Source: Variovorax paradoxus (GTDB lineage Bacteria; Pseudomonadota; Gammaproteobacteria; Burkholderiales; Burkholderiaceae_C). From it: 64,000 nucleotides of DNA. This document shows, piece by piece, positions 1-64,000 of the stretch. Within the stretch, counting starts at the first letter, position 1; every line of letters begins with the position of its first letter. The stretch covers positions 4,986,501 to 5,050,500 of the forward strand of contig NZ_CP123990.1 in NCBI RefSeq assembly GCF_029919115.1, read 5' to 3'. The position numbers were made by a program, and so were the translations under genes. The notes beneath the pieces were generated by a model. It worked only from the letters and a program-made list of their open reading frames with translations. It was not told the origin of the DNA and made no database searches.

Positions 1-32
1 GGTAACTAACCAAGCAAGGAACACACAAGCAC

Positions 33-1052
33 ATGGCTTATCAACAACAGAAGATTTCCCTCACCCGCTACCTCGTCGAACAACAGCGCGCCGACGGCCT
101 CATTCCCGGCCAGCTGCGCCTGCTGCTCGAAGTGGTGGCCCGCGCCTGCAAGAGCATCAGCCAGGCCGTCAACAAGGGCGCGCTGGGCGGAGTGCTCGGC
201 ACCGCCGAAAGCGAAAACGTGCAGGGCGAAATCCAGAAGAAGCTGGACATCATCGCCAACGAAGTGCTCATTGAAGCCAACGAATGGGGCGGCCACCTTG
301 CGGCCATGGCCAGCGAAGAAATGGACAGCATCTACGTGGTGCCCAACCGCTACCCGCAGGGCGAATACCTGCTCATGTTCGACCCCCTCGACGGCAGCAG
401 CAACATCGACGTGAACGTGAGCATTGGCACCATCTTCAGCGTGCTGAAAAAGCCCGACGACACCCCCGGCGTGCAGGAAGCCGACTTTTTGCAGCCCGGC
501 ACCCAGCAAGTGGCCGCCGGCTACTGCATCTACGGCCCGCAAACCACCCTGGTGCTCACCGTGGGCAACGGCGTGGCCATGTTCACGCTAGACCGCGAGC
601 AAGGCAGCTTTGTGCTCACGCAGGAAGACATTCAGATTCCGGCCGACACGAAGGAATTTGCCATCAACATGAGCAACATGCGCCACTGGGACGAGCCCAT
701 GAAGCGCTACATCGACGAATGCCTGGCCGGCAAGGAAGGCCCGCGCGGCAAAGACTTCAACATGCGCTGGATTGCCAGCATGGTGGCCGACGTGCACCGC
801 ATCTTGATGCGCGGCGGCGTGTTCATGTACCCGTGGGACAAGCGCGAGCCCGAAAAGGCCGGCAAGCTGCGCCTGATGTACGAGGCCAACCCCATGAGCT
901 GGCTGGTGGAGCAGGCCGGCGGCGCCGCCACCAACGGCAAGCAGCGCATCCTGGACCTGAAGCCCACCAAACTGCACGAGCGCGTGAGCGTGATGTTGGG
1001 TTCGCGTAACGAAGTCGAGCGTTTGACCAAGTACCACACCGAAAAGGCCTGA
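33..1052 (+). CDS. fbp: Class I fructose-1,6-bisphosphatase
   Basis: Cytoplasmic gluconeogenic enzyme that hydrolyses fructose 1,6-bisphosphate to fructose 6-phosphate and phosphate. The 339-residue product has the usual class I length. The metal and substrate-binding signature [10 protein letters not shown] lies at residues 117-126, and an acidic EEMDS stretch precedes it at about 95-99. The C-terminal half carries the phosphate-binding region with conserved Tyr and Lys residues. The ATG at 33 follows a purine-rich AAGGA at 16-20, slightly far but the best candidate. A tRNA gene follows closely. GC-rich codon use is typical of the host backbone, so the gene marks the core side of the island junction. 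Confidence 0.97.
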
Positions 1053-1061
1053 CGGTGTTGC

Positions 1062-1067
1062 TATAAT
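1062..1067 (+). promoter_or_regulatory. -10 element of the tRNA-Thr promoter
   Basis: A perfect TATAAT sits 11 bases before the first base of the mature tRNA. This is a suitable distance for transcription starting a few bases upstream of the tRNA 5' end. No good -35 hexamer is visible at 17 bases upstream (CCGAAA there), so the promoter may depend on its -10 element, or the tRNA may also be read through from fbp. Confidence 0.5.
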
Positions 1068-1077
1068 CCGAGGCTTC

Positions 1078-1153
1078 GCCGGTGTAGCTCAGTCGGTAGA
1101 GCAGCTCATTCGTAATGAGAAGGTCGGGTGTTCGATTCATCTCTCCGGCACCA
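1078..1153 (+). tRNA. tRNA-Thr (anticodon CGT)
   Basis: A cloverleaf can be drawn by eye. The acceptor stem starts GCCGGTG and ends CTCCGGC, followed by discriminator A and an encoded CCA. The D-arm contains AGCTCAGTCGGTAGAGC. The anticodon loop is TTCGTAA, giving anticodon CGT (reads ACG, threonine). The T-loop contains TTCGATTC. One T-T pair interrupts the acceptor stem (positions 6 and 67 in tRNA numbering). A terminator follows directly. The low-GC accessory genes begin just downstream, but no repeated tRNA 3' end was found at the far side. Confidence 0.95.
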
Positions 1154-1160
1154 AATAAAA

Positions 1161-1192
1161 AGCCCGTAGTCGTGAGACTACGGGCTTTTTTT
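1161..1192 (+). terminator. Rho-independent terminator after tRNA-Thr
   Basis: An 11-bp perfect stem (AGCCCGTAGTC at 1161-1171 with GACTACGGGCT at 1176-1186) closes a GTGA loop and is followed by a run of T to 1192. The A-run before the stem would also allow weak function in the reverse direction. It separates the core fbp/tRNA unit from the accessory region. Confidence 0.92.
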
Positions 1193-1280
1193 CGTCTGCC
1201 CGGTCACCGCCACGCAACAATTGAGGTTGCAGAGCGACGGCTTTTCCCCTTGGGGGCTCAATGCCTAGTTTCCATTAGCT

Positions 1281-1457
1281 CTAGCTTGCGCCGCCTGCCG
1301 TTGGGATGAGCTTCAGAAGTCTTGAGTCAAAGGTAGCGGCTTTTACCTCTCCTTTGATCATCCAGACGCAGCTGATGTCCGTACCATCAACCTCCTGCAC
1401 AGTCATCGTTTCGCCACCACTTTTCAGAATTACTACGTCACCGACTTCGATTGTCAT
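1281..1457 (-). CDS. Small YodC-family (DUF2158-like) protein
   Basis: A 58-residue protein starting MTIEVGDVVILKSGG and continuing with MTVQEVD and a tryptophan-containing strand, which resembles the small YodC/DUF2158 beta-barrel-like family (V-G-D-V-V-x-L-K-S-G-G-x-x-M-T-V). Function in that family is unknown. The reading frame is open much further upstream, but the ATG at 1457 fits the family start and leaves room for a promoter between it and the divergent genes beginning near 1557. Composition is lower in GC than fbp. It is probably the first gene of the accessory island. The family call is by motif recall only. Confidence 0.7.
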   Translation of the reverse strand: MTIEVGDVVILKSGGETMTVQEVDGTDISCVWMIKGEVKAATFDSRLLKLIPTAGGAS

Positions 1458-1556
1458 AAAGGTCTCTCGATCTAGGATCCAAATAGTATCCGCCCTAGAT
1501 GCGAGCCGGCCAACCCCCACGGTGATGTAAGATGATGCAACTTTCATAGGGTGCCC

Positions 1557-1763
1557 ATGTACATGGCCAAGTCCATTCGCACTACAGTCTCTGCTCCTGA
1601 AGAGCTGCATGCTGCGTTGGGAAAGGCGGTTGAGACCTTCGGCCCTACCGTTTGGGCAACCCGACAAGCATCACAGCGGCCTTTCGGAGAAGAAGAACAA
1701 CTTACGTCGGTTTCTAGCTCAACCGTTACCGGACGCGATGCCAAGAAAACCAAGGGTAAATGA
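1557..1763 (+). CDS. Small hypothetical protein coupled to the methyltransferase gene
   Basis: A 68-residue ORF with no family I recognise. Its TGA stop overlaps the ATG of the downstream cytosine methyltransferase gene as ATGA, the usual sign of translational coupling. The N-terminal part (MAKSIRTTVSAPEELHAAL) loosely resembles ribbon-helix-helix proteins, and the C-terminal end is basic (DAKKTKGK). The ATG at 1557 follows AGGG with 5-6 bases spacing; ATG 1563 is an alternative. It could be a regulator of the restriction-modification genes, which is inference from position alone. An overlapping antisense frame (1544-1753) is the rival reading. Confidence 0.5.
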   Translation: MYMAKSIRTTVSAPEELHAALGKAVETFGPTVWATRQASQRPFGEEEQLTSVSSSTVTGRDAKKTKGK

Positions 1764-2857
1764 TGCGCTCCGAAGATTTCAAAGCCACGGAGGCTGAGTC
1801 ACGCTGCGGCGCACCAGACACATCCAGTTCGCGAATCGAACATCAGAAGCCTCCAGCTTCGCAGAAAAAACTTCCGAAGATCGTCAGCCTCTTCTCTGGC
1901 GCCGGCGGACTCGATCTAGGATTCAAAAAGGCAGGCTTCACCATCTCGGTTGCGATTGATGCTTCCGACGCCGCGATTCGCACACACAAGCAGAACTTTC
2001 CCCGCACCAAGGCTGAGGTAGGAGACCTCGTTAAGTTGCAGCCTGCCGGAGTTGTCGAGCTGGTTCAAAAGAAGCTGAAACCTGGGCAAGCCATCGCGGT
2101 GATTGGAGGGCCTCCATGCCAAGGCTTCTCGCGAGCGAACACCGGGGCACTAACTAGTGACCCTCGCAACAAGCTTCCGAAGCTGTATCTTCAGATCGTG
2201 GAAGCACTTCAAGCACTGTATACGGTTGAGTTCATCGTATTTGAGAATGTGCTCGGCATCCGCGACAAGAAGCATGCAAAAACCTATAAGGCACTGAAAG
2301 ACGGCATTGCCGGGCTTGGCTTCGATGTGACAGAAAAAGAACTCTGTTCCGTTGATTTCGGAGTGCCTCAAAACCGCCGACGCATCATCCTGTCTGGGAT
2401 GCGGAGCGGACAGGGTTACGCGACCGTCAAACCACGCAAGCGCAAGGGTTTGGAAACTGTTCGCCAAGCGATCGGAAGCTTAGAGCAGCCCATGTACTTC
2501 AAATATGGGCTTAAACCAGAGGATATTCCTGTCCATCCTAACCATTGGACGATGCAGCCAAGATCTCCGCGCTTTGACAATCCGGACGCAGAGGCGGCCG
2601 ACGGACGCAGCTTCAAACGTCTGAATTGGAATAAAGCAAGTCCAACCATCGCATTCGGACATCGAGAAATCCATGTACATCCAGATGGTCGGCGTAGGCT
2701 CAGTATCTATGAAGCGCTGCTATTGCAAGGCTTCCCTAAGACATTCGTTCTTGTAGGCAATTTATCAGAGCAAGTTGAGCAAGTCTCCAATGCTGTTCCT
2801 CCCCCGCTAGCGCACAGTGTTGCTACCGCGGTGAAGCGAGCGATGCGGGGCGGGTAG
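1760..2857 (+). CDS. DNA (cytosine-5)-methyltransferase
   Basis: Transfers a methyl group from S-adenosylmethionine to cytosine C5 in a specific DNA sequence. The 365-residue protein shows the family motifs in order: motif I FSGAGGLDLGF (45-55, SAM binding), motif IV GGPPCQGFS (117-125, catalytic Cys120), motif VI FENV (161-164), motif VIII QNRRR (204-208), motif IX in the segment before LQGFP, and motif X with SNAVPPPLA near the C-terminus. The target-recognition region is short, about residues 215-285, so specificity cannot be read. It starts inside the preceding small ORF and is followed after one base by the GHKL ATPase gene, so the genes form an operon. GC is well below the backbone. Confidence 0.96.
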   Translation: MMRSEDFKATEAESRCGAPDTSSSRIEHQKPPASQKKLPKIVSLFSGAGGLDLGFKKAGFTISVAIDASDAAIRTHKQNFPRTKAEVGDLVKLQPAGVVELVQKKLKPGQAIAVIGGPPCQGFSRANTGALTSDPRNKLPKLYLQIVEALQALYTVEFIVFENVLGIRDKKHAKTYKALKDGIAGLGFDVTEKELCSVDFGVPQNRRRIILSGMRSGQGYATVKPRKRKGLETVRQAIGSLEQPMYFKYGLKPEDIPVHPNHWTMQPRSPRFDNPDAEAADGRSFKRLNWNKASPTIAFGHREIHVHPDGRRRLSIYEALLLQGFPKTFVLVGNLSEQVEQVSNAVPPPLAHSVATAVKRAMRGG

Positions 2858-2858
2858 C

Positions 2859-4814
2859 ATGGCGCTCACTCCCGAGCAGGCGCTCGTTAAACGCATCCGT
2901 GCAAGCCATGGGCCTGAGAGCATTGTCCCTGCTGTTCTGAAAACAGACGACAGAGTTATCGCGCGGGTCACGGATGGCATCTACCGCCAACCTGGTTCAG
3001 CACTACGTGAACTCATTTCGAATGCCTACGACGCCGACGCCACGCGCGTAATCATCAAGACAGACGCTCCGCGGTTCGAGCGTATTTCCGTAGAAGACGA
3101 CGGACATGGCATGGAGCCAGAGGCCTTAGCTCATCTGCTATTGCATATCGGCGGAAGCGCAAAGCGGAACGAACTCGGCTCATCATTGGGCGTCACGGCA
3201 GCTGACGATCCGACGCGAAGTCCTGGAGGCCGACGTTTGATCGGCAAGATTGGCATTGGCCTCTTCTCGGTCTCGCAGCTCACGCACACATTTCAGATCA
3301 TCACGAAGGTCAAAGGCGATGACCACCGAACTGTCGCCACGGTGGCCCTGCGCCAGTACGCAGACGAAGACATCGTTCCGGATCAGGACGGTGAGAAGAA
3401 ATTCGAATCAGGCAAGGTGAACATCTGGCGCGAAAAGGCCGCAGATACGGAAATTCATGGTACGACGATTATTCTGACTAGTATCCGTCCGCAAGCCCGC
3501 GATACTTTGCGCAGCCGCGACATCTGGAGTGCAATCGACCAAAACGAATCGCAGTCTGACGCCGAAGAGCAGTCGATTATTGATCCTCCGCGCTTCCACA
3601 TCGGCCGCGTCGATGAAAGCGGGGATTTGCTGAAGGAAACCGCAGGGGAGCTGTCTGCGCTTCCCTGGAAAAAAGGGGATCCGCCAGATGAAGCATTCGC
3701 GAAACTGGCGCAAAGTGTTTGGGAGGAGGCGGAGCACTCCACGCCGAACCCGCAGCTTGATCGTATTTTTGACTACTACCTGCGCATGGTGTGGCAATTG
3801 AGCTTAGCGGTCCCGCTTCCATACGTTGACGGCCACCTGTTCGACATGGATCTCAATGGCTGGGCCGAAGCGTTCACGCTGTCCAATCAACCAAAAGGCT
3901 CGGCGACAAAACTGGACGCTGGGGGTGCACCCCTTCGGAAGAAGGCAGGACTTGAAGATCCGGTCGGATCGATCGGGAAATTCGAAGTGTTCTTCGATGA
4001 TCTGCAGTTGGCGAGGCCAGTCAAATTCAGGGGCCTGCCGGCAACAAACAATGCTCTCAAGCACCCACTGGTGTTCATCGGAAAGTGCAGGGAGGAGTTC
4101 AAAAAAGTACCGAGGGCATTGAGCGGTGGCCCGCTTGCGTTCGAGGCCTATCTTTTCTGGACACCAAAGGTCGCACCTGTCGAACATCAGGGCTCCTTAG
4201 TACGTATCCACGGATCCAGCGGCACGCTGTTTGACTCTACCTTTATGCGCTACCAGGTGTCGGAACAGACCCGGTTACGGCAGATTACCTGCGAGATCTT
4301 TGTGAGTGAAGGGCTAGACAGCGCGCTAAACATCGATCGAGAGTCATTCAATCACGCACATCCTCACTCTGTTTACCTGACGAAATGGCTTCATAGCGCT
4401 TTGAGGCAGCTTGCCTCAGCGCAGAAGCGGCTCGCAAGCGAAGTCCGAGGACAAACGCGCGATGAGAGCAAAGGCGTAGCTGTTTCAACAATCCAGAGCG
4501 TCGCCAGCAAGATTTGGAGCCAAGAAGCCGATGATCCCGGAGCGCATCCTCCGGCTATCGAACTATCAACGACCGGCCGAAAAACGGAAGCGACAGGAGA
4601 GGCGTACGTGTACTCACGCGCCGCGATCGTCCCGGAGCGACCGCGAGGAGCTCAGACTGCAAAGACCAAGGCGCGAAATGCCATTCTTGAAGAAAAACTG
4701 AAAGCCATTGCGCAGGTTCTCGCATCGTTTGGACTGCTGGATTCAGTACCAAAGCGCAAGCAAGAAAAGCTGCTCAAGGCCATTTATGAAATTCTTGACG
4801 CGCCAGGAGAATGA
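2859..4814 (+). CDS. GHKL (MutL/MORC-like) ATPase of a restriction-modification cluster
   Basis: A 651-residue protein with an N-terminal Hsp90-type ATP-binding fold: N-box ELISNAYDADA (51-61), G1 motif DDGHGM (80-85) and G2 motif GKIGIGLFS (129-137). The long middle and C-terminal parts have no motif I recognise. GHKL ATPases of the MutL/MORC group are known to occur beside cytosine methylases and Vsr nucleases in bacterial restriction-modification islands, where they are thought to act as ATP-driven DNA clamps or switches. That role is inferred here from the neighbours. The start lies two bases after the methylase stop, and the stop overlaps the next start as ATGA, so expression is tightly coupled. 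Confidence 0.88.
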   Translation: MALTPEQALVKRIRASHGPESIVPAVLKTDDRVIARVTDGIYRQPGSALRELISNAYDADATRVIIKTDAPRFERISVEDDGHGMEPEALAHLLLHIGGSAKRNELGSSLGVTAADDPTRSPGGRRLIGKIGIGLFSVSQLTHTFQIITKVKGDDHRTVATVALRQYADEDIVPDQDGEKKFESGKVNIWREKAADTEIHGTTIILTSIRPQARDTLRSRDIWSAIDQNESQSDAEEQSIIDPPRFHIGRVDESGDLLKETAGELSALPWKKGDPPDEAFAKLAQSVWEEAEHSTPNPQLDRIFDYYLRMVWQLSLAVPLPYVDGHLFDMDLNGWAEAFTLSNQPKGSATKLDAGGAPLRKKAGLEDPVGSIGKFEVFFDDLQLARPVKFRGLPATNNALKHPLVFIGKCREEFKKVPRALSGGPLAFEAYLFWTPKVAPVEHQGSLVRIHGSSGTLFDSTFMRYQVSEQTRLRQITCEIFVSEGLDSALNIDRESFNHAHPHSVYLTKWLHSALRQLASAQKRLASEVRGQTRDESKGVAVSTIQSVASKIWSQEADDPGAHPPAIELSTTGRKTEATGEAYVYSRAAIVPERPRGAQTAKTKARNAILEEKLKAIAQVLASFGLLDSVPKRKQEKLLKAIYEILDAPGE

Positions 4815-5986
4815 TGAGCGACGCAGTGCCAGAGGCTGAAAATCACGCAGACGATATTGTCGGATTGGGTGAATACGAAGCGCCGACGCCAATGGCAACT
4901 AAGGGAGAGTTCTTGCCTTGGCACCGCCCCCGCAAGCAGTATGTACGGCATCATCAGTGGTGCCACGAAGTCATCAAGCTCATTGTGGATAAGCCACTTG
5001 CGGACGGGGTTCTTAAATACCTGGGCCTCCCAGGCGTTGATCTACTCGATCTTCGGCATTTTCACTCAGCGGTATGCGAAGCGAATGATGTAAACCTGCG
5101 CTTTCTCGGATTTAACAGCAGCGCTCAACCTCGAAGCAAGGCGCACACCGAATTAAACATCTCGCTAGACGAGGTCATGCGTCTTCCCCGTGTCGATCCA
5201 ATGTCGCATGTGCTTGGTGATAATTTCGCGCGAATCGCCAATCACAAATCGATTGCATTTGCTAAGGCGTGTGAATTAGGGCCTTACGATGTCATTAACC
5301 TTGATTTATGCGATGGGTTCGGCGCCCAAGCACCCGGTACACTAGACAACAGCTACTACGACGCGGTAACTACCTTGTTCTCGCTGCAGGCGCGTACGAA
5401 GGCTCCTTGGCTTCTTCTACTTACAACCCGCGCCGACAAGCCCAATATTAATGACAAGGTTCTTGAGGCACTTCTAGCAAAGTACTTGGCTAACTTGACG
5501 GAATGTGTGCCTTTTCGTGAGGCATCGCGCGACCATTTCGCGATTGAAACTGAAATCGCTTTGACGGCTGCAATCGGAACAGCAGGAGGGTTGCTTCCGG
5601 TATTTTTGACTGGTCTTTGTAAGTGGTTTGTGGCACTTGCTTTGCAGAACCAACCGCCAACCTCCGTCGAGCTGCTCAGCGTTTTTGGATATCGTGTCGA
5701 AAAGGAAGCCGAACACGAAGATCTGGTTTCGCTCGCATTGAAATTTACTCCAACATTCATTCCTGCAGGAGACCCTTTGGGACTGGCGAACCCGCCAGGT
5801 CCCAGACCGGACGAAGGCTCGATGGCGACCAAGGCGCTGCGGCGAGTTGCCAAACGTATTGATGCCGACAAAAAACTGGCAAGTGACGCTGAACTACACA
5901 AAAAAATGGTTGATGCGACGACGCATTTGCTGAGCCTCGCCCGTTATGACGTTGAGGCATTCAAGCTATGGGTTCAGGCACCCTAA
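4811..5986 (+). CDS. Uncharacterised protein, third gene of the methylase/GHKL operon
   Basis: A 391-residue soluble-looking protein with no signal peptide or membrane helix. I do not recognise a named domain. Residues about 75-170 alternate predicted strands and helices in a Rossmann-like order: GVDLLDLRHFHS, then NLRFLGFNSS, then YDVINLDLCDGFG. This resembles the strand 1, strand 2 and strand 4 regions of SAM-dependent methylases or three-Cys-motif partner proteins, but without a clear glycine-rich SAM loop. It starts inside the ATPase stop codon (ATGA) and its stop overlaps the convergent vsr gene by 4 bp. Position suggests an obligate partner of the methylase and ATPase; activity is unknown. 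Confidence 0.8.
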   Translation: MMSDAVPEAENHADDIVGLGEYEAPTPMATKGEFLPWHRPRKQYVRHHQWCHEVIKLIVDKPLADGVLKYLGLPGVDLLDLRHFHSAVCEANDVNLRFLGFNSSAQPRSKAHTELNISLDEVMRLPRVDPMSHVLGDNFARIANHKSIAFAKACELGPYDVINLDLCDGFGAQAPGTLDNSYYDAVTTLFSLQARTKAPWLLLLTTRADKPNINDKVLEALLAKYLANLTECVPFREASRDHFAIETEIALTAAIGTAGGLLPVFLTGLCKWFVALALQNQPPTSVELLSVFGYRVEKEAEHEDLVSLALKFTPTFIPAGDPLGLANPPGPRPDEGSMATKALRRVAKRIDADKKLASDAELHKKMVDATTHLLSLARYDVEAFKLWVQAP

Positions 5987-6387
5987 TGCTGCATGAAGGC
6001 CTGCAGTTTTTCTTCTAGACCATCAAGGCGGCGAATTTCGCACTCCCATAGCTCTAGCACAGTCCAACCTTGATCAATTAGTGCGGCAAGGTTTCGCACA
6101 TCGCGCGCACGATTTGCTTCGATCTTGACGCTCCAATAACCTTCGTTTGACTTCGGTTTAGATGCCAAACGGCACGTATGGCCGTGCCAGAAGCACCCTT
6201 GAATCAGCACAATCTTGCGGTGGCGTGGAAGCACGATATCGGGTCGACCGGGGAGATCCTTGCGATGAAGCCGGAAGCGGAAACCCATTCGATGCAGTAG
6301 CGAACGAATTACCATCTCGGGCTTCGTGTTCTTGCTTCTTATCCGGCTCATTAATGCGGACCGTTCAGCCGGCGTCATCGTATCCAT
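5983..6387 (-). CDS. vsr: Very short patch repair endonuclease
   Basis: Nicks DNA 5' of the thymine in T:G mismatches formed by deamination of 5-methylcytosine, protecting the sites of the cytosine methylase. At 134 residues it has family length. Visible features are the N-terminal MSRIRSKNTKPE segment, catalytic Asp50 in GRPDIVL, and CFWHGHTC (65-72) holding the Phe-Trp-His intercalating and catalytic residues plus zinc ligands. It is transcribed towards the methylase operon and overlaps the 391-aa gene by 4 bp at their 3' ends. Companionship with a C5 methylase is the usual genomic setting. Confidence 0.95.
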   Translation of the reverse strand: MDTMTPAERSALMSRIRSKNTKPEMVIRSLLHRMGFRFRLHRKDLPGRPDIVLPRHRKIVLIQGCFWHGHTCRLASKPKSNEGYWSVKIEANRARDVRNLAALIDQGWTVLELWECEIRRLDGLEEKLQAFMQH

Positions 6388-6604
6388 TTAACTACTCCTA
6401 AAATAGTTCAGATAGAGATATAAGAAGACCGTCCACCGGCGGCTGCAATGCGTCGAATGTGGTGCGCCTTGAATGTGAAGCCCCTTAATAATCTTTTCGG
6501 GCCAACGATGGATGCAATCAACCCCCAGCTTCATTCAAGCTCAGACTTTGCGATCGCGGAATGGGGACGCTTTAGCTTCTGCCTCGCAGAAGTTTACGAG
6601 TCCG

Positions 6605-7804
6605 TCAGGCGGGCCATTCACCAAGCAGCTCACCAACCCGCTCAACTGAGCCATAGCCCGCTTGGATCAGGATTTCAGCGATGTCTCGCCCACTAATGAG
6701 AACGATGGGATGCCGGTCATCCCGTACCTCGGTGTAGGCTTGCCGAGCGATCACGGACGTCGTGACCAATACGCCGAATTGGCGATGCCGGATGCGCGAT
6801 ATCAACCGCGCGACCTCGCGTACACCCACTGTGTTTGCCGACACATCTCCAGAACTAGGCCGATAGCACTTCGCCTCCAACGCGAACTCTGCGTATACGG
6901 GATCAGCGCTCAGGCCTAACAAATATCGACCGATTGCATCTCGTCCGCCATCGACACTGCCTCTGGTGATCTCGTCAATGATCACGCGCCTATCCGTCAA
7001 CTGATATATCCGTGCAGCGAACGATTCGAAGGCGAGAGGCGAGTCTTTAAAGTGAGACCAGACGCGCTCCAAAATCGCGGCCTTGAGCGATGTGTCCGGC
7101 GTCTGCTCACCCTCCGTCCGAATCACCTTCGTGGGCTCGGAGGTCAGCGGGCTGTATGCGCCCGATTCAACCCAAGAGCGCCACGTACTTGGTGCGGTTG
7201 CCAATGAGATTTCTTGAGAGGCAAGGCTGTCGATCCACTGGCGCGGAATGGTGGCCGCATTGAGCACCGTGAACACCGACCGGTAGTTCTGAAACCGCTC
7301 GCCTGAAGTCGTCTTCCACACGGCCACCAAGTCCTCCGTCATGGGCAACCCTGGAAATCCGGGCACGGCAAGCCCCTTGAATTGGACGGAGCGGTTGCTT
7401 TTCGCTGTCGGGCACTTGGTGAAAACGAAGAACGGAGGGACCTGCGATCTTTTGGCCGCGTCTCCATGCGCATTCTCGAAGGCCGCCTTCAGGATGAGAT
7501 TGCCGCGACGCGTCGTGTCATGAAGGTCGTGCCCCGGCGTGCGGTTGTCGCCGTAGTACACGAACTGACCAGTGTTGAGGTCCAAGCGATCCGGCCAATC
7601 CCCTTCTTCGCCGCTGGAGTAGAGAACGACGAACTTCTTCCTCGTTCCCGCGCCCGATGCACGAAAACCGCCTTGATTGCCCGCGCCCGGCAGCAGTTTG
7701 GCGATCGGATCGCTGCCGGTGTTGCGAGCGCTTCCGCCCTCATAGATCGCATCCACCACGAGATCCGCGGTCGGTAGATCCTCGAAGCTGAATATGCGGG
7801 TCAT
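6605..7804 (-). CDS. AspBHI-like restriction endonuclease with Mrr-type catalytic domain
   Basis: A two-domain nuclease of 399 residues from the ATG at 7804. The N-terminal half resembles the AspBHI N-terminal (SRA-like) domain: VVDAIYEGG, then WPDRLDLNTGQFVYYGDN and GHDLHDTTRRGN. The C-terminal half has the Mrr/PD-(D/E)xK pattern: VDGGRD (284-289), ALEAK (308-312, catalytic Glu and Lys), and GVLVTTS. AspBHI itself cuts DNA containing modified cytosine. Whether this homologue needs modification or instead is the restriction partner of the adjacent methylase cannot be told. No clear ribosome binding site precedes 7804; a TTG at 7876 would add 24 residues. It lies in the same orientation as vsr, 217 bp downstream of its start. 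Confidence 0.8.
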   Translation of the reverse strand: MTRIFSFEDLPTADLVVDAIYEGGSARNTGSDPIAKLLPGAGNQGGFRASGAGTRKKFVVLYSSGEEGDWPDRLDLNTGQFVYYGDNRTPGHDLHDTTRRGNLILKAAFENAHGDAAKRSQVPPFFVFTKCPTAKSNRSVQFKGLAVPGFPGLPMTEDLVAVWKTTSGERFQNYRSVFTVLNAATIPRQWIDSLASQEISLATAPSTWRSWVESGAYSPLTSEPTKVIRTEGEQTPDTSLKAAILERVWSHFKDSPLAFESFAARIYQLTDRRVIIDEITRGSVDGGRDAIGRYLLGLSADPVYAEFALEAKCYRPSSGDVSANTVGVREVARLISRIRHRQFGVLVTTSVIARQAYTEVRDDRHPIVLISGRDIAEILIQAGYGSVERVGELLGEWPA

Positions 7805-8037
7805 GAAAAAGGAGTGGGCAAGGTCTAGATGCGAAAGCGTCAGAGGCAGTTCGGGCTTGTCCTTGCCAAGACCCAACCGCGTCGTTTGACAATCGTGAAC
7901 TCGCGCAGCCTAACTCATGGCATGACATAGGTAATTTTTGCAGCCATCGATCGGCTCTAGATACACTTGTTTCATGAAACCCGTTTTGAAGCCCGCTCCG
8001 GCCTCCACACGAACTCAAGGCGGCCAGGAGAACTCGT

Positions 8038-8451
8038 GTGACTGAAGAAACCAGCGCAGAGCGAAGCGCTCCCCTTGTCGATGTGACACGGCTGGCCGCG
8101 AAGCTCGAGCAATTCGCCACTGAGCGCGACTGGACCCAATTCCATTCCCCGAAAAATTTGGTGATGGCCTTGACCGGCGAAGTCGGAGAACTGAACGAGA
8201 TCTTTCAGTGGATGTCCGAGGAGGCCTCCAAAGAGGCTGGCCGCGATGCTCAGACCGCGAAGGCCATTCAGGACGAGCTTGCGGACGTTCTGCTCTACCT
8301 TGTTCGGCTCTCTTCGGTTTTGGATGTCGACCTGAACGCTGCGGTTCAGCAAAAACTAGAGGCCAACGCCAAGCGATATCCCGCTGACAAAGTGCGGGGA
8401 AGCAGCAAGAAGCACGGCCAACCCGAATCTGGCGGGTCCGGGAAGGACTGA
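8038..8451 (+). CDS. MazG-like nucleotide pyrophosphohydrolase
   Basis: All-alpha NTP pyrophosphatase of 137 residues, expected to hydrolyse (d)NTPs to monophosphate and pyrophosphate with Mg2+. The metal-binding signature ExxE...ExxD is present: EVGE at 48-51 and ELAD at 80-83, with the typical LLYLVRL helix following. It resembles the dCTPase/RS21-C6 branch more than the two-domain housekeeping MazG. A GTG start at 8038 follows a good CAGGAG (8025-8030). The next gene starts two bases after its stop, so the pair is an operon. Pairing with a nuclease-helicase in a defence region suggests nucleotide-pool control during infection, which is inference. Confidence 0.88.
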   Translation: MTEETSAERSAPLVDVTRLAAKLEQFATERDWTQFHSPKNLVMALTGEVGELNEIFQWMSEEASKEAGRDAQTAKAIQDELADVLLYLVRLSSVLDVDLNAAVQQKLEANAKRYPADKVRGSSKKHGQPESGGSGKD

Positions 8452-8452
8452 C

Positions 8453-10330
8453 GTGATCGTCTACCAAGCCGATAAGAAGCAGTTTCTCAGCGACAACAAC
8501 GACAGGGAGATCGAGGACGTCATCCTGGCTAAATACACGAGCGCGACAGGACGAAAGGTGTCCGTCTCGGAAGTGAAGTCGTGGAAAGAATCGCTGAAGT
8601 ACATGTCGCAAATTCTTAGCGACCCAGATATCTCGAATGACATCGGCATCGCGGTTGAGCTGCATATTCCGCAAAGCTCCAAACGCATCGACATCAGTCT
8701 GACGGGGCGGGGCCATGACGACTCGAAGAACATCGTGATCGTCGAGTTGAAACAATGGACCACTGTGCAGCAGTCGGCAAAGGACGCGATTGTCAACACC
8801 TACCTCGGCAGCAGAATGCGAGAGGTAGTCCACCCGTCCTATCAGGCTTGGTCTTACGCATCGCTGTTAGAGGGCTTCAACGAAGCCGTCCACTGCGGCG
8901 ATATTTCAGTTCGAGCCTGCGCGTCTCTACATAACTATGAGCGCGATGGCGTAATCGACGCTGATCACTACGCCAGCTACATTGCCAAGGCGCCACTCTT
9001 TCTGCGAGGCGACGCCGAACGGATCTTGCTGCGTAACTTCATCAAGCAGCACATTAGGTTTGGCGATCCCGGCGTTCTGTATGAACTAGTGAACGGAAGA
9101 ATCAGACCCTCGAAGGCACTAAGCGACAGTCTCGCCGGATTGTTAAAGGGCAACACTGAGTTCATCTTGATCGATGACCAGAAAGAGGTCTACGAACACA
9201 TCCTTGCTGCAGGACAAGCAGCCTCAACTGCAAACCCGAAAGTGGTGATCGTCGAAGGTGGGCCGGGAACAGGTAAGACCGTGCTGGCCATCAATGCGCT
9301 TGTCGCGCTGACAACGAAAGGCTTGAACTGCAAGTACGTTTCAAAGAATGCCGCGCCGAGACGCGTCTACGAAACTAAGCTCGCAGGCACGATGACTCGC
9401 ACTCGCTACTCGAATCTCTTCACCGGCTCGGGTGGCTTCATCGAGACGCCCAGCGACACGTTCGATGTGCTGATCGTGGACGAGGCCCACCGCCTGAACG
9501 AGAAGAGCGGTCTGTATGGCAACCTCGGTGAAAACCAGGTCAAGGAACTCATCGCCGCAGCCAAGTGCACTGTGTTTTTCATCGATGAAGACCAACGCGT
9601 GACGTTGAGCGACATCGGGACCAAAAAAACCATTCGCGATTTCGGCATCAGCAAGGGCGCGGAGGTGTCGGAACACGAGCTGGCCTCTCAGTTCAGGTGC
9701 AGTGGTTCGGACGGCTACATCGCGTGGCTGGACGACACGCTCGACGTTCGGCCAACAGCAAACAAGATGCTCACTCCCGCTGAGTTCGACTTCAAGGTCT
9801 TCAGCGCACCCGATGAGCTTCACGCATCGATCGCAGAGAAGAACAAGTCAGGCACCGCCCGCGTTGTCGCTGGTTATTGCTGGCCATGGACCAGCAAGAA
9901 AGACCCAAAGGCTTTCGACATCGTCATTGGTGAATATCGCAAGCGATGGAACCTGGAGGTCGATGGAAGCCTTTGGATCATCGCGCCGAACTCAATCAAC
10001 GAGGTCGGCTGCATCCACACCTGCCAAGGTCTTGAGGTGGACTACATCGGCGTGATCATCGGACCAGACTTGATCGTGCGTGACGGGCTCGTCAAGACGG
10101 TGCCGAGTGCGCGGGACCGACACGACAAGACCTTGCGTGGTTACAAGGTTCGGCTTAAGGCAGATCCGAAGAAGGCTACCGCGGAGGCGGACCTGATCAT
10201 TAAGAACACATACCGCACGCTGATGACACGAGGCATCAAAGGGTGCTACGTCTACTGCAGTGACGAAGAGACCGCGAGTTATTTCCGTTCGCGGCTAACG
10301 GCGGAAGCGCTTGCCGCCGTGCAGCCATGA
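8453..10330 (+). CDS. Nuclease-helicase fusion (DUF2075-type superfamily 1 NTPase)
   Basis: A 625-residue protein with two recognisable parts. The N-terminal region has a PD-(D/E)xK-like pattern, RIDISL (Asp80) followed by IVELKQW (Glu98, Lys100), with a later conserved-looking HPSYQAWSY helix. The C-terminal region is an NTPase/helicase core: Walker A GGPGTGKT (269-276), Walker B VDEAH (342-346), a Gln-rich sensor motif DEDQR, and late motifs around CQGLEVDYIGV and NTYRTLMTRG typical of DUF2075 (COG3410-like) proteins. GTG at 8453 follows GGAAGGA. Coupling to the MazG-like gene suggests one functional unit. Substrate and trigger are unknown; defence function is inferred from family and location. 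Confidence 0.85.
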   Translation: MIVYQADKKQFLSDNNDREIEDVILAKYTSATGRKVSVSEVKSWKESLKYMSQILSDPDISNDIGIAVELHIPQSSKRIDISLTGRGHDDSKNIVIVELKQWTTVQQSAKDAIVNTYLGSRMREVVHPSYQAWSYASLLEGFNEAVHCGDISVRACASLHNYERDGVIDADHYASYIAKAPLFLRGDAERILLRNFIKQHIRFGDPGVLYELVNGRIRPSKALSDSLAGLLKGNTEFILIDDQKEVYEHILAAGQAASTANPKVVIVEGGPGTGKTVLAINALVALTTKGLNCKYVSKNAAPRRVYETKLAGTMTRTRYSNLFTGSGGFIETPSDTFDVLIVDEAHRLNEKSGLYGNLGENQVKELIAAAKCTVFFIDEDQRVTLSDIGTKKTIRDFGISKGAEVSEHELASQFRCSGSDGYIAWLDDTLDVRPTANKMLTPAEFDFKVFSAPDELHASIAEKNKSGTARVVAGYCWPWTSKKDPKAFDIVIGEYRKRWNLEVDGSLWIIAPNSINEVGCIHTCQGLEVDYIGVIIGPDLIVRDGLVKTVPSARDRHDKTLRGYKVRLKADPKKATAEADLIIKNTYRTLMTRGIKGCYVYCSDEETASYFRSRLTAEALAAVQP

Positions 10331-10578
10331 GGATCGCCGTTCGGCCGCGATACCGGCCGCTGCTCTCGAGCCTTCGGCAGGTCCATCGAGAGAGCTGCTT
10401 TCAACATCTCCTGAGAGAGCCGGCCGACCTCAGTCGCCAGATCCGAAGCAATCCACATGATGTTGTCCCGATGCCTCGCCCCGATCACTTCGAACCACTC
10501 ACCCCCGTCCCCATAGCAGCAACTCAACAGAGATTGCAATTGGGACACCTTGTTCTCAAGAATGTCTGACGCGTCCAA
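10279..10578 (-). CDS. Small hypothetical protein in the island
   Basis: A 99-residue protein starting at TTG 10578, preceded by a strong GGAGG about 8 bases upstream, which supports it as a real gene. The central part (SLLSCCYGDGGEWFEV, then NIMWIASDLATEV) resembles a short uncharacterised family common in proteobacterial plasmids and islands, where a Y-G-x-G-G-E core is followed by a D-N-x-x-W helix. No function is known to me. The 3' end overlaps the nuclease-helicase gene by 52 bp in convergent orientation. It is divergent from the XRE regulator gene, sharing an intergenic palindrome. Confidence 0.65.
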   Translation of the reverse strand: MDASDILENKVSQLQSLLSCCYGDGGEWFEVIGARHRDNIMWIASDLATEVGRLSQEMLKAALSMDLPKAREQRPVSRPNGDPHGCTAASASAVSRERK

Positions 10579-10595
10579 GGGAAGCCTCCGCTTTT

Positions 10596-10612
10596 ACTAA
10601 GCAATCCTTAGT
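10596..10612. promoter_or_regulatory. Candidate operator for the XRE regulator
   Basis: A perfect inverted repeat, ACTAAG-CAATC-CTTAGT, lies in the 90-bp space between the divergent 99-aa gene and the XRE-family gene. Size, symmetry and position fit an autoregulatory binding site for a small helix-turn-helix dimer. Binding is inference. Confidence 0.5.
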
Positions 10613-10668
10613 GTAGCCAGTGCCAGAAACTTTGAGCATCCCTGATCGAATTTGTTAGGGGTGCTTTT

Positions 10669-10968
10669 TTGTCGGTACTTGCAAAGCGCCTAAAGGCCGC
10701 TCGACTTCGGGCCGGCTTGTCTCAGGAGAAGTTGGGAATCATGGCCGGCATCGACGAGATGTCATCGAGCGCCAGAATGAACCAATATGAGCGGGGCAAA
10801 CACGCGCCGGATTGGTTGACCGTGGAGCGACTGGCTGCTGTGCTCAACGTCCCAGTCGCTTACTTCTACGCCACGGATGACGATGCGGCAGAACTGCTGC
10901 TCGCCTTCTACGCGCTCGCGCCCGATGCGCGTGGTCGTGCGCTTGAGTTGATCAAGACAATGTCGTGA
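10669..10968 (+). CDS. XRE-family helix-turn-helix regulator
   Basis: A 99-residue DNA-binding protein. Residues about 5-60 form the Cro/CI-type helix-turn-helix (LKAARLRAGLSQEKLGIMAG, then the recognition region ending NQYERGKHAP and LTVERLAAVLNVPVAYFY). The C-terminal tail is short and helical with no separate ligand domain. The start is TTG 10669 with AGGGGTG upstream. It is the last gene of the accessory island, ending 29 bases before the pta ATG. Likely role: autoregulation and control of the divergent small gene or the defence genes, by analogy to similar regulators. Confidence 0.88.
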   Translation: MSVLAKRLKAARLRAGLSQEKLGIMAGIDEMSSSARMNQYERGKHAPDWLTVERLAAVLNVPVAYFYATDDDAAELLLAFYALAPDARGRALELIKTMS

Positions 10969-10997
10969 TCCAAGAACGCCCGTCCACCGGAGCCCGC

Positions 10998-11966
10998 ATG
11001 CCGCCCTCTTCCCCTTCTCCTTCCCCCTCCACCACCCACCCCCACTACGACCGCCTCATCACCGCAGCCCGCGCCCTCCCACCGCTCCGCGTCGCAGTCG
11101 TCCACCCAGCCAACGCCGTCTCCCTCGAAGCAGCCCTCGCTTCAGCCGCCCTCGGCCTCATCGCCCCCACGCTCATCGGCCCTCGCGCAAAAATCGAAGC
11201 CCCGGCACGCGAGGCGAATGCAGACCTTTCCAACATCCCCATCGTCGACGCCCCTCACAGCCACGCCGCAGCCGACGCGGCCGTGGCCATGGCCTTGCGC
11301 GGCGAGGTCGATGCGTTGATGAAGGGCAGCCTGCACACTGATGAGTTGATGGGCGCGGTGGTGCGGCGCGAGGGCGGGCTGCGCACGTCGCGGCGCATCA
11401 GTCACTGCTTTGTGATGGACGTTCCGGGGCACCCTCAGCCGCTCATCATTTCCGACGCGGCCATCAACATTGCGCCCACGCTCGATGAAAAGGTCGACAT
11501 CGTGCAGAACGCGATCGACCTTGCGCATGCGCTGCAGATGCCAGCGGTGCGGGTGGCGATTCTCTCGGCCACTGAAACGGTGAGCACCAAGGTGCCTTCC
11601 ACGCTGGATGCGGCGGTGCTGTGCAAGATGGCCGACCGCGGGCAGATTACCGGGGCAGAGGTCGATGGGCCGTTGGCCATGGACAACGCCATCGACCCGG
11701 AGGCGGCACGCATCAAGGGCATCGTGTCGCCGGTGGCGGGCCGCGCCAATGTGCTGATCGTGCCCAGCCTGGACGCGGGCAACATGTTGGCAAAGAGCCT
11801 CACCTTTCTGGGCGGGGCGTATGCAGCGGGCATTGTGCTGGGCACCCGGGTGCCGGTCATCCTGACCAGCCGGGCCGACTCGGAGCCGGCGCGCCTGGCC
11901 TCTTGCGCGGTAGCGTCGATGCTGGCCAAGGCGGGGCGCGAGCGACTCATCAAGGCGGTGGGCTGA
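10998..11966 (+). CDS. Phosphate acetyl/butyryltransferase family protein
   Basis: Transfers acyl groups between CoA and phosphate, making acetyl-phosphate (or propionyl/butyryl-phosphate) for acetate kinase. The 322-residue product matches the single-domain PTA_PTB family: ALMKGSLHTDELM, DAAINIAPTLDEKVDI, SATETVSTKVPST and GPLAMDNAID are visible signature stretches. The N-terminal MPPSSPSPSPS stretch is low complexity. I chose ATG 10998 because GGAG lies 5 bases upstream; a GTG at 10965 overlapping the XRE stop is the alternative. An acetate kinase gene lies 6.8 kb away on the other strand. GC-rich again, so the backbone resumes here. Confidence 0.9.
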   Translation: MPPSSPSPSPSTTHPHYDRLITAARALPPLRVAVVHPANAVSLEAALASAALGLIAPTLIGPRAKIEAPAREANADLSNIPIVDAPHSHAAADAAVAMALRGEVDALMKGSLHTDELMGAVVRREGGLRTSRRISHCFVMDVPGHPQPLIISDAAINIAPTLDEKVDIVQNAIDLAHALQMPAVRVAILSATETVSTKVPSTLDAAVLCKMADRGQITGAEVDGPLAMDNAIDPEAARIKGIVSPVAGRANVLIVPSLDAGNMLAKSLTFLGGAYAAGIVLGTRVPVILTSRADSEPARLASCAVASMLAKAGRERLIKAVG

Positions 11967-12137
11967 CGCCTGCTTTTTCGAAGCCCGCGGCAACCCGCAT
12001 TTGTATGCCGGCGCACCGCTAATTCCCAATAGGTAGTTCTCCCTCGTTTCAGGCTGCCCCGCACCACACAAACTGCTGCCAAAGGCGCATCATCGCCTTG
12101 GGCGAACCCGCGTAGCAGACTGTGTGCGAGGCAGAGC

Positions 12138-15100
12138 ATGACAAGGTTCAAGAAGTTCTTCTGGATCGGCACTGGGCTCGCCGTGCTGGGTGCGCTCGGT
12201 GCCTTTCTGGTGGTCGACGAACTGAAGACTTCGCGGCTGCAATCCGCCATGTGGCGCGACTTTGCCGCCGGCGCCACCTTCAGCGTCGATTCGGGCCCGA
12301 GCAACGCCATTCGCTTTCCGCAAACGGGGCCTTACGACGAGCGGCTGGGCTATCACGATCTGCCCCGCTTCATCGAGCAGCTGCAGCCGCAGGGCTTCAC
12401 CATCACCCGGCAGGCGCGCATGTCGCCGCGGCTCATCGAGCTGCAGGAGCACGGGCTTTTTACGCCCTACCGCGAGAAGAACCAGGCCGGCCTTACGGTG
12501 CGCGACTGCCGCAACGCGGCGCTGCTGCACACGCGCTCCCCGCAGCGCGCGTACGAGCGTTTTGAAGAGGTGCCGCCGCTCTTGGTGAGCAGCCTGCTGT
12601 TCGTCGAAGACCGCCACCTGCTCGATGCGGAGCCGCCGCAGCGCAACCCCGCGCTCGACCCTGAGCGCTTCGCCAAGGCCGCGCTGGAGCAGGCGCTGCG
12701 GGTGTTCAGCCCCGGCCAGATGGCAACGGGCGGCAGCACGCTGGCCACGCAAATCGAAAAGTACCGCCACTCGCCGCACGGGCGCACCGCATCCGTGCGC
12801 GAAAAGCTGCGGCAAATGGCGTCGGCATCCGTGCGGGCCTACCAAGACGGCGACGACACGCTGGCGCGGCGCCGCCAGATCGTGGTCGACTATCTCGACA
12901 CGGTGCCGCTGGCCGCGCGCCCTGGCATGGGCGAGGTGCACGGCATGGGCGACGGGCTGTGGGCCTGGTATGGCCGCGACTTCAGGGAGGTGAACCGCCT
13001 GCTCGCCGACCATGCGGAAGGCGCAGCCCCCACGCCCGATGCGTTGCAGCGGCAGGCCGGGGCCTTCAAGCAGGCGCTGTCGCTGATGATTGCGCAGCGC
13101 CGCCCGTCGCAGCACCTGCTGAGCGACGGGGCGGGCCTGGCACGGCTCACCGACAGCTACCTGCGGCTGATGGCCGATGCGGGCGTGATCCCGCCGGCGC
13201 TGCGCGATGCGGCCCTTGCAGCGCCCCTGCACCTTCGGCCCGAGCTGCCCGCAACGGCGCGGCCAGACTTTGTGCAGCGCAAGGCCACAAGCGCGCTGCG
13301 CACCCACATCTCTACCCTCCTCGACGTGCCGCGCGCCTACGATCTGGAGCGGCTCGACCTGGAAGCCGAAACCAGCCTCGACGGCGAAGCGCAGGCGCTG
13401 GCTGCGCGCGTGCTGACCAGCATGCGCACACCGGCCGCGGCCAAGGCGGCGGGGCTGTACGGCCCGCACCTGCTCGATGCGGGCGCAGACCCGAGCCCGC
13501 TGATCTACAGCTTTACGCTGTTCGAGCGCGGCCCGCAAGCCAACCTGCTGCGGGTTCAGGCGGACAACATCGACCAGCCATTCGACGTGAACCAGGGCGC
13601 GCGGCTTGACCTGGGCTCCACCGCCAAGCTGCGCACGCTGGTGAGCTACCTGGAGCTGGTGGCCGAGCTGCACGGCCGCTGGGCGGGCCTTGGCCCCGCG
13701 CAGCTTTCAGCACTGGCGCCGAGCCCGCGCGACCCACTGGGTGCCTGGGCGCGGCAATACCTGCAGCGCACCAAAGACAAGCGCCTGGCGCCCATGCTCG
13801 AGGCGGCCATGGAACGCAAGTATTCGGCCAACCCGGGCGAGGCGTTTTTTACCGGCGGCGGGCTGCATCAGTTCGAAAACTTCGAGCGCTCGCGCAACAG
13901 CGAATTCATGACGGTGCGCGAAGGCTTCAAGCATTCGGTCAACCTGGTCTTCATTCGCCTGATGCGCGATGTGGTGCGCCACCGCATGTTCGGCGGCGAA
14001 TCAGATGCCGAGGTGTTGCTGAAGGACCTGGCCGATCCGCGCCGGCGCGAACTGCTCGCACGCTTTGCCGACCGCGAGGGCTCTGCCTACCTGATGCGCT
14101 TCTATCGCAAGTACCAGCGCCTGCCGGCCGCCAATGCCGAGGCGCTGCTGCTGCGCCGCACAGGGGCCTCTGCACCGCGCGTGGCGAGCGTGCTGTTCAC
14201 CATAGAGCCCAATGCCAGCGACGAGCGGCTCGAAGAGCTGCTGGCGCAAAAGCTGGGCCGCAGTTACGACGGCTCGCCGCGCGCACTGCGGGCGCTGCGC
14301 ACCACCTACGCGGGCCTGTCGCTGGCCGACCGCGGCTACGTGGCGCGCGTGCATCCGCTGGAGCTGTGGCTGGTGGGCTTTTTGCGGAAGCACCCCGGCG
14401 CCACGCTCACTGAAGTGTTGAACGCGAGCGCCAACGAACGGCAAGAGGTATACGCCTGGCTGTTCAAGACGCGGCACAAGAGCGCGCAAGACACACGCCT
14501 GCGCGAGCTGATCGAGCTGGACGCCTTCGCGCAGATCCACCGCTCGTGGCAGCGCCTGGGCTATCCGTTCGAATCGCTCACGCCTTCATACGCAAGCGCC
14601 ATTGGCGCATCGGGCGACCGGCCGGCCGCGCTGGCCGAGCTGATGGGCATCATCGCCAATGACGGCATGCGCCGCCCGGTGCAGCGCGTGGGCTCGCTGC
14701 ACTTTGCGCGCGAAACGCCTTATGAGACACGGCTGGAGCCGCGCAATGCAAGCACAGAGCAAGTGCTGCCCACCGAGGTGGCCGCCACGCTGCGCCGCGC
14801 GCTGGTAGAGGTGGTGCAAGACGGCACCGCCCGCCGCCTGAAGGGCGTGCTGGTGGATGCGAACGGCCGCGTGCTCGAAGTGGGCGGCAAGACCGGCACC
14901 GGCGACCACCGCTACGGGCACGTGGGCGGCGGCGGCAGCAAGAATGCAGAGCGCAAGATCAGCCGCTCGGCCACGTTCGTGTTCACCATTGGCGACCGCT
15001 ACTTCGGCACCATCATGGCTTATGTGGGCGAGCCCTACGCCGCGCGCTACAAGTTCACCAGCGCGCTGCCAACGCAGCTGCTCAAGTCGCTGGGGCCGCA

Positions 15101-15143
15101 GCTGCTGCCGGTGCTGGAGCGCAACGGCTGCGGCGGCGACTGA
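12138..15143 (+). CDS. Bifunctional penicillin-binding protein-like transglycosylase/transpeptidase
   Basis: A 1001-residue class A PBP-like protein. Residues 7-26 form a membrane anchor. The GT51 glycosyltransferase domain has the catalytic-Glu region LLFVEDRHLLD (Glu157) and GGSTLATQ (198-205), both diverged from the usual TEDxRFYxHxG and GGSTITQQ. The transpeptidase domain has STAK (Ser494, Lys497), SVN (600-602) and KTGTGD (from Lys918). It would polymerise and cross-link peptidoglycan in the periplasm. It is longer than PBP1A-type enzymes, with a large insert (roughly 640-830) between SxN and KTG. Gene stands alone; start ATG has only a weak GAGGCAGAGC upstream. Confidence 0.88.
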   Translation: MTRFKKFFWIGTGLAVLGALGAFLVVDELKTSRLQSAMWRDFAAGATFSVDSGPSNAIRFPQTGPYDERLGYHDLPRFIEQLQPQGFTITRQARMSPRLIELQEHGLFTPYREKNQAGLTVRDCRNAALLHTRSPQRAYERFEEVPPLLVSSLLFVEDRHLLDAEPPQRNPALDPERFAKAALEQALRVFSPGQMATGGSTLATQIEKYRHSPHGRTASVREKLRQMASASVRAYQDGDDTLARRRQIVVDYLDTVPLAARPGMGEVHGMGDGLWAWYGRDFREVNRLLADHAEGAAPTPDALQRQAGAFKQALSLMIAQRRPSQHLLSDGAGLARLTDSYLRLMADAGVIPPALRDAALAAPLHLRPELPATARPDFVQRKATSALRTHISTLLDVPRAYDLERLDLEAETSLDGEAQALAARVLTSMRTPAAAKAAGLYGPHLLDAGADPSPLIYSFTLFERGPQANLLRVQADNIDQPFDVNQGARLDLGSTAKLRTLVSYLELVAELHGRWAGLGPAQLSALAPSPRDPLGAWARQYLQRTKDKRLAPMLEAAMERKYSANPGEAFFTGGGLHQFENFERSRNSEFMTVREGFKHSVNLVFIRLMRDVVRHRMFGGESDAEVLLKDLADPRRRELLARFADREGSAYLMRFYRKYQRLPAANAEALLLRRTGASAPRVASVLFTIEPNASDERLEELLAQKLGRSYDGSPRALRALRTTYAGLSLADRGYVARVHPLELWLVGFLRKHPGATLTEVLNASANERQEVYAWLFKTRHKSAQDTRLRELIELDAFAQIHRSWQRLGYPFESLTPSYASAIGASGDRPAALAELMGIIANDGMRRPVQRVGSLHFARETPYETRLEPRNASTEQVLPTEVAATLRRALVEVVQDGTARRLKGVLVDANGRVLEVGGKTGTGDHRYGHVGGGGSKNAERKISRSATFVFTIGDRYFGTIMAYVGEPYAARYKFTSALPTQLLKSLGPQLLPVLERNGCGGD

Positions 15144-15212
15144 CGCGCGAGCGCGGGGGTAGCGGGGTATAGCGGGTGTAAAAAGACGGCCCCGCAAGAG
15201 AAAGGGCCTCCA

Positions 15213-16142
15213 ATGCAAATCCGCGAACTCGCCACCGGCCTGCAGTTTCCCGAAGGGCCCATTGCCATGGACGACGGCTCCGTGCTGCTGGTCGAAATTG
15301 CGCGCGGCACGCTCACGCGCGTGCGGCACGACGGGCTGGTGCAAGTGGTGGCCGACCTGGGTGGGGGGCCCAACGGCGCCGCCATGGGGCCCGACGGCGC
15401 GGTGTACGTGTGCAACAACGGCGGCTTTCGCTGGCACACCGAGGCGGACGGTTGCCACCGCCCAGTGGGCCAGGCCGAAGACTATTCGGGCGGCCGCATC
15501 GAGCGCGTAAACCTTGCCACCGGCCGCGCCGAGCGGCTGTACGACACGGTCGACGGCTATGCGCTGCGTGGGCCGAACGACATCGTGTTCGATGCGCAAG
15601 GCGGCTTCTACTTTACGGACTTGGGCAAGACGCGTGAGCGCGACATGGACAGGGGCGGCGTGTTCCATGGCCACAGCGATGGCAGCGCCGTGCATGCCGT
15701 GGTGCGGCCGGCCATGACGCCCAACGGCATCGCGCTTTCGCCGGACGGCCGCACGCTGTATTACGCGGAGACCGAAGGCGCGCGGCTCTGGGCCTTCGAC
15801 ATCACGGCACCGGGCCGGCTGCGCAAGGACGGCTGGCCATCGCCGCACGGCGGGCGCATGTTGTGCGCATCGCCCGGCGGGCACTACCAGCGCTTCGATT
15901 CGATGGCGGCCGATGGGCTGGGCAACTTGTGCGTGGCCACGCTGCTGCACGGCGGCATCACCATCGTCGCGCCAGACGGCAGCACCTTCGAGCACGTGCC
16001 GCTGCCCGACCGCTACACCACCAACATCTGCTTTGGCGGGCGCGACATGCGCACGGCCTACGTCACGCTGTCGGGCAGCGGGCGGCTGATTGCCATCGAC
16101 GATTGGCCGACGCCGGGGCTCAGGCTGAACTTTCAGGGCTGA
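15213..16142 (+). CDS. SMP-30/gluconolactonase-like protein
   Basis: A 309-residue beta-propeller of the SMP-30/gluconolactonase/LRE family, which contains Ca2+-dependent lactonases for sugar acids. Visible motifs are FPEGPIAMDDGSVLLVEI near the N-terminus (metal-binding Glu), GPNDIVFDAQGGFYFTD in the middle (metal-binding Asn) and TPNGIALSPDGRTLYYAET (second Asn/Asp), spaced as in the family. There is no signal peptide, so it is cytoplasmic. A purine-rich AAGAGAAAGGG precedes the ATG. Substrate cannot be read from sequence. Downstream is a convergent LysR gene. Confidence 0.85.
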   Translation: MQIRELATGLQFPEGPIAMDDGSVLLVEIARGTLTRVRHDGLVQVVADLGGGPNGAAMGPDGAVYVCNNGGFRWHTEADGCHRPVGQAEDYSGGRIERVNLATGRAERLYDTVDGYALRGPNDIVFDAQGGFYFTDLGKTRERDMDRGGVFHGHSDGSAVHAVVRPAMTPNGIALSPDGRTLYYAETEGARLWAFDITAPGRLRKDGWPSPHGGRMLCASPGGHYQRFDSMAADGLGNLCVATLLHGGITIVAPDGSTFEHVPLPDRYTTNICFGGRDMRTAYVTLSGSGRLIAIDDWPTPGLRLNFQG

Positions 16143-16158
16143 CGCGCGCGGCCCTTGC

Positions 16159-17127
16159 CTACACCACGCGCTTCTTGGCAGCGCCGGTCAGCGAGGTGAC
16201 GGACGGCACAATCCAGCGCCGGTCATCCAGCAGCCGCCGAATGCTTTCGCGCAGCCACCGATGCGCCGGATCGACATGGTGGCGCGGGTGCCATGCCATG
16301 CGCAACGGCTCCGAATGCACTGCAACAGGCAACTCGAAAATGGTGAGCCCCAGCGAGGCGGCCATGCCCCGTGCGGTGCGCTCGGGAACACTGGCGACAA
16401 GCTCTGTGCGAGAGGCTGCAATCAATGCCGAAAAAGTGCTGGGCACCAGCAACGTCAACTGGCGCTGCAGGCCCAACTGGCCCAACGCCGTATCCACCGG
16501 CGACGGCTCGCCTTCGCGCGGCGTAACGCCAACATGGCGCGCATCTGCATAGCGCGCCGCCGTCATCGGGGTTTTCTTCAAGCCCTTGAGCAGCGGGTGC
16601 CCCGCGCGCACCGCACCCACCAATGTTTGCTCTGACAGCACCTGGGTTTCGGTTTCTGGGTCGGTGCCCTTGAAGCTGCCCACGTCCAGGTCGATGCGGC
16701 CTTCGCGCAACGCGCCGGGGTCGGCATAGGTTTCTGGCAGAAACTGGAGCGAGGCCAGCGGCATTTCTTTTTCCAGCGTCTGCGACACGCTGGCGCCGAA
16801 CACCACCGCAATGCCTTCCGGTGCGCGAACAACGAAGCGCCGCCGCACCGCCGCCAGGCTTTGCGCATCTGCCGGTGCGCGCAACGCCTGCGCTTGCGCA
16901 AGCAATGCGCGCACGGGCTCTGCCAGTGCAAGCGCGCGCGGGGTGGGCACCAGCTTGCGGCCGGCGCGCACCAGGATCGGGTCTGCGAACGATTCGCGAA
17001 TGCGCGCCAAGGTGTGGCTCATGGCGGGCGTGCTCAGGTGCATGCGCGCGGCAGCGGCCGTTACGCTGCCGGTGGAGAGCAGCGCATCGAGCGCTGTCAG
17101 CAGGTTGAGATCGTATGTGTTCGCCAT
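16159..17127 (-). CDS. LysR-family regulator of the adjacent MFS exporter
   Basis: A 322-residue LysR-type regulator. The N-terminal winged helix-turn-helix is clear (LNLLTALDALLSTGSVTAAAARM, then HTLARIRESFADPILVR), followed by the periplasmic-binding-like effector domain from about residue 90. It is transcribed divergently from an MFS transporter gene. The shared intergenic space contains the inverted repeat TTGAA-N8-TTCAA immediately upstream of its ATG, fitting autoregulation plus control of the transporter. The effector is not predictable. Confidence 0.92.
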   Translation of the reverse strand: MANTYDLNLLTALDALLSTGSVTAAAARMHLSTPAMSHTLARIRESFADPILVRAGRKLVPTPRALALAEPVRALLAQAQALRAPADAQSLAAVRRRFVVRAPEGIAVVFGASVSQTLEKEMPLASLQFLPETYADPGALREGRIDLDVGSFKGTDPETETQVLSEQTLVGAVRAGHPLLKGLKKTPMTAARYADARHVGVTPREGEPSPVDTALGQLGLQRQLTLLVPSTFSALIAASRTELVASVPERTARGMAASLGLTIFELPVAVHSEPLRMAWHPRHHVDPAHRWLRESIRRLLDDRRWIVPSVTSLTGAAKKRVV

Positions 17128-17145
17128 TTGAAATCATATGTTCAA
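17128..17145. promoter_or_regulatory. Candidate LysR operator between LysR and MFS genes
   Basis: Inverted repeat TTGAA-ATCATATG-TTCAA begins one base after the LysR start codon, with a second partial palindrome CAATATGTTG overlapping it. LysR regulators typically bind T-N11-A dyads located like this. Assignment is by position and symmetry only. Confidence 0.5.
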
Positions 17146-17190
17146 TATGTTGCACTGTACAAAATGATTGCGGCTGCGGACACTGCGCCC

Positions 17191-18687
17191 ATGAAAGCCC
17201 CGCGCACCTCTTCGCCCCTGCTCCCCTTTGCCATGCTCGTGCTGACGCTCGTCCTGGCGGCGCTCGACCAGACCATTCTTTCGACCGCGGTGCCGGTCAT
17301 TTCACGCGAGCTGCCGGGCGGCTGGCCGCTGGCATGGGTGTTCTCGGCCTACCTGTTGGCCGCGACGGTGGTCATTGCGCTGTATGGGCGCCTGGCGGAC
17401 GTGCTTGGCAAAAAGCCGATGCTGCTGCTGGCCATCGGCCTGTTCCTGGCCGGCTCGCTGGCCTGCGGGGCAAGCCAGAACGTGCGGCAACTTGTGCTTG
17501 CACGGGCGCTGCAAGGCGCGGGCGGCGGTGGCCTGATGACGCTGGCCATGCTCACGGTTCCCGACCTGTTCGCACCCGAGCAGCGCGGGCGCTACCAGGC
17601 GCTGCTCGGCGCGGCTTATGGTGTTTCGACCATGTTCGGCCCGCTGATGGGCGGCGCACTGGTGGAGCACCTGTCGTGGCATTGGGCCTTCTGGATGAAC
17701 GTTCCGCCGGCGGCGCTGGCCTGGGGGGTGCTGGCATCGACCCTGCCATCGAAGCCGAGCACCCCAACCGCCGCACAAGCGCCGGTCACGCAAGCGCGGC
17801 AGCGCCTGGCCATCGACTGGCTTGGCGCGGCGCTGCTCACCGCCGCTCTTGTTCTGCTTTTGCTGGCCACCCAGCACGGCCAGTTGAACCTGCCCGAGCA
17901 GGTTTCGCTATGGCTTCTGCTGGCGCTGGGCGCCACATTCACGCTGGGTTTTTTGTGGCGGCAGAAGCGCGCCGCGCACCCCCTGCTGCCGTTGTCGCTG
18001 TTCGCTCGCCCGGCCTACGCGGCGGTCAGCTTCATCGGAACGGCGACGGGCGTTGCGCTCTACGCCGCAGTGGTGTTCTTGCCGCAGTACCTGCAGATTG
18101 GCTTGCACCTGTCGCCCACCGGTTCCGCGTGGCATCTGCTGCCGTTGATGGCCGGCATTACCTTGGCAGCCATCACCAGCGGCAAGCTGCTGCGCGCACA
18201 AAGGCCTGCCGCTTCACTAGCGCGTGCGGCCTGCTTGCTCATGCTGCTGTCCTTCGGCCTGATGACGGGCGTGCTGCAATGGCTGCCCGCAACGCCGCTG
18301 GCACTTTCGGCCGCGCTGCTGCCGCTGGGGCTCGGGCTCGGGCTGCTCTTTCCCATCGTCACTGTGGTGGCGCAGCGCGTATCGCCCGCTCAGCACATGG
18401 GCATTGCCACGGCGGCGCCCATCATGCTGCGCAGCCTTGGCGGCGCGGCCGGCGTGGCGTTGCTGGCGGCGCTGCTGGCGCACCTGATCAAGCGCGAACT
18501 TGCCACAACATTGGCGCACGGTGCAACGGCAGATGCGGTAGCGGCGGCGCTCGCCCACGGGCTGCAATCGGTATTCGGTTGCGCCGCCGCGGCCGTGTTT
18601 CTTGCGCTGGTTGCTACAAACTGGCTGGTGCAGAAACAACCGCGCGAAGGGCTGGCGAAAGCCGGTGCTCTCGAAGCCACCTCTTGA
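17191..18687 (+). CDS. MFS drug-efflux-type transporter (DHA2-like)
   Basis: An integral inner-membrane proton antiporter of 498 residues with about 14 hydrophobic segments. Diagnostic stretches include LDQTILSTAVPVISREL in the first helix (motif D1 of the DHA2 group), GRLADVLGKKP (motif A after helix 2), and ALQGAGGGGLMTLA plus GPLMGGALVEHLSWHW (motif C region). The C-terminal half repeats the helix pattern. The start is uncertain: ATG 17191 is preferred because it leaves the LysR operator free, while ATG 17164 gives 9 more residues. Substrate is unknown, though such transporters usually export toxic organic compounds. Probably controlled by the divergent LysR. Confidence 0.9.
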   Translation: MKAPRTSSPLLPFAMLVLTLVLAALDQTILSTAVPVISRELPGGWPLAWVFSAYLLAATVVIALYGRLADVLGKKPMLLLAIGLFLAGSLACGASQNVRQLVLARALQGAGGGGLMTLAMLTVPDLFAPEQRGRYQALLGAAYGVSTMFGPLMGGALVEHLSWHWAFWMNVPPAALAWGVLASTLPSKPSTPTAAQAPVTQARQRLAIDWLGAALLTAALVLLLLATQHGQLNLPEQVSLWLLLALGATFTLGFLWRQKRAAHPLLPLSLFARPAYAAVSFIGTATGVALYAAVVFLPQYLQIGLHLSPTGSAWHLLPLMAGITLAAITSGKLLRAQRPAASLARAACLLMLLSFGLMTGVLQWLPATPLALSAALLPLGLGLGLLFPIVTVVAQRVSPAQHMGIATAAPIMLRSLGGAAGVALLAALLAHLIKRELATTLAHGATADAVAAALAHGLQSVFGCAAAAVFLALVATNWLVQKQPREGLAKAGALEATS

Positions 18688-18734
18688 AGGCAGCCCTGAT
18701 CGGGCCCCGATCATCAGCGCAGCGGATGCTCCGT

Positions 18735-19928
18735 CTACCGGCGCAACACACGCGCGGTGTGCCGCGCAATCACCGCCTCTTCGTCGGTCTTGAACACCCA
18801 GGCGCTCACGGGGCTCGCGGGCGTAGTCAGCTGCGTTGCGCCTTTCGCGTTGGCTGCCGCATCGAACTCCATGCCCAGCCAGCCGCATTCTTCAAGAACA
18901 CGCTCGCGCAGCGCAGTGGCGTTCTCGCCGATGCCACCCGTAAAGATGATGGCATCGACACCGCGCAGCGCCGCGGCAAGGCTGCCCATGTGCTGAAGTA
19001 CCTGTTCCGCAAAATGCGCGATGGCCTCTGCAGCCTCCGGCACGTTTGAAGCCTCTAGCTCGCGCATGTCGCTTGAAACGCCCGAAAGCCCCAGCAGGCC
19101 CGATTCGCGGAACAGCAGCTTTTCCACCTCGTCCGCAGACATGCCGCGCGAGCGCATCAGGTACAGCACCACGGCCGCGTCGAGCCGGCCGCAGCGCGTG
19201 CCCATGGTGAGGCCGTCGAGCGGAGAAAAGCTCATTGTCGTTGCGACCGAGCGGCCCTGCGCCATGGCGCACATCGAGGCCCCGTTGCCAAGGTGCGCGA
19301 CGATCACGCGCTGCTGCGCGAGCTGCGGCGCATGCTCGGCAAACTGCGCCACGATGGATTCATAGGACAGGCCGTGAAAACCGTAGCGGCGCACGCCCGC
19401 ATCGTGCAGCGTGCGCGGCAGCGCGAAGCGGCGGTTCACATCGGGCTGTGTGGCGTGAAACGCGGTGTCGAAGCACAGCACCTGCGGCACGCCGCTGAAG
19501 GCCTGCATGGCGGCGCGCACGCCCGCAAGGTTGTGCGGCTGGTGCAGCGGAGCCAGCGGCTCCAACTCGGCCAGTTCGGCAAGCACCGCTTCGTCGGCAC
19601 GCACCGGCTCCATGAAGCTGCCGCCGCCGTGCACGATGCGATGCCCTACTGCGGCAATGCGGCTGGCATCGTGCTGCCTGGCGCGCCACTCGAGCAGCGC
19701 CGCCAGCGCACCCTGGTGCGAAGCCTGGCCGCCTTCGAGCGCGGCATCGTGCAGCATGCCGCCGCTTGCATCGTGCACCCGCAGCCTGGGCTTGAGGCCC
19801 GCGCCAAGGCCGTCGGCCTGGCCCGACCAGCGCGCGACGGGAAGCGAGCCGCCGCCCTCGGCCGCGTCGAACAGCGCGACCTTGATCGATGACGAGCCGG
19901 CATTCAGCGTGAGCAGCGAATCGGTCAT
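18735..19928 (-). CDS. ackA: Acetate kinase
   Basis: Converts acetate and ATP to acetyl-phosphate and ADP, or the reverse. The 397-residue protein opens with LTLNAGSSSIKVALFD, the kinase phosphate-binding signature, and contains VGHRIVHGGGSF, FDTAFHATQP, YGFHGLSYE, HLGNGASMCA, DGLTMGTRCGRLD and TGGIGENA, covering the family landmarks including the catalytic Arg and His regions. The gene runs convergently to the MFS transporter gene; a perfect 8-bp-arm palindrome without a T-run lies between their stops. It probably works with the phosphate acetyltransferase encoded at 10998. Confidence 0.95.
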   Translation of the reverse strand: MTDSLLTLNAGSSSIKVALFDAAEGGGSLPVARWSGQADGLGAGLKPRLRVHDASGGMLHDAALEGGQASHQGALAALLEWRARQHDASRIAAVGHRIVHGGGSFMEPVRADEAVLAELAELEPLAPLHQPHNLAGVRAAMQAFSGVPQVLCFDTAFHATQPDVNRRFALPRTLHDAGVRRYGFHGLSYESIVAQFAEHAPQLAQQRVIVAHLGNGASMCAMAQGRSVATTMSFSPLDGLTMGTRCGRLDAAVVLYLMRSRGMSADEVEKLLFRESGLLGLSGVSSDMRELEASNVPEAAEAIAHFAEQVLQHMGSLAAALRGVDAIIFTGGIGENATALRERVLEECGWLGMEFDAAANAKGATQLTTPASPVSAWVFKTDEEAVIARHTARVLRR

Positions 19929-19982
19929 GAAAAGAGAGAGGTGAGGCGGGCCCGTTTTGACGAAAGATCGTACAAGAAAGCC

Positions 19983-20885
19983 CTACGGCCTTGCAGGGGG
20001 CGGATAGGCCTGCTGGATGAGCATGCGCAGGGTATCGGCAACGCCATGCCGGCCGCCGCGCCGCCACGCCAGGTGAAGCTCGACGTCGAAGCCGTTCGCA
20101 TCCTGCAGCGGCCTGAACACCACGCCGGCATAGCGCAGCCTGTGCGCGGAATGCGGCACCACCGCCACGCCCACGCCCGCATCGACCAGCGACAGTATCG
20201 AATGCGTGTGGCTCAGCGTTTGCACCACCTCGGGCGCAACGCCTTCGGCACGCAGCCGCCCTGCCACCAGCTCGTAAAGGTAGCGCGACTCCGACGGGCA
20301 GAACTCGATGAAGGCCTGTCCTTCGAGCGCGCCCAACGGTATCGATTCAAGCTGCGCCAGTGGGTGCTCCGCGGGTATCGCAAGCACAAAGGGCTCGCGG
20401 AATATGGCGGCCGATTCGGTAAAGCTGCGCGGCGCAAACGGCCGCACGATGCCCAGCTCTATGCGGTCGGCACCCATCGCCTCGATCTGGTCGGCGGTCT
20501 GCATCTCGCGCAGCATGACCTGCACGTCTGGTAATTGGGCCCGCACCGTGGCCAGCAACTGCGGGAGCATGGTGAAGCTTGCAGCGGGAATGAACCCCAT
20601 GGTCACGCTGCCGGCGTCGGCGCGCATGGCGCGGCGAGCGGCCAGCGTGGCGGCCTGGCTGCGGCGCAGGATGTCTTCGGCCTCGCGCAGAAACACCTCG
20701 CCGGCGGGCGTGAGCCGCACGCTGCCGCCCGCACGTTCGAGCAGCAGCACGCCCACTTCATGCTCCAGCAGCTGGATCTGCCGCGTGAGCGGCGGCTGCG
20801 TCATGTTCAGCGATGCGGCGGCGCGGCCGAAATGCAGTTCGGTGGCAACGGCCACAAAGCAGCGGAGTTGGGTGAGCTGAAACAC
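19983..20885 (-). CDS. LysR-family regulator of the DHDPS-like/Bug unit
   Basis: A 300-residue LysR-type regulator with an N-terminal helix-turn-helix (LTQLRCFVAVATELHFGRAA, then PPLTRQIQLLEHEVGVLLLER) and an effector domain of the BenM/CatM subgroup style (AGSVTMGFIPAASF). It is divergent from a dihydrodipicolinate-synthase-like gene. A perfect palindrome with TTGAAT arms sits directly upstream of its start, so it likely regulates itself and the divergent catabolic unit. The inducer is probably a sugar acid or aromatic intermediate, which is inference from neighbours. Confidence 0.92.
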   Translation of the reverse strand: MFQLTQLRCFVAVATELHFGRAAASLNMTQPPLTRQIQLLEHEVGVLLLERAGGSVRLTPAGEVFLREAEDILRRSQAATLAARRAMRADAGSVTMGFIPAASFTMLPQLLATVRAQLPDVQVMLREMQTADQIEAMGADRIELGIVRPFAPRSFTESAAIFREPFVLAIPAEHPLAQLESIPLGALEGQAFIEFCPSESRYLYELVAGRLRAEGVAPEVVQTLSHTHSILSLVDAGVGVAVVPHSAHRLRYAGVVFRPLQDANGFDVELHLAWRRGGRHGVADTLRMLIQQAYPPPARP

Positions 20886-20886
20886 G

Positions 20887-20901
20887 ATTCAAATCTTGAA
20901 T
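20887..20901. promoter_or_regulatory. Candidate LysR operator, perfect palindrome
   Basis: ATTCAA-ATC-TTGAAT is a perfect inverted repeat one base upstream of the LysR ATG and about 100 bp upstream of the divergent aldolase-family gene. A second short palindrome, CCATGTATGG, follows at 20911-20920. The arrangement fits a LysR recognition and activation site pair. Confidence 0.55.
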
Positions 20902-20995
20902 GGCGGCATCCCATGTATGGATTGGACGCTGTTGCCGGTGGCTCCTAGAGTAGCCGTTCTCCGCGCTTCATCCATTTTCCAATCCTGTATTCGAC

Positions 20996-21913
20996 ATGAG
21001 TTCTTTCCAAGGCCGCGCGTTGCGCGATGCACTCAACGGCATCTCCGGCATTCTGGTGACGCCCTTCGACGCCGACGACGCAATCAGCGTTGCGCCGCTC
21101 GAGCCGGTGGTCGGCCGTGCCGTGCAGGCCGGTGTGCATGTGCTGGTTGCCAACGGCAACACCAGCGAGTTCTACGGCCTGCAGGCGCACGAGGCCGAGC
21201 GCATGGTGCATGCCGCAGCCGAATGCATTGCGGGCCGCGTGCCCCTGCTGGCCGGCGTGGGCCGCAGCGTTCATGAAGCCTGCGCCCTGGCGCGCGCCTC
21301 GCGCGAGGCCGGTGCCGACGCGCTCATGGTGCACCAGCCGCCAGATCCTTTTGTTGCGCCGCGCGGCGTGGTGGCGTACCTCCGAAAGATTGCGGATGCG
21401 GCCGATGGCTTGCCGATGGTGCTGTACCTGCGCAACGAGAACATCGGCTTGGCCGCCATCGAGGAGTTGTGCCGCATACCCGAGATCGTGGGCGTCAAGT
21501 GGGCCTCGCCCACGCCGCTGGTGCTGGCCGAGGCCATGCGCCGCACCGCAGACCGCCAGCTGGCGTGGGTGGGCGGCCTGGCCGAAGTGTGGGCACCGCC
21601 GTTCTACGCCGTGGGTGCGCGCGGGTTTACGTCGGGCCTCATCAACGTGCTGCCGGAGCGCTCGGTGGCCATCTACAACGCGCTCGAAGCCGCCGACCAT
21701 GCGCTGGCCATGCGCCTCATCGGCGAGATGCTGCCCTTCGAAGAGCTTCGCGCCCAAGAGAACAACGGCACCAACGTAACGGTGGTGAAGACCGCGCTGC
21801 AGTTGATGGGCAACGACTGCGGTGCCACCCGCCCGCCTTCGGCCTGGCCGCTGACGGACCACCAGCACCGGCAGTTGCATGCGCTCATGTCGGGCTGGAA
21901 TTTGCTGCGCTGA
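20996..21913 (+). CDS. Dihydrodipicolinate synthase family aldolase/dehydratase
   Basis: A 305-residue Schiff-base TIM-barrel enzyme of the DapA/NAL superfamily. The lysine that forms the imine is Lys168 in VGVKWAS, and the catalytic tyrosine is Tyr144 in VLYLRN. The phosphate-loop motif usually GTTGE is GNTSE (54-58). This variant is seen in the sugar-acid dehydratases and aldolases of the superfamily rather than true DapA. Together with the LysR regulator and a Bug-type binding protein it points to catabolism of a carboxylated substrate such as a keto-deoxy sugar acid. Exact reaction is not determinable. Confidence 0.85.
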   Translation: MSSFQGRALRDALNGISGILVTPFDADDAISVAPLEPVVGRAVQAGVHVLVANGNTSEFYGLQAHEAERMVHAAAECIAGRVPLLAGVGRSVHEACALARASREAGADALMVHQPPDPFVAPRGVVAYLRKIADAADGLPMVLYLRNENIGLAAIEELCRIPEIVGVKWASPTPLVLAEAMRRTADRQLAWVGGLAEVWAPPFYAVGARGFTSGLINVLPERSVAIYNALEAADHALAMRLIGEMLPFEELRAQENNGTNVTVVKTALQLMGNDCGATRPPSAWPLTDHQHRQLHALMSGWNLLR

Positions 21914-21987
21914 TCTTTTCGCGCCACGCAGGGCTGGCCGTTGCCGCCCTCTCCTTTTCTTTCTCCATAACTATTAAGGACAAACCA

Positions 21988-22947
21988 ATGAACCATCGCC
22001 GATCGCTCCTGGCACTTGCCATGCTCTTTCCGCTCTGCGGCGCCGCCAGCGCGCAGAACTTTCCTGCCCGGCCCATCACCATCGTGGTGGGCTCCAGCGC
22101 CGGCAGCGCCACCGACGGACTGGCGCGCGCCATCGGGCTGGAGCTGACGAAGGAAACGGGCCAGCCCGTGATCGTCGACAACCGGGCGGGCGCGTTCGGC
22201 GGCATTGCAGCGCAGTTTGTCGCGCGGGCCCAGCCGGACGGCTACACGGTGTTCATGACCACCAACACCACGCAATCGGCCAACCCGCACCTGCAGAAAA
22301 AGCTTTCGTACGACCCCATCAAGGACTTCGCGCCGGTATCGCTGTTGACCAAGGGCTACCAGCTGCTGGTGGTCAACCCGCAGGTCAAGGCCAACAACGT
22401 GGCCGAACTGATTGCCGCCGCCAAGGCTGCGCCGGGCAAGCTCAACTACGGCTCGGGCAGCTCGTCCGCGCAGGTGGCGACCGAGCTGTTCCAGCAGATG
22501 ACGGGCACCCGCTTCAACTACGTGCCCTACAAGGCCAATCCGCCTGCCGTGCTCGACCTGGTCGCCGGCCAAACCGAGCTGATGATTGCCGACCTTGCCA
22601 CCACCCTGCCCCACGTCAAGGCGGGCAAGCTGCGCGCGCTGGGCGTGAGCAGCCCCAAGCGCCTGCCGCTGGTGCAGGGCGTTCCGGCCATTGCCGAATC
22701 ATTGCCGGGCTATGAGTTCGGCTACTGGAACGCGCTCTATGCACCTGCCGGCACACCGGCCCCGGTGGTGCAGCGGTTGAACGCGCTCATGCACCGTGCC
22801 ATCCAGACGCCTGCGGTGCAAAAGCTGGTCGAGCAAGCCGGCATGGAGGCCGCGCTTTCCACGCCCGAAGAACTCGCGCGGTTCCAGCTGGCCGAACTGA
22901 ACCGCTGGGGGCAGATCATCAAGACTGCGGGCATTGCTGCGGAATAA
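21988..22947 (+). CDS. Bug/TctC-family tripartite tricarboxylate transporter binding protein
   Basis: A periplasmic binding protein of 319 residues. The signal peptide (MNHRRSLLALAMLFPLCGAASA) ends near residue 22 and is followed by the family opening FPARPITIVVGSSAGSATD, then NRAGAFGGIAA and GYTVFMTTNTTQSANPHL. Bug proteins bind carboxylates and are very numerous in Variovorax, Bordetella and relatives, usually without adjacent TctAB genes, as here. ATG 21988 follows AAGGA at 21976-21980. It follows the DHDPS-like gene by 74 bp and is probably cotranscribed. The 3' end overlaps the convergent peroxiredoxin gene by 29 bp. Confidence 0.94.
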   Translation: MNHRRSLLALAMLFPLCGAASAQNFPARPITIVVGSSAGSATDGLARAIGLELTKETGQPVIVDNRAGAFGGIAAQFVARAQPDGYTVFMTTNTTQSANPHLQKKLSYDPIKDFAPVSLLTKGYQLLVVNPQVKANNVAELIAAAKAAPGKLNYGSGSSSAQVATELFQQMTGTRFNYVPYKANPPAVLDLVAGQTELMIADLATTLPHVKAGKLRALGVSSPKRLPLVQGVPAIAESLPGYEFGYWNALYAPAGTPAPVVQRLNALMHRAIQTPAVQKLVEQAGMEAALSTPEELARFQLAELNRWGQIIKTAGIAAE

Positions 22948-23479
22948 GCGGCCCTGTGTACTCGCCCCGTGCCGGGTAGTCGTTCTTGATGACGAAATCC
23001 AGCGCCTGGACCATCTCCGCAAAATTGGGGCGCACAAAGGGCATCGACTGCACCGAGAGGTAGTAAACGGTGTTGTCGGGCCTGACGAGAAACAAGCCCG
23101 GCTCTGAAAAAAGCGCCGGCTCCTCGATGCCGATGGACGTCTTGCCGCGAGACGCCGAAACGTACAGGCCCCACTCCCTGGCCTTTGCGAGCGAAAGCCC
23201 GTAGCCGATGCGCAAGCTGGCCGCGCCAATTTTCTCGGCCATGGCGCGTGCGCGTTCTTCGCCGTCAGAGCTGATGGCGATGGTGCTGACGCCGCGCTCG
23301 GCAAATGAGGGCGTCAGCCGCTCCAGCTCTTTCAGGTAGGTGGCGCAAATCGGGCAATGCAGGCCCCGGTAAAAGCACAGCAGCGTCATTCGCCCGGGTG
23401 CTTCGGCGGCCAGGCGAAAGGTGCCGGCCGCAAGGGTATCGACCACGAGTTCCGGGGCTTGTTGGCGTGGCATCAGCAT
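22919..23479 (-). CDS. Peroxiredoxin-like (AhpC/TSA) family protein
   Basis: A 186-residue thioredoxin-fold protein of the AhpC/TSA superfamily that probably reduces peroxides in the cytoplasm. The active-site region is FYRGLHCPICATYL, a CPxC arrangement with Cys42 and Cys45 and an Arg further on, differing from typical Prx (PxxxTxxC) and closer to the peroxiredoxin-like group. ATG 23479 begins MLMPRQQAPEL, which directly precedes the fold; the longer open frame upstream is a shadow. It is divergent from an AraC-type regulator gene only 45 bp away, which is likely its regulator. Confidence 0.85.
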   Translation of the reverse strand: MLMPRQQAPELVVDTLAAGTFRLAAEAPGRMTLLCFYRGLHCPICATYLKELERLTPSFAERGVSTIAISSDGEERARAMAEKIGAASLRIGYGLSLAKAREWGLYVSASRGKTSIGIEEPALFSEPGLFLVRPDNTVYYLSVQSMPFVRPNFAEMVQALDFVIKNDYPARGEYTGPLIPQQCPQS

Positions 23480-23524
23480 GTGGGTGTTCCTTTGAGGTGG
23501 TTGCAAACGAGCCTCGAAGATCGC

Positions 23525-24319
23525 ATGCTTGCGATCATGAAGAGTCCAGATTCCATGATTCAAAGTCCAAACCCTGCCAAGGCCGACCGCCTCGCGGCGT
23601 TCATCGAGGTGTTCAAGCTGCGGGTTGCCGTGCTTGCCGAGCCTCATTCCCCCGGGCCGGTTTTGCTGCTTGCAGGCGCGGACGGCAAAGCCGATGCCAG
23701 GGTCGTCTTTCGCTTGCACGGCGCTGGCGCGTTGCCGCCCGATGTGCGTGTTGCGGCGCACGTCGATTTCGACAACGACACCAACCCGCTGATGAGCGCC
23801 ATCCCTGACGAAATATCGGTGCCCTTGCGCGAATCCCTCGCGCTGGAAGCCACCGCCAGGGCATTTCTCTCGGAGGCGATTGAAAGCCGCTGTGGCCGCA
23901 GCGCAGCCCTGAACCGGCTGGCCGAAGTGCTCATGCTGATGGTGCTGAGAAGCGCGATCGACACCGGTGCGCAGAAGCCGGGTCTGCTTGCCGGGCTTGC
24001 GCACCCCGCATTGCATCGGGCACTGGTGTCGATCCACGAGGCGCCGTCGCGGCAGTGGACGGTGGACGACCTGGCGGATCGAACGGCCATGTCCAGGAGC
24101 GCTTTCATGTCGGCGTTTCGCGCGACCGTGGGAATGACGCCCATGGCCTACCTGAGCTCCTGGCGGCTCACGCTGGCGCGCCGGCACCTGGCGGCGGGAG
24201 AAGCCGTGAAGCTGACCGCGCGGCGAGCCGGCTTTGGCAGCGCCGCGGCTTTTTCGAGGGCGTTCTCCAGGGCCTATGGGCACGCGCCGGCCGAGCTGAA
24301 GCGCGCCGCCGCCACTTGA
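23525..24319 (+). CDS. AraC-family regulator with cupin sensor domain
   Basis: A 264-residue transcription factor. The N-terminal part (about 15-130) resembles the cupin-like sensor of AraC regulators that control stress or oxidoreductase genes. The C-terminal domain (about 165-260) contains two helix-turn-helix units: WTVDDLADRTAMSRSAFMSAF and LTARRAGFGSAAAFSRAFSR, ending with the conserved GHAPAELKR. ATG 23525 (or 23537) lies 45 bp from the divergent peroxiredoxin-like gene, its likely target. Confidence 0.88.
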   Translation: MLAIMKSPDSMIQSPNPAKADRLAAFIEVFKLRVAVLAEPHSPGPVLLLAGADGKADARVVFRLHGAGALPPDVRVAAHVDFDNDTNPLMSAIPDEISVPLRESLALEATARAFLSEAIESRCGRSAALNRLAEVLMLMVLRSAIDTGAQKPGLLAGLAHPALHRALVSIHEAPSRQWTVDDLADRTAMSRSAFMSAFRATVGMTPMAYLSSWRLTLARRHLAAGEAVKLTARRAGFGSAAAFSRAFSRAYGHAPAELKRAAAT

Positions 24320-24383
24320 CAATGCCGCCGCACCCGCTCAATACTCAACCCATTGGTTTACTATTAATGAGAGGACACCGCGC

Positions 24384-24731
24384 ATGAAATACCAGGGAAG
24401 CTGCCACTGCGGCCGCATCAAGTTCGAGGCCGAAGGCGAGATCACTTCGGCTCTGTCGTGCAATTGCTCCATGTGCCAGCGCAAGGGCACGCTGATGTGG
24501 TTTGTGCCGCGGGGCAACATGCAATTGCTCACGCCCGAAGAAGACACGAGCGTCTACCTCTTCAACAAGCACGTGATCAAGCACCGCTTCTGCCCCGAGT
24601 GCGGCATTCATCCCTATGGCGAGGCCAAGGCTCCGTCGGGCGAGCCGATGGCGGCCATCAACCTCCGCTGCATCGAAGGCATCGACCTGCAGGCGATTCC
24701 GGTCACGCAGTTCGACGGCCGGTCGGTATAG
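24384..24731 (+). CDS. GFA/CENP-V-family zinc protein
   Basis: A 115-residue zinc-binding protein of the Gfa (glutathione-dependent formaldehyde-activating) / CENP-V fold. Cysteine ligands are visible as SCHC (Cys7, Cys9), CNCSMC (Cys26, Cys28, Cys31) and FCPECG further on, the normal pattern. Only a few members have been shown to act on S-hydroxymethylglutathione, so function is tentative. A GAGAGGA motif precedes ATG 24384. The 3' end overlaps the convergent cyclopropane fatty-acid synthase gene by 29 bp. Confidence 0.9.
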   Translation: MKYQGSCHCGRIKFEAEGEITSALSCNCSMCQRKGTLMWFVPRGNMQLLTPEEDTSVYLFNKHVIKHRFCPECGIHPYGEAKAPSGEPMAAINLRCIEGIDLQAIPVTQFDGRSV

Positions 24732-26004
24732 CGCCAGCCTGGCTCTGCACGTGCTTCAACGTGAAGAGCCCCACGTCGACCCGCCGCGACAGAAAGCCCG
24801 CCTCGCAGTAGCAGAGGTAGTACTCCCACAGCCGCTTGAACGAGGCGTCGAACCCCAGCGGTTCGATGGACGGCCATGCTGCAAGAAAGCGGTGCCGCCA
24901 TTCCGCGAGCGTGGCCGCGTAGCTGGCGCCGAACGATTCGGCGCACTCCAGCGCAAGGCCGGTGCGCGCGGCCTCGGCTTCGAGCGCGCGCACCGTCGGC
25001 AGCATGCCGCCCGGAAAAATGAAGCGCTGGATGAAGTCGGGGCTGCGGCGGTATTGCTCGAAGTGCTGGTCCGCAATGGTGATGACCTGCACCACGGCCG
25101 TTCCGCCCGGCGCAAGCCGCCGCCGCAGCGTGTTGAAGTACACCGGCCAGTAGCGCTCGCCAACAGCCTCCAGCATCTCAATCGACACGATGCGGTCGTA
25201 GCTGCCTTGCACGTCGCGGTAGTCCTGCAGGCGCAGGTCGACTTGCGCTGAGAGCCCTTCTTCCTGCACGCGCTGCCGTGCATGCGCAAGCTGCTCAGCC
25301 GAAAGCGTGAGGCCCGTTACGCGCGCACCGTGCCCCTGCGCCAGCGCGAGTGCAAGGGCGCCCCAGCCGCAGCCGATTTCGAGCACCGAGTTGCCGGGTG
25401 ACGGCGCGAGCAGTTGGGCAATGCGGTCGATCTTGGCCGCCTGCGCTTCTTCGAGCGATTCGTCGCCCGTTGCGTACAGCGCGCTCGAATAGATCAAGCC
25501 GGCATCGAGCCACTGGGCATAGAAGTCGTTGCCCATGTCGTAGTGAAAGGAGATGTTCTGCCGGCTGCCGCTGCGTGTGTTGTCGCGCATGCGGTGCACG
25601 GCGCGGCCGAACCATTTAGCGGGCAGCGAAGCCTCGAACACGCGGCCCCAACCGGCCTCGTTGCGAATGCCGAATTCGAGCAGCGCCGCCAGGTCATGGC
25701 TCGACCAGTCGCCGTCGCGGTAAGACTCGGCCAAACCGATGTCGCCGCGCAGCAGCATGCGCGCGAGCGGCCGCCAGCGGTGCAGCCTGATGGAGGCATG
25801 CGGGCCTTCGGCCGCACCGCGGCCTTCCAAGCGCTCGCCGTTGGGCAGCTCCACCGCAATGGCGCCGCAATGCACGCTGCGCAGCAGGCGCGCCAGCAGC
25901 CGGCGCAGCGGCTGCCGAATCCATGACGCCGGGGCGAGCCCCACGGGCGCGCCGAGCGCGGCAGCCTCGAGGCCGGTGGACGTGGAAGAAGATGAATTGC
26001 TCAT
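24703..26004 (-). CDS. cfa: Cyclopropane-fatty-acyl-phospholipid synthase family protein
   Basis: A 433-residue SAM-dependent enzyme that methylenates or methylates unsaturated acyl chains of membrane phospholipids. Motifs: FHYDMGNDFYAQWLD substrate-domain entry, SSALYATGDESLEEAQ, SAM loop VLEIGCGWGALALALA, IVSIEMLEAVGERYWP, and the C-terminal FIFPGGMLP. The start ATG 26004 overlaps the stop of the DUF1365 gene as ATGA. Gene order (flavoprotein, DUF1365, Cfa) matches the set controlled by RpoE/ChrR-type systems in other proteobacteria, where homologues take part in making cyclopropane, methyl or furan fatty acids. A shared ECF-type promoter is seen upstream of the operon. Confidence 0.9.
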   Translation of the reverse strand: MSNSSSSTSTGLEAAALGAPVGLAPASWIRQPLRRLLARLLRSVHCGAIAVELPNGERLEGRGAAEGPHASIRLHRWRPLARMLLRGDIGLAESYRDGDWSSHDLAALLEFGIRNEAGWGRVFEASLPAKWFGRAVHRMRDNTRSGSRQNISFHYDMGNDFYAQWLDAGLIYSSALYATGDESLEEAQAAKIDRIAQLLAPSPGNSVLEIGCGWGALALALAQGHGARVTGLTLSAEQLAHARQRVQEEGLSAQVDLRLQDYRDVQGSYDRIVSIEMLEAVGERYWPVYFNTLRRRLAPGGTAVVQVITIADQHFEQYRRSPDFIQRFIFPGGMLPTVRALEAEAARTGLALECAESFGASYAATLAEWRHRFLAAWPSIEPLGFDASFKRLWEYYLCYCEAGFLSRRVDVGLFTLKHVQSQAGAIPTGRRTA

Positions 26005-26795
26005 GAGTCCTTGGTTCCAGCAATGGTGACCGGCTTGGCGGGCGCGGGCGGGCAAGAGCGAAAGCGCGCGCCCTTCATCCACAGCCGCAGTGCTTCCCAA
26101 TGAATGGCGGCCACCACCTTGATGGTCAGCAGCGGGTGCGAGAAAAACGCCATCGCAAGGGCCGCATCGCCCAGCGGGCGGCGCTTCGCAACGAAGCTCG
26201 CGGTGAGCACCGCGCCTTCGGTGTCGCACGTGGTAATGCCGATGCGAAGGCCCTTGCGAGCGGCTTCGGGCGGCTCCACGCGAAAGTCGTAGCGCATGTC
26301 GAGATCGAGAAACGGAGACACATGAAAGTGCTTGGCGCATTGCTGCGCGATGCGATCGCCGTGGCGCTCGGCCTCGTTCACCGGAATCAGGTAGCTGTGG
26401 CGCTGGCCGAATGTGTTGCTCACCTCGTAGAGCACGGCCTGCAGGCCGCCGTCCGGGTGGCCGCAAAAATACACGCTGAGCGGATTGAACGCATAGCCCA
26501 GGATGCGCGGCATGCTGAGCAGGTGAATGGCACCGCCTGCGCGCAGGCCCGCGGCATCGAGCTGCCGCTCCACATACCCGCGCAGCGCCATGCCGTCGCC
26601 CGCGCCGTAGTCGCTTTCATGCAGGCTGAAAAGGTTGAAGCGGTTGAATGAAAACAATCGCAACCTGCGCGAAAGCGCCGGCAGTTCGTCGACGTCGACC
26701 AGCAGCGAGAACACGCCGTAGCCCAGCCGGTGACGCGCCGGGCGCAGCCGCTGGTGCGTTACGCGGCCGAGATAAAGGGCGGAGCCTTGCTTCAA
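26001..26795 (-). CDS. DUF1365 family protein (fatty-acid modification operon)
   Basis: A 264-residue protein of the DUF1365 (COG3496) family. It starts SALYLGRVTHQRLRPARHRL and contains the family stretches LLSMPRILGYAFNPLSVYFC and LYEVSNTFGQRHSYL. Family members almost always accompany a COG2907 flavoprotein and a Cfa-like methyltransferase, and homologues in Rhodobacter take part in producing modified (furan-type) fatty acids. The stop overlaps the cfa start and its start overlaps the flavoprotein stop, so the three are translationally coupled. Biochemical role is not established here. Confidence 0.88.
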   Translation of the reverse strand: MKQGSALYLGRVTHQRLRPARHRLGYGVFSLLVDVDELPALSRRLRLFSFNRFNLFSLHESDYGAGDGMALRGYVERQLDAAGLRAGGAIHLLSMPRILGYAFNPLSVYFCGHPDGGLQAVLYEVSNTFGQRHSYLIPVNEAERHGDRIAQQCAKHFHVSPFLDLDMRYDFRVEPPEAARKGLRIGITTCDTEGAVLTASFVAKRRPLGDAALAMAFFSHPLLTIKVVAAIHWEALRLWMKGARFRSCPPAPAKPVTIAGTKDS

Positions 26796-28168
26796 GCAGC
26801 CTCCGCCGCAGCGGCCGGGCGCAGCTTGATGCGGCCCGATTCATTGGGCACATTCCATGGGCGGCGCACACTGCCCAGTGCCTCTGCAACTGCAAGCCCG
26901 GCCTGAAGCCCGTCTTCATGGAAGCCCGACCCGAAGTAGGCGCCGCAGAACCATGTGCGGCGCTGCCCCTGCAGCGACCAGAGCTCGTCCTGCGCGCGCA
27001 TGGCGGCCGAGTTGAACACCGGGTGCTCGTATACCTCGCTGCCGATGAGGTGCTCGCGCGCCGGCTCATGCACGGGGTTGAGCGTAAGGAAAAGCGGCGT
27101 GCTTTCCGGAATGCCCTGCAGCCTGTTCATCCAATAGGTCACGCACAAGGCGCCGCCGCGGCTGCGGTCGGCCAGGTAGTTCCAGCTGGACCACACCGCG
27201 CGGCGCCGGGGCATGAGGCTCGGGTCGCTGTGCAGAACCGCGCGGTTGCGGCTGTAGCCGAAGGCGCCCAGCAGCCGCGTTTCCGCGCTGCTTGCATCGG
27301 GCAGCAGGCGCAGCGCCTGGTCGGCATGGGTGGCCAGCACCACATGGTCGAAACGCCTTGGCGCCCCGCCGCCTTCGGTCAGCACAAGAACGGAGCCGGC
27401 CTCGCGCCGCACCTGCACGGCGGCGGTGTCCAGCCGCAACCTGTCGCCCATGCCGTGGGTGAGCCGCTGCACATAGCGCACGCTGCCGCCCGCCACGGTG
27501 CGCCACAGCGGTCGGCCGCCAAGGTTGAGCAGATGGTGGTTTTCGCAAAAACGCACGAAGGCCTCTGTGGGGTAGTCGCCAATGCGCGCGGCCGGGGTCG
27601 ACCAGATGGCCGCTGCCATCGGGTACAGGTGGTCTTGCCTGAAGGCCTGGCCGTAGCCTCGCGCGTCGAGGTAGCAATCGAGGGGCAGCAAGCCGTATTG
27701 CGCCGCATCGCCCGGCGCCTGCCGGTAAAAGCGCACCAGGTCGTACAGCATCGACCAGAAACGCGGGCTCACCAGGTTGGCGCGCTGCACGAACAGGCCG
27801 CCCAGGCCGCTGCCTGAATATTCCAGCGCGCCGTTGTCCAGGCTCACGGCAAAAGACATCTCGGCCGCCTGGGTTGCCACGCCCAGGTGCGCGAACAGTG
27901 CCGTGAGGTTGGGGTAGGCCGATTCGTTGTAGACGATGAAGCCGGTGTCCACCGGGGTCACCCCCGCCCCGCTTGAGACCTGCACGGTGTTGCTGTGGCC
28001 GCCGGGCCGGTTGTCTGCCTCGTAAAGCGTGACCCGGTGCCGCTGCGACAGCAGCCAGGCGGCCGAAAGCCCTGAAATACCGCTGCCGATCACCGCGATG
28101 TCGAGCGCCGGTCCGCCGGAAGCCAGGCCGGGCGGTGCGGGCGCATGGGGGGCTGCGGCAATCGTCAT
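26792..28168 (-). CDS. FAD-dependent oxidoreductase (COG2907 type)
   Basis: A 458-residue flavoprotein related to amine oxidases/phytoene desaturases. The Rossmann FAD-binding motif IAVIGSGISGLSAAWLLS is near the N-terminus, followed by YEADNRPGGHS (FAD ribose-binding), and a C-terminal FAD motif region at FCGAYFGSGFHEDGL. It probably oxidises acyl chains or their modified derivatives as part of the lipid operon. ATG 28168 follows CGGAG by 7 bases; nine further codons upstream are open but lack support. First gene of the operon with DUF1365 and cfa; an ECF-type promoter lies 29 bp upstream, divergent from the sigma factor gene. Confidence 0.88.
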   Translation of the reverse strand: MTIAAAPHAPAPPGLASGGPALDIAVIGSGISGLSAAWLLSQRHRVTLYEADNRPGGHSNTVQVSSGAGVTPVDTGFIVYNESAYPNLTALFAHLGVATQAAEMSFAVSLDNGALEYSGSGLGGLFVQRANLVSPRFWSMLYDLVRFYRQAPGDAAQYGLLPLDCYLDARGYGQAFRQDHLYPMAAAIWSTPAARIGDYPTEAFVRFCENHHLLNLGGRPLWRTVAGGSVRYVQRLTHGMGDRLRLDTAAVQVRREAGSVLVLTEGGGAPRRFDHVVLATHADQALRLLPDASSAETRLLGAFGYSRNRAVLHSDPSLMPRRRAVWSSWNYLADRSRGGALCVTYWMNRLQGIPESTPLFLTLNPVHEPAREHLIGSEVYEHPVFNSAAMRAQDELWSLQGQRRTWFCGAYFGSGFHEDGLQAGLAVAEALGSVRRPWNVPNESGRIKLRPAAAAEAA

Positions 28169-28196
28169 GGGGGCTCCGAAAAGAATGTGTGGCAAC

Positions 28197-28225
28197 TTGT
28201 ACGCATGAGTAGGCGGTTTGGATTG
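28197..28225 (-). promoter_or_regulatory. Candidate ECF sigma promoter of the flavoprotein-DUF1365-cfa operon
   Basis: On the minus strand: -35-like CAATCC (28220-28225), 18-base spacer, -10-like TACAA (28197-28201) preceded by GCG. This leaves a leader of about 20 bases before ATG 28168. The pattern matches the other two promoters in this region in spacing and core bases, though the first two bases of the -35 differ from TG. Confidence 0.5.
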
Positions 28226-28260
28226 CCGGTGTGGATTGGCCGCATTGAAACGAACCGCTG

Positions 28261-28289
28261 TGATCTAATCCCGCCGGCGGTGCGTAAGA
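28261..28289 (+). promoter_or_regulatory. Candidate autoregulated ECF sigma promoter
   Basis: TGATCT (28261-28266), 18-base spacer, then TAAGA (28285-28289) preceded by GCG. This closely matches the TGATC...TAAGA type of promoter known for RpoE/ChrR-type sigma factors. It lies about 100 bp upstream of the sigma start chosen at 28394, and it rules out the ATG at 28294, which would be at or before the transcription start. Confidence 0.65.
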
Positions 28290-28393
28290 GCAGCATGAAC
28301 ACCGTCCGACAAACCCAGGCACCGGTCTCCTCGCGCGTTCGAGCGCGAGCGCCCTGGCTGTCGATAGTGACACTGCATCAAGGCCGGAACGCG

Positions 28394-28954
28394 ATGCCGA
28401 CAAGCGAAGAACTCAATCACCTGGCCCAGGCCGTGGCGCTCAACGGCGACAGGCAGGCCTTTGCCGCGCTTTTCAAGCATTTCGCGCCGCGCGTAAAGTC
28501 TTACCTCATACGGCTGGGCACCTCCGAAGGGCTGGCCGAGGAACTGGCGCAAGAAGCCATGGTGAGCGTCTGGCGCAAGGCGCCCAGCTTCGACCCGGCC
28601 CGCGCCAATGTTTCGACATGGATCTTCACCATTGCGCGCAACCTGCGGGTGGACCATTTCAGGCGCATTGGCAACCGCACGGCCGAGGCGGATGAACTCG
28701 ATGGCGACGACATGCCCGACACGCTCCCGCAGCCGGACGAACTCATGTTGACGCGGCAGCGCGAGGCCGGCGTGCGTGCGGCCATGGCGCAATTGCCGGA
28801 CGAACAGGCGCAGGTGCTGCGCCTTTCCTTTTACGAGGAGCAACCGCATTCGCAGATTGCAAAGGCGCTGGGCCTGCCGCTCGGCACCGTCAAGTCGCGC
28901 GTGCGCCTGGCCGTTCGCCATTTGCGGCGGCTGCTCGATGGACTCGAACCATGA
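28394..28954 (+). CDS. ECF RNA polymerase sigma factor (RpoE/ChrR group)
   Basis: A 186-residue group IV sigma factor. Region 2 is seen in FAALFKHFAPRVKSYL, LAEELAQEAMVSVWRKA and TWIFTIARNLRVDHFR (core binding and -10 recognition). Region 4 is AQLPDEQAQVLRLSFYEEQ and SQIAKALGLPLGTVKSRVRLA (-35 recognition). ATG 28394 is chosen because the likely promoter at 28261-28289 lies upstream. Longer frames to 28295 or 28145 give a non-family N-terminal tail. The next gene, its anti-sigma factor, overlaps by ATGA. Expected to drive membrane-lipid and photo-oxidative stress genes on both sides. Confidence 0.93.
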   Translation: MPTSEELNHLAQAVALNGDRQAFAALFKHFAPRVKSYLIRLGTSEGLAEELAQEAMVSVWRKAPSFDPARANVSTWIFTIARNLRVDHFRRIGNRTAEADELDGDDMPDTLPQPDELMLTRQREAGVRAAMAQLPDEQAQVLRLSFYEEQPHSQIAKALGLPLGTVKSRVRLAVRHLRRLLDGLEP

Positions 28955-29607
28955 CGACGATTCAACATCACCCAGACGACGACCTGCTGCTGGCCCATGC
29001 GGCAGGCAGCCTCGAGCGCGGCCATTCGGTGGTCGTTGCGAGCCATGTAGAAAACTGCGCCCATTGCCAAGAGCGCATGCGCGTCTTCGAGGCCGTGGGC
29101 GGCGTGCTGCTGGACGAACTGCCGGCCGCAACCATGGCGCCCGATGCGCTTGCGCGCACGATGGCGGCCATCGACGCATCGCCCCAACCCCTTGCCATGC
29201 CGGCGCAGGCACCGCACCCGGTGCTCCCGCCCGGCATGAGCTGGCCGCGCTCGCTCAGCGGATGCTCCGCCACCCGCTGGCGCTGGCTTGGGCCGGGCAT
29301 GCGCTGGAGCCGCGTCACCTTGCCCGATGATCCGGCGGCCAATGTGTTTCTGCTGCGCATTGGCGCAGGCAAGAACCTGCCGATGCACACGCACAGCGAT
29401 TCGGAGCTCACGCAAGTGCTCTACGGCACCTTTCATGACGGGCGGGCGCTGTTCGGCCCGGGTGATTTCGATGAAGCGGACGGCAGCTTTCACCACCAGC
29501 CGGTGGTGCAGGCGGGCGGCGAATGCATCTGCCTTGCATCGGTGCGCGGCCGGGTGCTGTTCAACGGCGTGGTGGCACGCACGCTGGGCGCGCTGGTGGG
29601 CATGTAG
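28951..29607 (+). CDS. chrR: ChrR-type zinc anti-sigma factor
   Basis: A 218-residue anti-sigma factor with two zinc sites. The N-terminal anti-sigma domain has His6/His7, His32, Cys36 and Cys39 (SHVENCAHC), matching the ZAS motif. The C-terminal cupin (about 115-210) has LPMHTHSDSELTQVLYG, with the His-x-His...Glu ligands, and FHHQPVVQAGGECI. In the known Rhodobacter case ChrR releases sigma E upon singlet oxygen exposure, needing the cupin domain. The gene overlaps the sigma gene by ATGA, giving a balanced pair. The 3' end meets the convergent DUF2177 gene after 9 bp. Confidence 0.93.
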   Translation: MTTIQHHPDDDLLLAHAAGSLERGHSVVVASHVENCAHCQERMRVFEAVGGVLLDELPAATMAPDALARTMAAIDASPQPLAMPAQAPHPVLPPGMSWPRSLSGCSATRWRWLGPGMRWSRVTLPDDPAANVFLLRIGAGKNLPMHTHSDSELTQVLYGTFHDGRALFGPGDFDEADGSFHHQPVVQAGGECICLASVRGRVLFNGVVARTLGALVGM

Positions 29608-29616
29608 CCGGCCGCG

Positions 29617-30027
29617 TCAGCGGCTCACAGCCAATGTCACCTTGGCTGCGACTGCCGCCGAAACCGCGGTAACGAAAGTGCCCCAGCACAGGTCCGCGAC
29701 GGTCACCGTCCAGGACCAGTCTTTCAGCGTGGCCTGATTGGTCAGATCGTAAGTGGCGTAGGCCATGAGCCCGAGCAGCGCGCCCAGCCCGAGCGAAGTT
29801 AACCAACGGCCGCTGCCGAGCGCAGGCGACACGGCAAACGCCACCACGCCAGTCAGGTAGATCGCATAGAAGGCCGCGGCCGGACCCAGCGCAAAACGCT
29901 CCAGCATCAAGTGGCCCAGCGCGGGCCGATAGAGCCTGTCGGCCATGACGGTGAGCCAGATGGCGTCGAGCACCAGGAAGACCACGGCCGACGCCGCATA
30001 GGCGATGGCGAATTGCCGGATGGACAT
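29617..30027 (-). CDS. DUF2177 family membrane protein
   Basis: A 136-residue inner-membrane protein with four hydrophobic segments (about 5-27, 45-65, 72-92 and 110-132). Features such as VFLVLDAIWLTVMADRLYRP and AYATYDLTNQATLKDWSW are typical of DUF2177. The family is commonly found next to ECF/ChrR systems and Cfa-like genes. It is last in the operon running from 33101 down to here, separated from the previous gene by 45 bp. Function is not known. Confidence 0.85.
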   Translation of the reverse strand: MSIRQFAIAYAASAVVFLVLDAIWLTVMADRLYRPALGHLMLERFALGPAAAFYAIYLTGVVAFAVSPALGSGRWLTSLGLGALLGLMAYATYDLTNQATLKDWSWTVTVADLCWGTFVTAVSAAVAAKVTLAVSR

Positions 30028-30072
30028 GAATGTTTCTCGCTCTCTAGTTGGTTGGGATGAAAGACCGCCGGA

Positions 30073-30714
30073 TCACTTCAGCCGATAGATCAGTTTGCGC
30101 CCGCCATCGACCATGGAGTCGAGCCCGACCCATTCGCCCTGTGCCGAATACCACACGTCGATGGGCTGCGCCGGTCCGTCGATGCGCCAGCGCGTTGCTG
30201 CCACCTGCCGCCCACGCACCTCGACCGTGCCGCCGCCGGCGCGGCTGACTTGCACGCTCTCGCTGCGGCCGGTCTGCGCATTGAGCAGGCGCGGCTGGCG
30301 CTGGATGGCGGGGTTCCAGTAGGCAAAGCTCATGACGCAGCCTTTGAGCGCCTGACGGCCCGCTTCGGTGACCACGGCGAGCCCGTCGCCTTCGGCCTCG
30401 GTGCGCACGCGGCTGGCCTTGCCGTCGTCATCTGTCGTGGCGGTCAGTTCACTCAGGCAATCCCCGCGCCATTTTTCGACAGCCCGGTGGCGGTAGCGGT
30501 ACACGGTGAGGCCCAGCAGCTTGACGGTAAAGCTGGCCTCGCTCACCACGCTGCGCGCGTCTTCGGTGCCGCCTATGCTGAAGCGATGCTCGCCGATGGG
30601 CGTGTCATCGAGGAACACGCTGAAGGTCGATTCGCCGGCCGCTGCCGCTGCGGCTGGCAACACCGCAAGCGCGACGGCAAGACACGCCACCGCGCGGCGG
30701 CAGGCTGTTCTCAT
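30073..30714 (-). CDS. Secreted DUF3108/DUF6134-like protein
   Basis: A 213-residue exported protein with a signal peptide (about residues 1-25, ending AAAAAG) followed by a beta-rich domain (STFSVFLDDTPIGEHRFSI, then VVSEASFTVKLLGLTVYRYRH and a late VWYSAQGEWVGLDSMVDG). The pattern resembles DUF3108/DUF6134 proteins, thought to be periplasmic beta-barrel-like lipid-associated proteins. Start ATG 30714 overlaps the stop of the DUF1295 gene (ATGA). A role in lipid handling is suggested only by its operon. Confidence 0.68.
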   Translation of the reverse strand: MRTACRRAVACLAVALAVLPAAAAAAGESTFSVFLDDTPIGEHRFSIGGTEDARSVVSEASFTVKLLGLTVYRYRHRAVEKWRGDCLSELTATTDDDGKASRVRTEAEGDGLAVVTEAGRQALKGCVMSFAYWNPAIQRQPRLLNAQTGRSESVQVSRAGGGTVEVRGRQVAATRWRIDGPAQPIDVWYSAQGEWVGLDSMVDGGRKLIYRLK

Positions 30715-31517
30715 CGTGGCTCTCCACGCGAAGGACCGGGGACGAAGGCATTGGTCCGTGCAATGTAGTCGCGGTACGCCGGGCGACGTTCGGCAATGTC
30801 TTTCTCGAGCAGGCTCACGCCGGACACCTTCAGGAGAAGCACCGTCATGAGCACCGGCGACACCGCAGCCCACGCGCCGCCCCACCCGGCCCCGGCCATG
30901 GCCATGAGCCACAACCCCCACCAGACGCAAGCCTCCCCGAAGTAATTGGGATGCCGCGTGTAGCGCCAGAGGCCGCGGTCCATCACCTGCCCCTTGTTCG
31001 CCGCATCGGCCTTGAAGCGCGCCATCTGCGCATCGCCGATGCTCTCGAATGCAATGCCGAAAACCGCCAGCGCAATGCCGATGGCATCGAGCACATTCAT
31101 CGCCGCCCCCGCCGACATGCCGGCCAGGAAAGGCGCCGAGGCAATCCACGCCAGCACGGCCTGCAGGCCGAACACCAGGTAGAGGCTCTTGAGCTCGAAG
31201 TTCGGTTGGTTGCGTCCGCGGATCTGGCGGTAGCGCCGGTCTTCACCGTGGCCCCAGTTGCGCCAGCTGATGAAAGCGCTGAGCCGCACGGCCCACGCGG
31301 CGGCGATCAGCAGCATGCAAGGCGCACGCGCCGACGCTTGCGGCGGCAGCAAAAAAAAGTAGGTTCCGGCCGCGGCCAGTATGCAAAGCGACCATACGCG
31401 GTCGATCAGGCTGGCGTCGCGCCGTGCCAGGCTGGCGAGCCAGGTCGCGAATGCAAGAACGGCGGTGGCCGCGAGCCCGGCCAGGGCCACGGTCATGAAA
31501 CCCGGGTTCTCACCCAT
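30711..31517 (-). CDS. DUF1295 family membrane protein (steroid reductase/isoprenylcysteine methyltransferase-like)
   Basis: A 268-residue polytopic membrane protein of DUF1295 (COG3752). It has six or so hydrophobic segments and the C-terminal signature GLWRYTRHPNYFGEACVWW, shared with steroid 5-alpha-reductase and isoprenylcysteine methyltransferase-like enzymes, which bind NADPH or SAM at the membrane. ATG 31517 has GGAG 8 bases upstream and overlaps the DUF2878 stop; ATG 31496 is an alternative. Likely modifies an acyl or lipid intermediate made by the operon's Cfa-like enzyme (inference). Confidence 0.86.
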   Translation of the reverse strand: MGENPGFMTVALAGLAATAVLAFATWLASLARRDASLIDRVWSLCILAAAGTYFFLLPPQASARAPCMLLIAAAWAVRLSAFISWRNWGHGEDRRYRQIRGRNQPNFELKSLYLVFGLQAVLAWIASAPFLAGMSAGAAMNVLDAIGIALAVFGIAFESIGDAQMARFKADAANKGQVMDRGLWRYTRHPNYFGEACVWWGLWLMAMAGAGWGGAWAAVSPVLMTVLLLKVSGVSLLEKDIAERRPAYRDYIARTNAFVPGPSRGEPR

Positions 31518-32061
31518 GGCGCAACTCCGGAACGCCGACGCCGTCGAACCGGATCGAAAGCCGCACCAGCACCGGCACGAGCACGGCCCAGACCACAGCC
31601 AGCGTGAGCAGCGCCGGCTGTGCATGCACAAACTCGGCGCCGCCAAGCCGCACGCCCGAGGCGAAAGACAACGGGCCGACGATGGCACCGAGCACGCATG
31701 CCAGCCACAGCCGCTCGCGCAGCCACCGCATCGTCACGTTCAGCGCAATGGCGAACAGGCCCCATAGCGACACCAGCCAATAAGGGGCCAGGTACGGCAC
31801 GGGCTGCCCGGACGGATAGACGATGTGGCCCTGCAGCACGACCGCCGTCTCGATGACGAACCCCACAAGGCAGGCCAGCGCCACGAGCCGTGCTTCGCGT
31901 GCCGGGCGGGCCGAGACGAGCAGATGCCACCCGATGGCGCCGGCCACGCAGGCGGTGCCCGCGAGCGGCCACTGGTGCGCCGCGCCCAGCACCGCCGCAA
32001 ACCAAGCCAGCTGGAACACCACCAGGTTCGCCAGCTGGACGGCGCGCGTGGGCCGGCTCAT
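31510..32061 (-). CDS. DUF2878 family membrane protein
   Basis: A 183-residue protein with five or six predicted membrane helices (LANLVVFQLAWFAAVLGAA, then alternating hydrophobic segments to the C-terminus). Recognisable DUF2878 traits are the N-terminal LVVFQLAWFAAV helix and PYLAPYWLVSLWGLFAIALN. The start at 32061 overlaps the Cfa-like stop, and the stop overlaps the DUF1295 start. DUF2878 is typically carried in Cfa/DUF1295 operons controlled by ECF sigma factors. No activity is known. Confidence 0.8.
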   Translation of the reverse strand: MSRPTRAVQLANLVVFQLAWFAAVLGAAHQWPLAGTACVAGAIGWHLLVSARPAREARLVALACLVGFVIETAVVLQGHIVYPSGQPVPYLAPYWLVSLWGLFAIALNVTMRWLRERLWLACVLGAIVGPLSFASGVRLGGAEFVHAQPALLTLAVVWAVLVPVLVRLSIRFDGVGVPELRHG

Positions 32062-33101
32062 GCGCGGCGCTCGAACAGGTAGTGGCTCACCCACCAGCGC
32101 TGGCCGCTCTCATAGCCGAAGAGCTCGGCCACGGACATGAAGAAGAGCCGCCAGCGCGTCCACCACAGTTCGGCGTCGGCGCCATAGGTTCTCCTGAAGA
32201 GCGGAAACAGCATCATGCGGCGCCCGTCCATGTTGGTGAGCCACGCTTCGGCGGTGCGCTGGTAGTGCGTGCCGTCCCAGCGCCATTGCTTGAGCACACG
32301 CAGGTCGTCCTGGCAGCGCAGCGCCAGGCTGTCGCACGGCATCATGCCGCCCGAGAAAAAATGGCGGCTCATCCAGTCGCTCGCATCGCGTTCCTCGAAA
32401 GCATAGGGTGCGTCGCGGTGCGCAAACACATGCATGAAGAACCGGCCCTCGGGCCGCAGCCAACGCGCCACGTTGGCAAACGCGCGCGGCCAGTTGCGCA
32501 GGTGCTCGAACATCTCGACGGAGACGATGCGGTCGAACCGGTCGGCGGTATGAAAGTCGTTGAAGTCGCGCGTCACAACGCGAACGTTGTGCAGCCCGCG
32601 GCGCGTAGCTTCCACCTCGATGTATTCGCGCTGCGAGTGCGAATTGGAAAGCGCCGTGATGCGGCTCGCGGGATAGCGCTCGGCCATCCACAGCGTGAGC
32701 GAGCCCCAGCCGCAGCCGAGTTCGAGCACGTGCTGCCCGTCGCGCAGCTGCGCACGCTCGCAGGTGGCCTCGAGCGCGGCCGCTTCGGCCTGCATGAGCG
32801 TTTTAGTGCCGTCGGGCCAGTAGCAACTGCTGTACTTGCGGTGGTTCCCCAGCACGGCACCGAAGAAGCCGGCGGGCACTTCATAGTGCTGTTCGTTGGC
32901 TTTCTGCGGCAGCAGCGCGAGCGGGGCCGAGCGCATCTCCCGCAAGAACACTTCGGTGAGGTCCGCGGTTTCTTCCGCGGCGCCGCCTTCGAGTTCGGCC
33001 AGCCTGGCCCTCAGCAGGCGCCGAATGCCCAGCCGCACGAGGGTGTCGGGCACCAGGCCCCGCTCGACCGATCGGATGGCTGCATCAGTGGTTTGCGGCA
33101 T
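32058..33101 (-). CDS. Second Cfa-like SAM-dependent methyltransferase
   Basis: A 347-residue methyltransferase of the cyclopropane/mycolic acid synthase superfamily, shorter than the 433-residue Cfa at 24703. It has YSSCYWPDGTKTLMQAE, the SAM loop VLELGCGWGSLTLWMA, SNSHSQREYI, IVSVEMFEHLRNWPRA and FFSGGMMPCDSL. The substrate region differs from true Cfa (YSSCYW in place of YSxxYF), suggesting a distinct acyl methylation. First gene of the five-gene operon running to 29617. An ECF-type promoter is visible 45-73 bp upstream. Confidence 0.88.
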   Translation of the reverse strand: MPQTTDAAIRSVERGLVPDTLVRLGIRRLLRARLAELEGGAAEETADLTEVFLREMRSAPLALLPQKANEQHYEVPAGFFGAVLGNHRKYSSCYWPDGTKTLMQAEAAALEATCERAQLRDGQHVLELGCGWGSLTLWMAERYPASRITALSNSHSQREYIEVEATRRGLHNVRVVTRDFNDFHTADRFDRIVSVEMFEHLRNWPRAFANVARWLRPEGRFFMHVFAHRDAPYAFEERDASDWMSRHFFSGGMMPCDSLALRCQDDLRVLKQWRWDGTHYQRTAEAWLTNMDGRRMMLFPLFRRTYGADAELWWTRWRLFFMSVAELFGYESGQRWWVSHYLFERRA

Positions 33102-33145
33102 GCGCGTGAATCCTTGTTCGCGGCGCCGAAGGGAGCCTGCCGGGG

Positions 33146-33174
33146 CTATACGCGGGAATCCGCCTGTTGGATCT
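33146..33174 (-). promoter_or_regulatory. Candidate ECF sigma promoter of the Cfa2-DUF operon
   Basis: On the minus strand: AGATCC (33169-33174), 18-base spacer, TATAG (33146-33150) preceded by GCG. It would give a leader of about 40 bases before ATG 33101. It shares spacer length and -10 context with the sigma factor gene's own promoter. Confidence 0.5.
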
Positions 33175-33210
33175 GCAGCCCTCGCGGGAAACTGAAACAA
33201 TGCAGCCACC

Positions 33211-34260
33211 ATGGACGGTCTCGACCTCATCAAAACATTTCGTGAAGTGGCGTTCAGGCGCAGCTTCTCCCGCGCAGCCATTTCGCTGGGCATGTCGAAA
33301 GCCACGGTCAGCCGCTATGTGGCCGAACTCGAAGAGCGCAGCGGCGTGCGCCTGCTCAACCGCTCCACCCGGTCGCTGAGCCTGACGGATGCGGGGCAAG
33401 TGCTGCTCGACCGCAGCGCCGAACTGGTGGCCATGGCGGAAAACACGTTGAACGACCTGCAGGCGCATGGCTCGCACCCTCGCGGGCGCCTTCGCATGAG
33501 CGCGCCGCACGGGCTGATTGCGGGCTGGCTGTCCGACGTGATTGCCGAATTCATCAAGCTGTACCCCGACGTGTATGTAAGCCTGGTGTTCACCAACAGC
33601 GAGATCGACCTGATCGAGGAAGGCATCGACATTCACCTGACGGGCGGGCGCATCGACGACATGAACCTGATCGTGCGCCGGCTGGTGCCGTTCGACATGG
33701 TGGTGTGCGCAAGCCCTTCCTACTGGGCGCAGCGCGGTATTCCCAAGGTGCCCGAAGACCTGGCCCGCCACGACGTGCTGAGCTATTCGGCAAAGCCCAC
33801 CACCCACCTGCCCTTCGAGACCAAGGGCAAGCCGGTCGACGTGCAGGTGCACAGCCGCATGGAAGCCAACGATGCGATTGCGCTCATCGAGCTGGCATTG
33901 CGCGGGGCCGGCGTGGCCTATGTGCCCGAGCCGCTGGCGCAGTCGCACCTGGAGCGCGGCGCGCTGGTGCCGGTGTTGCGCGAGCACATGCCCAAGGACC
34001 ACTGGCTCTATGCCGCTTATTCGCAGCGCCGGCACAACAGCGCCGCCATGCGCGCGATGCTCGACTTTCTGGAGCAGTCGATGGGGCCGGCCGGAGAGCC
34101 GCCGGTCTTTCCGCCGATGCCGAGCGTAATGCCCGCTGCGTGCGCGCTTTCTGCCCCGAGAAAGATTGCCGTTGCGCCTGCACCAGCACCGGCACTCGGG
34201 GGTCCCAAGCGCAAATCACCTGCAGAAGAAGAAACGCTGAACTCCTTCTTCGGGCGCTGA
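33211..34260 (+). CDS. LysR-family regulator with Pro/Ala-rich tail
   Basis: A 349-residue LysR-type regulator. The helix-turn-helix is at LIKTFREVAFRRSFSRAAISLGM and KATVSRYVAELEERSGVRLL. The effector domain follows (GRLRMSAPHGLIAGWLSDVI). The C-terminus is extended by about 50 low-complexity residues (from about 300), longer than usual for the family and of unknown use. It is divergent from the Cfa2 operon with 109 bp between starts, but that operon looks sigma-driven, so its target is unclear. Confidence 0.9.
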   Translation: MDGLDLIKTFREVAFRRSFSRAAISLGMSKATVSRYVAELEERSGVRLLNRSTRSLSLTDAGQVLLDRSAELVAMAENTLNDLQAHGSHPRGRLRMSAPHGLIAGWLSDVIAEFIKLYPDVYVSLVFTNSEIDLIEEGIDIHLTGGRIDDMNLIVRRLVPFDMVVCASPSYWAQRGIPKVPEDLARHDVLSYSAKPTTHLPFETKGKPVDVQVHSRMEANDAIALIELALRGAGVAYVPEPLAQSHLERGALVPVLREHMPKDHWLYAAYSQRRHNSAAMRAMLDFLEQSMGPAGEPPVFPPMPSVMPAACALSAPRKIAVAPAPAPALGGPKRKSPAEEETLNSFFGR

Positions 34261-34314
34261 GCCGGGTGCAGTCGTGTTGCAATCGCATGTTTTGAACGTG
34301 CAGGCAGCCGACGC

Positions 34315-34806
34315 ATGACGACCTCTTCTCCCCCGTCTTCTTCTACTTCTTCATCGCTTCTCATCCGCCCTCCGGCGCCGGAAGACTACGCAGCCTGGAA
34401 GCCGCTATGGGACGGCTACAACGCCTTCTACAAGCGCGAGGGCCCCACGGCACTGCCCGACGAGATCACGCAGGCAACCTGGCAGCGCTTCTTCGACGCC
34501 TACGAGCCGGTGCACGCACTGGTGGCGGAGCGCGATGGCCGGCTGGTGGGCCTTGCCCACTACCTCTTTCACCGCAGCACCACGCGCATCGAGCCCACGT
34601 GCTACCTGCAAGACCTGTTCACGCTGGAGTCCGAACGCGGCCGTGGCGTGGGGCGCCAGCTGATCGAAGGTGTGTACGCGCACGTGAAGCGCGTGGGCGC
34701 CCACCGGGTGTATTGGCAAACGCACGTCACCAACACCGCAGGGCGCACGCTCTACGACAAGGTGGCCTCGCACGATGGGTTCATCGTGTACGGCACGCTC
34801 GTCTGA
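34315..34806 (+). CDS. GNAT-family acetyltransferase
   Basis: A 163-residue GNAT N-acetyltransferase. After a Ser-rich N-terminus the fold begins LLIRPPAPEDYAAWKPLW. The acetyl-CoA binding motif A is LQDLFTLESERGRGVGRQLIEGV (R-G-x-G-x-G/R type: RGRGVGRQL), followed by YWQTHVTNTAGRTLYDKVA (motif B). The acceptor is unknown. It sits 54 bp downstream of a LysR gene on the same strand. Confidence 0.9.
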   Translation: MTTSSPPSSSTSSSLLIRPPAPEDYAAWKPLWDGYNAFYKREGPTALPDEITQATWQRFFDAYEPVHALVAERDGRLVGLAHYLFHRSTTRIEPTCYLQDLFTLESERGRGVGRQLIEGVYAHVKRVGAHRVYWQTHVTNTAGRTLYDKVASHDGFIVYGTLV

Positions 34807-34830
34807 CCGACGGCCCGCCGAGGCTGCGCA

Positions 34831-35175
34831 TCAGTACTTGATGGTGACGCCGGCTTTCACGCCGTTGTTGTTCTTGCCGTCGCTCAGCACACCGCCCGTG
34901 AGCGACACATTGCCGCCCGTGCTCGCACCCAGCGAGTAGGTCGGCCGCGGCGTGGAGGTGTCGGTGCCTATATAGGTGCCGCTGCCGTCGGGCCGCTCGA
35001 CGCCGATGGTCGCGCCCTTGGTATAGGCCGAGGTTTCGGTAGGGCTGACGTTCGGCGCCACGTAGATGGTGCCCTTCTCGTCACTGTCGACAGGCACCCG
35101 TACGGGCTCGGCCGTTGCGGTAATGGCCACAAAGGAGGCGGCCACGCTCACGCTTGCAAAGGTCAATTTGCTCAT
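34831..35175 (-). CDS. Small exported hypothetical protein
   Basis: A 114-residue protein with a plausible signal peptide (MSKLTFASVSVAASFVAITA, cut near TATAEP). The mature part has alternating short strands with Gly, Ser and Thr (YSLGASTGGNVSLTGGVLSD, ending VKAGVTIKY) and an aromatic last residue, reminiscent of outer-membrane beta strands but too short for a full barrel. I do not recognise a family. The 266 bp between it and the divergent autotransporter gene contains GC-rich hairpins but no motif I can name. Confidence 0.6.
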   Translation of the reverse strand: MSKLTFASVSVAASFVAITATAEPVRVPVDSDEKGTIYVAPNVSPTETSAYTKGATIGVERPDGSGTYIGTDTSTPRPTYSLGASTGGNVSLTGGVLSDGKNNNGVKAGVTIKY

Positions 35176-35633
35176 GGCCCCATCCTGGGGGCTTGAGGGC
35201 GATCTCCCTGTAGGACGAGAGGCAGGCCTGCCCGCATCGGCAGGCGATTTGTCATGGCCCGCACAAAGGTGCGCGGGGACGTTTGTCTCCCCGGAAAAGG
35301 GGCGCACCGCTCATGCCTGAAAGCGCGTGAATTTTTACATTGGCTTCACGGCAAAAGAGCGCTTGCGGTCCGGCATGGACACCAGGCGACGCCCTCGTTG
35401 GCAGGTCACCGGGGGGAACAAGCCGCCAAAAGGGTAAAGCCATGAACAGAATTTTTCGAAGCCTCTGGAATCCTTCGCTCGGCGCCTGGGTTGCCACGCC
35501 TGAAATCTCGTGCGGCCACGCCAGGGCAGTCAGCGGCTGCGGCGGCGCCAGCCATAACGAGGACCGCGCTCGCACCCTGACGCGCGCCGACCTGCCCCTG
35601 CACGCCATCGCCCTGTCCGTGCTGCTGCTCGGC

Positions 35634-35767
35634 GCGGCCCTGGCCCTGCCCGCAGGCGCCGCCGGCGGCAGCGGCGGCCAGCCCACGAGCGACACCTCCC
35701 GCGGCCCTGGCCCTGCCCGCAGGCGCCGCCGGCGGCAGCGGCGGCCAGCCCACGAGCGACACCTCCC
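35634..35767 (+). repeat. 67-bp exact tandem duplication, first
   Basis: Copy 1 at 35634-35700 and copy 2 at 35701-35767 are identical and begin GCGGCCCTGGCCC. 67 is not a multiple of three, so the second copy shifts the autotransporter frame by +1 just after the signal peptide. Confidence 0.97.
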
Positions 35768-37520
35768 TGCACGCCGGCAGCGGCGGCAGCGATGGCCAGG
35801 GCGGCAGCGGCGGGCTCAACGACACCACCGTCAACGCCCACGGCGGCGACGGCGGCGCCTCCACCGAGGCCGGCGCCAGCGCAGGCAGCAGCGCCGACAT
35901 CGGCAGCTTCGCCGGCGCCACCCCCGGCGCCGGCGGCGCCGCAGGCGCTGCCACCACCCTGGTGGGCCCCGGCACCTGGCAGGGCGACGCCGGTGCCGCC
36001 GGCCAATCGCAGACCGGCGACTTTACGAGCGGCAACGGCTATGGCGGCGGGGGCGGCGGCGGCCATGCCGGCAATGCCATGGGCCCGGCCACCACCGCGG
36101 CCACCTTCTCGGCCACCGGCGGTGCGGGCGGCACGGGCGGCAACGGCTACTGGGCCGCCGGCGGCGGCGGTGCAGGCGGCGCGGGCGCCACGCTGCTCGA
36201 CCCTGTGGCCGATGCCGCCAGCAGCGGCGTGCTCACCGGCGGGGCCGGCGGCGCGGGCGGCAATGCTTTTTCCCAGGGCGGAGGCGGCGGGGCGGGCGGC
36301 GCCGGGCTGTGGCTGCGCACGGCCACTCCGGGCCTCACGCTGACCCAGGGCGGCACCCTCGCAGGCGGGGCCGGCGGTGCGGGCGGCTCTGAACTGCCGG
36401 CGGCGCGCAGCAATGCCGCGGGCGGCGGTGGCGGGGCCGGTGGGGCGGGCGTCGCGCTGGCGGGCAGCGCCGCGCTGACGGTGGTCAACACCGGCCAGGT
36501 GCTGGGCGGCGCTGGCGGTGCGGGCGGGGCCGGCGGCGGCGGGGTGGGAGGCACCGGAGCACCCGGTGCAGGCGGCGACGGCGGGGCCGGGCTGGCTTCT
36601 GTCGCCCCAGGCGTCACGGTGGTCAACACCGGCACCCTCGCGGGCGGAGCAGGCGGCACCGGCGGGGCCAACAGCAACGGCGGGGCCGCAGGCCTGCCCG
36701 GGGCCGGCGGCGCCGGTGTCACGGGCGCCGACCTGGACCTGCAGAACAGCGGCACCCTGGCCGGCGGGCTGGGCGGCGACGGGCTCACGCGCGCACCGGC
36801 GGTGGCCTTCACCGGCGGCAGCGGCAACCGGCTGCTCTTGAACGCGGGCGGCACGATGCTGGGCGCGGTGGCCATCGGCAGCGGCGCGAGCGCGCGGATC
36901 GTGGCCGGCGCGGACGGGCTGGACCTGGGCAATGCGCTGCTCTTGGGCGGCACGGGCACCCTCGACACCGACGGCCACGGCCTGGCCTGGTCGGGCCCGA
37001 TCTCGGGCGCAGGCGCGCTGGTGAAGGTGGGGGCGGGCACATTGACCCTGAGCGGGGCGAACACGTACACGGGCGCCACGCAGGTGGCGGCGGGCAGCCT
37101 GCGCGCGGGGGCGGCAGGCACCTTGAGCAGCGCGAGCGCGTTCACGGTGGAGGCCGGGGCGGTGCTGGACCTGGCGGGGCACAGCCAGACGATTGCGGGC
37201 ATGGCCAGCGCGGGTACGGTGTCGCTGCTGAGCGGTGTGCCGGGGGCGACGCTGACGGTGCAGGGGCCGTGGGTGGGCAACGGCGGCACGCTGCGCCTGG
37301 GCACGGCGCTGGGGGGCAGCGGCAGCCTGAGCGACCGGCTGATTTTGAGCGGCTGCACGGCGATTGCGAGCGGCACGACGACCATCCAGGTGACGAACCT
37401 GGGCGGGCTGGGGGCGCTGACGGTGGGCAGCGGCATCGAGGTGGTGACGGCGATGAACGGGGCGACGACCACGGCGCAGACCACGCGCGATGCGTTCCGC
37501 CTGGCCGGCGGGCATGTGGA

Positions 37521-37654
37521 TGCGGGGGCCTATGAGTACCGGCTGCATGCGGCCGATGCCTCGGGGGCGGGGGAGAACTGGTATTTGTGCGGGGGCCTAT
37601 GAGTACCGGCTGCATGCGGCCGATGCCTCGGGGGCGGGGGAGAACTGGTATTTG
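37521..37654 (+). repeat. 67-bp exact tandem duplication, second
   Basis: Copy 1 at 37521-37587 and copy 2 at 37588-37654 are identical and begin TGCGGGGGCCTATG. Same unit length as the first duplication but unrelated sequence. It shifts the frame by +1 before the proline-rich linker and barrel. Confidence 0.97.
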
Positions 37655-38823
37655 CGGTCCGGCATCATCGTTGCGCCGCCACCTCCGCCACCACCGCCGC
37701 CGGCGCCACCAGCACCTTCGCCTTCGCCTTCGCCATCGCCATCGCCTTCTCCGGCACCGGCGCCCGCACCTGAAAACGGCGACCCGCTGCGCAATGACGG
37801 CTCACAGAACCCGGCAGGCATCACCGTGCCCACCTACCGCGCCGAAGTGCCGCTGTATGCGGCGTTGCCGGAGCAGTTCCGCCAGTCCAACCTGGCCATG
37901 GTGGGCAACCTCCACCAACGCGTCGGCGACGAGAGCATGGTCCCCACCGGCCCTGCCGCGTCCAGCCAGGGCCTTCGCCAGGGCTGGGCCCGCATCATCA
38001 GCATGGACCGCACCATCAGCCAGGCCGGCACCGTGGGCCCCACCAGCGAAGGGCGCCTCACGGGCTTCCAGGCCGGCAACGACCTGTGGGCCGATCCGAA
38101 CTGGCGCATCGGCCTGTACGTGGGCCAGCTCGAGGGCGACGTGCGCGTGAGCGGCTTTGCGCGAGGGATACCGGGCTACGCCGCCGGCTCCAACGACTTG
38201 CGAAGCCAGTACCTGGGCGCCTACGCCACCTGGAAGAACGACGACGGCCTGTACGTGGACGGCGTGCTGCAAGCCGGACGCCACCGCTACACCGCGGGCA
38301 CGGACCTGGGCGCTTCCAGCTCGGGCAAGGGCCGCAGCCTGCTGGCTTCCATCGAGGTGGGCCAGGCCTTCCGCATTTCTCCGGAATGGATCGTCGAGCC
38401 GCAGCTGCAACTGGTGCACCAGCGCGTGAGCCTGGACGACACCGGCATTGTCGGCGCCGTGGTGCAGCAAGACAGCCACAGCGGCTGGCTGGTGCGCGCA
38501 GGGGTGCGCATCAAGGGCGAGCTGACCACCAGCGCCGGGCCGCTGCAGCCCTATGCGCGGCTCAACGTGTACCGCAGCAGCAGCGGCACCGACGTGGCAC
38601 GCTTCGTCGGTCCGGCGGGCTACACAGACATTGCCACCCGCACCGGCGGCACCAGCACCGAGCTTGCGGCGGGCGCCACGCTGCGGCTCACCCAGAACAT
38701 GAGCCTGTATGGAGAGCTGGGCAAGTTCTGGGCATCGGGCGGCGACTCGCGCACGAAGAGCGGCCTGAACGGCAGCGTGGGCGTGAAGATCCGCTGGTAG
38801 GACCTGCCGCCGCCACCTGGCAC

Positions 38824-39495
38824 CTATCTAGGCGAGACCACCACCGCCGCAGGCGCATCGGGCATGGCCAGCGGGTTGAGCCCGGGCGCGGCCACCCGCG
38901 TCAGCGTGTTGCGGTCGGTGTGATGAAAGGGTTCGGCCCGCCCCTGGATCTGCATCACGGTGTCCTGGTCGTAAGACCAGGTGCCGTCGGCGTTGATGGT
39001 GACCGTGATGTTCCACTCCAGCGTGGTGAAGGCCTCTTCGATGAACGGGTTGGACACGATGCCGTTCACCAGGCTGCCTCGCTCGGCGCTGAGCGTGAAG
39101 CGCGTGTCGCCGGCCTTCGCATGGCCGCTGGCCATGGCCACCTGGCCGCGCGGAATGGCCAGCGTGTGCAGCACCGTGCCGGTGGCCGGCTCCCAGAGCC
39201 AGTAGCCCACCTGGTCGTGGTACATCTTGGTGAGGCCGGGCTTGTGGATGTAGGTGTGATAGCGCAGGCCATACAGCAGCTGCGGGCCGTTGGTCTGCGG
39301 ATCGATGGGCTGCAGCTCGTAGCGCTCGACGTAGACCTGCGTCTTGGGGCCTTCGCGCTTGGGCTTCACGTCCACGCCGCGGCTGCCCTCCCAGATGCCG
39401 GCCATGGCGCGCAGCGGCCCCAGGTTGGCAAGGGTGTCGGGGTCGGCATTCGGCTCGGTGTAGATGTCTTCGGTCATGGTGGGGCTGTCGATCAT
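38824..39495 (-). CDS. Heme-binding beta-barrel (nitrobindin-like) protein
   Basis: A 223-residue cytoplasmic protein of the nitrobindin/THAP4-like heme-binding beta-barrel (DUF1794-type) family. The start of the barrel is LRAMAGIWEGSRGVD, a variant of the GxWxGxG signature. Later segments YHDQVGYWLWEPATGTVLHTLAIPRG and TTLEWNITVTINADGTWSYDQ match the family pattern. Nitrobindins bind ferric heme and interact with NO or peroxynitrite; this member may bind other ligands. Start at ATG 39495 or 39477; neither has a strong ribosome binding site. Confidence 0.8.
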   Translation of the reverse strand: MIDSPTMTEDIYTEPNADPDTLANLGPLRAMAGIWEGSRGVDVKPKREGPKTQVYVERYELQPIDPQTNGPQLLYGLRYHTYIHKPGLTKMYHDQVGYWLWEPATGTVLHTLAIPRGQVAMASGHAKAGDTRFTLSAERGSLVNGIVSNPFIEEAFTTLEWNITVTINADGTWSYDQDTVMQIQGRAEPFHHTDRNTLTRVAAPGLNPLAMPDAPAAVVVSPR

Positions 39496-39542
39496 GCGAT
39501 CGAACGGTGGGTTTTGAATTTTTCTGATGGGGCGAGCAGGCG

Positions 39543-40853
39543 CTAGGCGCCGTGCCCAGCCGGTTTGTCTGGCGCGGCCAGCACCCGGTCGATCCGGCGC
39601 CCCTCGAGCGCGGCAATCTCGAAGCGCCAGCCCACGCATTCGATCACCTCGCCCGCTTCTGGCAGATGGCCCGAAACGGCCATCAGCAAACCGGCAACTG
39701 TGTTGTAGCGCCCGCGCTCCTCCTCGGGCAGCTCGCGAATGCCAAGCCGTGCGCGCAGCTCCGAAACCGGCATCAGCCCGTCGAGCTCCCATACGCCGTC
39801 GGGCCGCTCGCGGGCCCATGCGTCGGTGAGCGTGCCGGGCTGCAACTCTCCGGTAATGGCTTCGAGCATGTCGCGCGGCGTCATGAGGCCCTGCACCACG
39901 CCGTACTCGTCGACCACGAACACCAGGCGGCCGCCGCGTTCGCGGAACTGCTCGAGCAGTTCCATGCCGGTGAGGGTTTCGGGCACGAACACCGCCGGCG
40001 CGGCCTCTTGCCCGAGCACGCCCGCGTGCTCCGTGCCCAGCCTCAGCAGATGCGCCACGCTGATCACGCCCACCACGTCGTCCAGCGAATTGCGGCACAC
40101 CGGGTACCACGAATGCACGATGTTGAGCGCGCCCGCGTCCGCCACCTTCTTCAGCGCCTGCGCCACGGTGTCAGACGCGTCGAGCCATTCGATGTCAGCG
40201 CGCGGGATCATCAGCGACGACAGCCGCCGGTCGTCCAGGTGGAACACGTTGCGCACCATCTGGTGCTCGTGCTGCTCGATCACGCCCGCGTCCACGCCCT
40301 CTTCCAGGCTGGCCGAGATTTCTTCCTCGGTCATCGAGCGGGCGGCATTGGCGTCGATGCGCAGCAGCTTCAGCACGGTGGCCGTGGCGCCCGCCAGCAG
40401 CCACACAAACGGCTTGGCGCCCTTGGCCAGCCCGCGCATGGGGCGCGACACCCAGCGCGCCACGGGTTCGGGGTAGAGCTGGCCGATGCGCTTGGGCACC
40501 AGCTCGCCGAAGATGATGGTGAAGAAGGTAATGCCGGTGACCACCACGGCGGTGGAAACCACGCTGGCCGTGCCGCGGCCCATGCCGAGGTTTTCCATCC
40601 AGACTGCGAGCGGAGCGGCAAAGGCGGCTTCGCCCACGATACCGCTGAGCATGCCGATCGACGTGATGCCGATCTGCACGGTCGAGAGGAAATGGGTCGG
40701 TTCCTCCATCAACCGGAGCGCGGCCTCGGCGCCGGCGTCTCCTGTCTCGGCCAGCGCTGCCAGGCGCGCGCGCCGGCTGGTTGAAAGGGCCATTTCGGAC
40801 ATTGCGAACAACGCATTCAGCGTGGTCAGCAAAGCCAGCAGGAGAACATCCAT
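39543..40853 (-). CDS. CorC/HlyC-type CBS-domain membrane protein (DUF21 family)
   Basis: A 436-residue inner-membrane protein. The N-terminal DUF21 (CNNM) domain has three or four membrane helices (about 1-180), including GITFFTIIFGELVPKRIGQL. A CBS pair follows (about 200-335, MIPRADIEWLDASDTVAQAL and VVGVISVAHLL), then a CorC_HlyC transporter-associated domain at the C-terminus. Family members act in Mg2+/Co2+ efflux or handling; the hemolysin label is historical. ATG 40853 is chosen because it starts at the first helix and avoids overlap with the divergent apaH; the frame is open to 40883. Confidence 0.9.
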   Translation of the reverse strand: MDVLLLALLTTLNALFAMSEMALSTSRRARLAALAETGDAGAEAALRLMEEPTHFLSTVQIGITSIGMLSGIVGEAAFAAPLAVWMENLGMGRGTASVVSTAVVVTGITFFTIIFGELVPKRIGQLYPEPVARWVSRPMRGLAKGAKPFVWLLAGATATVLKLLRIDANAARSMTEEEISASLEEGVDAGVIEQHEHQMVRNVFHLDDRRLSSLMIPRADIEWLDASDTVAQALKKVADAGALNIVHSWYPVCRNSLDDVVGVISVAHLLRLGTEHAGVLGQEAAPAVFVPETLTGMELLEQFRERGGRLVFVVDEYGVVQGLMTPRDMLEAITGELQPGTLTDAWARERPDGVWELDGLMPVSELRARLGIRELPEEERGRYNTVAGLLMAVSGHLPEAGEVIECVGWRFEIAALEGRRIDRVLAAPDKPAGHGA

Positions 40854-40876
40854 GAACAGGGGGTGAAAATAAGGAA

Positions 40877-41719
40877 ATGGCACTTTACTTGATCGGCGAC
40901 ATCCAGGGCTGCGACAGCGCCCTCCAGAAACTGCTCGACACGATCGGTTTTTCTCCCAGCCGCGACACCGTCGTGCTGCTCGGCGACCTGGTCAACCGCG
41001 GTCCCGATTCGGCCGCGGTGCTGCGCCGCGTGCAGGGCTACGGCGCCTCGGCGCTCAGCCTCTTGGGCAACCACGACCTGCACCTGCTGGGCGTGGCGCA
41101 CGGTGCGCGCAAGCCAAGCCGCAAGGACACGCTGGCGGGGCTGCTCGAAGCGCCAGACAGCGAAGCCCTGCTCGAATGGGTGCGCCAGCAGCACATGGCG
41201 CTGCACATGCAGATCGGCGGCGGCGACCTGCTCATGGTGCACGCCGGCGTGCTGCCGCAGTGGACCGTGGGCGAGACGCTGGTGCTGGCGGCCGAGGTCG
41301 AATCGGTGCTGCGCGGGCCGGCGCTCGGTGAGTTCTTGCTCACCATGTACGGCAACGAGCCCGCGCAGTGGAGCGATACGCTCACCGGCAGCGCGCGGCT
41401 GCGCGCCATCGTGAACGCGCTCACGCGCATGCGCTTCTGCTCGGCCGAGGGCGTGATGGAGTTCGAAACCAAGGACGGCGCCGCCACCGCGCCCGACGGC
41501 TTCATGCCGTGGTTCGACGTGCCCGGCCGCAAAACCGCGAATGCCACCGTCGCGTTCGGCCATTGGTCCACGCTGGGCTGGCTTTCGCGGCCCGACCTGC
41601 TTTCTACCGACACGGGTTGCGTCTGGGGCGGCTGCCTCAGCGCGGTGCGCATCGGCGCCACGCTGGACGAGCGCGAGCTGATCCAGGTGAAGTGCGAGCA
41701 GGCGCAGAAGCCCGGCTGA
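40877..41719 (+). CDS. apaH: Symmetrical bis(5'-nucleosyl)-tetraphosphatase
   Basis: Hydrolyses Ap4A and NpnN dinucleotides (including RNA caps) symmetrically. The 280-residue metallophosphatase has GDIQGC near the N-terminus, GDLVNRGPDS, LLGNHDLHLLG and later HAGVLPQW, all conserved metal-binding motifs of the ApaH group. ATG 40877 begins MALYLIGDIQG, exactly the family start. The start lies 23 bp from the divergent CorC-like gene. Confidence 0.96.
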   Translation: MALYLIGDIQGCDSALQKLLDTIGFSPSRDTVVLLGDLVNRGPDSAAVLRRVQGYGASALSLLGNHDLHLLGVAHGARKPSRKDTLAGLLEAPDSEALLEWVRQQHMALHMQIGGGDLLMVHAGVLPQWTVGETLVLAAEVESVLRGPALGEFLLTMYGNEPAQWSDTLTGSARLRAIVNALTRMRFCSAEGVMEFETKDGAATAPDGFMPWFDVPGRKTANATVAFGHWSTLGWLSRPDLLSTDTGCVWGGCLSAVRIGATLDERELIQVKCEQAQKPG

Positions 41720-41740
41720 ACCTGTCAGGCCCGCAAGCCG

Positions 41741-42457
41741 TCAGCTGCGCGGCAGGCGAAAGCGGTCGAGCGCCATGCGCTGCGTGCCTCGGGCGTCGAA
41801 ATTTTCCGGCGCAAGCCAGCGCTCCAACGCCGTGCGCAACGCCGGCCATTCGCTGTCGACAATCGAAAACCACGCGGTGTCGCGGCTTCGGCCCTTGTAG
41901 ACGATCGCCTGCCGGAAGATGCCTTCGAACTGGAAGCCCAGGCGCAAGGCAGCGCGCCTGGAAGGCTCGTTGAGGCTGTCGCATTTCCATTCGTAGCGGC
42001 GGTAGCCGAGCTCGTCGAAGGCCAGCTTCATCAGCAGGTACTGGGCTTCGGTGGACATGGGCGTCTGCTTCAGCAGCGGAGAAAAAACGACGGCGCCCAC
42101 CTCGATGCTGCCGTGGGCCGGGTCGATGCGCATCAGCGCCAGCGTACCGACGGCCCGGCCGCTCTGCAGGTCGATGACCGCGAAGTGCATGGGATCTGCG
42201 CCCTGCGCGGCGCGTTCGATGTAGGCCCTGGTACTTGCCGCGTCGGCGGGCCGGTCGAAGAACAGGTAGGTCCAGTCGCGTTCGTCGGGCGCCATTGCAT
42301 AGGCGGCATGGAGGTCGTCGGCGTGCCTGGCGGCGTCGAGCGGTTCGAGCACGCAGCAGCGCCCCACGATGGGGCGGCGCGGCGGCTTGGAACGGGGGGT
42401 CCATTCGGGCACCAGGGGACCGATGGCTTGGCCGTATTCGTTGTGGCGAACTGACAT
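41741..42457 (-). CDS. RimJ/RimL-type GNAT acetyltransferase
   Basis: A 238-residue acetyltransferase of the RimJ/RimL group. Motifs include VLEPLDAARHADDLHAAY at the start of the fold, HFAVIDLQSGRAVGTLALMRID, GSIEVGAVVFSPLLKQT and YRRYEWKCDSLNEPSRRAALRLGFQFEG (acetyl-CoA and dimer region). Acceptor is unknown. It is divergent from a MocR regulator gene, the classic arrangement for a MocR target, with a palindrome in the space between. Confidence 0.9.
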   Translation of the reverse strand: MSVRHNEYGQAIGPLVPEWTPRSKPPRRPIVGRCCVLEPLDAARHADDLHAAYAMAPDERDWTYLFFDRPADAASTRAYIERAAQGADPMHFAVIDLQSGRAVGTLALMRIDPAHGSIEVGAVVFSPLLKQTPMSTEAQYLLMKLAFDELGYRRYEWKCDSLNEPSRRAALRLGFQFEGIFRQAIVYKGRSRDTAWFSIVDSEWPALRTALERWLAPENFDARGTQRMALDRFRLPRS

Positions 42458-42536
42458 GGGGAGACTTTCGGAGGCAAGTAGCGGCAGTGCCGGGAAACGG
42501 TAAAGTACGTGCCGCGTGGCGCCATCGGAAGTACCA

Positions 42537-42557
42537 CACCATGTTCATTTCATGGTG
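42537..42557. promoter_or_regulatory. Candidate MocR operator
   Basis: CACCATG-TTCATTT-CATGGTG, a perfect 7-bp inverted repeat, lies between the divergent acetyltransferase and MocR genes and ends 14 bp before the MocR ATG. Position suggests autoregulation. Confidence 0.5.
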
Positions 42558-42571
42558 CCACGTTTTCGCTC

Positions 42572-44053
42572 ATGAGCAACATTCCCCACCTTGACGCGGC
42601 CGCGCTGTTCGAATCCCCTTTGGCGCGGGACCGCGAAGCCGGCTCGATGCAGCGCCAGCTGCACGAGCGCCTGAAGCGAGCAATTCTTGACGGCAGCCTG
42701 GCGCCGGGCTACCGGTTGCCCGGATCGCGCGCGTTGGCCGAATCGCTCGCTGTCTCGCGCAATACCGTCACCGCAACCTACGAGCATCTGGCTGCGGAGG
42801 GCTACGTGCGGCCCGACCGCCAGGGCACGCGGGTCATCGAACTGGCCTCGCCGGCGTTGCCGGGGCGCCCGGGAAAATCCGCCGGCGCCCCAGCCACCGC
42901 GCGTCGCCTGGCCGGCATCAAGCCGAGCACGCCCTTCACCGTTCCCGATGCGGCGCTGCGCCCGGGCGTGCCTGCGCTGTCGCACTTTCCATCCGCAGCC
43001 TGGCGGAGTGCGCTGGACCGGGCCATGCGCGCGGCCAGCCCCGCAACGCTCGGCTACGGACATCCGCTGGGCGAACCGCAACTGCGCGCAGCCATCGCAC
43101 GGCACCTGGCCATTGCGCGCGGGGTCCGATGCGAGGCATCGCAGGTGGTCATCGCCGAAGGCGCGCAGGAAGCCATCTCCCTGTGCGTGCGGCTGCTGGC
43201 GAACCCCGGCGAAACGGGTTGGGTCGAAGACCCGGGCTATCGCGGTGCGAAGGCAGCCATGCATGCCGGCGACATGCGCATCGTGCCCGTGCGGGTCGAC
43301 GCCGAGGGCCTGTGCGCAAGCGCAAGCGATTGGCAGAAGCACCCGCCCCGGTTGGTCTACACCACGCCGTCGCACCAGTACCCGGCCGGTGCCGTGCTGA
43401 GCATTGCGCGCCGCCTGGCACTCATCGCGGAAGCCCGCCGGCACGGCGCCTGGATCATCGAGGACGACTACGACAGCGAGTTCCGCCACACCGGCGAACC
43501 CATAGGAGCCATGCAGGGGTTGGTGGAAGATGCACCGGTGCTCTACGTCGGCACCTTCAGCAAGACGATGTTCCCGTCGCTGCGGCTCGGCTTTCTGGTG
43601 CTGCCGCGGCAGCTCATGGCGGTGGCGCAGACGCCGCTTGGTGAAATGCTGCGCGGCGGCCACCGCCACGAACAGCTGGCCATGGCCGACTTCATCGAGA
43701 GCGGGCAGTTCAGCCGGCACCTGGGCCGCATGCGCCGGCTCTACCGCGAGCGGCAGCAAGCGCTTCGGGTGGCGCTGACCCGGCACCTCAAGGTGCCGCA
43801 CCAGATCGACGGCGGCTATTGCGGACTGCATCTCACGGTGCGGCTGCCTGCCCGCTTCGACGACCGGCGGATCGCCGCCGAAGCGCTGCGCCATCAAATC
43901 GCGCCCGTGCCGCTGTCGAGCTTTGCAATACAACCCAGGGCGGCGGACAACGGGTTGGTGCTGGGCTACGGCAACACCTCGGCGGAACTCTTCGAGCCGC
44001 TGGTCAAGCGCCTGTCGCAGCTGGTGCGGTCCGCGGAGCGCGGCCAGGCTTGA
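42572..44053 (+). CDS. MocR-family regulator (GntR HTH fused to aminotransferase fold)
   Basis: A 493-residue fusion protein. An N-terminal GntR winged helix-turn-helix (LHERLKRAILDGSLAPGYRL, then LAESLAVSRNTVTATYEHLAAEG) is joined to a type I aminotransferase-like domain that binds PLP. The PLP lysine is in TFSKTMFPSLRLG, with EDDYDSEFRH upstream. MocR proteins such as PdxR and GabR sense PLP with or without an amino compound. Here the divergent neighbour is an acetyltransferase, suggesting that it is the target. ATG 42572 has no strong ribosome binding site; the longer frame to 42509 crosses the palindrome. Confidence 0.93.
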   Translation: MSNIPHLDAAALFESPLARDREAGSMQRQLHERLKRAILDGSLAPGYRLPGSRALAESLAVSRNTVTATYEHLAAEGYVRPDRQGTRVIELASPALPGRPGKSAGAPATARRLAGIKPSTPFTVPDAALRPGVPALSHFPSAAWRSALDRAMRAASPATLGYGHPLGEPQLRAAIARHLAIARGVRCEASQVVIAEGAQEAISLCVRLLANPGETGWVEDPGYRGAKAAMHAGDMRIVPVRVDAEGLCASASDWQKHPPRLVYTTPSHQYPAGAVLSIARRLALIAEARRHGAWIIEDDYDSEFRHTGEPIGAMQGLVEDAPVLYVGTFSKTMFPSLRLGFLVLPRQLMAVAQTPLGEMLRGGHRHEQLAMADFIESGQFSRHLGRMRRLYRERQQALRVALTRHLKVPHQIDGGYCGLHLTVRLPARFDDRRIAAEALRHQIAPVPLSSFAIQPRAADNGLVLGYGNTSAELFEPLVKRLSQLVRSAERGQA

Positions 44054-45034
44054 TCAGCCCTGGCCAGCCACGCCAAAGCCCGTGTCGAACGTGCCCTTCA
44101 CATCGAGCGGCTGCTTGATGAGCCCCACCTGCCGGTAGAAATCCGCCGTGCCCTGCTGGTCGGCAATCACCTGCGCATCGATCGGTATCCACTTCTGCCG
44201 GCGCCGCTCGAACTGCAGCTTGGCCGCCTCGGGCGGAATGCCGATGATGCGTGCGAGCGCGGCCGAGTAGGCATCGACGTTGCGGTATGACCAGAGCTGC
44301 GCCTTCACCACGCGCTGCAAGAAGTCTTGCAGCACCGGGCGCTTGGCGGCAATGGCCGCATCGGTGGCCGCCAGGTAGCTCAGGCCCGGCAGCAGCCCGC
44401 GCCCGCTGACCAGCACGCGCGCATGCTGGCTCACCTCCGCCATGGCCGTGTAAGGCTCCCAGGTGGCCCATGCATCGACCGAGCCCTGCGTGAGCGCGAG
44501 CTTGGCATCGGCAGGCGCAAGAAAGCGGATGTTCACCTCTTCGGGCTTGAGCCCTGCCGCGGTGATTGCCTTGAGAGTGACGTAGTGGCCAATGGAGCCG
44601 CGGTTGGTTGCAATGCTCTTGCCCTTGAGATCGGCCGCGGTCTTGAGCGGTGAGTCGGGCCGCACCAGCACTGCAGTGCCGTATGAGTCCGAACGGTTGG
44701 CGCCGATGGCTTTCACGCGCGTGCCGGCGGCCAGCGCAAAGATGAGCGGCGCATCGCCGATGGGACCGGAATCGACCGCGGCGGCGTTCAGCGCCTCGGC
44801 CAGCGGTGCGGCCGCGGGGAACTCGGACCACTGGATGTCGTAGCCGAGGCCCTCAAGGCCGTTGGCCGCTTCGAGCAATGCACGCAGGCCGCCCTTCTGG
44901 TCACCGGCCTTGAGCACCTGCCGGCCTTGTGCATTGGCCTGGAACGAGATGGCAGGCAAGCTGATGGCCGTGGCGGCAGCGAAGCTGTGCGTGAGCAGCC
45001 GCCGGCGCGCTCTGTCGGGGTGTGGTGAGTGCAT
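44054..45034 (-). CDS. SsuA-like ABC transporter binding protein
   Basis: A 326-residue periplasmic binding protein of the aliphatic sulfonate/nitrate group. It has a twin-arginine-like signal (RARRRLLTHSFAAATAISLP), then a mature start at QVLKAGDQKGGLRALLEAANG and the SsuA-type motif AAPLAEALNAAAVDSGPIGDAP. It is the last gene of the operon coming from the ABC genes upstream. Its sequence is closely similar in layout to the binding protein at 53595 (LVLGDQAGGLRALFEASKALEG). Substrate is probably an organosulfur compound. Confidence 0.9.
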   Translation of the reverse strand: MHSPHPDRARRRLLTHSFAAATAISLPAISFQANAQGRQVLKAGDQKGGLRALLEAANGLEGLGYDIQWSEFPAAAPLAEALNAAAVDSGPIGDAPLIFALAAGTRVKAIGANRSDSYGTAVLVRPDSPLKTAADLKGKSIATNRGSIGHYVTLKAITAAGLKPEEVNIRFLAPADAKLALTQGSVDAWATWEPYTAMAEVSQHARVLVSGRGLLPGLSYLAATDAAIAAKRPVLQDFLQRVVKAQLWSYRNVDAYSAALARIIGIPPEAAKLQFERRRQKWIPIDAQVIADQQGTADFYRQVGLIKQPLDVKGTFDTGFGVAGQG

Positions 45035-45069
45035 GGGTTCTCCGTGTTCGTTGAAGTTGAAAAATCCGG

Positions 45070-46233
45070 TCAATGGATGAAGCCGCCCTTGACGAAGCGC
45101 ACCGGCTCGGCGTCCATGCGGGCAATGAGCGCACCCAACCCGTCGGTCGGGAATGCGGCGCCCTGCCCTGGCGCCGCCGTGGCGCGTTCGCTGCGGCAGA
45201 CCAGGTCGTCGTCGGACCAGCCCGCCTTGCCGGGCTCGCCGCGCACGCGCAGCCAGCCGTCGCGGTCGGCGATGAGTTGCGTGCCGGCAAGGCGGTCGGT
45301 CCCGGTGATCAAGGCCAGCGCCTCCCATGCGGCGGCGGACTGCGCAACGCAATCGGCAGTGGCGGTCGAGGCGATCGGCGGCGGCGGCACGAGCAGCACC
45401 GTCACGAGCCGCGGGTCTTCAGCCGGTGCTGCATTGCCGGCGACGATGCGCACACGCTGCCCGCGCCAGCTTGCGAGCGACCGCGCAGGTTGCGAGCCGC
45501 AACGCACCGCCATGTCGGGCAGGCCGATGGGCTGCGGCCAGTTGCCGAGCGCGCGCAGGCTCTGCCCGGCGCCCAGCGCCTTCATGTAGTCGATGAGCGC
45601 CCACGCCTCGGCCTCGTCGATCTTTGCGCCGAAGCCCGGCATCGTGGCCCTGCCATGCTGCGCATCGCGCGTGCCGTGAAGAATGCGCCAGAGCAGGTCG
45701 CCGTCGGCACGCCGCCATAGCAAGGGGCCGCTCAGGCTCGGCGGCCACACCGCCAGCGAGGCCGCGAGCGGACCTTGGCCCCTGCCATCCGCGCCGTGGC
45801 ACGCGACGCAGTTCTGTTCGTAGAGCGCGCGGCCCTTGGCAATGGAGGCGGCCGTGAAGCCGGTCGGCGATGCCTGGAAACTCGTGGGCGTTGCCGGCAC
45901 CAGCACCACATGCGCATCGGGCCACGGTGCGGCGATCAGCAGCATCGGTACCAATGCCAGAAAGTAGAAGCGCGGGCGCCGCCACAGCAACGCGAGCAGC
46001 AGCGCAAGCAGCGCCGCGGCAACAAAGACCAGCGTCCACGCGAGGCTGCGCGCCTGGCCCAGGTCGATCAGCAGGTTCTCGCCCGAGAGGCGATGCGTCC
46101 AAGGCCAGGCCGGCTGGCCGTGCACCTGCCGTGCGAGCCCGAGCGCATCGAGCACGCGCAGCAGCTGGAGCTGGGCGCCTTGCAGCAGGCCGATCAGCAG
46201 GTTGAGCCAATCGGCCTCGGGCGTGCTGTTCAT
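45070..46233 (-). CDS. Membrane-anchored cytochrome c in an ABC transporter operon
   Basis: A 387-residue protein. Two hydrophobic segments at about 65-84 and 88-102 anchor it in the inner membrane. The c-type heme site is CVACH (Cys142, Cys145, His146) in a cytochrome c fold with a later candidate Met ligand in ATMPGFGAK. The C-terminal part (about 240-387) is a separate domain I do not recognise, with several Cys. It lies between the binding-protein and ATPase genes, 35 bp and 1 bp away, so it is cotranscribed with the uptake genes. It probably accepts electrons from oxidation of an organosulfur substrate in the periplasm (inference). Confidence 0.82.
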   Translation of the reverse strand: MNSTPEADWLNLLIGLLQGAQLQLLRVLDALGLARQVHGQPAWPWTHRLSGENLLIDLGQARSLAWTLVFVAAALLALLLALLWRRPRFYFLALVPMLLIAAPWPDAHVVLVPATPTSFQASPTGFTAASIAKGRALYEQNCVACHGADGRGQGPLAASLAVWPPSLSGPLLWRRADGDLLWRILHGTRDAQHGRATMPGFGAKIDEAEAWALIDYMKALGAGQSLRALGNWPQPIGLPDMAVRCGSQPARSLASWRGQRVRIVAGNAAPAEDPRLVTVLLVPPPPIASTATADCVAQSAAAWEALALITGTDRLAGTQLIADRDGWLRVRGEPGKAGWSDDDLVCRSERATAAPGQGAAFPTDGLGALIARMDAEPVRFVKGGFIH

Positions 46234-46234
46234 C

Positions 46235-47023
46235 TCACCAGGTGGCGTCGAGCCCCAGGTGCCGTAGCGCCTCGTGACGCAACTCGGCGAGCCTCGCATG
46301 GCCGCGGTGGCGCGGATATGGCAGATCGACCACGATCTCTGCCGCAACGCGCGCCGGTCGGTCGCTGAGCACGATCACGCGGTTGGCAAGGAACAGCGCC
46401 TCTTCCACGTCGTGCGTGACCAGCAGTGCCGAAAAGCCCGCGCGTTGCCACAAGTTGACCAACTCGCTCTGCATTGCCATGCGCGTGAGCGAATCGAGCT
46501 TGCCGAGCGGCTCGTCGAGCACCAGCAACTGCGGGTCGTTGACCAGCGCGCGTGCCAATGCCACGCGCTGCGCCATGCCGCCCGAAAGCTGATGCGGGAA
46601 CACCTTGGCGAAGTCGGTGAGCCCCACGAGCTTCAGCGCCTCGTCGACACGCCCGCGTTGCGCCTTGAGCACGCCGCGCGCCTGCAGCCCGAGCGCCACG
46701 TTGTCCCACACGCTGCGCCAGGGATAGAGCGTCGGGTCCTGGAACACGACGATGCGCGACGGGTCGGGCCGGGTGATCGGTGCATCGTCTTGCGTGATGC
46801 GCCCGGCCGTGGCGGGCTCCAGGCCAGCCACCAGCCGCAGCAAGGTCGACTTGCCGCAACCGCTCGGGCCCAGCAGCGCGACAAATTCGCCGGGCTTCAC
46901 GGTAAGGTCTATGTCGTCGAGCACCTGCAGCGGCCCCGCCGGCACATCGAACCAATGGCTCACACCGCGAATGTCGATGTGCGCGCCGGCTTGGCGCACG
47001 CCTGCATCGGCAGTGGCTACCAT
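46235..47023 (-). CDS. ABC transporter ATP-binding protein (SsuB-like)
   Basis: A 262-residue nucleotide-binding subunit. Walker A is LLGPSGCGKSTLL, the Q-loop is VVFQDPTLYPW, the signature motif is LSGGMAQRV, Walker B is LLVLDEPLGKLD and the switch His follows in LLVTHDVEEAL. It matches the SsuB/TauB/NrtC group for sulfonates, taurine or nitrate. Its start overlaps the permease stop by 7 bp. The longer frame running to 48463 is a shadow. Confidence 0.93.
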   Translation of the reverse strand: MVATADAGVRQAGAHIDIRGVSHWFDVPAGPLQVLDDIDLTVKPGEFVALLGPSGCGKSTLLRLVAGLEPATAGRITQDDAPITRPDPSRIVVFQDPTLYPWRSVWDNVALGLQARGVLKAQRGRVDEALKLVGLTDFAKVFPHQLSGGMAQRVALARALVNDPQLLVLDEPLGKLDSLTRMAMQSELVNLWQRAGFSALLVTHDVEEALFLANRVIVLSDRPARVAAEIVVDLPYPRHRGHARLAELRHEALRHLGLDATW

Positions 47024-48099
47024 TTGACGGTTCCCTTCTGCCACGACAGCACGCGGTCGCGCACCTTGAACAGCAGCGTGATCAGGCCAGAGCACAGCAC
47101 GGCCATCACGATCAGCGCGGCGTACATGTTCGAGTACGAAGCCCAGCCCTGAGCCCAGGAGAGATAGAAACCGAGCCCGGCCTTCACGCCCATCATCTCG
47201 GCCGTGACGAGCACGGAGAACGCGGCACCAAGCCCCATGAAAAGGCCCACGAACACCTGCGGGAGCGCAGCCGGAATGGCCACGCGCAGCACCAGGAAGC
47301 GCTCGTTCGCGCCCATGGTGCGCGCCACGTCGTAGTAGTTGCGATTGACACCCGCCACGCCGGACCAGGTGAGCACCGCCACCGGAAAGCCGGTGGCCAG
47401 CGCAATCAGGAACACCGCGGCCGCATAGCTCGACGGAAAGAAGAAGAACGCGAGCGGCAGCAGTGCCGAGGCCGGCACCGGCCCCAGGAAGCGCAGCACC
47501 GGGTGCACCCAGTAGCCCGCGATGCGCGACCAGCCGATGGTCACGCCCGTGAGAAAGCCGGCGAGCGCACCCAGCACAAAGCCGTGCGCCAGCAACCGCG
47601 CCGAGTGCAGCAGGCTTTCGCCGAGGCGGCGCCAGTCGTCGATGTAGGTTTCGACCAGGCTTTGCGGCGGTGCGAAGAACGGCGTGGGGAGCAGCGCGAG
47701 CTTGGCCGTGGCGATCTCCCAGATGGCGAAGAGCACGGGCAGCGCAACCAGCCAGGGGCCGGCAGGCCGCAGCAGGCGTGCGGCGCGGCCGGCGCGCGTT
47801 CCAAGCAATGCGACGGCAAGGAGCAGCGCACCGACGGCAATGGCGGCAATGCCGAATTCGTCGGTGTAGGCCCAGTCGCTGAAGCCCACGGCCTGGTTCG
47901 GCCAGTAGACGGTGAGCAGGCCTAGCGCGAGCCATGTCGCAGCGGCGGCGAAGCCGATGCGCCATGTGGGCAGGGTCGCTGGGGTGGGGGCCGGTGTCGA
48001 AGCAGGAGCCAGCGGGCGTTCGGGCGCCGCGGCCCCCACCCTGGCCCTTCCCCGGAAGGGGAGGGAATCGAAGCCCAATGCGGGGTCGGGGGTGCTCAT
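47017..48099 (-). CDS. ABC transporter permease (SsuC-like) with repeat-derived N-terminus
   Basis: A 360-residue inner-membrane permease with seven or so helices and the EAA loop (GVNRNYYDVARTMGANERFL), like SsuC/TauC but with two extra N-terminal helices (about 50-85 and 105-125). The first 45 residues are low complexity and include DSLPFRGRARVGAA, which is the translation of a dispersed repeat (48031-48066) also present at 50050-50084. The true start may therefore be further downstream, or the repeat has been taken into the coding sequence. The start overlaps the upstream binding-protein stop (ATGA). Confidence 0.87.
   Translation of the reverse strand: MSTPDPALGFDSLPFRGRARVGAAAPERPLAPASTPAPTPATLPTWRIGFAAAATWLALGLLTVYWPNQAVGFSDWAYTDEFGIAAIAVGALLLAVALLGTRAGRAARLLRPAGPWLVALPVLFAIWEIATAKLALLPTPFFAPPQSLVETYIDDWRRLGESLLHSARLLAHGFVLGALAGFLTGVTIGWSRIAGYWVHPVLRFLGPVPASALLPLAFFFFPSSYAAAVFLIALATGFPVAVLTWSGVAGVNRNYYDVARTMGANERFLVLRVAIPAALPQVFVGLFMGLGAAFSVLVTAEMMGVKAGLGFYLSWAQGWASYSNMYAALIVMAVLCSGLITLLFKVRDRVLSWQKGTVKW
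48031..48066. repeat. REP-like GC-rich repeat, copy in the permease gene
   Basis: Reads GGCCCCCACCC...CCGGAAGGGGAGGGA and matches, with a few changes, the right arm of the intergenic element at 49974-50084. It lies in the 5' end of the permease reading frame. Confidence 0.7.
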
Positions 48100-49097
48100 G
48101 CCAGCGGATCGAAGGAAACGTGTTCGGCAAAGCGCACCGGGTCGGTGGTCTTCTTGAGAACACCCACGCTTCGGAAATCCCGCGCATAGAACTCCACCTC
48201 GTCGCGCAGGTTCTTGCCCAGCGGATGATGGTTGTGCGTGAGCGTGCCGAGCAGCGCGCGCAGGTCTTCCACCGGCACCTTGGGCGAATACTTGGCAAAG
48301 AGCTTGGCCGATTCGTTCGGGTTCTCGGCCACGTAGTCGGAGGCCTGCGCAATGGCGCGCACCAGCGCAGCGACGGTCGGCTTGTCCTTGCGTACCAGCT
48401 CGCCGCGGGCACCGACGATGCAGCAGACCTTGTCCTTGTATTCGCCGGAGAGGTTGCTTGCAATCTCCACGAAGGCGCCCTTGTTGCGCTTCTCGATCAG
48501 GTAGACGTTCGGGTCGCCATCGGCAATGGCGTGGATCTCACCTTTCTGAACGGCAATGTCGAGCAGGTCGGCCGGGTACTGGCGCCAGGTCACGTCCTTT
48601 TCGGCATCGACCCCGTTCTTGGTCAGCAGGATCGAGAAGAAGTTCTTGCCCGGGCTCGCAATGTCCGACACGCCGATGATCTTGCCCTTGAGGCTTGCAA
48701 GGCTGGTCGCGCCCGCGCTCTTCGCGCCCACCAGCCGCACGCAACCGCCGTGCGAGCTGCCGACGATCTTCACGTCGAAGCCCGACTCCAGCGGCTTGAG
48801 CCAGCGGTGGATCATGCCCACGGCCGCATCGGCCTTGGCCGTTGCCAGCGATTCCAGCAGCTGGTCGGTGGAGCCGGTGTAGTTGATCAGGTCCACCTGC
48901 AGGCCGTTGCGCTCGAAGTAGCCGCGCTCTTGCGCCACCACCACGGGCGAGAGGCAGAACGCGGCAGCGTTCCAGGCAAAGGTGAGCTTGCGCGCCTGCT
49001 GCGAGAAGGCCTGCGAGGCGATCAGCCCGCCCGAGGCGACCACGGCGGCGGCGCCGCCGGCGCGCAAGACGCTGCGGCGTGTAAGGGATGCGGTCAT
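48096..49097 (-). CDS. ABC transporter substrate-binding protein (NMT1/SsuA-like)
   Basis: A 333-residue binding protein with a twin-arginine-type signal (SLTRRSVLRAGGAAAVVASGG). Mature domain begins KLTFAWNAAAFCLSPVVVAQERGYFERNG, the typical NMT1/SsuA start. It is the first gene of the transporter set with permease and ATPase downstream, so it is probably the cognate binding protein. ATG 49097 is the best start; 19 more codons are open upstream. Substrate may be a sulfonate or related anion. Confidence 0.9.
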   Translation of the reverse strand: MTASLTRRSVLRAGGAAAVVASGGLIASQAFSQQARKLTFAWNAAAFCLSPVVVAQERGYFERNGLQVDLINYTGSTDQLLESLATAKADAAVGMIHRWLKPLESGFDVKIVGSSHGGCVRLVGAKSAGATSLASLKGKIIGVSDIASPGKNFFSILLTKNGVDAEKDVTWRQYPADLLDIAVQKGEIHAIADGDPNVYLIEKRNKGAFVEIASNLSGEYKDKVCCIVGARGELVRKDKPTVAALVRAIAQASDYVAENPNESAKLFAKYSPKVPVEDLRALLGTLTHNHHPLGKNLRDEVEFYARDFRSVGVLKKTTDPVRFAEHVSFDPLA

Positions 49098-49122
49098 CGA
49101 GAACTCCGTTGGTTTTTTATCT

Positions 49123-49947
49123 TCAGTCCAGCAGTTCGGGTTCCGCTTCGACAAGGCCTTGATAGAGGCTGTCGAAGGAATGGATGGCCCCCTCCGAGCC
49201 GCCGATCTGGCTGTGGGTATGGCGTGCTGTTGCTTCGTCGATGGGCTGCGGCTTGCCGGCGGCTTCGGCCAGAAGCTGGGTGCGGCAGGCGTTGTCGAGC
49301 GCGATGTACCACCACGCGGCAGCCTCCACCGTGGGGCCCGCTGTCAGGATGCCGTGGTTCTTGAGGATGGCGCCCTTCTTGTCGCCCAGCGCCTGGGCAA
49401 TGCGCTCGCCCTCGCTGGTGTCGACCACCATGCCGGTGAAGTCGTCGAACAGCGCCACATCTTCGTGGAACACGCAGCTGTCCTGCGTGATGGTGTCGAG
49501 CTTGCGGCCCAGCGTGGACCATGCCTTGCCGTAGGTCGAATGCGTGTGGGCCGCGGCAACGATCTTCGGGTTGTGCTCGTGGATGGCGGCGTGAATGGCA
49601 AAGGCGGCCTTGTTGAGCGGCTTGTCGCCGATCACGGTTTCACCTTTGGCGTTGACCAGCAGCAGGTCGGACACCTTGATGCGCGAGAAGTGAATGCCCA
49701 GCGGGTTGACCCAGAAGTGGTCGGTGAGCTCCGGATCGCGCGCGGTGATGTGGCCGGCAAGCCCCTGCGCAAAGCCGAAGCGTGCGAACAGGCGGAAGGC
49801 GCCGGCGAGGCGCTCCTGCCGGTGGCGGCGCTCGGCCTGCAGGCTGGTGCGCGGCGGGATGGGGTCGAACCAGTACTTTTGCTGTGGGTTCGGGTTGCGC
49901 CGAAGCGCGAAGCCGGCGTCCCAGTCGATCGACAGAACTGCACTCAT
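49123..49947 (-). CDS. Class II aldolase/adducin family protein
   Basis: A 274-residue protein of the class II aldolase fold, a zinc-dependent family of aldolases, epimerases and dehydratases. Zinc ligands are visible in AAAHTHSTYGKA (two His) and a later KNHGILTAG (third His). RLFARFGFAQGLAGHITARDPE is the usual N-terminal region. It lies between the ABC transporter genes and the monooxygenase gene, and may act on the carbon skeleton left after sulfur removal (inference). Specific reaction unknown. Confidence 0.88.
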   Translation of the reverse strand: MSAVLSIDWDAGFALRRNPNPQQKYWFDPIPPRTSLQAERRHRQERLAGAFRLFARFGFAQGLAGHITARDPELTDHFWVNPLGIHFSRIKVSDLLLVNAKGETVIGDKPLNKAAFAIHAAIHEHNPKIVAAAHTHSTYGKAWSTLGRKLDTITQDSCVFHEDVALFDDFTGMVVDTSEGERIAQALGDKKGAILKNHGILTAGPTVEAAAWWYIALDNACRTQLLAEAAGKPQPIDEATARHTHSQIGGSEGAIHSFDSLYQGLVEAEPELLD

Positions 49948-49973
49948 GAAAGATGTCCTCGTGTTGGGTATTG

Positions 49974-50084
49974 CTCCTTCCCCCGCTGGGGGAAGGCTGG
50001 GATGGGGGCAAGCGGCGCTTGCAAGGCCGCGGCGTGTTGAACGCCGCTTGCCCCCACCCCTGCCCTCCCCCGGAAGGGGAGGGA
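49974..50084. repeat. Bipartite REP-like palindromic element
   Basis: Two inverted GC-rich modules flank a perfect 14-bp stem (GGGGGCAAGCGGCG at 50004-50017 with CGCCGCTTGCCCCC at 50042-50055). The whole region can fold as one long hairpin. It fills the gap between the monooxygenase and aldolase genes and may act as an mRNA end or stabiliser. A related single module is at 48031-48066. Confidence 0.75.
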
Positions 50085-50094
50085 GAAAATCGGG

Positions 50095-51204
50095 TCAGGC
50101 AGCCTTGCGAACCGAGGCTGCGCGCTGGGCCACCAGCTCACGCGTGCGCGGAATCAGCTCGCGGCCGTAGTCCGTCGCATCCTCCAAGGGATCGAAGCCT
50201 CGGATCAGGAACGTCGTCACGCCCAGGTCGTAGTAGTCGAGCAACGCATCGGCCACCTGCTCGGGCGTGCCGACCAGCGCCGTGCTGTTCGAGCGGCCGC
50301 CAATTTCTTGCGCCACCGCGGTCCACAGCCGCTTGTCGAGCCGCGTGCCCTTCTCGGCCGCAGCCAGCAGGCGCTTGGCGCCTTCGCTTTGCTGCGGACC
50401 GCCGCGGTTGTAGCCCTGCACCACGCGCAGGCGTTTTGTCTCGGCCAGGATGTTGTCCGCACGCGCCCATGCGGCTTCCTCGGTCTCCGCCAGGATGGGC
50501 CGGAAAGACACCGAGAAGCGCACGCTGCGCCCGTGCTTCGCCGCTTCGGCGCGAACGCGGGTGGTGAGTTCGCGCGCCTGGTCGAGCGATTCGCCCCACA
50601 GCGCATACACGTCGGCGTACTTGCCGGCCACGGGAATCGCGGCCTCCGAGGCACCGCCAAAATACACCGGCACATGCGGCTTGCCGTTGCGCGTCTGCAC
50701 CGGCTTCACTTCCGAGAATGCGTTCTGGAAGCGATAGTGCGCGCCCTCGTGGTCGAAGGGCTTCTCGCTGGTCCACACCTTGTGCAGCACCTCCAGGTAT
50801 TCATCGGTGCGCGCGTAGCGCTGGTCGTGGTCGAGCCAGTCGCCGTCGCGGCGCTGCTCCTCGTCGGAGCCACCCGAGATGTAGTGCACGCCGAGCCGGC
50901 CGCCGCTGAACTGGTCGAGCGAGGCGAACTGTCGCGCCGCCAGCGTGGGCGTGACGAAGCCGGGGCGATGCGCCAGCATGAAGTGGATGCGCTCGGTGAC
51001 CGAGGCCGCGTAGGCCACGGTCAACGTTGCATCGGGGCTGGTGGAATGGTGCGGCACCAGCACGCGGTCGAAGCCCGCGTTCTCGTGCGCCTGCGCAAAG
51101 GCGCGCACATAGTCGCGGTCGATGGCGGGGCCCTTGGCGGCGTGGATTTCCGAGACCTTCTGGCCCTGGATCATGCCGATGAATTCAACGTCGTTCTGGC
51201 TCAT
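50095..51204 (-). CDS. LLM-class flavin-dependent monooxygenase (SsuD-like)
   Basis: A 369-residue FMNH2-dependent monooxygenase of the bacterial luciferase family, close to alkanesulfonate monooxygenase SsuD, which splits the C-S bond of sulfonates to give aldehyde and sulfite. Visible stretches: FDRVLVPHHSTSPDATLTVAY, HFMLAHRPGFVTPTLAARQ, LDQFSGGRLGVHYISGGSDEEQRRDGD, and PVYFGGASEAAIPVAGKYADVYALW. It lacks an adjacent flavin reductase (SsuE) in this window. Substrate range is inferred from the surrounding sulfonate-type transporter genes. Confidence 0.9.
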   Translation of the reverse strand: MSQNDVEFIGMIQGQKVSEIHAAKGPAIDRDYVRAFAQAHENAGFDRVLVPHHSTSPDATLTVAYAASVTERIHFMLAHRPGFVTPTLAARQFASLDQFSGGRLGVHYISGGSDEEQRRDGDWLDHDQRYARTDEYLEVLHKVWTSEKPFDHEGAHYRFQNAFSEVKPVQTRNGKPHVPVYFGGASEAAIPVAGKYADVYALWGESLDQARELTTRVRAEAAKHGRSVRFSVSFRPILAETEEAAWARADNILAETKRLRVVQGYNRGGPQQSEGAKRLLAAAEKGTRLDKRLWTAVAQEIGGRSNSTALVGTPEQVADALLDYYDLGVTTFLIRGFDPLEDATDYGRELIPRTRELVAQRAASVRKAA

Positions 51205-51239
51205 GGTGTCCTCGTGTTTTCAGGTGGATGCGTGGTTGT

Positions 51240-52244
51240 TCAGGCGGCGGACGGGCGCAGCACGCTTTCGAAGCTGCGGTCCCACAGGGGCTTCACGTCG
51301 GCCGGGCCGTCGAGCACGCCGATCTTCAGGAAGGTGTCAGCCACCTGCTGGTGGCTGCGCACGACCGCATCGGTGACGGGGCCCAGGCTGTAGTCGCCGC
51401 TGCGGCCATTGAAGAGTTCGACCAGATCGCCGACGGGCACGCGCGTTTCGGCCGACTGCGCACGCGCATAGGCCAGGAAGTTGCCGTTGATCCATGCGAA
51501 CGAGCGCTGCAGGCGCTGCAGCAGGTCGCTCAATGCCGCGCGGCGCAGTGCGTCGTCCAGCGCGCGCGGGTTGGCGTAGATTGGAAAGTTGCCCGAGAGA
51601 TAGCCCACGCCGGTCTTGATGGTGCGCGCGCCGTACTGCGTGCGCGCCAGCTGGCCGTTGTAGCCGTAGATGGCCCATGCATCGAGATCGCCGCGCGCAA
51701 AGGCCGAGAGGCCGTCCGACGGCGTGAGGCTCACAGCCTGTATGTCGCTGAACGAGAGCCCTGCCTCGGCCAATTGCCTGGCCAGGTAGTAGTGCGAGGT
51801 GGTGGCGCGCACATAGCCGACGCGCTTGCCCTTGAAATCGGCAATGCTGCGGATCGGCGAATCCTTGCGCGCCAGCGTGGCCTGGTTGTTCAGGTCTTCA
51901 TGCGTCACGGCCACGAGCCTCACGCTCGACTTCTGGCGCGCCGCGAACACCGGCGGAATCTCGCTGCCCGAGCCCAGGTCGAGTGCGTCGCCGTTGATAG
52001 CCTCTATGTGCAGCACGCCGTTGTTGAGCTCGCGCCAGTCGATCTTGTAGGGCGTGTCGGCCTGGCCCGAGGCCGTGAGCAACGGTCGCCACAGGCCCTT
52101 GTAGGTGCCCACGCGCAGGGTCACGCCGGAGAGGTCGCGTGCCGGTGCCGCGGCCCGCGAAGCGCCGGTTGCAGCAGCCATGGCGCTCCAGGCCGCGGCG
52201 GCCTGCAGCAGGCGGCGCCGATCGAGTGGGAATTCAGTTTTCAT
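51240..52244 (-). CDS. ABC transporter binding protein (SsuA-like), upstream of the monooxygenase
   Basis: A 334-residue binding protein with a twin-arginine-like signal (LDRRRLLQAAAAWSAMAAAT). The mature part starts LRVGTYKGLWRPLLTASGQA, and includes ALDLGSGSEIPPVFAARQ and KRVGYVRATTSHYYLARQLAEAG as in SsuA/AtsR-type proteins. It lies 35 bp upstream of the monooxygenase gene, is the promoter-proximal gene of the minus-strand cluster, and is divergent from the acyl-CoA dehydrogenase-like gene. Confidence 0.88.
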   Translation of the reverse strand: MKTEFPLDRRRLLQAAAAWSAMAAATGASRAAAPARDLSGVTLRVGTYKGLWRPLLTASGQADTPYKIDWRELNNGVLHIEAINGDALDLGSGSEIPPVFAARQKSSVRLVAVTHEDLNNQATLARKDSPIRSIADFKGKRVGYVRATTSHYYLARQLAEAGLSFSDIQAVSLTPSDGLSAFARGDLDAWAIYGYNGQLARTQYGARTIKTGVGYLSGNFPIYANPRALDDALRRAALSDLLQRLQRSFAWINGNFLAYARAQSAETRVPVGDLVELFNGRSGDYSLGPVTDAVVRSHQQVADTFLKIGVLDGPADVKPLWDRSFESVLRPSAA

Positions 52245-52353
52245 GCACCGGACCGTACCGGCGCGCCCGGCAAAAGCGAACGCAGAAAAACGAGTTTGCA
52301 TATGCGGGATGCGTCGTTTCCGGCGCGGCACGGGGCCGGTACTGTGCGCAACC

Positions 52354-53598
52354 ATGAGTGCACTCCCCTTGCGCCGCCCGCCGGCCACCAATGAATTCCC
52401 CACATCAAGCGCCGCTTCGGCCGCGGTCGACGGCGCCCTTCTCGCGCGCCTGTCGGCCCAGTTCGCGGCGACTGCGGCCGACCACGACCGCAGCGGCGCC
52501 TTTCCGCGCCAGAACTTCGAGGCACTGCAATGGCACGGCCTCATCGGCCTCGTGGCCCCCGCGGCGTACGGAGGTGCCGGCGCCAGCCTGGCCACTGCGC
52601 GGCGCGTGATTGCGGCCGTGGCGCGCGGTGAACCTGCCACTGCGTTGATCCTCACGATGACCTACCTGCAGCACCACGCGCTTGCGCGCAGCGACAGCCG
52701 CTGGCCGCTGCATCTGCGCGAACGCGTGCTGCGCGATGCGGTGGAGCACGGCGCGCTCATCAATGCGTTGCGCGTGGAGCCCGCGCTGGGCTCCCCGGCG
52801 CGTGGCGGGCTGCCCGCAACCGTCGCACGCCGCGAAGGCAACGGCTGGAAGATCGACGGCCACAAGCTCTACACGACCGGCATCGAAGGGCTCTCCTGGC
52901 TCGCCGTATGGGCACGCACCGACGAAGCCGCGCCGCGCACCGGCATCTTCCTGGTGCCGCGCCATGCGCCCGGCGTGCGCGTGATCGCAAGCTGGGACCA
53001 CCTGGGCCTGCGAGCCTCCGGCAGCCATGAAGTGGTGTTCGAGAGCGTGGCGATCGACCTCGACCACGCAGTCGACCTGCGCGCGCCGGCCGACTGGGCG
53101 CCCGATGCCGGCAGCCAGACGGACATCGACGCACACGCCACGCAGCAGGCTTGGATGACCGTGCTGCTCGGCAGCCTGTACGACGCGGTGGCGCAGGCCG
53201 CGAATGGCTGGTTGACCGGCTTCCTGAACCAGCGCGCACCCGGCAGCCTGGGCGCGCCGCTTGCGAGCCTGCCGCGCGTGCAGGAGCACGTGGGAGAAAT
53301 TGCCGCGCTGCTGCGCACCAACCGCGTGCTGCTCGACGATGCGGCCCGCGCCGTCGACGAAGGCCACGCGCAGCCGGCCACGGAGAGCGGACTGCTCAAG
53401 TACACCGTGACCGGCAACGCAGTGCGCGCAGTCGAAATCGCGCTGCAGCTGAGCGGCAACCATGGCCTTGCGCGGCAGAACCCGCTGGAGCGGCACCACC
53501 GCGACGTGCTGTGCAGCCGCATCCACACCCCGCAGAACGACGCCATCCTGATTGCGGCGGGCGCTCGCGCATTGCAATCTTCGAGAGCCGCCGCATGA
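52354..53598 (+). CDS. Acyl-CoA dehydrogenase-fold flavoprotein (SfnC/DszC-like)
   Basis: A 414-residue flavoprotein with the acyl-CoA dehydrogenase fold. Visible parts: N-terminal helical domain with LHWHG-like LQWHGLIGLVAPAAYGGAG, a middle beta domain (WKIDGHKLYTTGIEGLSWLAVWA and WDHLGLRASGSHEVVFESV) and a C-terminal helical domain ending with NPLERHHRDVLCSRIHTPQND. This group includes DszC/SfnC monooxygenases of sulfur metabolism; the classical catalytic Glu of dehydrogenases is not evident. It heads a four-gene operon with overlapping starts and stops. Confidence 0.87.
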   Translation: MSALPLRRPPATNEFPTSSAASAAVDGALLARLSAQFAATAADHDRSGAFPRQNFEALQWHGLIGLVAPAAYGGAGASLATARRVIAAVARGEPATALILTMTYLQHHALARSDSRWPLHLRERVLRDAVEHGALINALRVEPALGSPARGGLPATVARREGNGWKIDGHKLYTTGIEGLSWLAVWARTDEAAPRTGIFLVPRHAPGVRVIASWDHLGLRASGSHEVVFESVAIDLDHAVDLRAPADWAPDAGSQTDIDAHATQQAWMTVLLGSLYDAVAQAANGWLTGFLNQRAPGSLGAPLASLPRVQEHVGEIAALLRTNRVLLDDAARAVDEGHAQPATESGLLKYTVTGNAVRAVEIALQLSGNHGLARQNPLERHHRDVLCSRIHTPQNDAILIAAGARALQSSRAAA

Positions 53599-54578
53599 CC
53601 GACCTTCTCTTCTCCAAGGCTTCGCGCCGCAATTGGCTCCAGCAGGGCACCGCACTCGCACTGGCGGCTGCCGTCCCCATGCACGCTTTCGCGCAACAGC
53701 CGCAGACCACGCTGGTCCTCGGCGACCAGGCCGGAGGCCTGCGCGCCCTCTTCGAGGCATCGAAGGCGTTGGAGGGCGTGCCCTTCGCCTATCGCTGGGC
53801 CAACTTCCAGGGCGCGGCGCCGCTGTTCGAAGCGCAGCGCAGTGCGGCGGTCGATACCGCGGTGGCCGGCGACCTGCCGGTGCTGGCTGCCGCAGTCGGC
53901 CGCACGCCGCTGAAGATCGTCGCCACGCGTGTGGGCAAGGCCGATGCGCTGGGCATTGTGGTGCAGCCCGATTCACCGCTGCGCACCGTGGCCGACCTGC
54001 GCGGCAAGACGGTCATCGTTTCGTCCGCGCGCGGCAGCATCTCGCAGTACCAGCTGTATGGTGCGCTCGAAGAAGCCGGCGTGCCGCGCAGCGAGGTCAC
54101 CGTGAAGTTCGTGCTGCCCACGGATGCGGCCGCAGCCTTTGCCTCGAAGCAGATCGACGCGTGGGCCGTCTTCGACCCCTACTACACCATCGCGCTGCAG
54201 CAGGGCGGGCGCATCTTGCGCGACGGGCGCGGCATCAACACGGCCCTGGGCTTCATCACCGCCAGCGAACCTTCGCTGGCGGACCCCGCCAAACGCATTG
54301 CCATCGTGCAGTTCCTGGACCGGCTGGCGCGTGCGGGCGAATGGGCGCTGGCCAACCCCGAGGCCTACGCGCAGGCCTACAGCCAACTCACGCGGCTTCC
54401 GATCGAGTCGGCCCGCATCATCACGGCGCGTGCTTCGGTCACGGGCCGGCCCGTGGCCGAAGCCGACATCGTTGCCTTGCAGGCGGTGGCCGACCGCTCG
54501 GCGCGCGACGGCATCCTGCCGGTGCGCGTGGACGTGCGCGCCATCACCGATGCGCAACTCTGGAAACGGCCCGCATGA
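53595..54578 (+). CDS. ABC transporter binding protein (SsuA-like) in the thiol dioxygenase operon
   Basis: A 327-residue periplasmic binding protein. The signal has a twin-arginine-like start (KASRRNWLQQGTALALAAAV) and cleavage near AFAQQ. Mature sequence begins TTLVLGDQAGGLRALFEAS, then RWANFQGAAPLFEAQRSAAVDTAVAGDLP. It resembles the binding protein at 44054 more than the other two, suggesting a duplication. The ATG overlaps the flavoprotein stop and the stop overlaps the dioxygenase start. No permease or ATPase gene lies in this operon, so it probably uses the SsuBC-like pair at 46235-48099. Confidence 0.88.
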   Translation: MTDLLFSKASRRNWLQQGTALALAAAVPMHAFAQQPQTTLVLGDQAGGLRALFEASKALEGVPFAYRWANFQGAAPLFEAQRSAAVDTAVAGDLPVLAAAVGRTPLKIVATRVGKADALGIVVQPDSPLRTVADLRGKTVIVSSARGSISQYQLYGALEEAGVPRSEVTVKFVLPTDAAAAFASKQIDAWAVFDPYYTIALQQGGRILRDGRGINTALGFITASEPSLADPAKRIAIVQFLDRLARAGEWALANPEAYAQAYSQLTRLPIESARIITARASVTGRPVAEADIVALQAVADRSARDGILPVRVDVRAITDAQLWKRPA

Positions 54579-55195
54579 CGGCACCCGAAGTTGCCGCCAT
54601 CGCGCCGCTGCGCGATTTTGTTGGCGCGTTCGGCCGGCTGCTCGACAGCGCGCCCGATGAGCCGCGCATTCTTCTTGAAGGCCGCGCGCTGCTTCGCACG
54701 CTGGTCGCGCGAGACGACTGGCTGCCCGACGCGTTCGCGCAGCCCGACCCGGTGCACTACCGGCAGTTCCTGCTGCATGCCGACAGCACCGAGCGCTTTT
54801 CGGTCGTGAGCTTTGTGTGGGGGCCGGGCCAGGCGACGCCGGTGCACGACCACACCGTGTGGGGCCTGATCGGCATGCTGCGCGGCGCCGAATACAGCCA
54901 GGGCTATGCGGTGGGCAGCGATGGGCAGGCCCGGCCGAAAGGCGAGGCGGTGCGGCTCGACGCCGGTGCCGTGGAGGCGGTGTCGCCCACCGTGGGCGAC
55001 TTGCACCGCGTGCACAACGCGCATGAAGACCGCGTTTCCATCAGCATCCACGTGTACGGCGCCAACATCGGCGCCGTGCGGCGGCATACTTACCCGGCCG
55101 AGGGCGGACGCAAGCCCTTCGTTTCGGGTTACTCCAACACGCTTCTTCCCAACCTGTGGGACCGCTCCGCCGAACTCCGATCGACATCCGCATGA
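54575..55195 (+). CDS. Thiol dioxygenase, Gln-type cysteine dioxygenase family
   Basis: A 206-residue cupin non-heme iron enzyme that oxidises a thiol to a sulfinic acid with O2. Iron ligands are His91, His93 (PVHDHTVWG) and His144 (LHRVHN). The Ser157-His159-Tyr161 triad is intact. In mammalian cysteine dioxygenase a substrate carboxylate is bound by Arg60 in YTRNL; the aligned stretch here is YRQFL with Gln64 at that place, the form typical of 3-mercaptopropionate dioxygenases. The crosslink cysteine is replaced by Gly (WGLIGM), usual for bacterial forms. So 3-mercaptopropionate is a likelier substrate than cysteine. Coupled to genes on both sides. Confidence 0.9.
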   Translation: MTAPEVAAIAPLRDFVGAFGRLLDSAPDEPRILLEGRALLRTLVARDDWLPDAFAQPDPVHYRQFLLHADSTERFSVVSFVWGPGQATPVHDHTVWGLIGMLRGAEYSQGYAVGSDGQARPKGEAVRLDAGAVEAVSPTVGDLHRVHNAHEDRVSISIHVYGANIGAVRRHTYPAEGGRKPFVSGYSNTLLPNLWDRSAELRSTSA

Positions 55196-56817
55196 CGACC
55201 ACTGCCACCTTTCCCCTGCTGCCCTTTGCCGCCGTGCGCGCGCGCCTGCTCGCACGCGAAGAAACCGCGCTGCTCGACGTGCGCGAAGAAGATCCCTTCG
55301 CGCAGGAACATCCGCTGTGGGCCGCCAACCTGCCGCTCTCGCGCATCGAGATCGAAGCCTGGCGGCGCATTCCGCGGCGCAGCACCTTCATCGTGCTCTA
55401 CGGCACGCACGGCGGCATCGACCTGGCGCCGCTTGCCGCGCAAACACTGGCCGCGCTCGGCTACACCAACGTGCACCTGCTCGAAGGCGGACTCGAAGGC
55501 TGGCGCGCGGCCGGCGGCGAGTTGTTTCGCGACGTGAACGTGCCGAGCAAGTCTTTCGGCGAACTGGTCGAGCATGAGCGTCACACGCCATCGCTTTCCG
55601 CTCCCGAAGTGAAGGCACTGGTCGAGGGCAAGGCGAACGTGGTGGTGCTCGATGCGCGCCGCTTCGACGAATACCAGACCATGAGCATCCCCTCGGCCAC
55701 CAGCGTACCCGGCGCGGAGCTGGTGCTGCGCGTGCGGGAGCTCGCGCCCGACCCGGCCACGCAAGTGATCGTCAACTGCGCGGGCCGCACGCGCAGCATC
55801 ATCGGCACGCAATCGCTGGTGAACGCGGGCATTCCGAATCCGGTGACAGCCCTGCGCAACGGCACCATCGGCTGGAAGCTCGCGGGACAGGTGCTCGACC
55901 ACGGCGCCAGCCGCCGCGCGCCCGGTACGGTGACCGATGCGACCCGCGCACAGGCGCAGGCCGATGCACGCCGCGTGGCCGACAAGGCCGGCGTGCGCCG
56001 CATCGCGCTCGACGCGCTGCACACGCTCGAAGCACCGGATCGCACGCTCTACCGCTTCGACGTGCGCACACCCGAGGAGTACGAGGCCGGCCACCTGCCC
56101 GGCTTTGCAAGCGCACCCGGCGGGCAGCTGGTGCAGGAAACCGACCATCAGGTGCCGGTGCGCGGCGCACGCATCGTGCTGGCGGACGACGACGGAGTGC
56201 GCGCATCGATGAGCGCATCGTGGCTCGCGCAGATGGGCTGGGAGGTGTACGTACCCGATGCGGTGCCCGCGGCTTCGTCGTTCACTGAAACTGCGGCGCC
56301 TGCGCCTGTCTATCCACCTGTTGCGCCAGCCGTCGCCGAGATCGAGCCGAAGGCGCTGGCAGCGCTGCTCTCGCAGCCCGGCACCGCGGTGATCGACGTG
56401 ACCACCAGCGCCAACTACGTGAAGCGGCACATTCCCGGCGCCTGGTATGCCATTCGCGCGCAACTGGCGCAGGCCATCGGCACTGCAATCCCACCATCGC
56501 AGCGCTATGTGCTCACCTGCGGCAGCAGCCTGCTCGCGCGCTATGCCGCAGCCGATTTGCGCGCCCTGCTCGATGCGCGCGGCCAAGGCGATGCGGAAGT
56601 GCTGGTGCTGGCTGGCGGCAACGCCGCGTGGTTTGCTGCGGGCCTTGAGGCCGAATCCGGCGAGACGCGGCTGGCCACGCCGCGCACCGACCGCTACCGC
56701 CGCCCCTACGAAGGCACCGATGCGCCCGCCGAAGCGATGCAAGCGTATCTCGATTGGGAATTCGGGCTGGTGGCGCAACTGGCGCGCGACGGGACGCATC
56801 ACTTTCACGTGATCTGA
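55192..56817 (+). CDS. Four-domain rhodanese (sulfurtransferase) protein
   Basis: A 541-residue protein made of four rhodanese-like domains (about 5-115, 130-235, 265-360 and 380-490). Only domains 2 and 4 have the active-site cysteine: VIVNCAGRTRSIIG (Cys196) and YVLTCGSSLLARYA (Cys443). In domain 1 the loop is VLYGTHGGI and in domain 3 VLADDDGVRAS, so both lack Cys. Rhodaneses transfer sulfane sulfur to acceptors such as cyanide, thiols or sulfite. It ends the thiol dioxygenase operon, so sulfur carried as persulfide or thiosulfate is a likely substrate. The start overlaps the dioxygenase stop by 4 bp. Confidence 0.9.
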   Translation: MTTTATFPLLPFAAVRARLLAREETALLDVREEDPFAQEHPLWAANLPLSRIEIEAWRRIPRRSTFIVLYGTHGGIDLAPLAAQTLAALGYTNVHLLEGGLEGWRAAGGELFRDVNVPSKSFGELVEHERHTPSLSAPEVKALVEGKANVVVLDARRFDEYQTMSIPSATSVPGAELVLRVRELAPDPATQVIVNCAGRTRSIIGTQSLVNAGIPNPVTALRNGTIGWKLAGQVLDHGASRRAPGTVTDATRAQAQADARRVADKAGVRRIALDALHTLEAPDRTLYRFDVRTPEEYEAGHLPGFASAPGGQLVQETDHQVPVRGARIVLADDDGVRASMSASWLAQMGWEVYVPDAVPAASSFTETAAPAPVYPPVAPAVAEIEPKALAALLSQPGTAVIDVTTSANYVKRHIPGAWYAIRAQLAQAIGTAIPPSQRYVLTCGSSLLARYAAADLRALLDARGQGDAEVLVLAGGNAAWFAAGLEAESGETRLATPRTDRYRRPYEGTDAPAEAMQAYLDWEFGLVAQLARDGTHHFHVI

Positions 56818-56849
56818 GCGTTTGCGCTTGGGCCGATGGGCCCAAAGAA

Positions 56850-56876
56850 AAAAGCCGGCAGTGCCGGCTTTTTTTG
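56850..56876. terminator. Bidirectional rho-independent terminator
   Basis: Stem AAGCCGGC (56852-56859) and GCCGGCTT (56863-56870) with an AGT loop, flanked by an A-run on the left and a T-run on the right. It ends both the rhodanese operon and the convergent rhlE gene. Confidence 0.9.
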
Positions 56877-56915
56877 TGGACGGGAGGCCTCGCCAAAGCA
56901 GGGCCCTGAGCCCTG

Positions 56916-58382
56916 TCAGTTGGTCTCGGCGCTCTTGAACAGCGCCGCAACCTTGCGCTTGGTCTTGATGTTGCTCGAGATGCCACGCGCGGGCGCAGCC
57001 TTGGCGGCGGCTTCCCAGTCGGGAGCGGCTTCGCGCTCACCCGGCTCATAGGGCTTGTCGAAGAACGGATCGCGCGGGGCGGAGGGTGCCCGATGCGGGC
57101 GTCCGCCGCCGCGGCGCGCATCGGCGCCGATGCTGCTGCGCTCGCGCGGCTGATCGAGCACGTCGCGTGCGTCGCCGGCTTCGCCCTCTTCGCGCCAGTG
57201 ACGGCGTCCGTCGTTGATGCGGCCGCGCGGCTTGTCTTCTTCGAACTCGACGGGTTCCAGCTCGATCTTCTTCTTGATCAGCTTCTCGATGTCGGCCACC
57301 AGGCGCGCATCGTTGCCGCCGCTGGCAAAGCTCACGGCCAGGCCCGACGCGCCGGCACGGCCCGTGCGGCCGATGCGGTGAACGTAATCTTCGGCGTTGA
57401 ACGGAATGTCGAAGTTGAAGACCGCCGGCACGTCCTTGATGTCGAGGCCGCGGGCCGCGACGTCGGTGCACACCAGCAGGTCGACCTCGCCCGCCTTGAA
57501 CGAGGCAAGCGCCTTCAGGCGTTCGTCCTGGCTCTTGTCGCCGTGCAGCGCCGTGGTGCGAAGGCCGTCGCGCTCGAGCGAGCGCGCGAGGCGTGCGCAG
57601 CCGAGCTTGCTGTTGACGAACACAAAGGCCTGGGTGATGCCGCGCTGCTTCACGATCTGCTTGAGCGCGCGGCGCTTGTCGTCGTCGCTCACGCTGTAGA
57701 AGTGCTGCTCGACGGTGGAGGCCGTTTCGTTCGGCCGCGCCACCTCGATGGTGACGGGGTTCTGCAGGTAGCTGCTGGCCAGCCGCTTGATTTCGGGCGA
57801 GAAGGTGGCCGAGAACAGAAGCGTGGTGCGCTGCTTGGGCAGGTAGCTCAGGATGCGCTGCAGGTCGGGCAGAAAGCCGATGTCCAGCATGCGGTCAGCC
57901 TCGTCGAGCACCACGTACTCCACCTGGTTGAGCACCGCGTTCTTGGCCTCGATGTGGTCGAGCAGCCGGCCCGGCGTGGCCACCAACACTTCGACGCCCT
58001 TCTTGAGCTCGAGTGTCTGCGGCTTCATGTCGATGCCGCCGAACACCACCGTGCTGCGCAGGTTGGTGTACTTGGCGTACAGCTTGACCTGCTGGGCCAC
58101 CTGGTCGGCCAGCTCGCGCGTGGGCAGCAGCACCAGCGCACGCACCGGGTGCCGCGCGGGCGAGGTAGAGGCGTTCTCGTGCTTGAGCATGCGCTGCAGC
58201 AGCGGCAGCGAAAACGCCGCGGTCTTGCCGGTGCCGGTCTGCGCGGCCCCCATCACGTCCTGCCCCGAAAGCACGACCGGAATGGCCTGCTCCTGGATGG
58301 GAGTCATGGTCTCGTAGCCCATTTCGGCTACGGCGCGCGCCAGCGGTTCCGCCAGCGATAGATTGGAGAAGGAGCTTGTCAT
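56916..58382 (-). CDS. rhlE: DEAD-box RNA helicase RhlE-type
   Basis: A 488-residue ATP-dependent RNA helicase. Motifs: Q motif region TPIQEQAIP, motif I AQTGTGKT, Ia PTRELADQ, GG, Ib TPGRLLD, motif II DEADRMLD, motif III SATFS, and in domain 2 VFVNSK, STDVAARGLDI-like CTDVAARGLD and HRIGRTGRAG. The C-terminal 100 residues are charged and basic, typical of RhlE. It acts in RNA folding or ribosome assembly, often in cold. Start ATG at 58382 fits the family. Confidence 0.94.
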   Translation of the reverse strand: MTSSFSNLSLAEPLARAVAEMGYETMTPIQEQAIPVVLSGQDVMGAAQTGTGKTAAFSLPLLQRMLKHENASTSPARHPVRALVLLPTRELADQVAQQVKLYAKYTNLRSTVVFGGIDMKPQTLELKKGVEVLVATPGRLLDHIEAKNAVLNQVEYVVLDEADRMLDIGFLPDLQRILSYLPKQRTTLLFSATFSPEIKRLASSYLQNPVTIEVARPNETASTVEQHFYSVSDDDKRRALKQIVKQRGITQAFVFVNSKLGCARLARSLERDGLRTTALHGDKSQDERLKALASFKAGEVDLLVCTDVAARGLDIKDVPAVFNFDIPFNAEDYVHRIGRTGRAGASGLAVSFASGGNDARLVADIEKLIKKKIELEPVEFEEDKPRGRINDGRRHWREEGEAGDARDVLDQPRERSSIGADARRGGGRPHRAPSAPRDPFFDKPYEPGEREAAPDWEAAAKAAPARGISSNIKTKRKVAALFKSAETN

Positions 58383-58513
58383 TAAGCCTTCTATTGTCGC
58401 ATTGCCGCAAAAAATGGCAGTGACGGCGCCGTGACAACGTCCGCGACGGCCACATTGCTATTTATTTTATAGCGCGACCTGCAACAACCATGCAGCCTGC
58501 GGCGCACCGAGGC

Positions 58514-59392
58514 TCAAAGAGTGCGCGCGTTGAAAGTGTCGCAAGACTTGATATCGCCGCTCTGGTACCCCGCGCCGAACCAGCGTTGGCGCTGCGCGCT
58601 CGACCCGTGGGTGAAGCTGTCGGGCACCACGGCGCGGCCTGCGGAACGCTGCAACGCGTCGTCGCCGATCTTCTGCGCGGCGTTCATGGCCGCCTCGATG
58701 TCGCCCGGCTCGAGCCACTTCTTGGACTCTTGCGAATGGTGCGCCCAGATGCCGGCAAAGCAGTCGGCCTGCAGCTCGACGCGAACGCTCAGCGCGTTGT
58801 TCTGCGACTGGCTCAGCCGGCCGCGCATGCCGTCCACCTTGGCGGTTACGCCGAGTTCGTCCTGCACATGGTGGCCGACCTCGTGCGCAATGACATAGGC
58901 CTGCGCAAACTCGCCCGGCGCGCCGAGCTGGTTCTTGAGCGTGTCGTAGAAGCCGAGGTCGATGTACACCTTCTTGTCGCCCGGGCAGTAGAACGGCCCC
59001 ATGGCCGATTGCCCGGTGCCGCAGGCCGTGGGCGTGGCACCGCGAAACAGCACGAGCCGGGGCGGCTGGTAGCTGCCGCCGTTCTGCCGGAAGACGTTGG
59101 TCCAGACCACCTCGGTGTTCTTGAGCACCGTCGATACGAAGGCCGCCTCGCGGTCGCCCGTTGGCGGCTTCGGTGCCGGCCCCTGTTGCTGCTGCACCTG
59201 GGCGGGGTCTCCGCCGCCGCTCAGCAGGCTGAGCACCGTGAGCGGATTGATGCCGAAAATCCAGCCGGCAACCAGCGCAACCGCAATGGTGCCAATGCCG
59301 ATGCCGCGGCCGCCGATGAAGCCGCCACCGCCGCCACCCTCACCGCGGCGGTCTTCGACGTTGTCCGATTGTTCGTTGCCTTCCCATCTCAT
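58514..59392 (-). CDS. ypfJ: Neutral zinc metallopeptidase (YpfJ family)
   Basis: A 292-residue membrane-anchored metallopeptidase. The N-terminus is hydrophilic and Gly-rich, followed by a membrane helix (about 32-57). The catalytic zinc motif is HEVGHH (170-175), with a downstream third ligand region in QADCFAGIWAHHS. The cytoplasmic/periplasmic topology is not clear. AAGGAG precedes ATG 59392 by 7 bases. Substrate and role are not established in the family. Confidence 0.9.
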   Translation of the reverse strand: MRWEGNEQSDNVEDRRGEGGGGGGFIGGRGIGIGTIAVALVAGWIFGINPLTVLSLLSGGGDPAQVQQQQGPAPKPPTGDREAAFVSTVLKNTEVVWTNVFRQNGGSYQPPRLVLFRGATPTACGTGQSAMGPFYCPGDKKVYIDLGFYDTLKNQLGAPGEFAQAYVIAHEVGHHVQDELGVTAKVDGMRGRLSQSQNNALSVRVELQADCFAGIWAHHSQESKKWLEPGDIEAAMNAAQKIGDDALQRSAGRAVVPDSFTHGSSAQRQRWFGAGYQSGDIKSCDTFNARTL

Positions 59393-59541
59393 CGCAGTCT
59401 CCTTGCCGGGCAGTTGTGCCGGAGCGTCGCTGGATGGTACTTTGTCCGCGCCGGTGCCTTGTAAGCAAAACAGGCATTTGCATGCCTGTGGTGACGCCGT
59501 CGGAAGCGGAGGAACGCGAGGGGTACCCCCCGCGAGGCCTC

Positions 59542-60108
59542 TCAGGTCTTGGGGAGCGTGACGCCGCGCTGGCCCTGGTATTTGCCGCCGCGGTCCTTGT
59601 AGCTGGTTTCGCAGACCTCGTCGCTCTCGAAGAACAGCACCTGCGCGCAGCCCTCGCCCGCGTAGATCTTGGCGGGCAGCGGCGTGGTGTTGCTGAACTC
59701 GAGCGTCACGTAGCCTTCCCATTCGGGCTCGAACGGGGTCACGTTGACGATGATGCCGCAGCGTGCATAGGTGCTCTTGCCCAGGCAGATGGTGAGCACG
59801 TTGCGCGGGATGCGAAAGTACTCGACCGTGCGCGCCAGCGCAAAGCTGTTGGGCGGAATGATGCAGTAGTCACCGTGCATGTTGACGAAGCTCTTCTCGT
59901 CGAAGTTCTTCGGATCGACCACGGTGCTGTGGATGTTGGTGAAAACCTTGAATTCAGGCGCGCAACGGATGTCGTAGCCGTAGCTCGAAGTGCCGTAGCT
60001 GATGATCTTGTGGCCGGCGGCCTCGCGCACCTGGCCGGGCTCGAAAGGCTCGATCATGCCGTTCTGCTCGGCCATGCGCCGGATCCATTTGTCGCTCTTG
60101 ATGCTCAT
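59542..60108 (-). CDS. dcd: dCTP deaminase
   Basis: Converts dCTP to dUTP, feeding thymidylate synthesis. The 188-residue trimeric enzyme opens [19 protein letters not shown] and has [39 protein letters not shown] and [20 protein letters not shown], all family landmarks including the catalytic Glu region. It is separated from the metallopeptidase gene by about 150 bp and has 79 bp to the guanine deaminase gene. Start from ATG 60108 is at the family position. Confidence 0.96.
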
Positions 60109-60186
60109 ATGCGGTCGCTGATGCTGCTGCGGGGGAGGAATGGCACGAATTGTGGCATGTGCCACCGAGCCATCCCTATCCCGCAT

Positions 60187-61473
60187 CTATCCCGCCTGCG
60201 AGATCACCGTCCGCTCGATCAGCCGGTCGTCTCCCAGCACGATCATCGAGAACAGCAGCTCCTCCAGGTTGTTCGCGCGGGCGGCCTTGCGCGCCATCAA
60301 GGGTGTGGCCTGCGGGTTGAGCACCAGGAAATCGGCCTCGCAGCCGGGCTGCAGGTTGCCGATGACGCCTTCGAGCCCCAGCGCGCGCGCCGCGCCGCCG
60401 GTGTGGCGCCACCACAGCTGCGAAGGCGCAATGCTCAGGCCGGTCTTGGTTTGCCCCTCGCGGCCCACGTAATAGGCCGCCATCATGGTGTGGAAAGGGC
60501 TGAAGCTGGTGCCGCCGCCCACGTCGCTGGCCAGGCCATAGGGGTAGCCGACGCGGTCGGCCGCGCCGAAGTCGAAGAAGCCGCTGCCCAGGAACAGGTT
60601 GCTGGTCGGGCTTACCGCAGCGGCCGTTCGGGTGTCGCGCAGCAGCTCGCGGTCGGTGTCGTCCAGGTAGATGCAGTGCGCATACACGGCGCGTTCGCGC
60701 ATCAGGCCGAAGCCGGCATACACATCGAGGTACGAACGCGCCTGCGGATACAGCTCGCGCACCCACGCCACCTCGTCGCGGTTTTCGGCCACGTGCGACT
60801 GGATCCACGTGTCCGCATACTTGGCGGCCAGCTCGCCGGCGCCGCGCATCTGCGCGTCGGTGCTCGCGGGCGCAAAGCGCGGGGTAATGGCGTAGCCCAG
60901 GCGGCCGGTGTTGTGCCACTTGCGGATCAGCGCTTCCGAGTCGATGAGGCTCTGCTCGGTTTCGTCCCGCACGCCGTCGGGCGAATGCCGGTCCTGCAGC
61001 ACCTTGCCGCTGATCATGCGCAGGCCCCGGCGCTGGGCGCCTTCAAAAAAGGCATCGACCGACGCCACATGCGACGTGGCAAAGGTCAGCGCCGTGGTGA
61101 CGCCGTTGCGCAGCAGCTCGTCGAAGAACACGTCGGCCACTTCGTTCGAATGCGACGGATCGACGAATTTTGCTTCCGCCGGAAAGGTGTAGTTCTCGAG
61201 CCAGGGCAGGAGCCCCGGCGAGGGCGAACCGATGATGTCCGTCTGCGGAAAGTGGATGTGCATGTCCACGAAACCGGGCGCGAGGATGCGGCCCGGGAGG
61301 TGGGTCAGCTCGGCATCGGGGTGGCGCGGCGACACCGCGGCATGGCTGCCGGCGTCGAGCACGCGCTGGCGGCCGGCGCTGTCGGGGGCGACGACCAGCA
61401 GGCCGTCTTCATCGAAAACGGGCAGTCCCGCATCGTCGAATCGCAGGAGGGAGGCGCGGTAGGCTTTTTTCAT
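60187..61473 (-). CDS. guaD: Guanine deaminase
   Basis: Deaminates guanine to xanthine in purine breakdown. The 428-residue amidohydrolase has the metal-binding DMHIHFPQTDIIG near residue 70, conserved SHVAENRDEVAWV (third His) and HCIYLDD (fourth His), plus SNLFLGSGFFDF with a metal-binding residue before it. The C-terminal QPGCEADFLVLNP stretch is typical of GuaD. ATG 61473 starts MKKAYRASLLRFDD, matching family starts. No other purine genes lie next to it. Confidence 0.93.
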   Translation of the reverse strand: MKKAYRASLLRFDDAGLPVFDEDGLLVVAPDSAGRQRVLDAGSHAAVSPRHPDAELTHLPGRILAPGFVDMHIHFPQTDIIGSPSPGLLPWLENYTFPAEAKFVDPSHSNEVADVFFDELLRNGVTTALTFATSHVASVDAFFEGAQRRGLRMISGKVLQDRHSPDGVRDETEQSLIDSEALIRKWHNTGRLGYAITPRFAPASTDAQMRGAGELAAKYADTWIQSHVAENRDEVAWVRELYPQARSYLDVYAGFGLMRERAVYAHCIYLDDTDRELLRDTRTAAAVSPTSNLFLGSGFFDFGAADRVGYPYGLASDVGGGTSFSPFHTMMAAYYVGREGQTKTGLSIAPSQLWWRHTGGAARALGLEGVIGNLQPGCEADFLVLNPQATPLMARKAARANNLEELLFSMIVLGDDRLIERTVISQAG

Positions 61474-61550
61474 CGTTGCTGCGGAGGGTAAACCAGCCCC
61501 GCAGCGCCGCAATTTCCATGCGCGTATGAGTGCTATATGGCGAACGTACT

Positions 61551-62534
61551 TCAATCCGGCGGCAAGGCACGCGACTGGATGTCGAAAGGCACGCCGCGTG
61601 GAACGGCCCCGTCGTCGTCCTTGTGCTTGAGCAGCAGCGCGTATTTCGACTCGATGAAATAGACACGGTTGCCGAGCACCGCTCCGGAGGACGGGTCGTT
61701 GAGCCCCGCCACCACCGTCTGCAGCGCCAGCTTCGCGCCGTCGACGCTCGCCACGGTGACCTGCCCACCGTAGGGTCCGTCGCCGAAGGCATTGCTCTCG
61801 AACAGCACCAGCCGACCGGGCTTCCAGGCGCGGATCGCATCGACGTTCTTCATCACGCGCGGTGCCTCGATACGGGTGACTTGGCCGGCCCCGCCGTCGG
61901 CGTTCAAACCGATGCGCAGCAGATGCGATGCGGCGGCCACGAGGCTCACATAGATGCCCTGGCCTTCATCGATTGCAATGCCGTTCAAGCCCTTGTACGG
62001 CCCCTCGCCGGCGAATGCCGGGTTTTCCTTCCAGACCGTGAGCGCCGTGGCATCGGGCGTGAGCCGCAGCACGCGCGGGTGAAAGGAATCGGTCACGTAG
62101 ATGTTGCCGCGCGCGTCCTGCGTGAGGTCGTTGCAGTAACCCGCATCGGGCATGGCATAGCTTGCACGCGGCGCGCCCGTTGCCAGGTCGTAGCGCTTGA
62201 GCGCGCTCGGTGTCTGCGGCACGGTGGTGAAGCCGCTGTTGCCCGAGCAGACCCACAGGGCCTGGCGTTTCGCATCCACCAGCACGCCCTGCCCGTTCGC
62301 CAGGCCATTGGCGCCTGGCTTCACGAGCACTTCGGCCTTCGGCGCAACGCCCGGCTTCAACCGGGCGACGGCACCCTGGCGCCAGCTGCCGACGTAGAAC
62401 GCACCGTCGGGCCCAATGGCCACGCTTTCCGGATACCAGTCTTCGGGCAGCGCCTGTACGGCGGGCGGTGCAGCCATGGCGGCCGCCGCGGCGAGCGCGA
62501 GCAGCGCGCCGGCCCATTGCGTGCGCGTGCTCAT
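61551..62534 (-). CDS. Exported SMP-30/NHL-like beta-propeller protein
   Basis: A 327-residue secreted protein. The signal peptide (MSTRTQWAGALLALAAAAAM, cut near AMAAPP) is followed by a six-bladed propeller pattern: WYPESVAIGPDGAFYVGS, NGQGVLVDAKRQALWVCSGN, NDLTQDARGNIYVTDSF, and LNGIAIDEGQGIYVSL. These resemble SMP-30/gluconolactonase or NHL repeats. Substrate is unknown. The stop is downstream of guaD's start by 77 bp. It overlaps the start region of the SDR gene by 4 bp and may be cotranscribed with it. Confidence 0.8.
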   Translation of the reverse strand: MSTRTQWAGALLALAAAAAMAAPPAVQALPEDWYPESVAIGPDGAFYVGSWRQGAVARLKPGVAPKAEVLVKPGANGLANGQGVLVDAKRQALWVCSGNSGFTTVPQTPSALKRYDLATGAPRASYAMPDAGYCNDLTQDARGNIYVTDSFHPRVLRLTPDATALTVWKENPAFAGEGPYKGLNGIAIDEGQGIYVSLVAAASHLLRIGLNADGGAGQVTRIEAPRVMKNVDAIRAWKPGRLVLFESNAFGDGPYGGQVTVASVDGAKLALQTVVAGLNDPSSGAVLGNRVYFIESKYALLLKHKDDDGAVPRGVPFDIQSRALPPD

Positions 62535-63136
62535 TGCCACACGCGGAACACGCGCCCCGTCAGCGGGCCTTCGACGCTGCGCACATAGGCCAGCGCCACG
62601 CGTGCGGCCGGCACGGTTTCGACGCCCGGAAAGAGCGAGCCATACGCTTCCAACGATTCGGTCAGCAGTGTCGGACTGACCGCATTGATGCGCAAGCCGC
62701 GCGTCAGCTCGATGGCTGCGCCTTTCACAAAACCCTCGACTGCCGCATTCACTGCCGCCGCATTGGCGCCGCCACGAACCGGATCGTCGGCCGCCACGCC
62801 CGTGGTCAGCGTGATCGAGCCGCCATCTGCCAGAACGTGCTGGCCCAGCAGCGCGAGGCGTACCTGGCCGAGCAGCTTGTCCTGCAGGCCGATGTTGAAA
62901 TCGGCCGGCCGCATTGCGGCCAGCGGCCCGAAGAACAGCCCGCCGGCCGCCGAGACGATCGCATCGACCTGCCCTACCGCGGCATACAGCGCCTCGACGC
63001 TGGCATCGCTCGTGATGTCGACCTGCCGATCGCCGCGCGTACGGCCCGCACGCACCACCTCGTGCCCGCGCGCGGCCAGCGCCTGTGCCACGGCACTGCC
63101 CACTGCGCCAGTCGCGCCCACAACAAGAACCTTCAT
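62531..63136 (-). CDS. Short-chain dehydrogenase/reductase
   Basis: A 201-residue SDR. The NAD(P)-binding motif is VVGATGAVGSAVAQAL (glycine-rich), an Arg and Thr-Arg after it (RAGRTRGD) favours NADP. The usual YxxxK catalytic pair is not clear; the corresponding area is AAAVNAAVEGFVKGAAIEL, where a Tyr is replaced, so activity is uncertain or atypical. It is first of the pair with the propeller gene, and divergent from a LysR gene 104 bp away with a palindromic site between. Confidence 0.85.
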   Translation of the reverse strand: MKVLVVGATGAVGSAVAQALAARGHEVVRAGRTRGDRQVDITSDASVEALYAAVGQVDAIVSAAGGLFFGPLAAMRPADFNIGLQDKLLGQVRLALLGQHVLADGGSITLTTGVAADDPVRGGANAAAVNAAVEGFVKGAAIELTRGLRINAVSPTLLTESLEAYGSLFPGVETVPAARVALAYVRSVEGPLTGRVFRVWQ

Positions 63137-63197
63137 GGAAAACCTCGCCAAAATGAATCAGGAAGGCGTCATTGTTTTGCGAATCGATAGTTTGATA

Positions 63198-63220
63198 AAT
63201 TGCCATCCGGTTCTGCAATT
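63198..63220. promoter_or_regulatory. Candidate LysR operator between SDR and LysR genes
   Basis: AATTGC-N11-GCAATT is a perfect inverted repeat midway between the divergent starts. It is of the T-N11-A type and is likely bound by the adjacent LysR protein. A second small palindrome, AACTTTGAGTT, lies closer to the LysR start. Confidence 0.55.
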
Positions 63221-63240
63221 CGAAACTTTGAGTTCTCAAT

Positions 63241-64000
63241 ATGGACAAGCTGCGCGCGATGGAAGTCTTCGTCGCCACGGTGGACGCGGGCAGCTTTGCC
63301 GCCGCCGCCGAGGTGCTCGATCTCTCGGCCGTGATGGTCGGCAAGCACATCCGCGCGCTCGAAGATCAGCTCGGCGCCCGCCTGCTGGAGCGCACCACGC
63401 GGCGCCACGCGCTCACCGAAATCGGTGCCGCCTACCTGGAGCGTTGCCGCGATGTGCTCGCGAGCGTGCACACGGCTGACGGCGTGGCCGAGTCGCTGCG
63501 CGCCATGCCGCAGGGCGTGCTGCGCGTGACAGCGCCTGTGGCCTACGGCGCGCATCGGCTCACGCCCGTCATTGCGGAGTACATCGCCGCCTATCCGCAG
63601 GTGAAGGTCGACCTGAACCTGAACGACCGCGTGGTCGACCTGGCCGAAGAGGGCTTCGACTGCGGCATCCGCTCGGGCGCCGCGGTCGATGAACGGCTGA
63701 TCGCGCGGCCGCTGGCACTGGCGCGCATGTTCGCGGTGGCAAGCCCGGCATGGGTTGCGCGCCATGGACTCCCGAAGCACCCGTCCGAGCTGGAGGCCTT
63801 CCCGCTGCTCGGCTTCGCGGCGTGGGGGCCGAATCACTCATGGCGCTTCACGCGAAACGGCCAGACGGTGCTGGTGCCCGTGCGCGGTCCGCTCAACACC
63901 AACAACGGACAGGCGCTGCTGGCCGCGGCGATTGCGGGCGTCGGGGTGATCGTGCAGGCCGACGCATTGCTCGGCCCTGCGCTGGCTTCGGGCCAGGTGG
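63241..64000 (+). CDS. LysR-family regulator, cut by the window end
   Basis: At least 253 residues of a LysR-type regulator; the reading frame is still open at the last base. The helix-turn-helix is clear (AMEVFVATVDAGSFAAAAEVL, then VGKHIRALEDQLGARLLER). The effector domain follows (GVLRVTAPVAYGAHRLTPVI and VVDLAEEGFDCGIRSG), typical of the CrgA-like subgroup. ATG at 63241 is the family start. It is divergent from an SDR gene, its probable target. Confidence 0.93.
   Translation, partial: MDKLRAMEVFVATVDAGSFAAAAEVLDLSAVMVGKHIRALEDQLGARLLERTTRRHALTEIGAAYLERCRDVLASVHTADGVAESLRAMPQGVLRVTAPVAYGAHRLTPVIAEYIAAYPQVKVDLNLNDRVVDLAEEGFDCGIRSGAAVDERLIARPLALARMFAVASPAWVARHGLPKHPSELEAFPLLGFAAWGPNHSWRFTRNGQTVLVPVRGPLNTNNGQALLAAAIAGVGVIVQADALLGPALASGQV

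What the first reader, a model, noticed from the sequence alone, without database searches (positions are those of the whole stretch)
1557..7804. Methylase-GHKL ATPase-unknown-Vsr-nuclease cluster: a composite DNA-defence system
Five genes form a compact unit: cytosine-C5 methylase, MutL/MORC-like GHKL ATPase and a 391-aa unknown in one operon with overlapping stops and starts, then Vsr convergent by 4 bp, then an AspBHI-like nuclease. GHKL ATPases next to C5 methylases and Vsr are documented as a recurring theme in restriction-modification islands, but how the ATPase and the third protein contribute to immunity is not settled. The tight coupling of methylase, ATPase and unknown suggests that they work as a complex. 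The region is also visibly lower in GC than the flanks.
Basis: partly seen in the sequence, partly recalled or inferred. Interest (0 to 1): 0.75.

Follow-up and report, generated by a model that had tools for sequence, protein, structure and literature searches.

The report
Mobile methylase–GHKL–methyltransferase-fold cassette
Three tightly coupled genes (a DNA methylase, a clamp-like ATPase and a protein of unknown function that is predicted to fold like a methyltransferase) recur together in bacteria and in phage-type DNA, and probably act against foreign DNA in a way that has not been tested here.

The parts
1760..2857 (+). C5-cytosine DNA methyltransferase (DCM), first gene of the cassette
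   Evidence: PF00145 165.8 bits; TIGR00675 above cut-off; motif I, PPCQ, ENV, QxRxR and C-terminal motif patterns present in the window copy
2859..4814 (+). GHKL ATPase with S5-type transducer domain, second gene
4811..5986 (+). 391-aa PP_RS20740-family protein with predicted class I methyltransferase fold, third gene, ATGA-coupled to the GHKL gene
5983..6387 (-). Vsr mismatch endonuclease; accessory, convergent, 4-nt overlap with the third gene
   Evidence: TIGR00632 148 bits; Vsr in 4 of 25 relatives
6605..7804 (-). AspBHI/MspJI-type modification-dependent restriction nuclease: neighbour, not judged part of the cassette
   Evidence: RE_AspBHI_N 215 bits, Mrr_cat 49.7 bits; PADLOC mREase_II 534 bits; 0 of 25 cassette relatives
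8038..8451 (+). MazG-like protein: separate neighbouring module
   Evidence: PF12643 45.9 bits; a DNA match covering most of it and the helicase gene lies near the same tRNA-Thr flank in relative L077
8453..10330 (+). Schlafen group 3 helicase-type protein: separate neighbouring module
   Evidence: PF09848 335.5 bits; 77% DNA identity over 2.5 kb in L077
1078..1153 (+). tRNA-Thr(CGT), left edge of the island
   Evidence: ARAGORN; flank comparison with six genus relatives

Best explanation
A mobile three-gene, methylation-linked defence cassette. Step 1 (shown by family and motifs): the DCM looks like an intact C5-cytosine methylase; inferred: it marks its own sites in the host. Step 2 (inferred from ATGA coupling and co-divergence): the GHKL ATPase and the 391-aa protein form a stoichiometric complex. 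Step 3 (inferred from folds): the 391-aa protein, with a methyltransferase-like Rossmann core and a strongly conserved basic N-terminal motif (WHxPRK), is the site- or methylation-state reader, perhaps still binding a cofactor. The GHKL protein closes as an ATP-driven dimer clamp on DNA lacking the mark, as MutL and MORC do. Step 4 (unknown): the trapped DNA is then silenced by entrapment, or cut by a nuclease activity that sequence does not reveal. Vsr, when present, repairs T:G mismatches left by deamination of the methylated cytosines. AspBHI and MazG-SLFN helicase are independent cargo of the same tRNA-Thr hotspot.
For: Census of 25 contigs: GHKL within -47 to +8 nt of the third gene in 23 of 25 (2 begin at the gene), DCM in 20 of 25, 17 of these on the same strand upstream of GHKL. 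Pairwise-identity correlation over 17 triplets: DCM/GHKL 0.935, DCM/391 0.934, GHKL/391 0.969, Mantel p 0.0001 for each. DCM patterns PPCQ, ENV and QxRxR in 17 of 17, motif I and the C-terminal motif each in 15 of 17 by my strict patterns. GHKL ATP-site boxes and the NIDRES motif kept in 17 of 17 by eye on the alignment. Folds. Mobility: ten IMG/VR viral contigs, integrase adjacent in six (two by PHROGs family, four by near-identical start of the neighbour); integrase also near the L005 and L031 copies; island absent next to the tRNA-Thr in three close relatives. Rare and scattered: 2 of 398 phylum genomes and 2 of 299 family genomes, own genome included, yet record titles name Proteobacteria, Bacteroidetes, Verrucomicrobia and Actinobacteria (some by genus only).
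Against: No experiment shows defence. The third protein's SAM loop is not the standard glycine-rich one, so a methylase-like role is uncertain. L013 has no DCM although upstream sequence is present; L017 has none either, but its GHKL gene is itself incomplete; L015, L031 and L032 carry the DCM on the other strand. Phage-linked cargo need not be defence. The only paper that names the family's reference gene reports a mutation and overexpression affecting furfural tolerance in P. putida (passages). Co-divergence can partly reflect shared vertical history, and several of the 17 rows are close relatives.
Confidence: 0.58

Rival explanations
1. ATP-dependent restriction-modification with a hidden nuclease: the 391-aa protein or the GHKL C-terminus (residues ~530-651) carries an unrecognised catalytic site and cuts unmethylated DNA.
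For: GHKL proteins of R-M operons usually work with nucleases (Iyer 2008). The 391-aa family has invariant N163 and D165 (with near-invariant C167 and D168) after strand 4 and near-invariant T205/T206/R207 at strand 5, the usual active edge of a Rossmann sheet.
Against: The listed PDB-fold hits are methyltransferases, methyltransferase-like GRAS domains and one spermidine synthase, no nuclease. In the GHKL C-terminus only Q619, L627 and I642 are invariant past residue 530 among 28 sequences; the near-invariant ones are mostly hydrophobic. The last 120 residues were not folded or searched alone.
Confidence: 0.2
2. The GHKL protein is a HgiDII/BbrUII-type restriction enzyme and the operon is an ordinary type II R-M system.
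For: Best NCBIfam hit is NF050001; similar length; next to a C5-methylase.
Against: 69.6 bits against a cut-off of 550, only residues 42-215 aligned. Profile comparison with a cut-off-passing member (L046) aligns only residues 40-212, the GHKL module. It does not explain the third gene.
Confidence: 0.06
3. Five genes, including Vsr and AspBHI, form one composite defence system.
For: They are adjacent in the window and share low GC.
Against: AspBHI near 0 of 25 relatives, Vsr near 4 of 25. AspBHI in 1 of 61 related genomes, the window's own.
Confidence: 0.04
4. The second and third genes are a two-component-like signalling pair, as proposed for HEF_HK/Response_reg_2 beside C5-methylases.
For: Same gene order, DCM-GHKL-third gene-Vsr.
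Against: No PF19191 or PF19192 hit in the window proteins; hhalign probability 0.1 between the two third-gene families; the model is a methyltransferase fold.
Confidence: 0.03
5. Not defence: a phage or island epigenetic device (self-modification of the element, silencing of its own genes, or stabilisation of the element).
For: Frequent location next to a phage integrase; MORC-type ATPases silence and compact DNA in eukaryotes (starts of abstracts).
Against: Also found on bacterial contigs of several phyla where I saw no phage gene apart from the integrases named, although I did not scan all neighbours; in the window it shares an island with a restriction nuclease.
Confidence: 0.09

Closest known systems
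TCS-like HEF_HK / Response_reg_2 operons beside C5-methylases (Bellieny-Rabelo 2021, PMC8011034; outline, passages and text parts 2-4 of 7 read)
   Same: Gene order C5-methylase, HATPase_c_3 GHKL protein, third gene, often Vsr downstream; scattered over phyla.
   Different: Their GHKL has HEF_HK and usually a second HATPase_c (about 1000 aa in six of my loci); the third protein has REC-type acidic residues. Ours is ~650 aa without HEF_HK, and the third protein shows no profile similarity and models as a methyltransferase fold.
MORC/paraMORC ATPases of restriction-modification operons (Iyer 2008, PMC2292703; text parts 1-3 of 4 and passages read, figures not seen)
   Same: GHKL plus S5 module, neighbouring C5-methylase and Vsr, lateral mobility.
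NCBIfam NF047698 PP_RS20740 family
   Same: The 391-aa protein is a member (374 bits, cut-off 200).
   Different: The model's name and description state no function.
BbrUII/HgiDII restriction enzymes (NF050001)
   Same: N-terminal GHKL module, similar length; a C5-methylase partner is recalled for HgiDII.
   Different: Rest of the protein does not align.
Class I SAM-dependent methyltransferases (Trm1 and others) and GRAS domains
   Same: Overall predicted fold of residues ~30-361.
   Different: 5-13% identity in the VIA list, 16% at most in the Foldseek list; loop reads Y(L/F)xLP instead of the usual glycine-rich motif.

Membership tests
NF047698 PP_RS20740 family | Whole-protein score over the curated cut-off (200 bits) | tested here: met
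   374 bits, residues 23-389
paraMORC/MORC R-M operons | GHKL ATP-binding motifs intact | tested here: met
   N, G1, G2 boxes in 17 of 17 on the alignment; strict text patterns missed N in 2 and G1/G2 in 6 because of single conservative changes
paraMORC/MORC R-M operons | C-terminal S5-fold domain after GHKL | tested here: met
paraMORC/MORC R-M operons | Linked SFII helicase (about 70% of MORC operons) | tested here: inconclusive
   None found among window genes or the 20 neighbours scanned; the SLFN-g3 helicase in the window is a separate module; not all neighbours were scanned
paraMORC/MORC R-M operons | MORC-specific GhXhhpXXRhl motif in S5 | not tested
   -
HEF_HK/Response_reg_2 pair | PF19191 HEF_HK domain in the GHKL protein | tested here: not met
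   No hit at E 0.1
HEF_HK/Response_reg_2 pair | PF19192 domain in the third protein | tested here: not met
   No hit; own genome has no match; hhalign probability 0.1
BbrUII/HgiDII family | NF050001 score over 550 bits | tested here: not met
   69.6 bits
BbrUII/HgiDII family | Homology beyond the GHKL module | tested here: not met
   hhalign of A2 with one member, L046, covers residues 40-212 only
Class I SAM methyltransferase (third protein) | Seven-stranded Rossmann-type core | tested here: met
Class I SAM methyltransferase (third protein) | Canonical glycine-rich SAM motif I | tested here: not met
   Loop after strand 1 is Y(L/F)(G/S/T)LP(G/A)x(D/E)xLD in 17 of 17; the canonical motif is recalled
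Class I SAM methyltransferase (third protein) | SAM binding and methyl transfer | not testable with these tools
   -
C5-cytosine DNA methylase | PF00145 over cut-off and catalytic PC/ENV motifs | tested here: met
   165.8 bits; motifs
Vsr | TIGR00632 over cut-off 97.85 | tested here: met
   148 bits
AspBHI/MspJI type | RE_AspBHI_N plus Mrr-type catalytic domain | tested here: met
   215 and 49.7 bits
Anti-phage defence system | Shown to reduce phage or plasmid entry | not testable with these tools
   -

The most novel reading that the evidence does not exclude
A nuclease-free restriction system. A MORC/MutL-type ATP clamp and a methyltransferase-fold partner that has become a methylation reader recognise DNA lacking the DCM mark and shut it down by entrapment or compaction instead of cutting it. 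It is carried by temperate phages and islands against competing DNA, and would be a bacterial counterpart of MORC silencing of unwanted DNA.
Probability: 0.27. Interest if true: 0.87.

Novelty: new variant of a known kind. Interest (0 to 1): 0.57.

Why it matters
Bacterial relatives of MORC have been described beside methylases since 2008, but in the papers I read their role is inferred, not tested. This cassette is small (three genes, about 4.2 kb) and its partner protein now has a predicted fold. A member of the partner family, PP_RS20740, is in the laboratory strain P. putida KT2440; whether its methylase and ATPase lie beside it was not checked. The question whether a MORC-like ATPase can restrict DNA without a nuclease thus becomes directly testable. 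If the methyltransferase-fold protein reads methylation, it would also show how a modification enzyme can turn into a sensor.

Tried and rejected
Two-component reading of the third gene: rejected by Pfam, profile comparison and fold. HgiDII-type enzyme: only the GHKL module is shared. The NF050001 genome search was uninformative below its cut-off: 218 of 229 genomes and 10 of 14 control genomes ring, presumably through MutL and Hsp90, and 1 of 229 is over the cut-off. Plasmids and isolate phages: no tblastn match of P0003 or of the diverged L057 copy at E 1e-5 in PLSDB or INPHARED; only IMG/VR contigs hold it. Repeated tRNA end as attachment site: one copy in the window, so none was found. Solved structures: no sequence relative of the third protein in the PDB at E 1. 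REC and nuclease folds do not appear among the listed fold matches; that is no proof of absence. The viral fold library gave weaker, mixed matches (polymerase L proteins, SAM methyltransferases, unnamed ones). The first co-divergence run used a wrong ORF for L065 (DCM correlations 0.75 and 0.76); corrected.

Dropped rows: the 17-row co-divergence set is 16 loci plus the window; left out were L006, L012, L017 and L062 (split or incomplete GHKL), L013 and L015 (no DCM, or a distant one on the other strand), L016 (near copy of L009), L059 and L064 (no GHKL on the contig). L012, L016, L017 and the viral loci are not in A2 or A3; L006, L031 and L032 are in A3 but not in A2. A1 used 30 of 120 listed homologues (752 found); A2 used 18 of 120 listed (2633 found). 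Of the neighbour ORFs listed (one of L015), 20 were scanned with Pfam; of those, 15 with PHROGs. Six of 24 genus relatives were fetched at the tRNA-Thr flank. The 25 census contigs are not all independent: L009/L016, L059/L064 and L057/L058/L060/L062/L063 are close to each other. The contig-length test (41 of 119 distinct lengths shared, own genome included, 1-3 after shifting; 119 of 120 GHKL rows typed) is indirect.

Papers: searches found no description of this cassette as a defence system; most subscription papers, supplements and figures are not held. PMC8011034: outline, passages, text parts 2-4 of 7. PMC2292703: text parts 1-3 of 4 and passages. PMC9630843, PMC12137116, PMC12907096, PMC13092281: passages; in the last, a figure legend lists HATPase and REC among domains of predicted systems. 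PMC4499157: a find with no hits, otherwise the start of its abstract. MORC and MspJI papers: listings and starts of abstracts.
Full report
WHAT IS THERE. The window is bases 4986501-5050500 of a single-contig 5.81-Mb genome. A low-GC island (52-58% per kilobase, against 63-71% in most other kilobases) runs from about the tRNA-Thr gene (1078-1153) to about 11 kb, further than the finding's 7804. It holds: a DUF2158 gene on the minus strand and a 68-aa ORF (1557-1763), DCM 1760-2857, GHKL ATPase 2859-4814, a 391-aa protein 4811-5986, Vsr 5983-6387 on the minus strand, an AspBHI-type nuclease 6605-7804 on the minus strand, a MazG-like gene 8038-8451, a Schlafen-group-3 helicase-type gene 8453-10330, and an HTH gene 10669-10968. 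Junctions: DCM/GHKL 1-nt spacer, GHKL/391 ATGA overlap, 391/Vsr 4-nt tail-to-tail overlap.

THE ISLAND IS AN INSERTION. I fetched the tRNA-Thr region of six of 24 genus relatives. In L074, L075 and L076 the same flank (96-97% identical) is followed within about 1.2-3.5 kb by the gene that lies at 10965-11966 in the window, with no blastn match to the island; L078 and L079 also show none, L079 with about 14 kb of other DNA in between. In L077 the flank is followed by the MazG–helicase pair only (77% over 2.5 kb). So the site is a hotspot and the MazG–helicase pair is a separate module. No duplicated tRNA end was found. By protein search the third gene occurs in 1 of 41 relatives, the window's own genome, and AspBHI in 1 of 61, again the own.

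THE CONSERVED UNIT IS THREE GENES. I collected 25 further contigs with the 391-aa gene: 13 from the genome collection, 2 from whole-genome family searches, 10 from IMG/VR. Some are close relatives of each other. The GHKL gene lies immediately upstream, same strand, at -47 to +8 nt, in 23 of 25; the other two contigs (L059, L064) begin at the start of the third gene. A C5-methylase is found in 20 of 25: 17 on the same strand upstream of GHKL, 3 (L015, L031, L032) on the other strand. It is missing in L006 (GHKL cut off near the contig end), L059 and L064 (contig ends), L017 (GHKL incomplete) and L013. Vsr is found in 4 of 25 (L008, L015, L031, L032) and AspBHI in 0 of 25. Among listed protein homologues, 41 of 119 distinct contig lengths (own genome included) are shared between the 391-aa and GHKL lists against 1-3 for shifted lengths (indirect). 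Over 17 triplets, pairwise identities correlate at 0.935 (DCM/GHKL), 0.934 (DCM/391) and 0.969 (GHKL/391), Mantel p 0.0001 each. The third protein changes fastest: mean pairwise identity 0.33 against 0.45 for GHKL and 0.49 for DCM.

WHERE IT TRAVELS. Of the ten viral contigs, five have integrase–DCM–GHKL–third gene (L057 by PHROGs; L058, L060, L062 and L063 by a near-identical start of the same neighbour), with the next predicted ORFs mostly on the opposite strand (in L060 one 87-aa same-strand ORF overlaps). In L062 the GHKL gene is split. L065 has an integrase just behind the third gene. L056, L059 and L064 carry a phage tail gene of PHROG 52; calling them P2-like is my recall. L061 showed only a phage family of unknown function. 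L005 and L031 also have an integrase nearby. Two actinobacterial copies have HNH-type genes nearby: L013 one clear and one below cut-off, L015 one below cut-off. Among the 20 neighbours scanned no nuclease was common to the loci; not all neighbours were scanned.

HOW IT MOST LIKELY WORKS. Shown: methylase and GHKL with intact-looking catalytic motifs, a translationally coupled, co-diverging partner with a predicted methyltransferase fold, mobility. Inferred: DCM protects self DNA; GHKL and third protein form the restriction arm; the third protein reads sequence or methylation; GHKL clamps DNA. Open: whether DNA is cut. Eukaryotic MORCs trap and compact DNA (starts of abstracts), which makes a nuclease-free mode thinkable. 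Vsr would repair deaminated 5mC; in Caulobacter a Vsr-like protein is functionally linked to a cytosine methylase encoded elsewhere (passages).

WHAT IS KNOWN. Iyer and colleagues (2008) described MORC and paraMORC ATPases in R-M operons with methylases, Vsr, nucleases and mostly SFII helicases. Bellieny-Rabelo and colleagues (2021) described C5-methylase–GHKL(HEF_HK)–Response_reg_2 operons, often with Vsr next. The present operon has the same order but a different third gene (hhalign probability 0.1) and a shorter GHKL protein without HEF_HK. In the samples searched, Response_reg_2 is also the commoner of the two: 10 of 398 phylum genomes against 2 of 398. In the searched library the family name occurs in one paper, on furfural tolerance of P. 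putida. I found no paper treating this cassette as defence in searches; this does not exclude subscription papers, figures or supplements.

VERDICT. Observation confirmed; interpretation partly supported. It is a new variant of a known kind (GHKL-linked R-M operons) with an uncharacterised third component, moderately interesting now and highly interesting if it restricts without a nuclease.

Noticed in passing
window 1557-1763: A 68-aa ORF overlaps the DCM start by ATGA.
   Followed up: partly
window 6605-7804 beside 1760-2857: A modification-dependent (AspBHI-type, recalled to need methylated cytosine) nuclease sits beside an active-looking C5-methylase; host survival implies that their sites do not coincide, or that one is silent.
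   Followed up: no
window 8038-10330 and L077 5043-7543: A MazG-like gene plus Schlafen-group-3 helicase-type gene recur near the same tRNA-Thr flank in a relative without a match to the DCM cassette; possible separate defence module.
   Followed up: partly
L062 2246-4230; L012 444-2302: GHKL gene split into two ORFs in these copies (possible decay or sequencing error); left as is.
   Followed up: no
L013 4582-11523; L015 3475-5988: Actinobacterial copies have HNH-type genes nearby and a NOV_C protein (L013) or a 299-aa Vsr-domain protein (L015); neither has the usual adjacent same-strand DCM.
   Followed up: partly
P. putida KT2440 PP_RS20740 (literature): A V338F change and overexpression of this family member were reported to raise furfural tolerance; unexplained by any defence role (passages).
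   Followed up: no
L079 7698-12122: A 1474-aa ORF lies between the same tRNA-Thr flank and the right-hand flank gene in another relative; not analysed.
   Followed up: no
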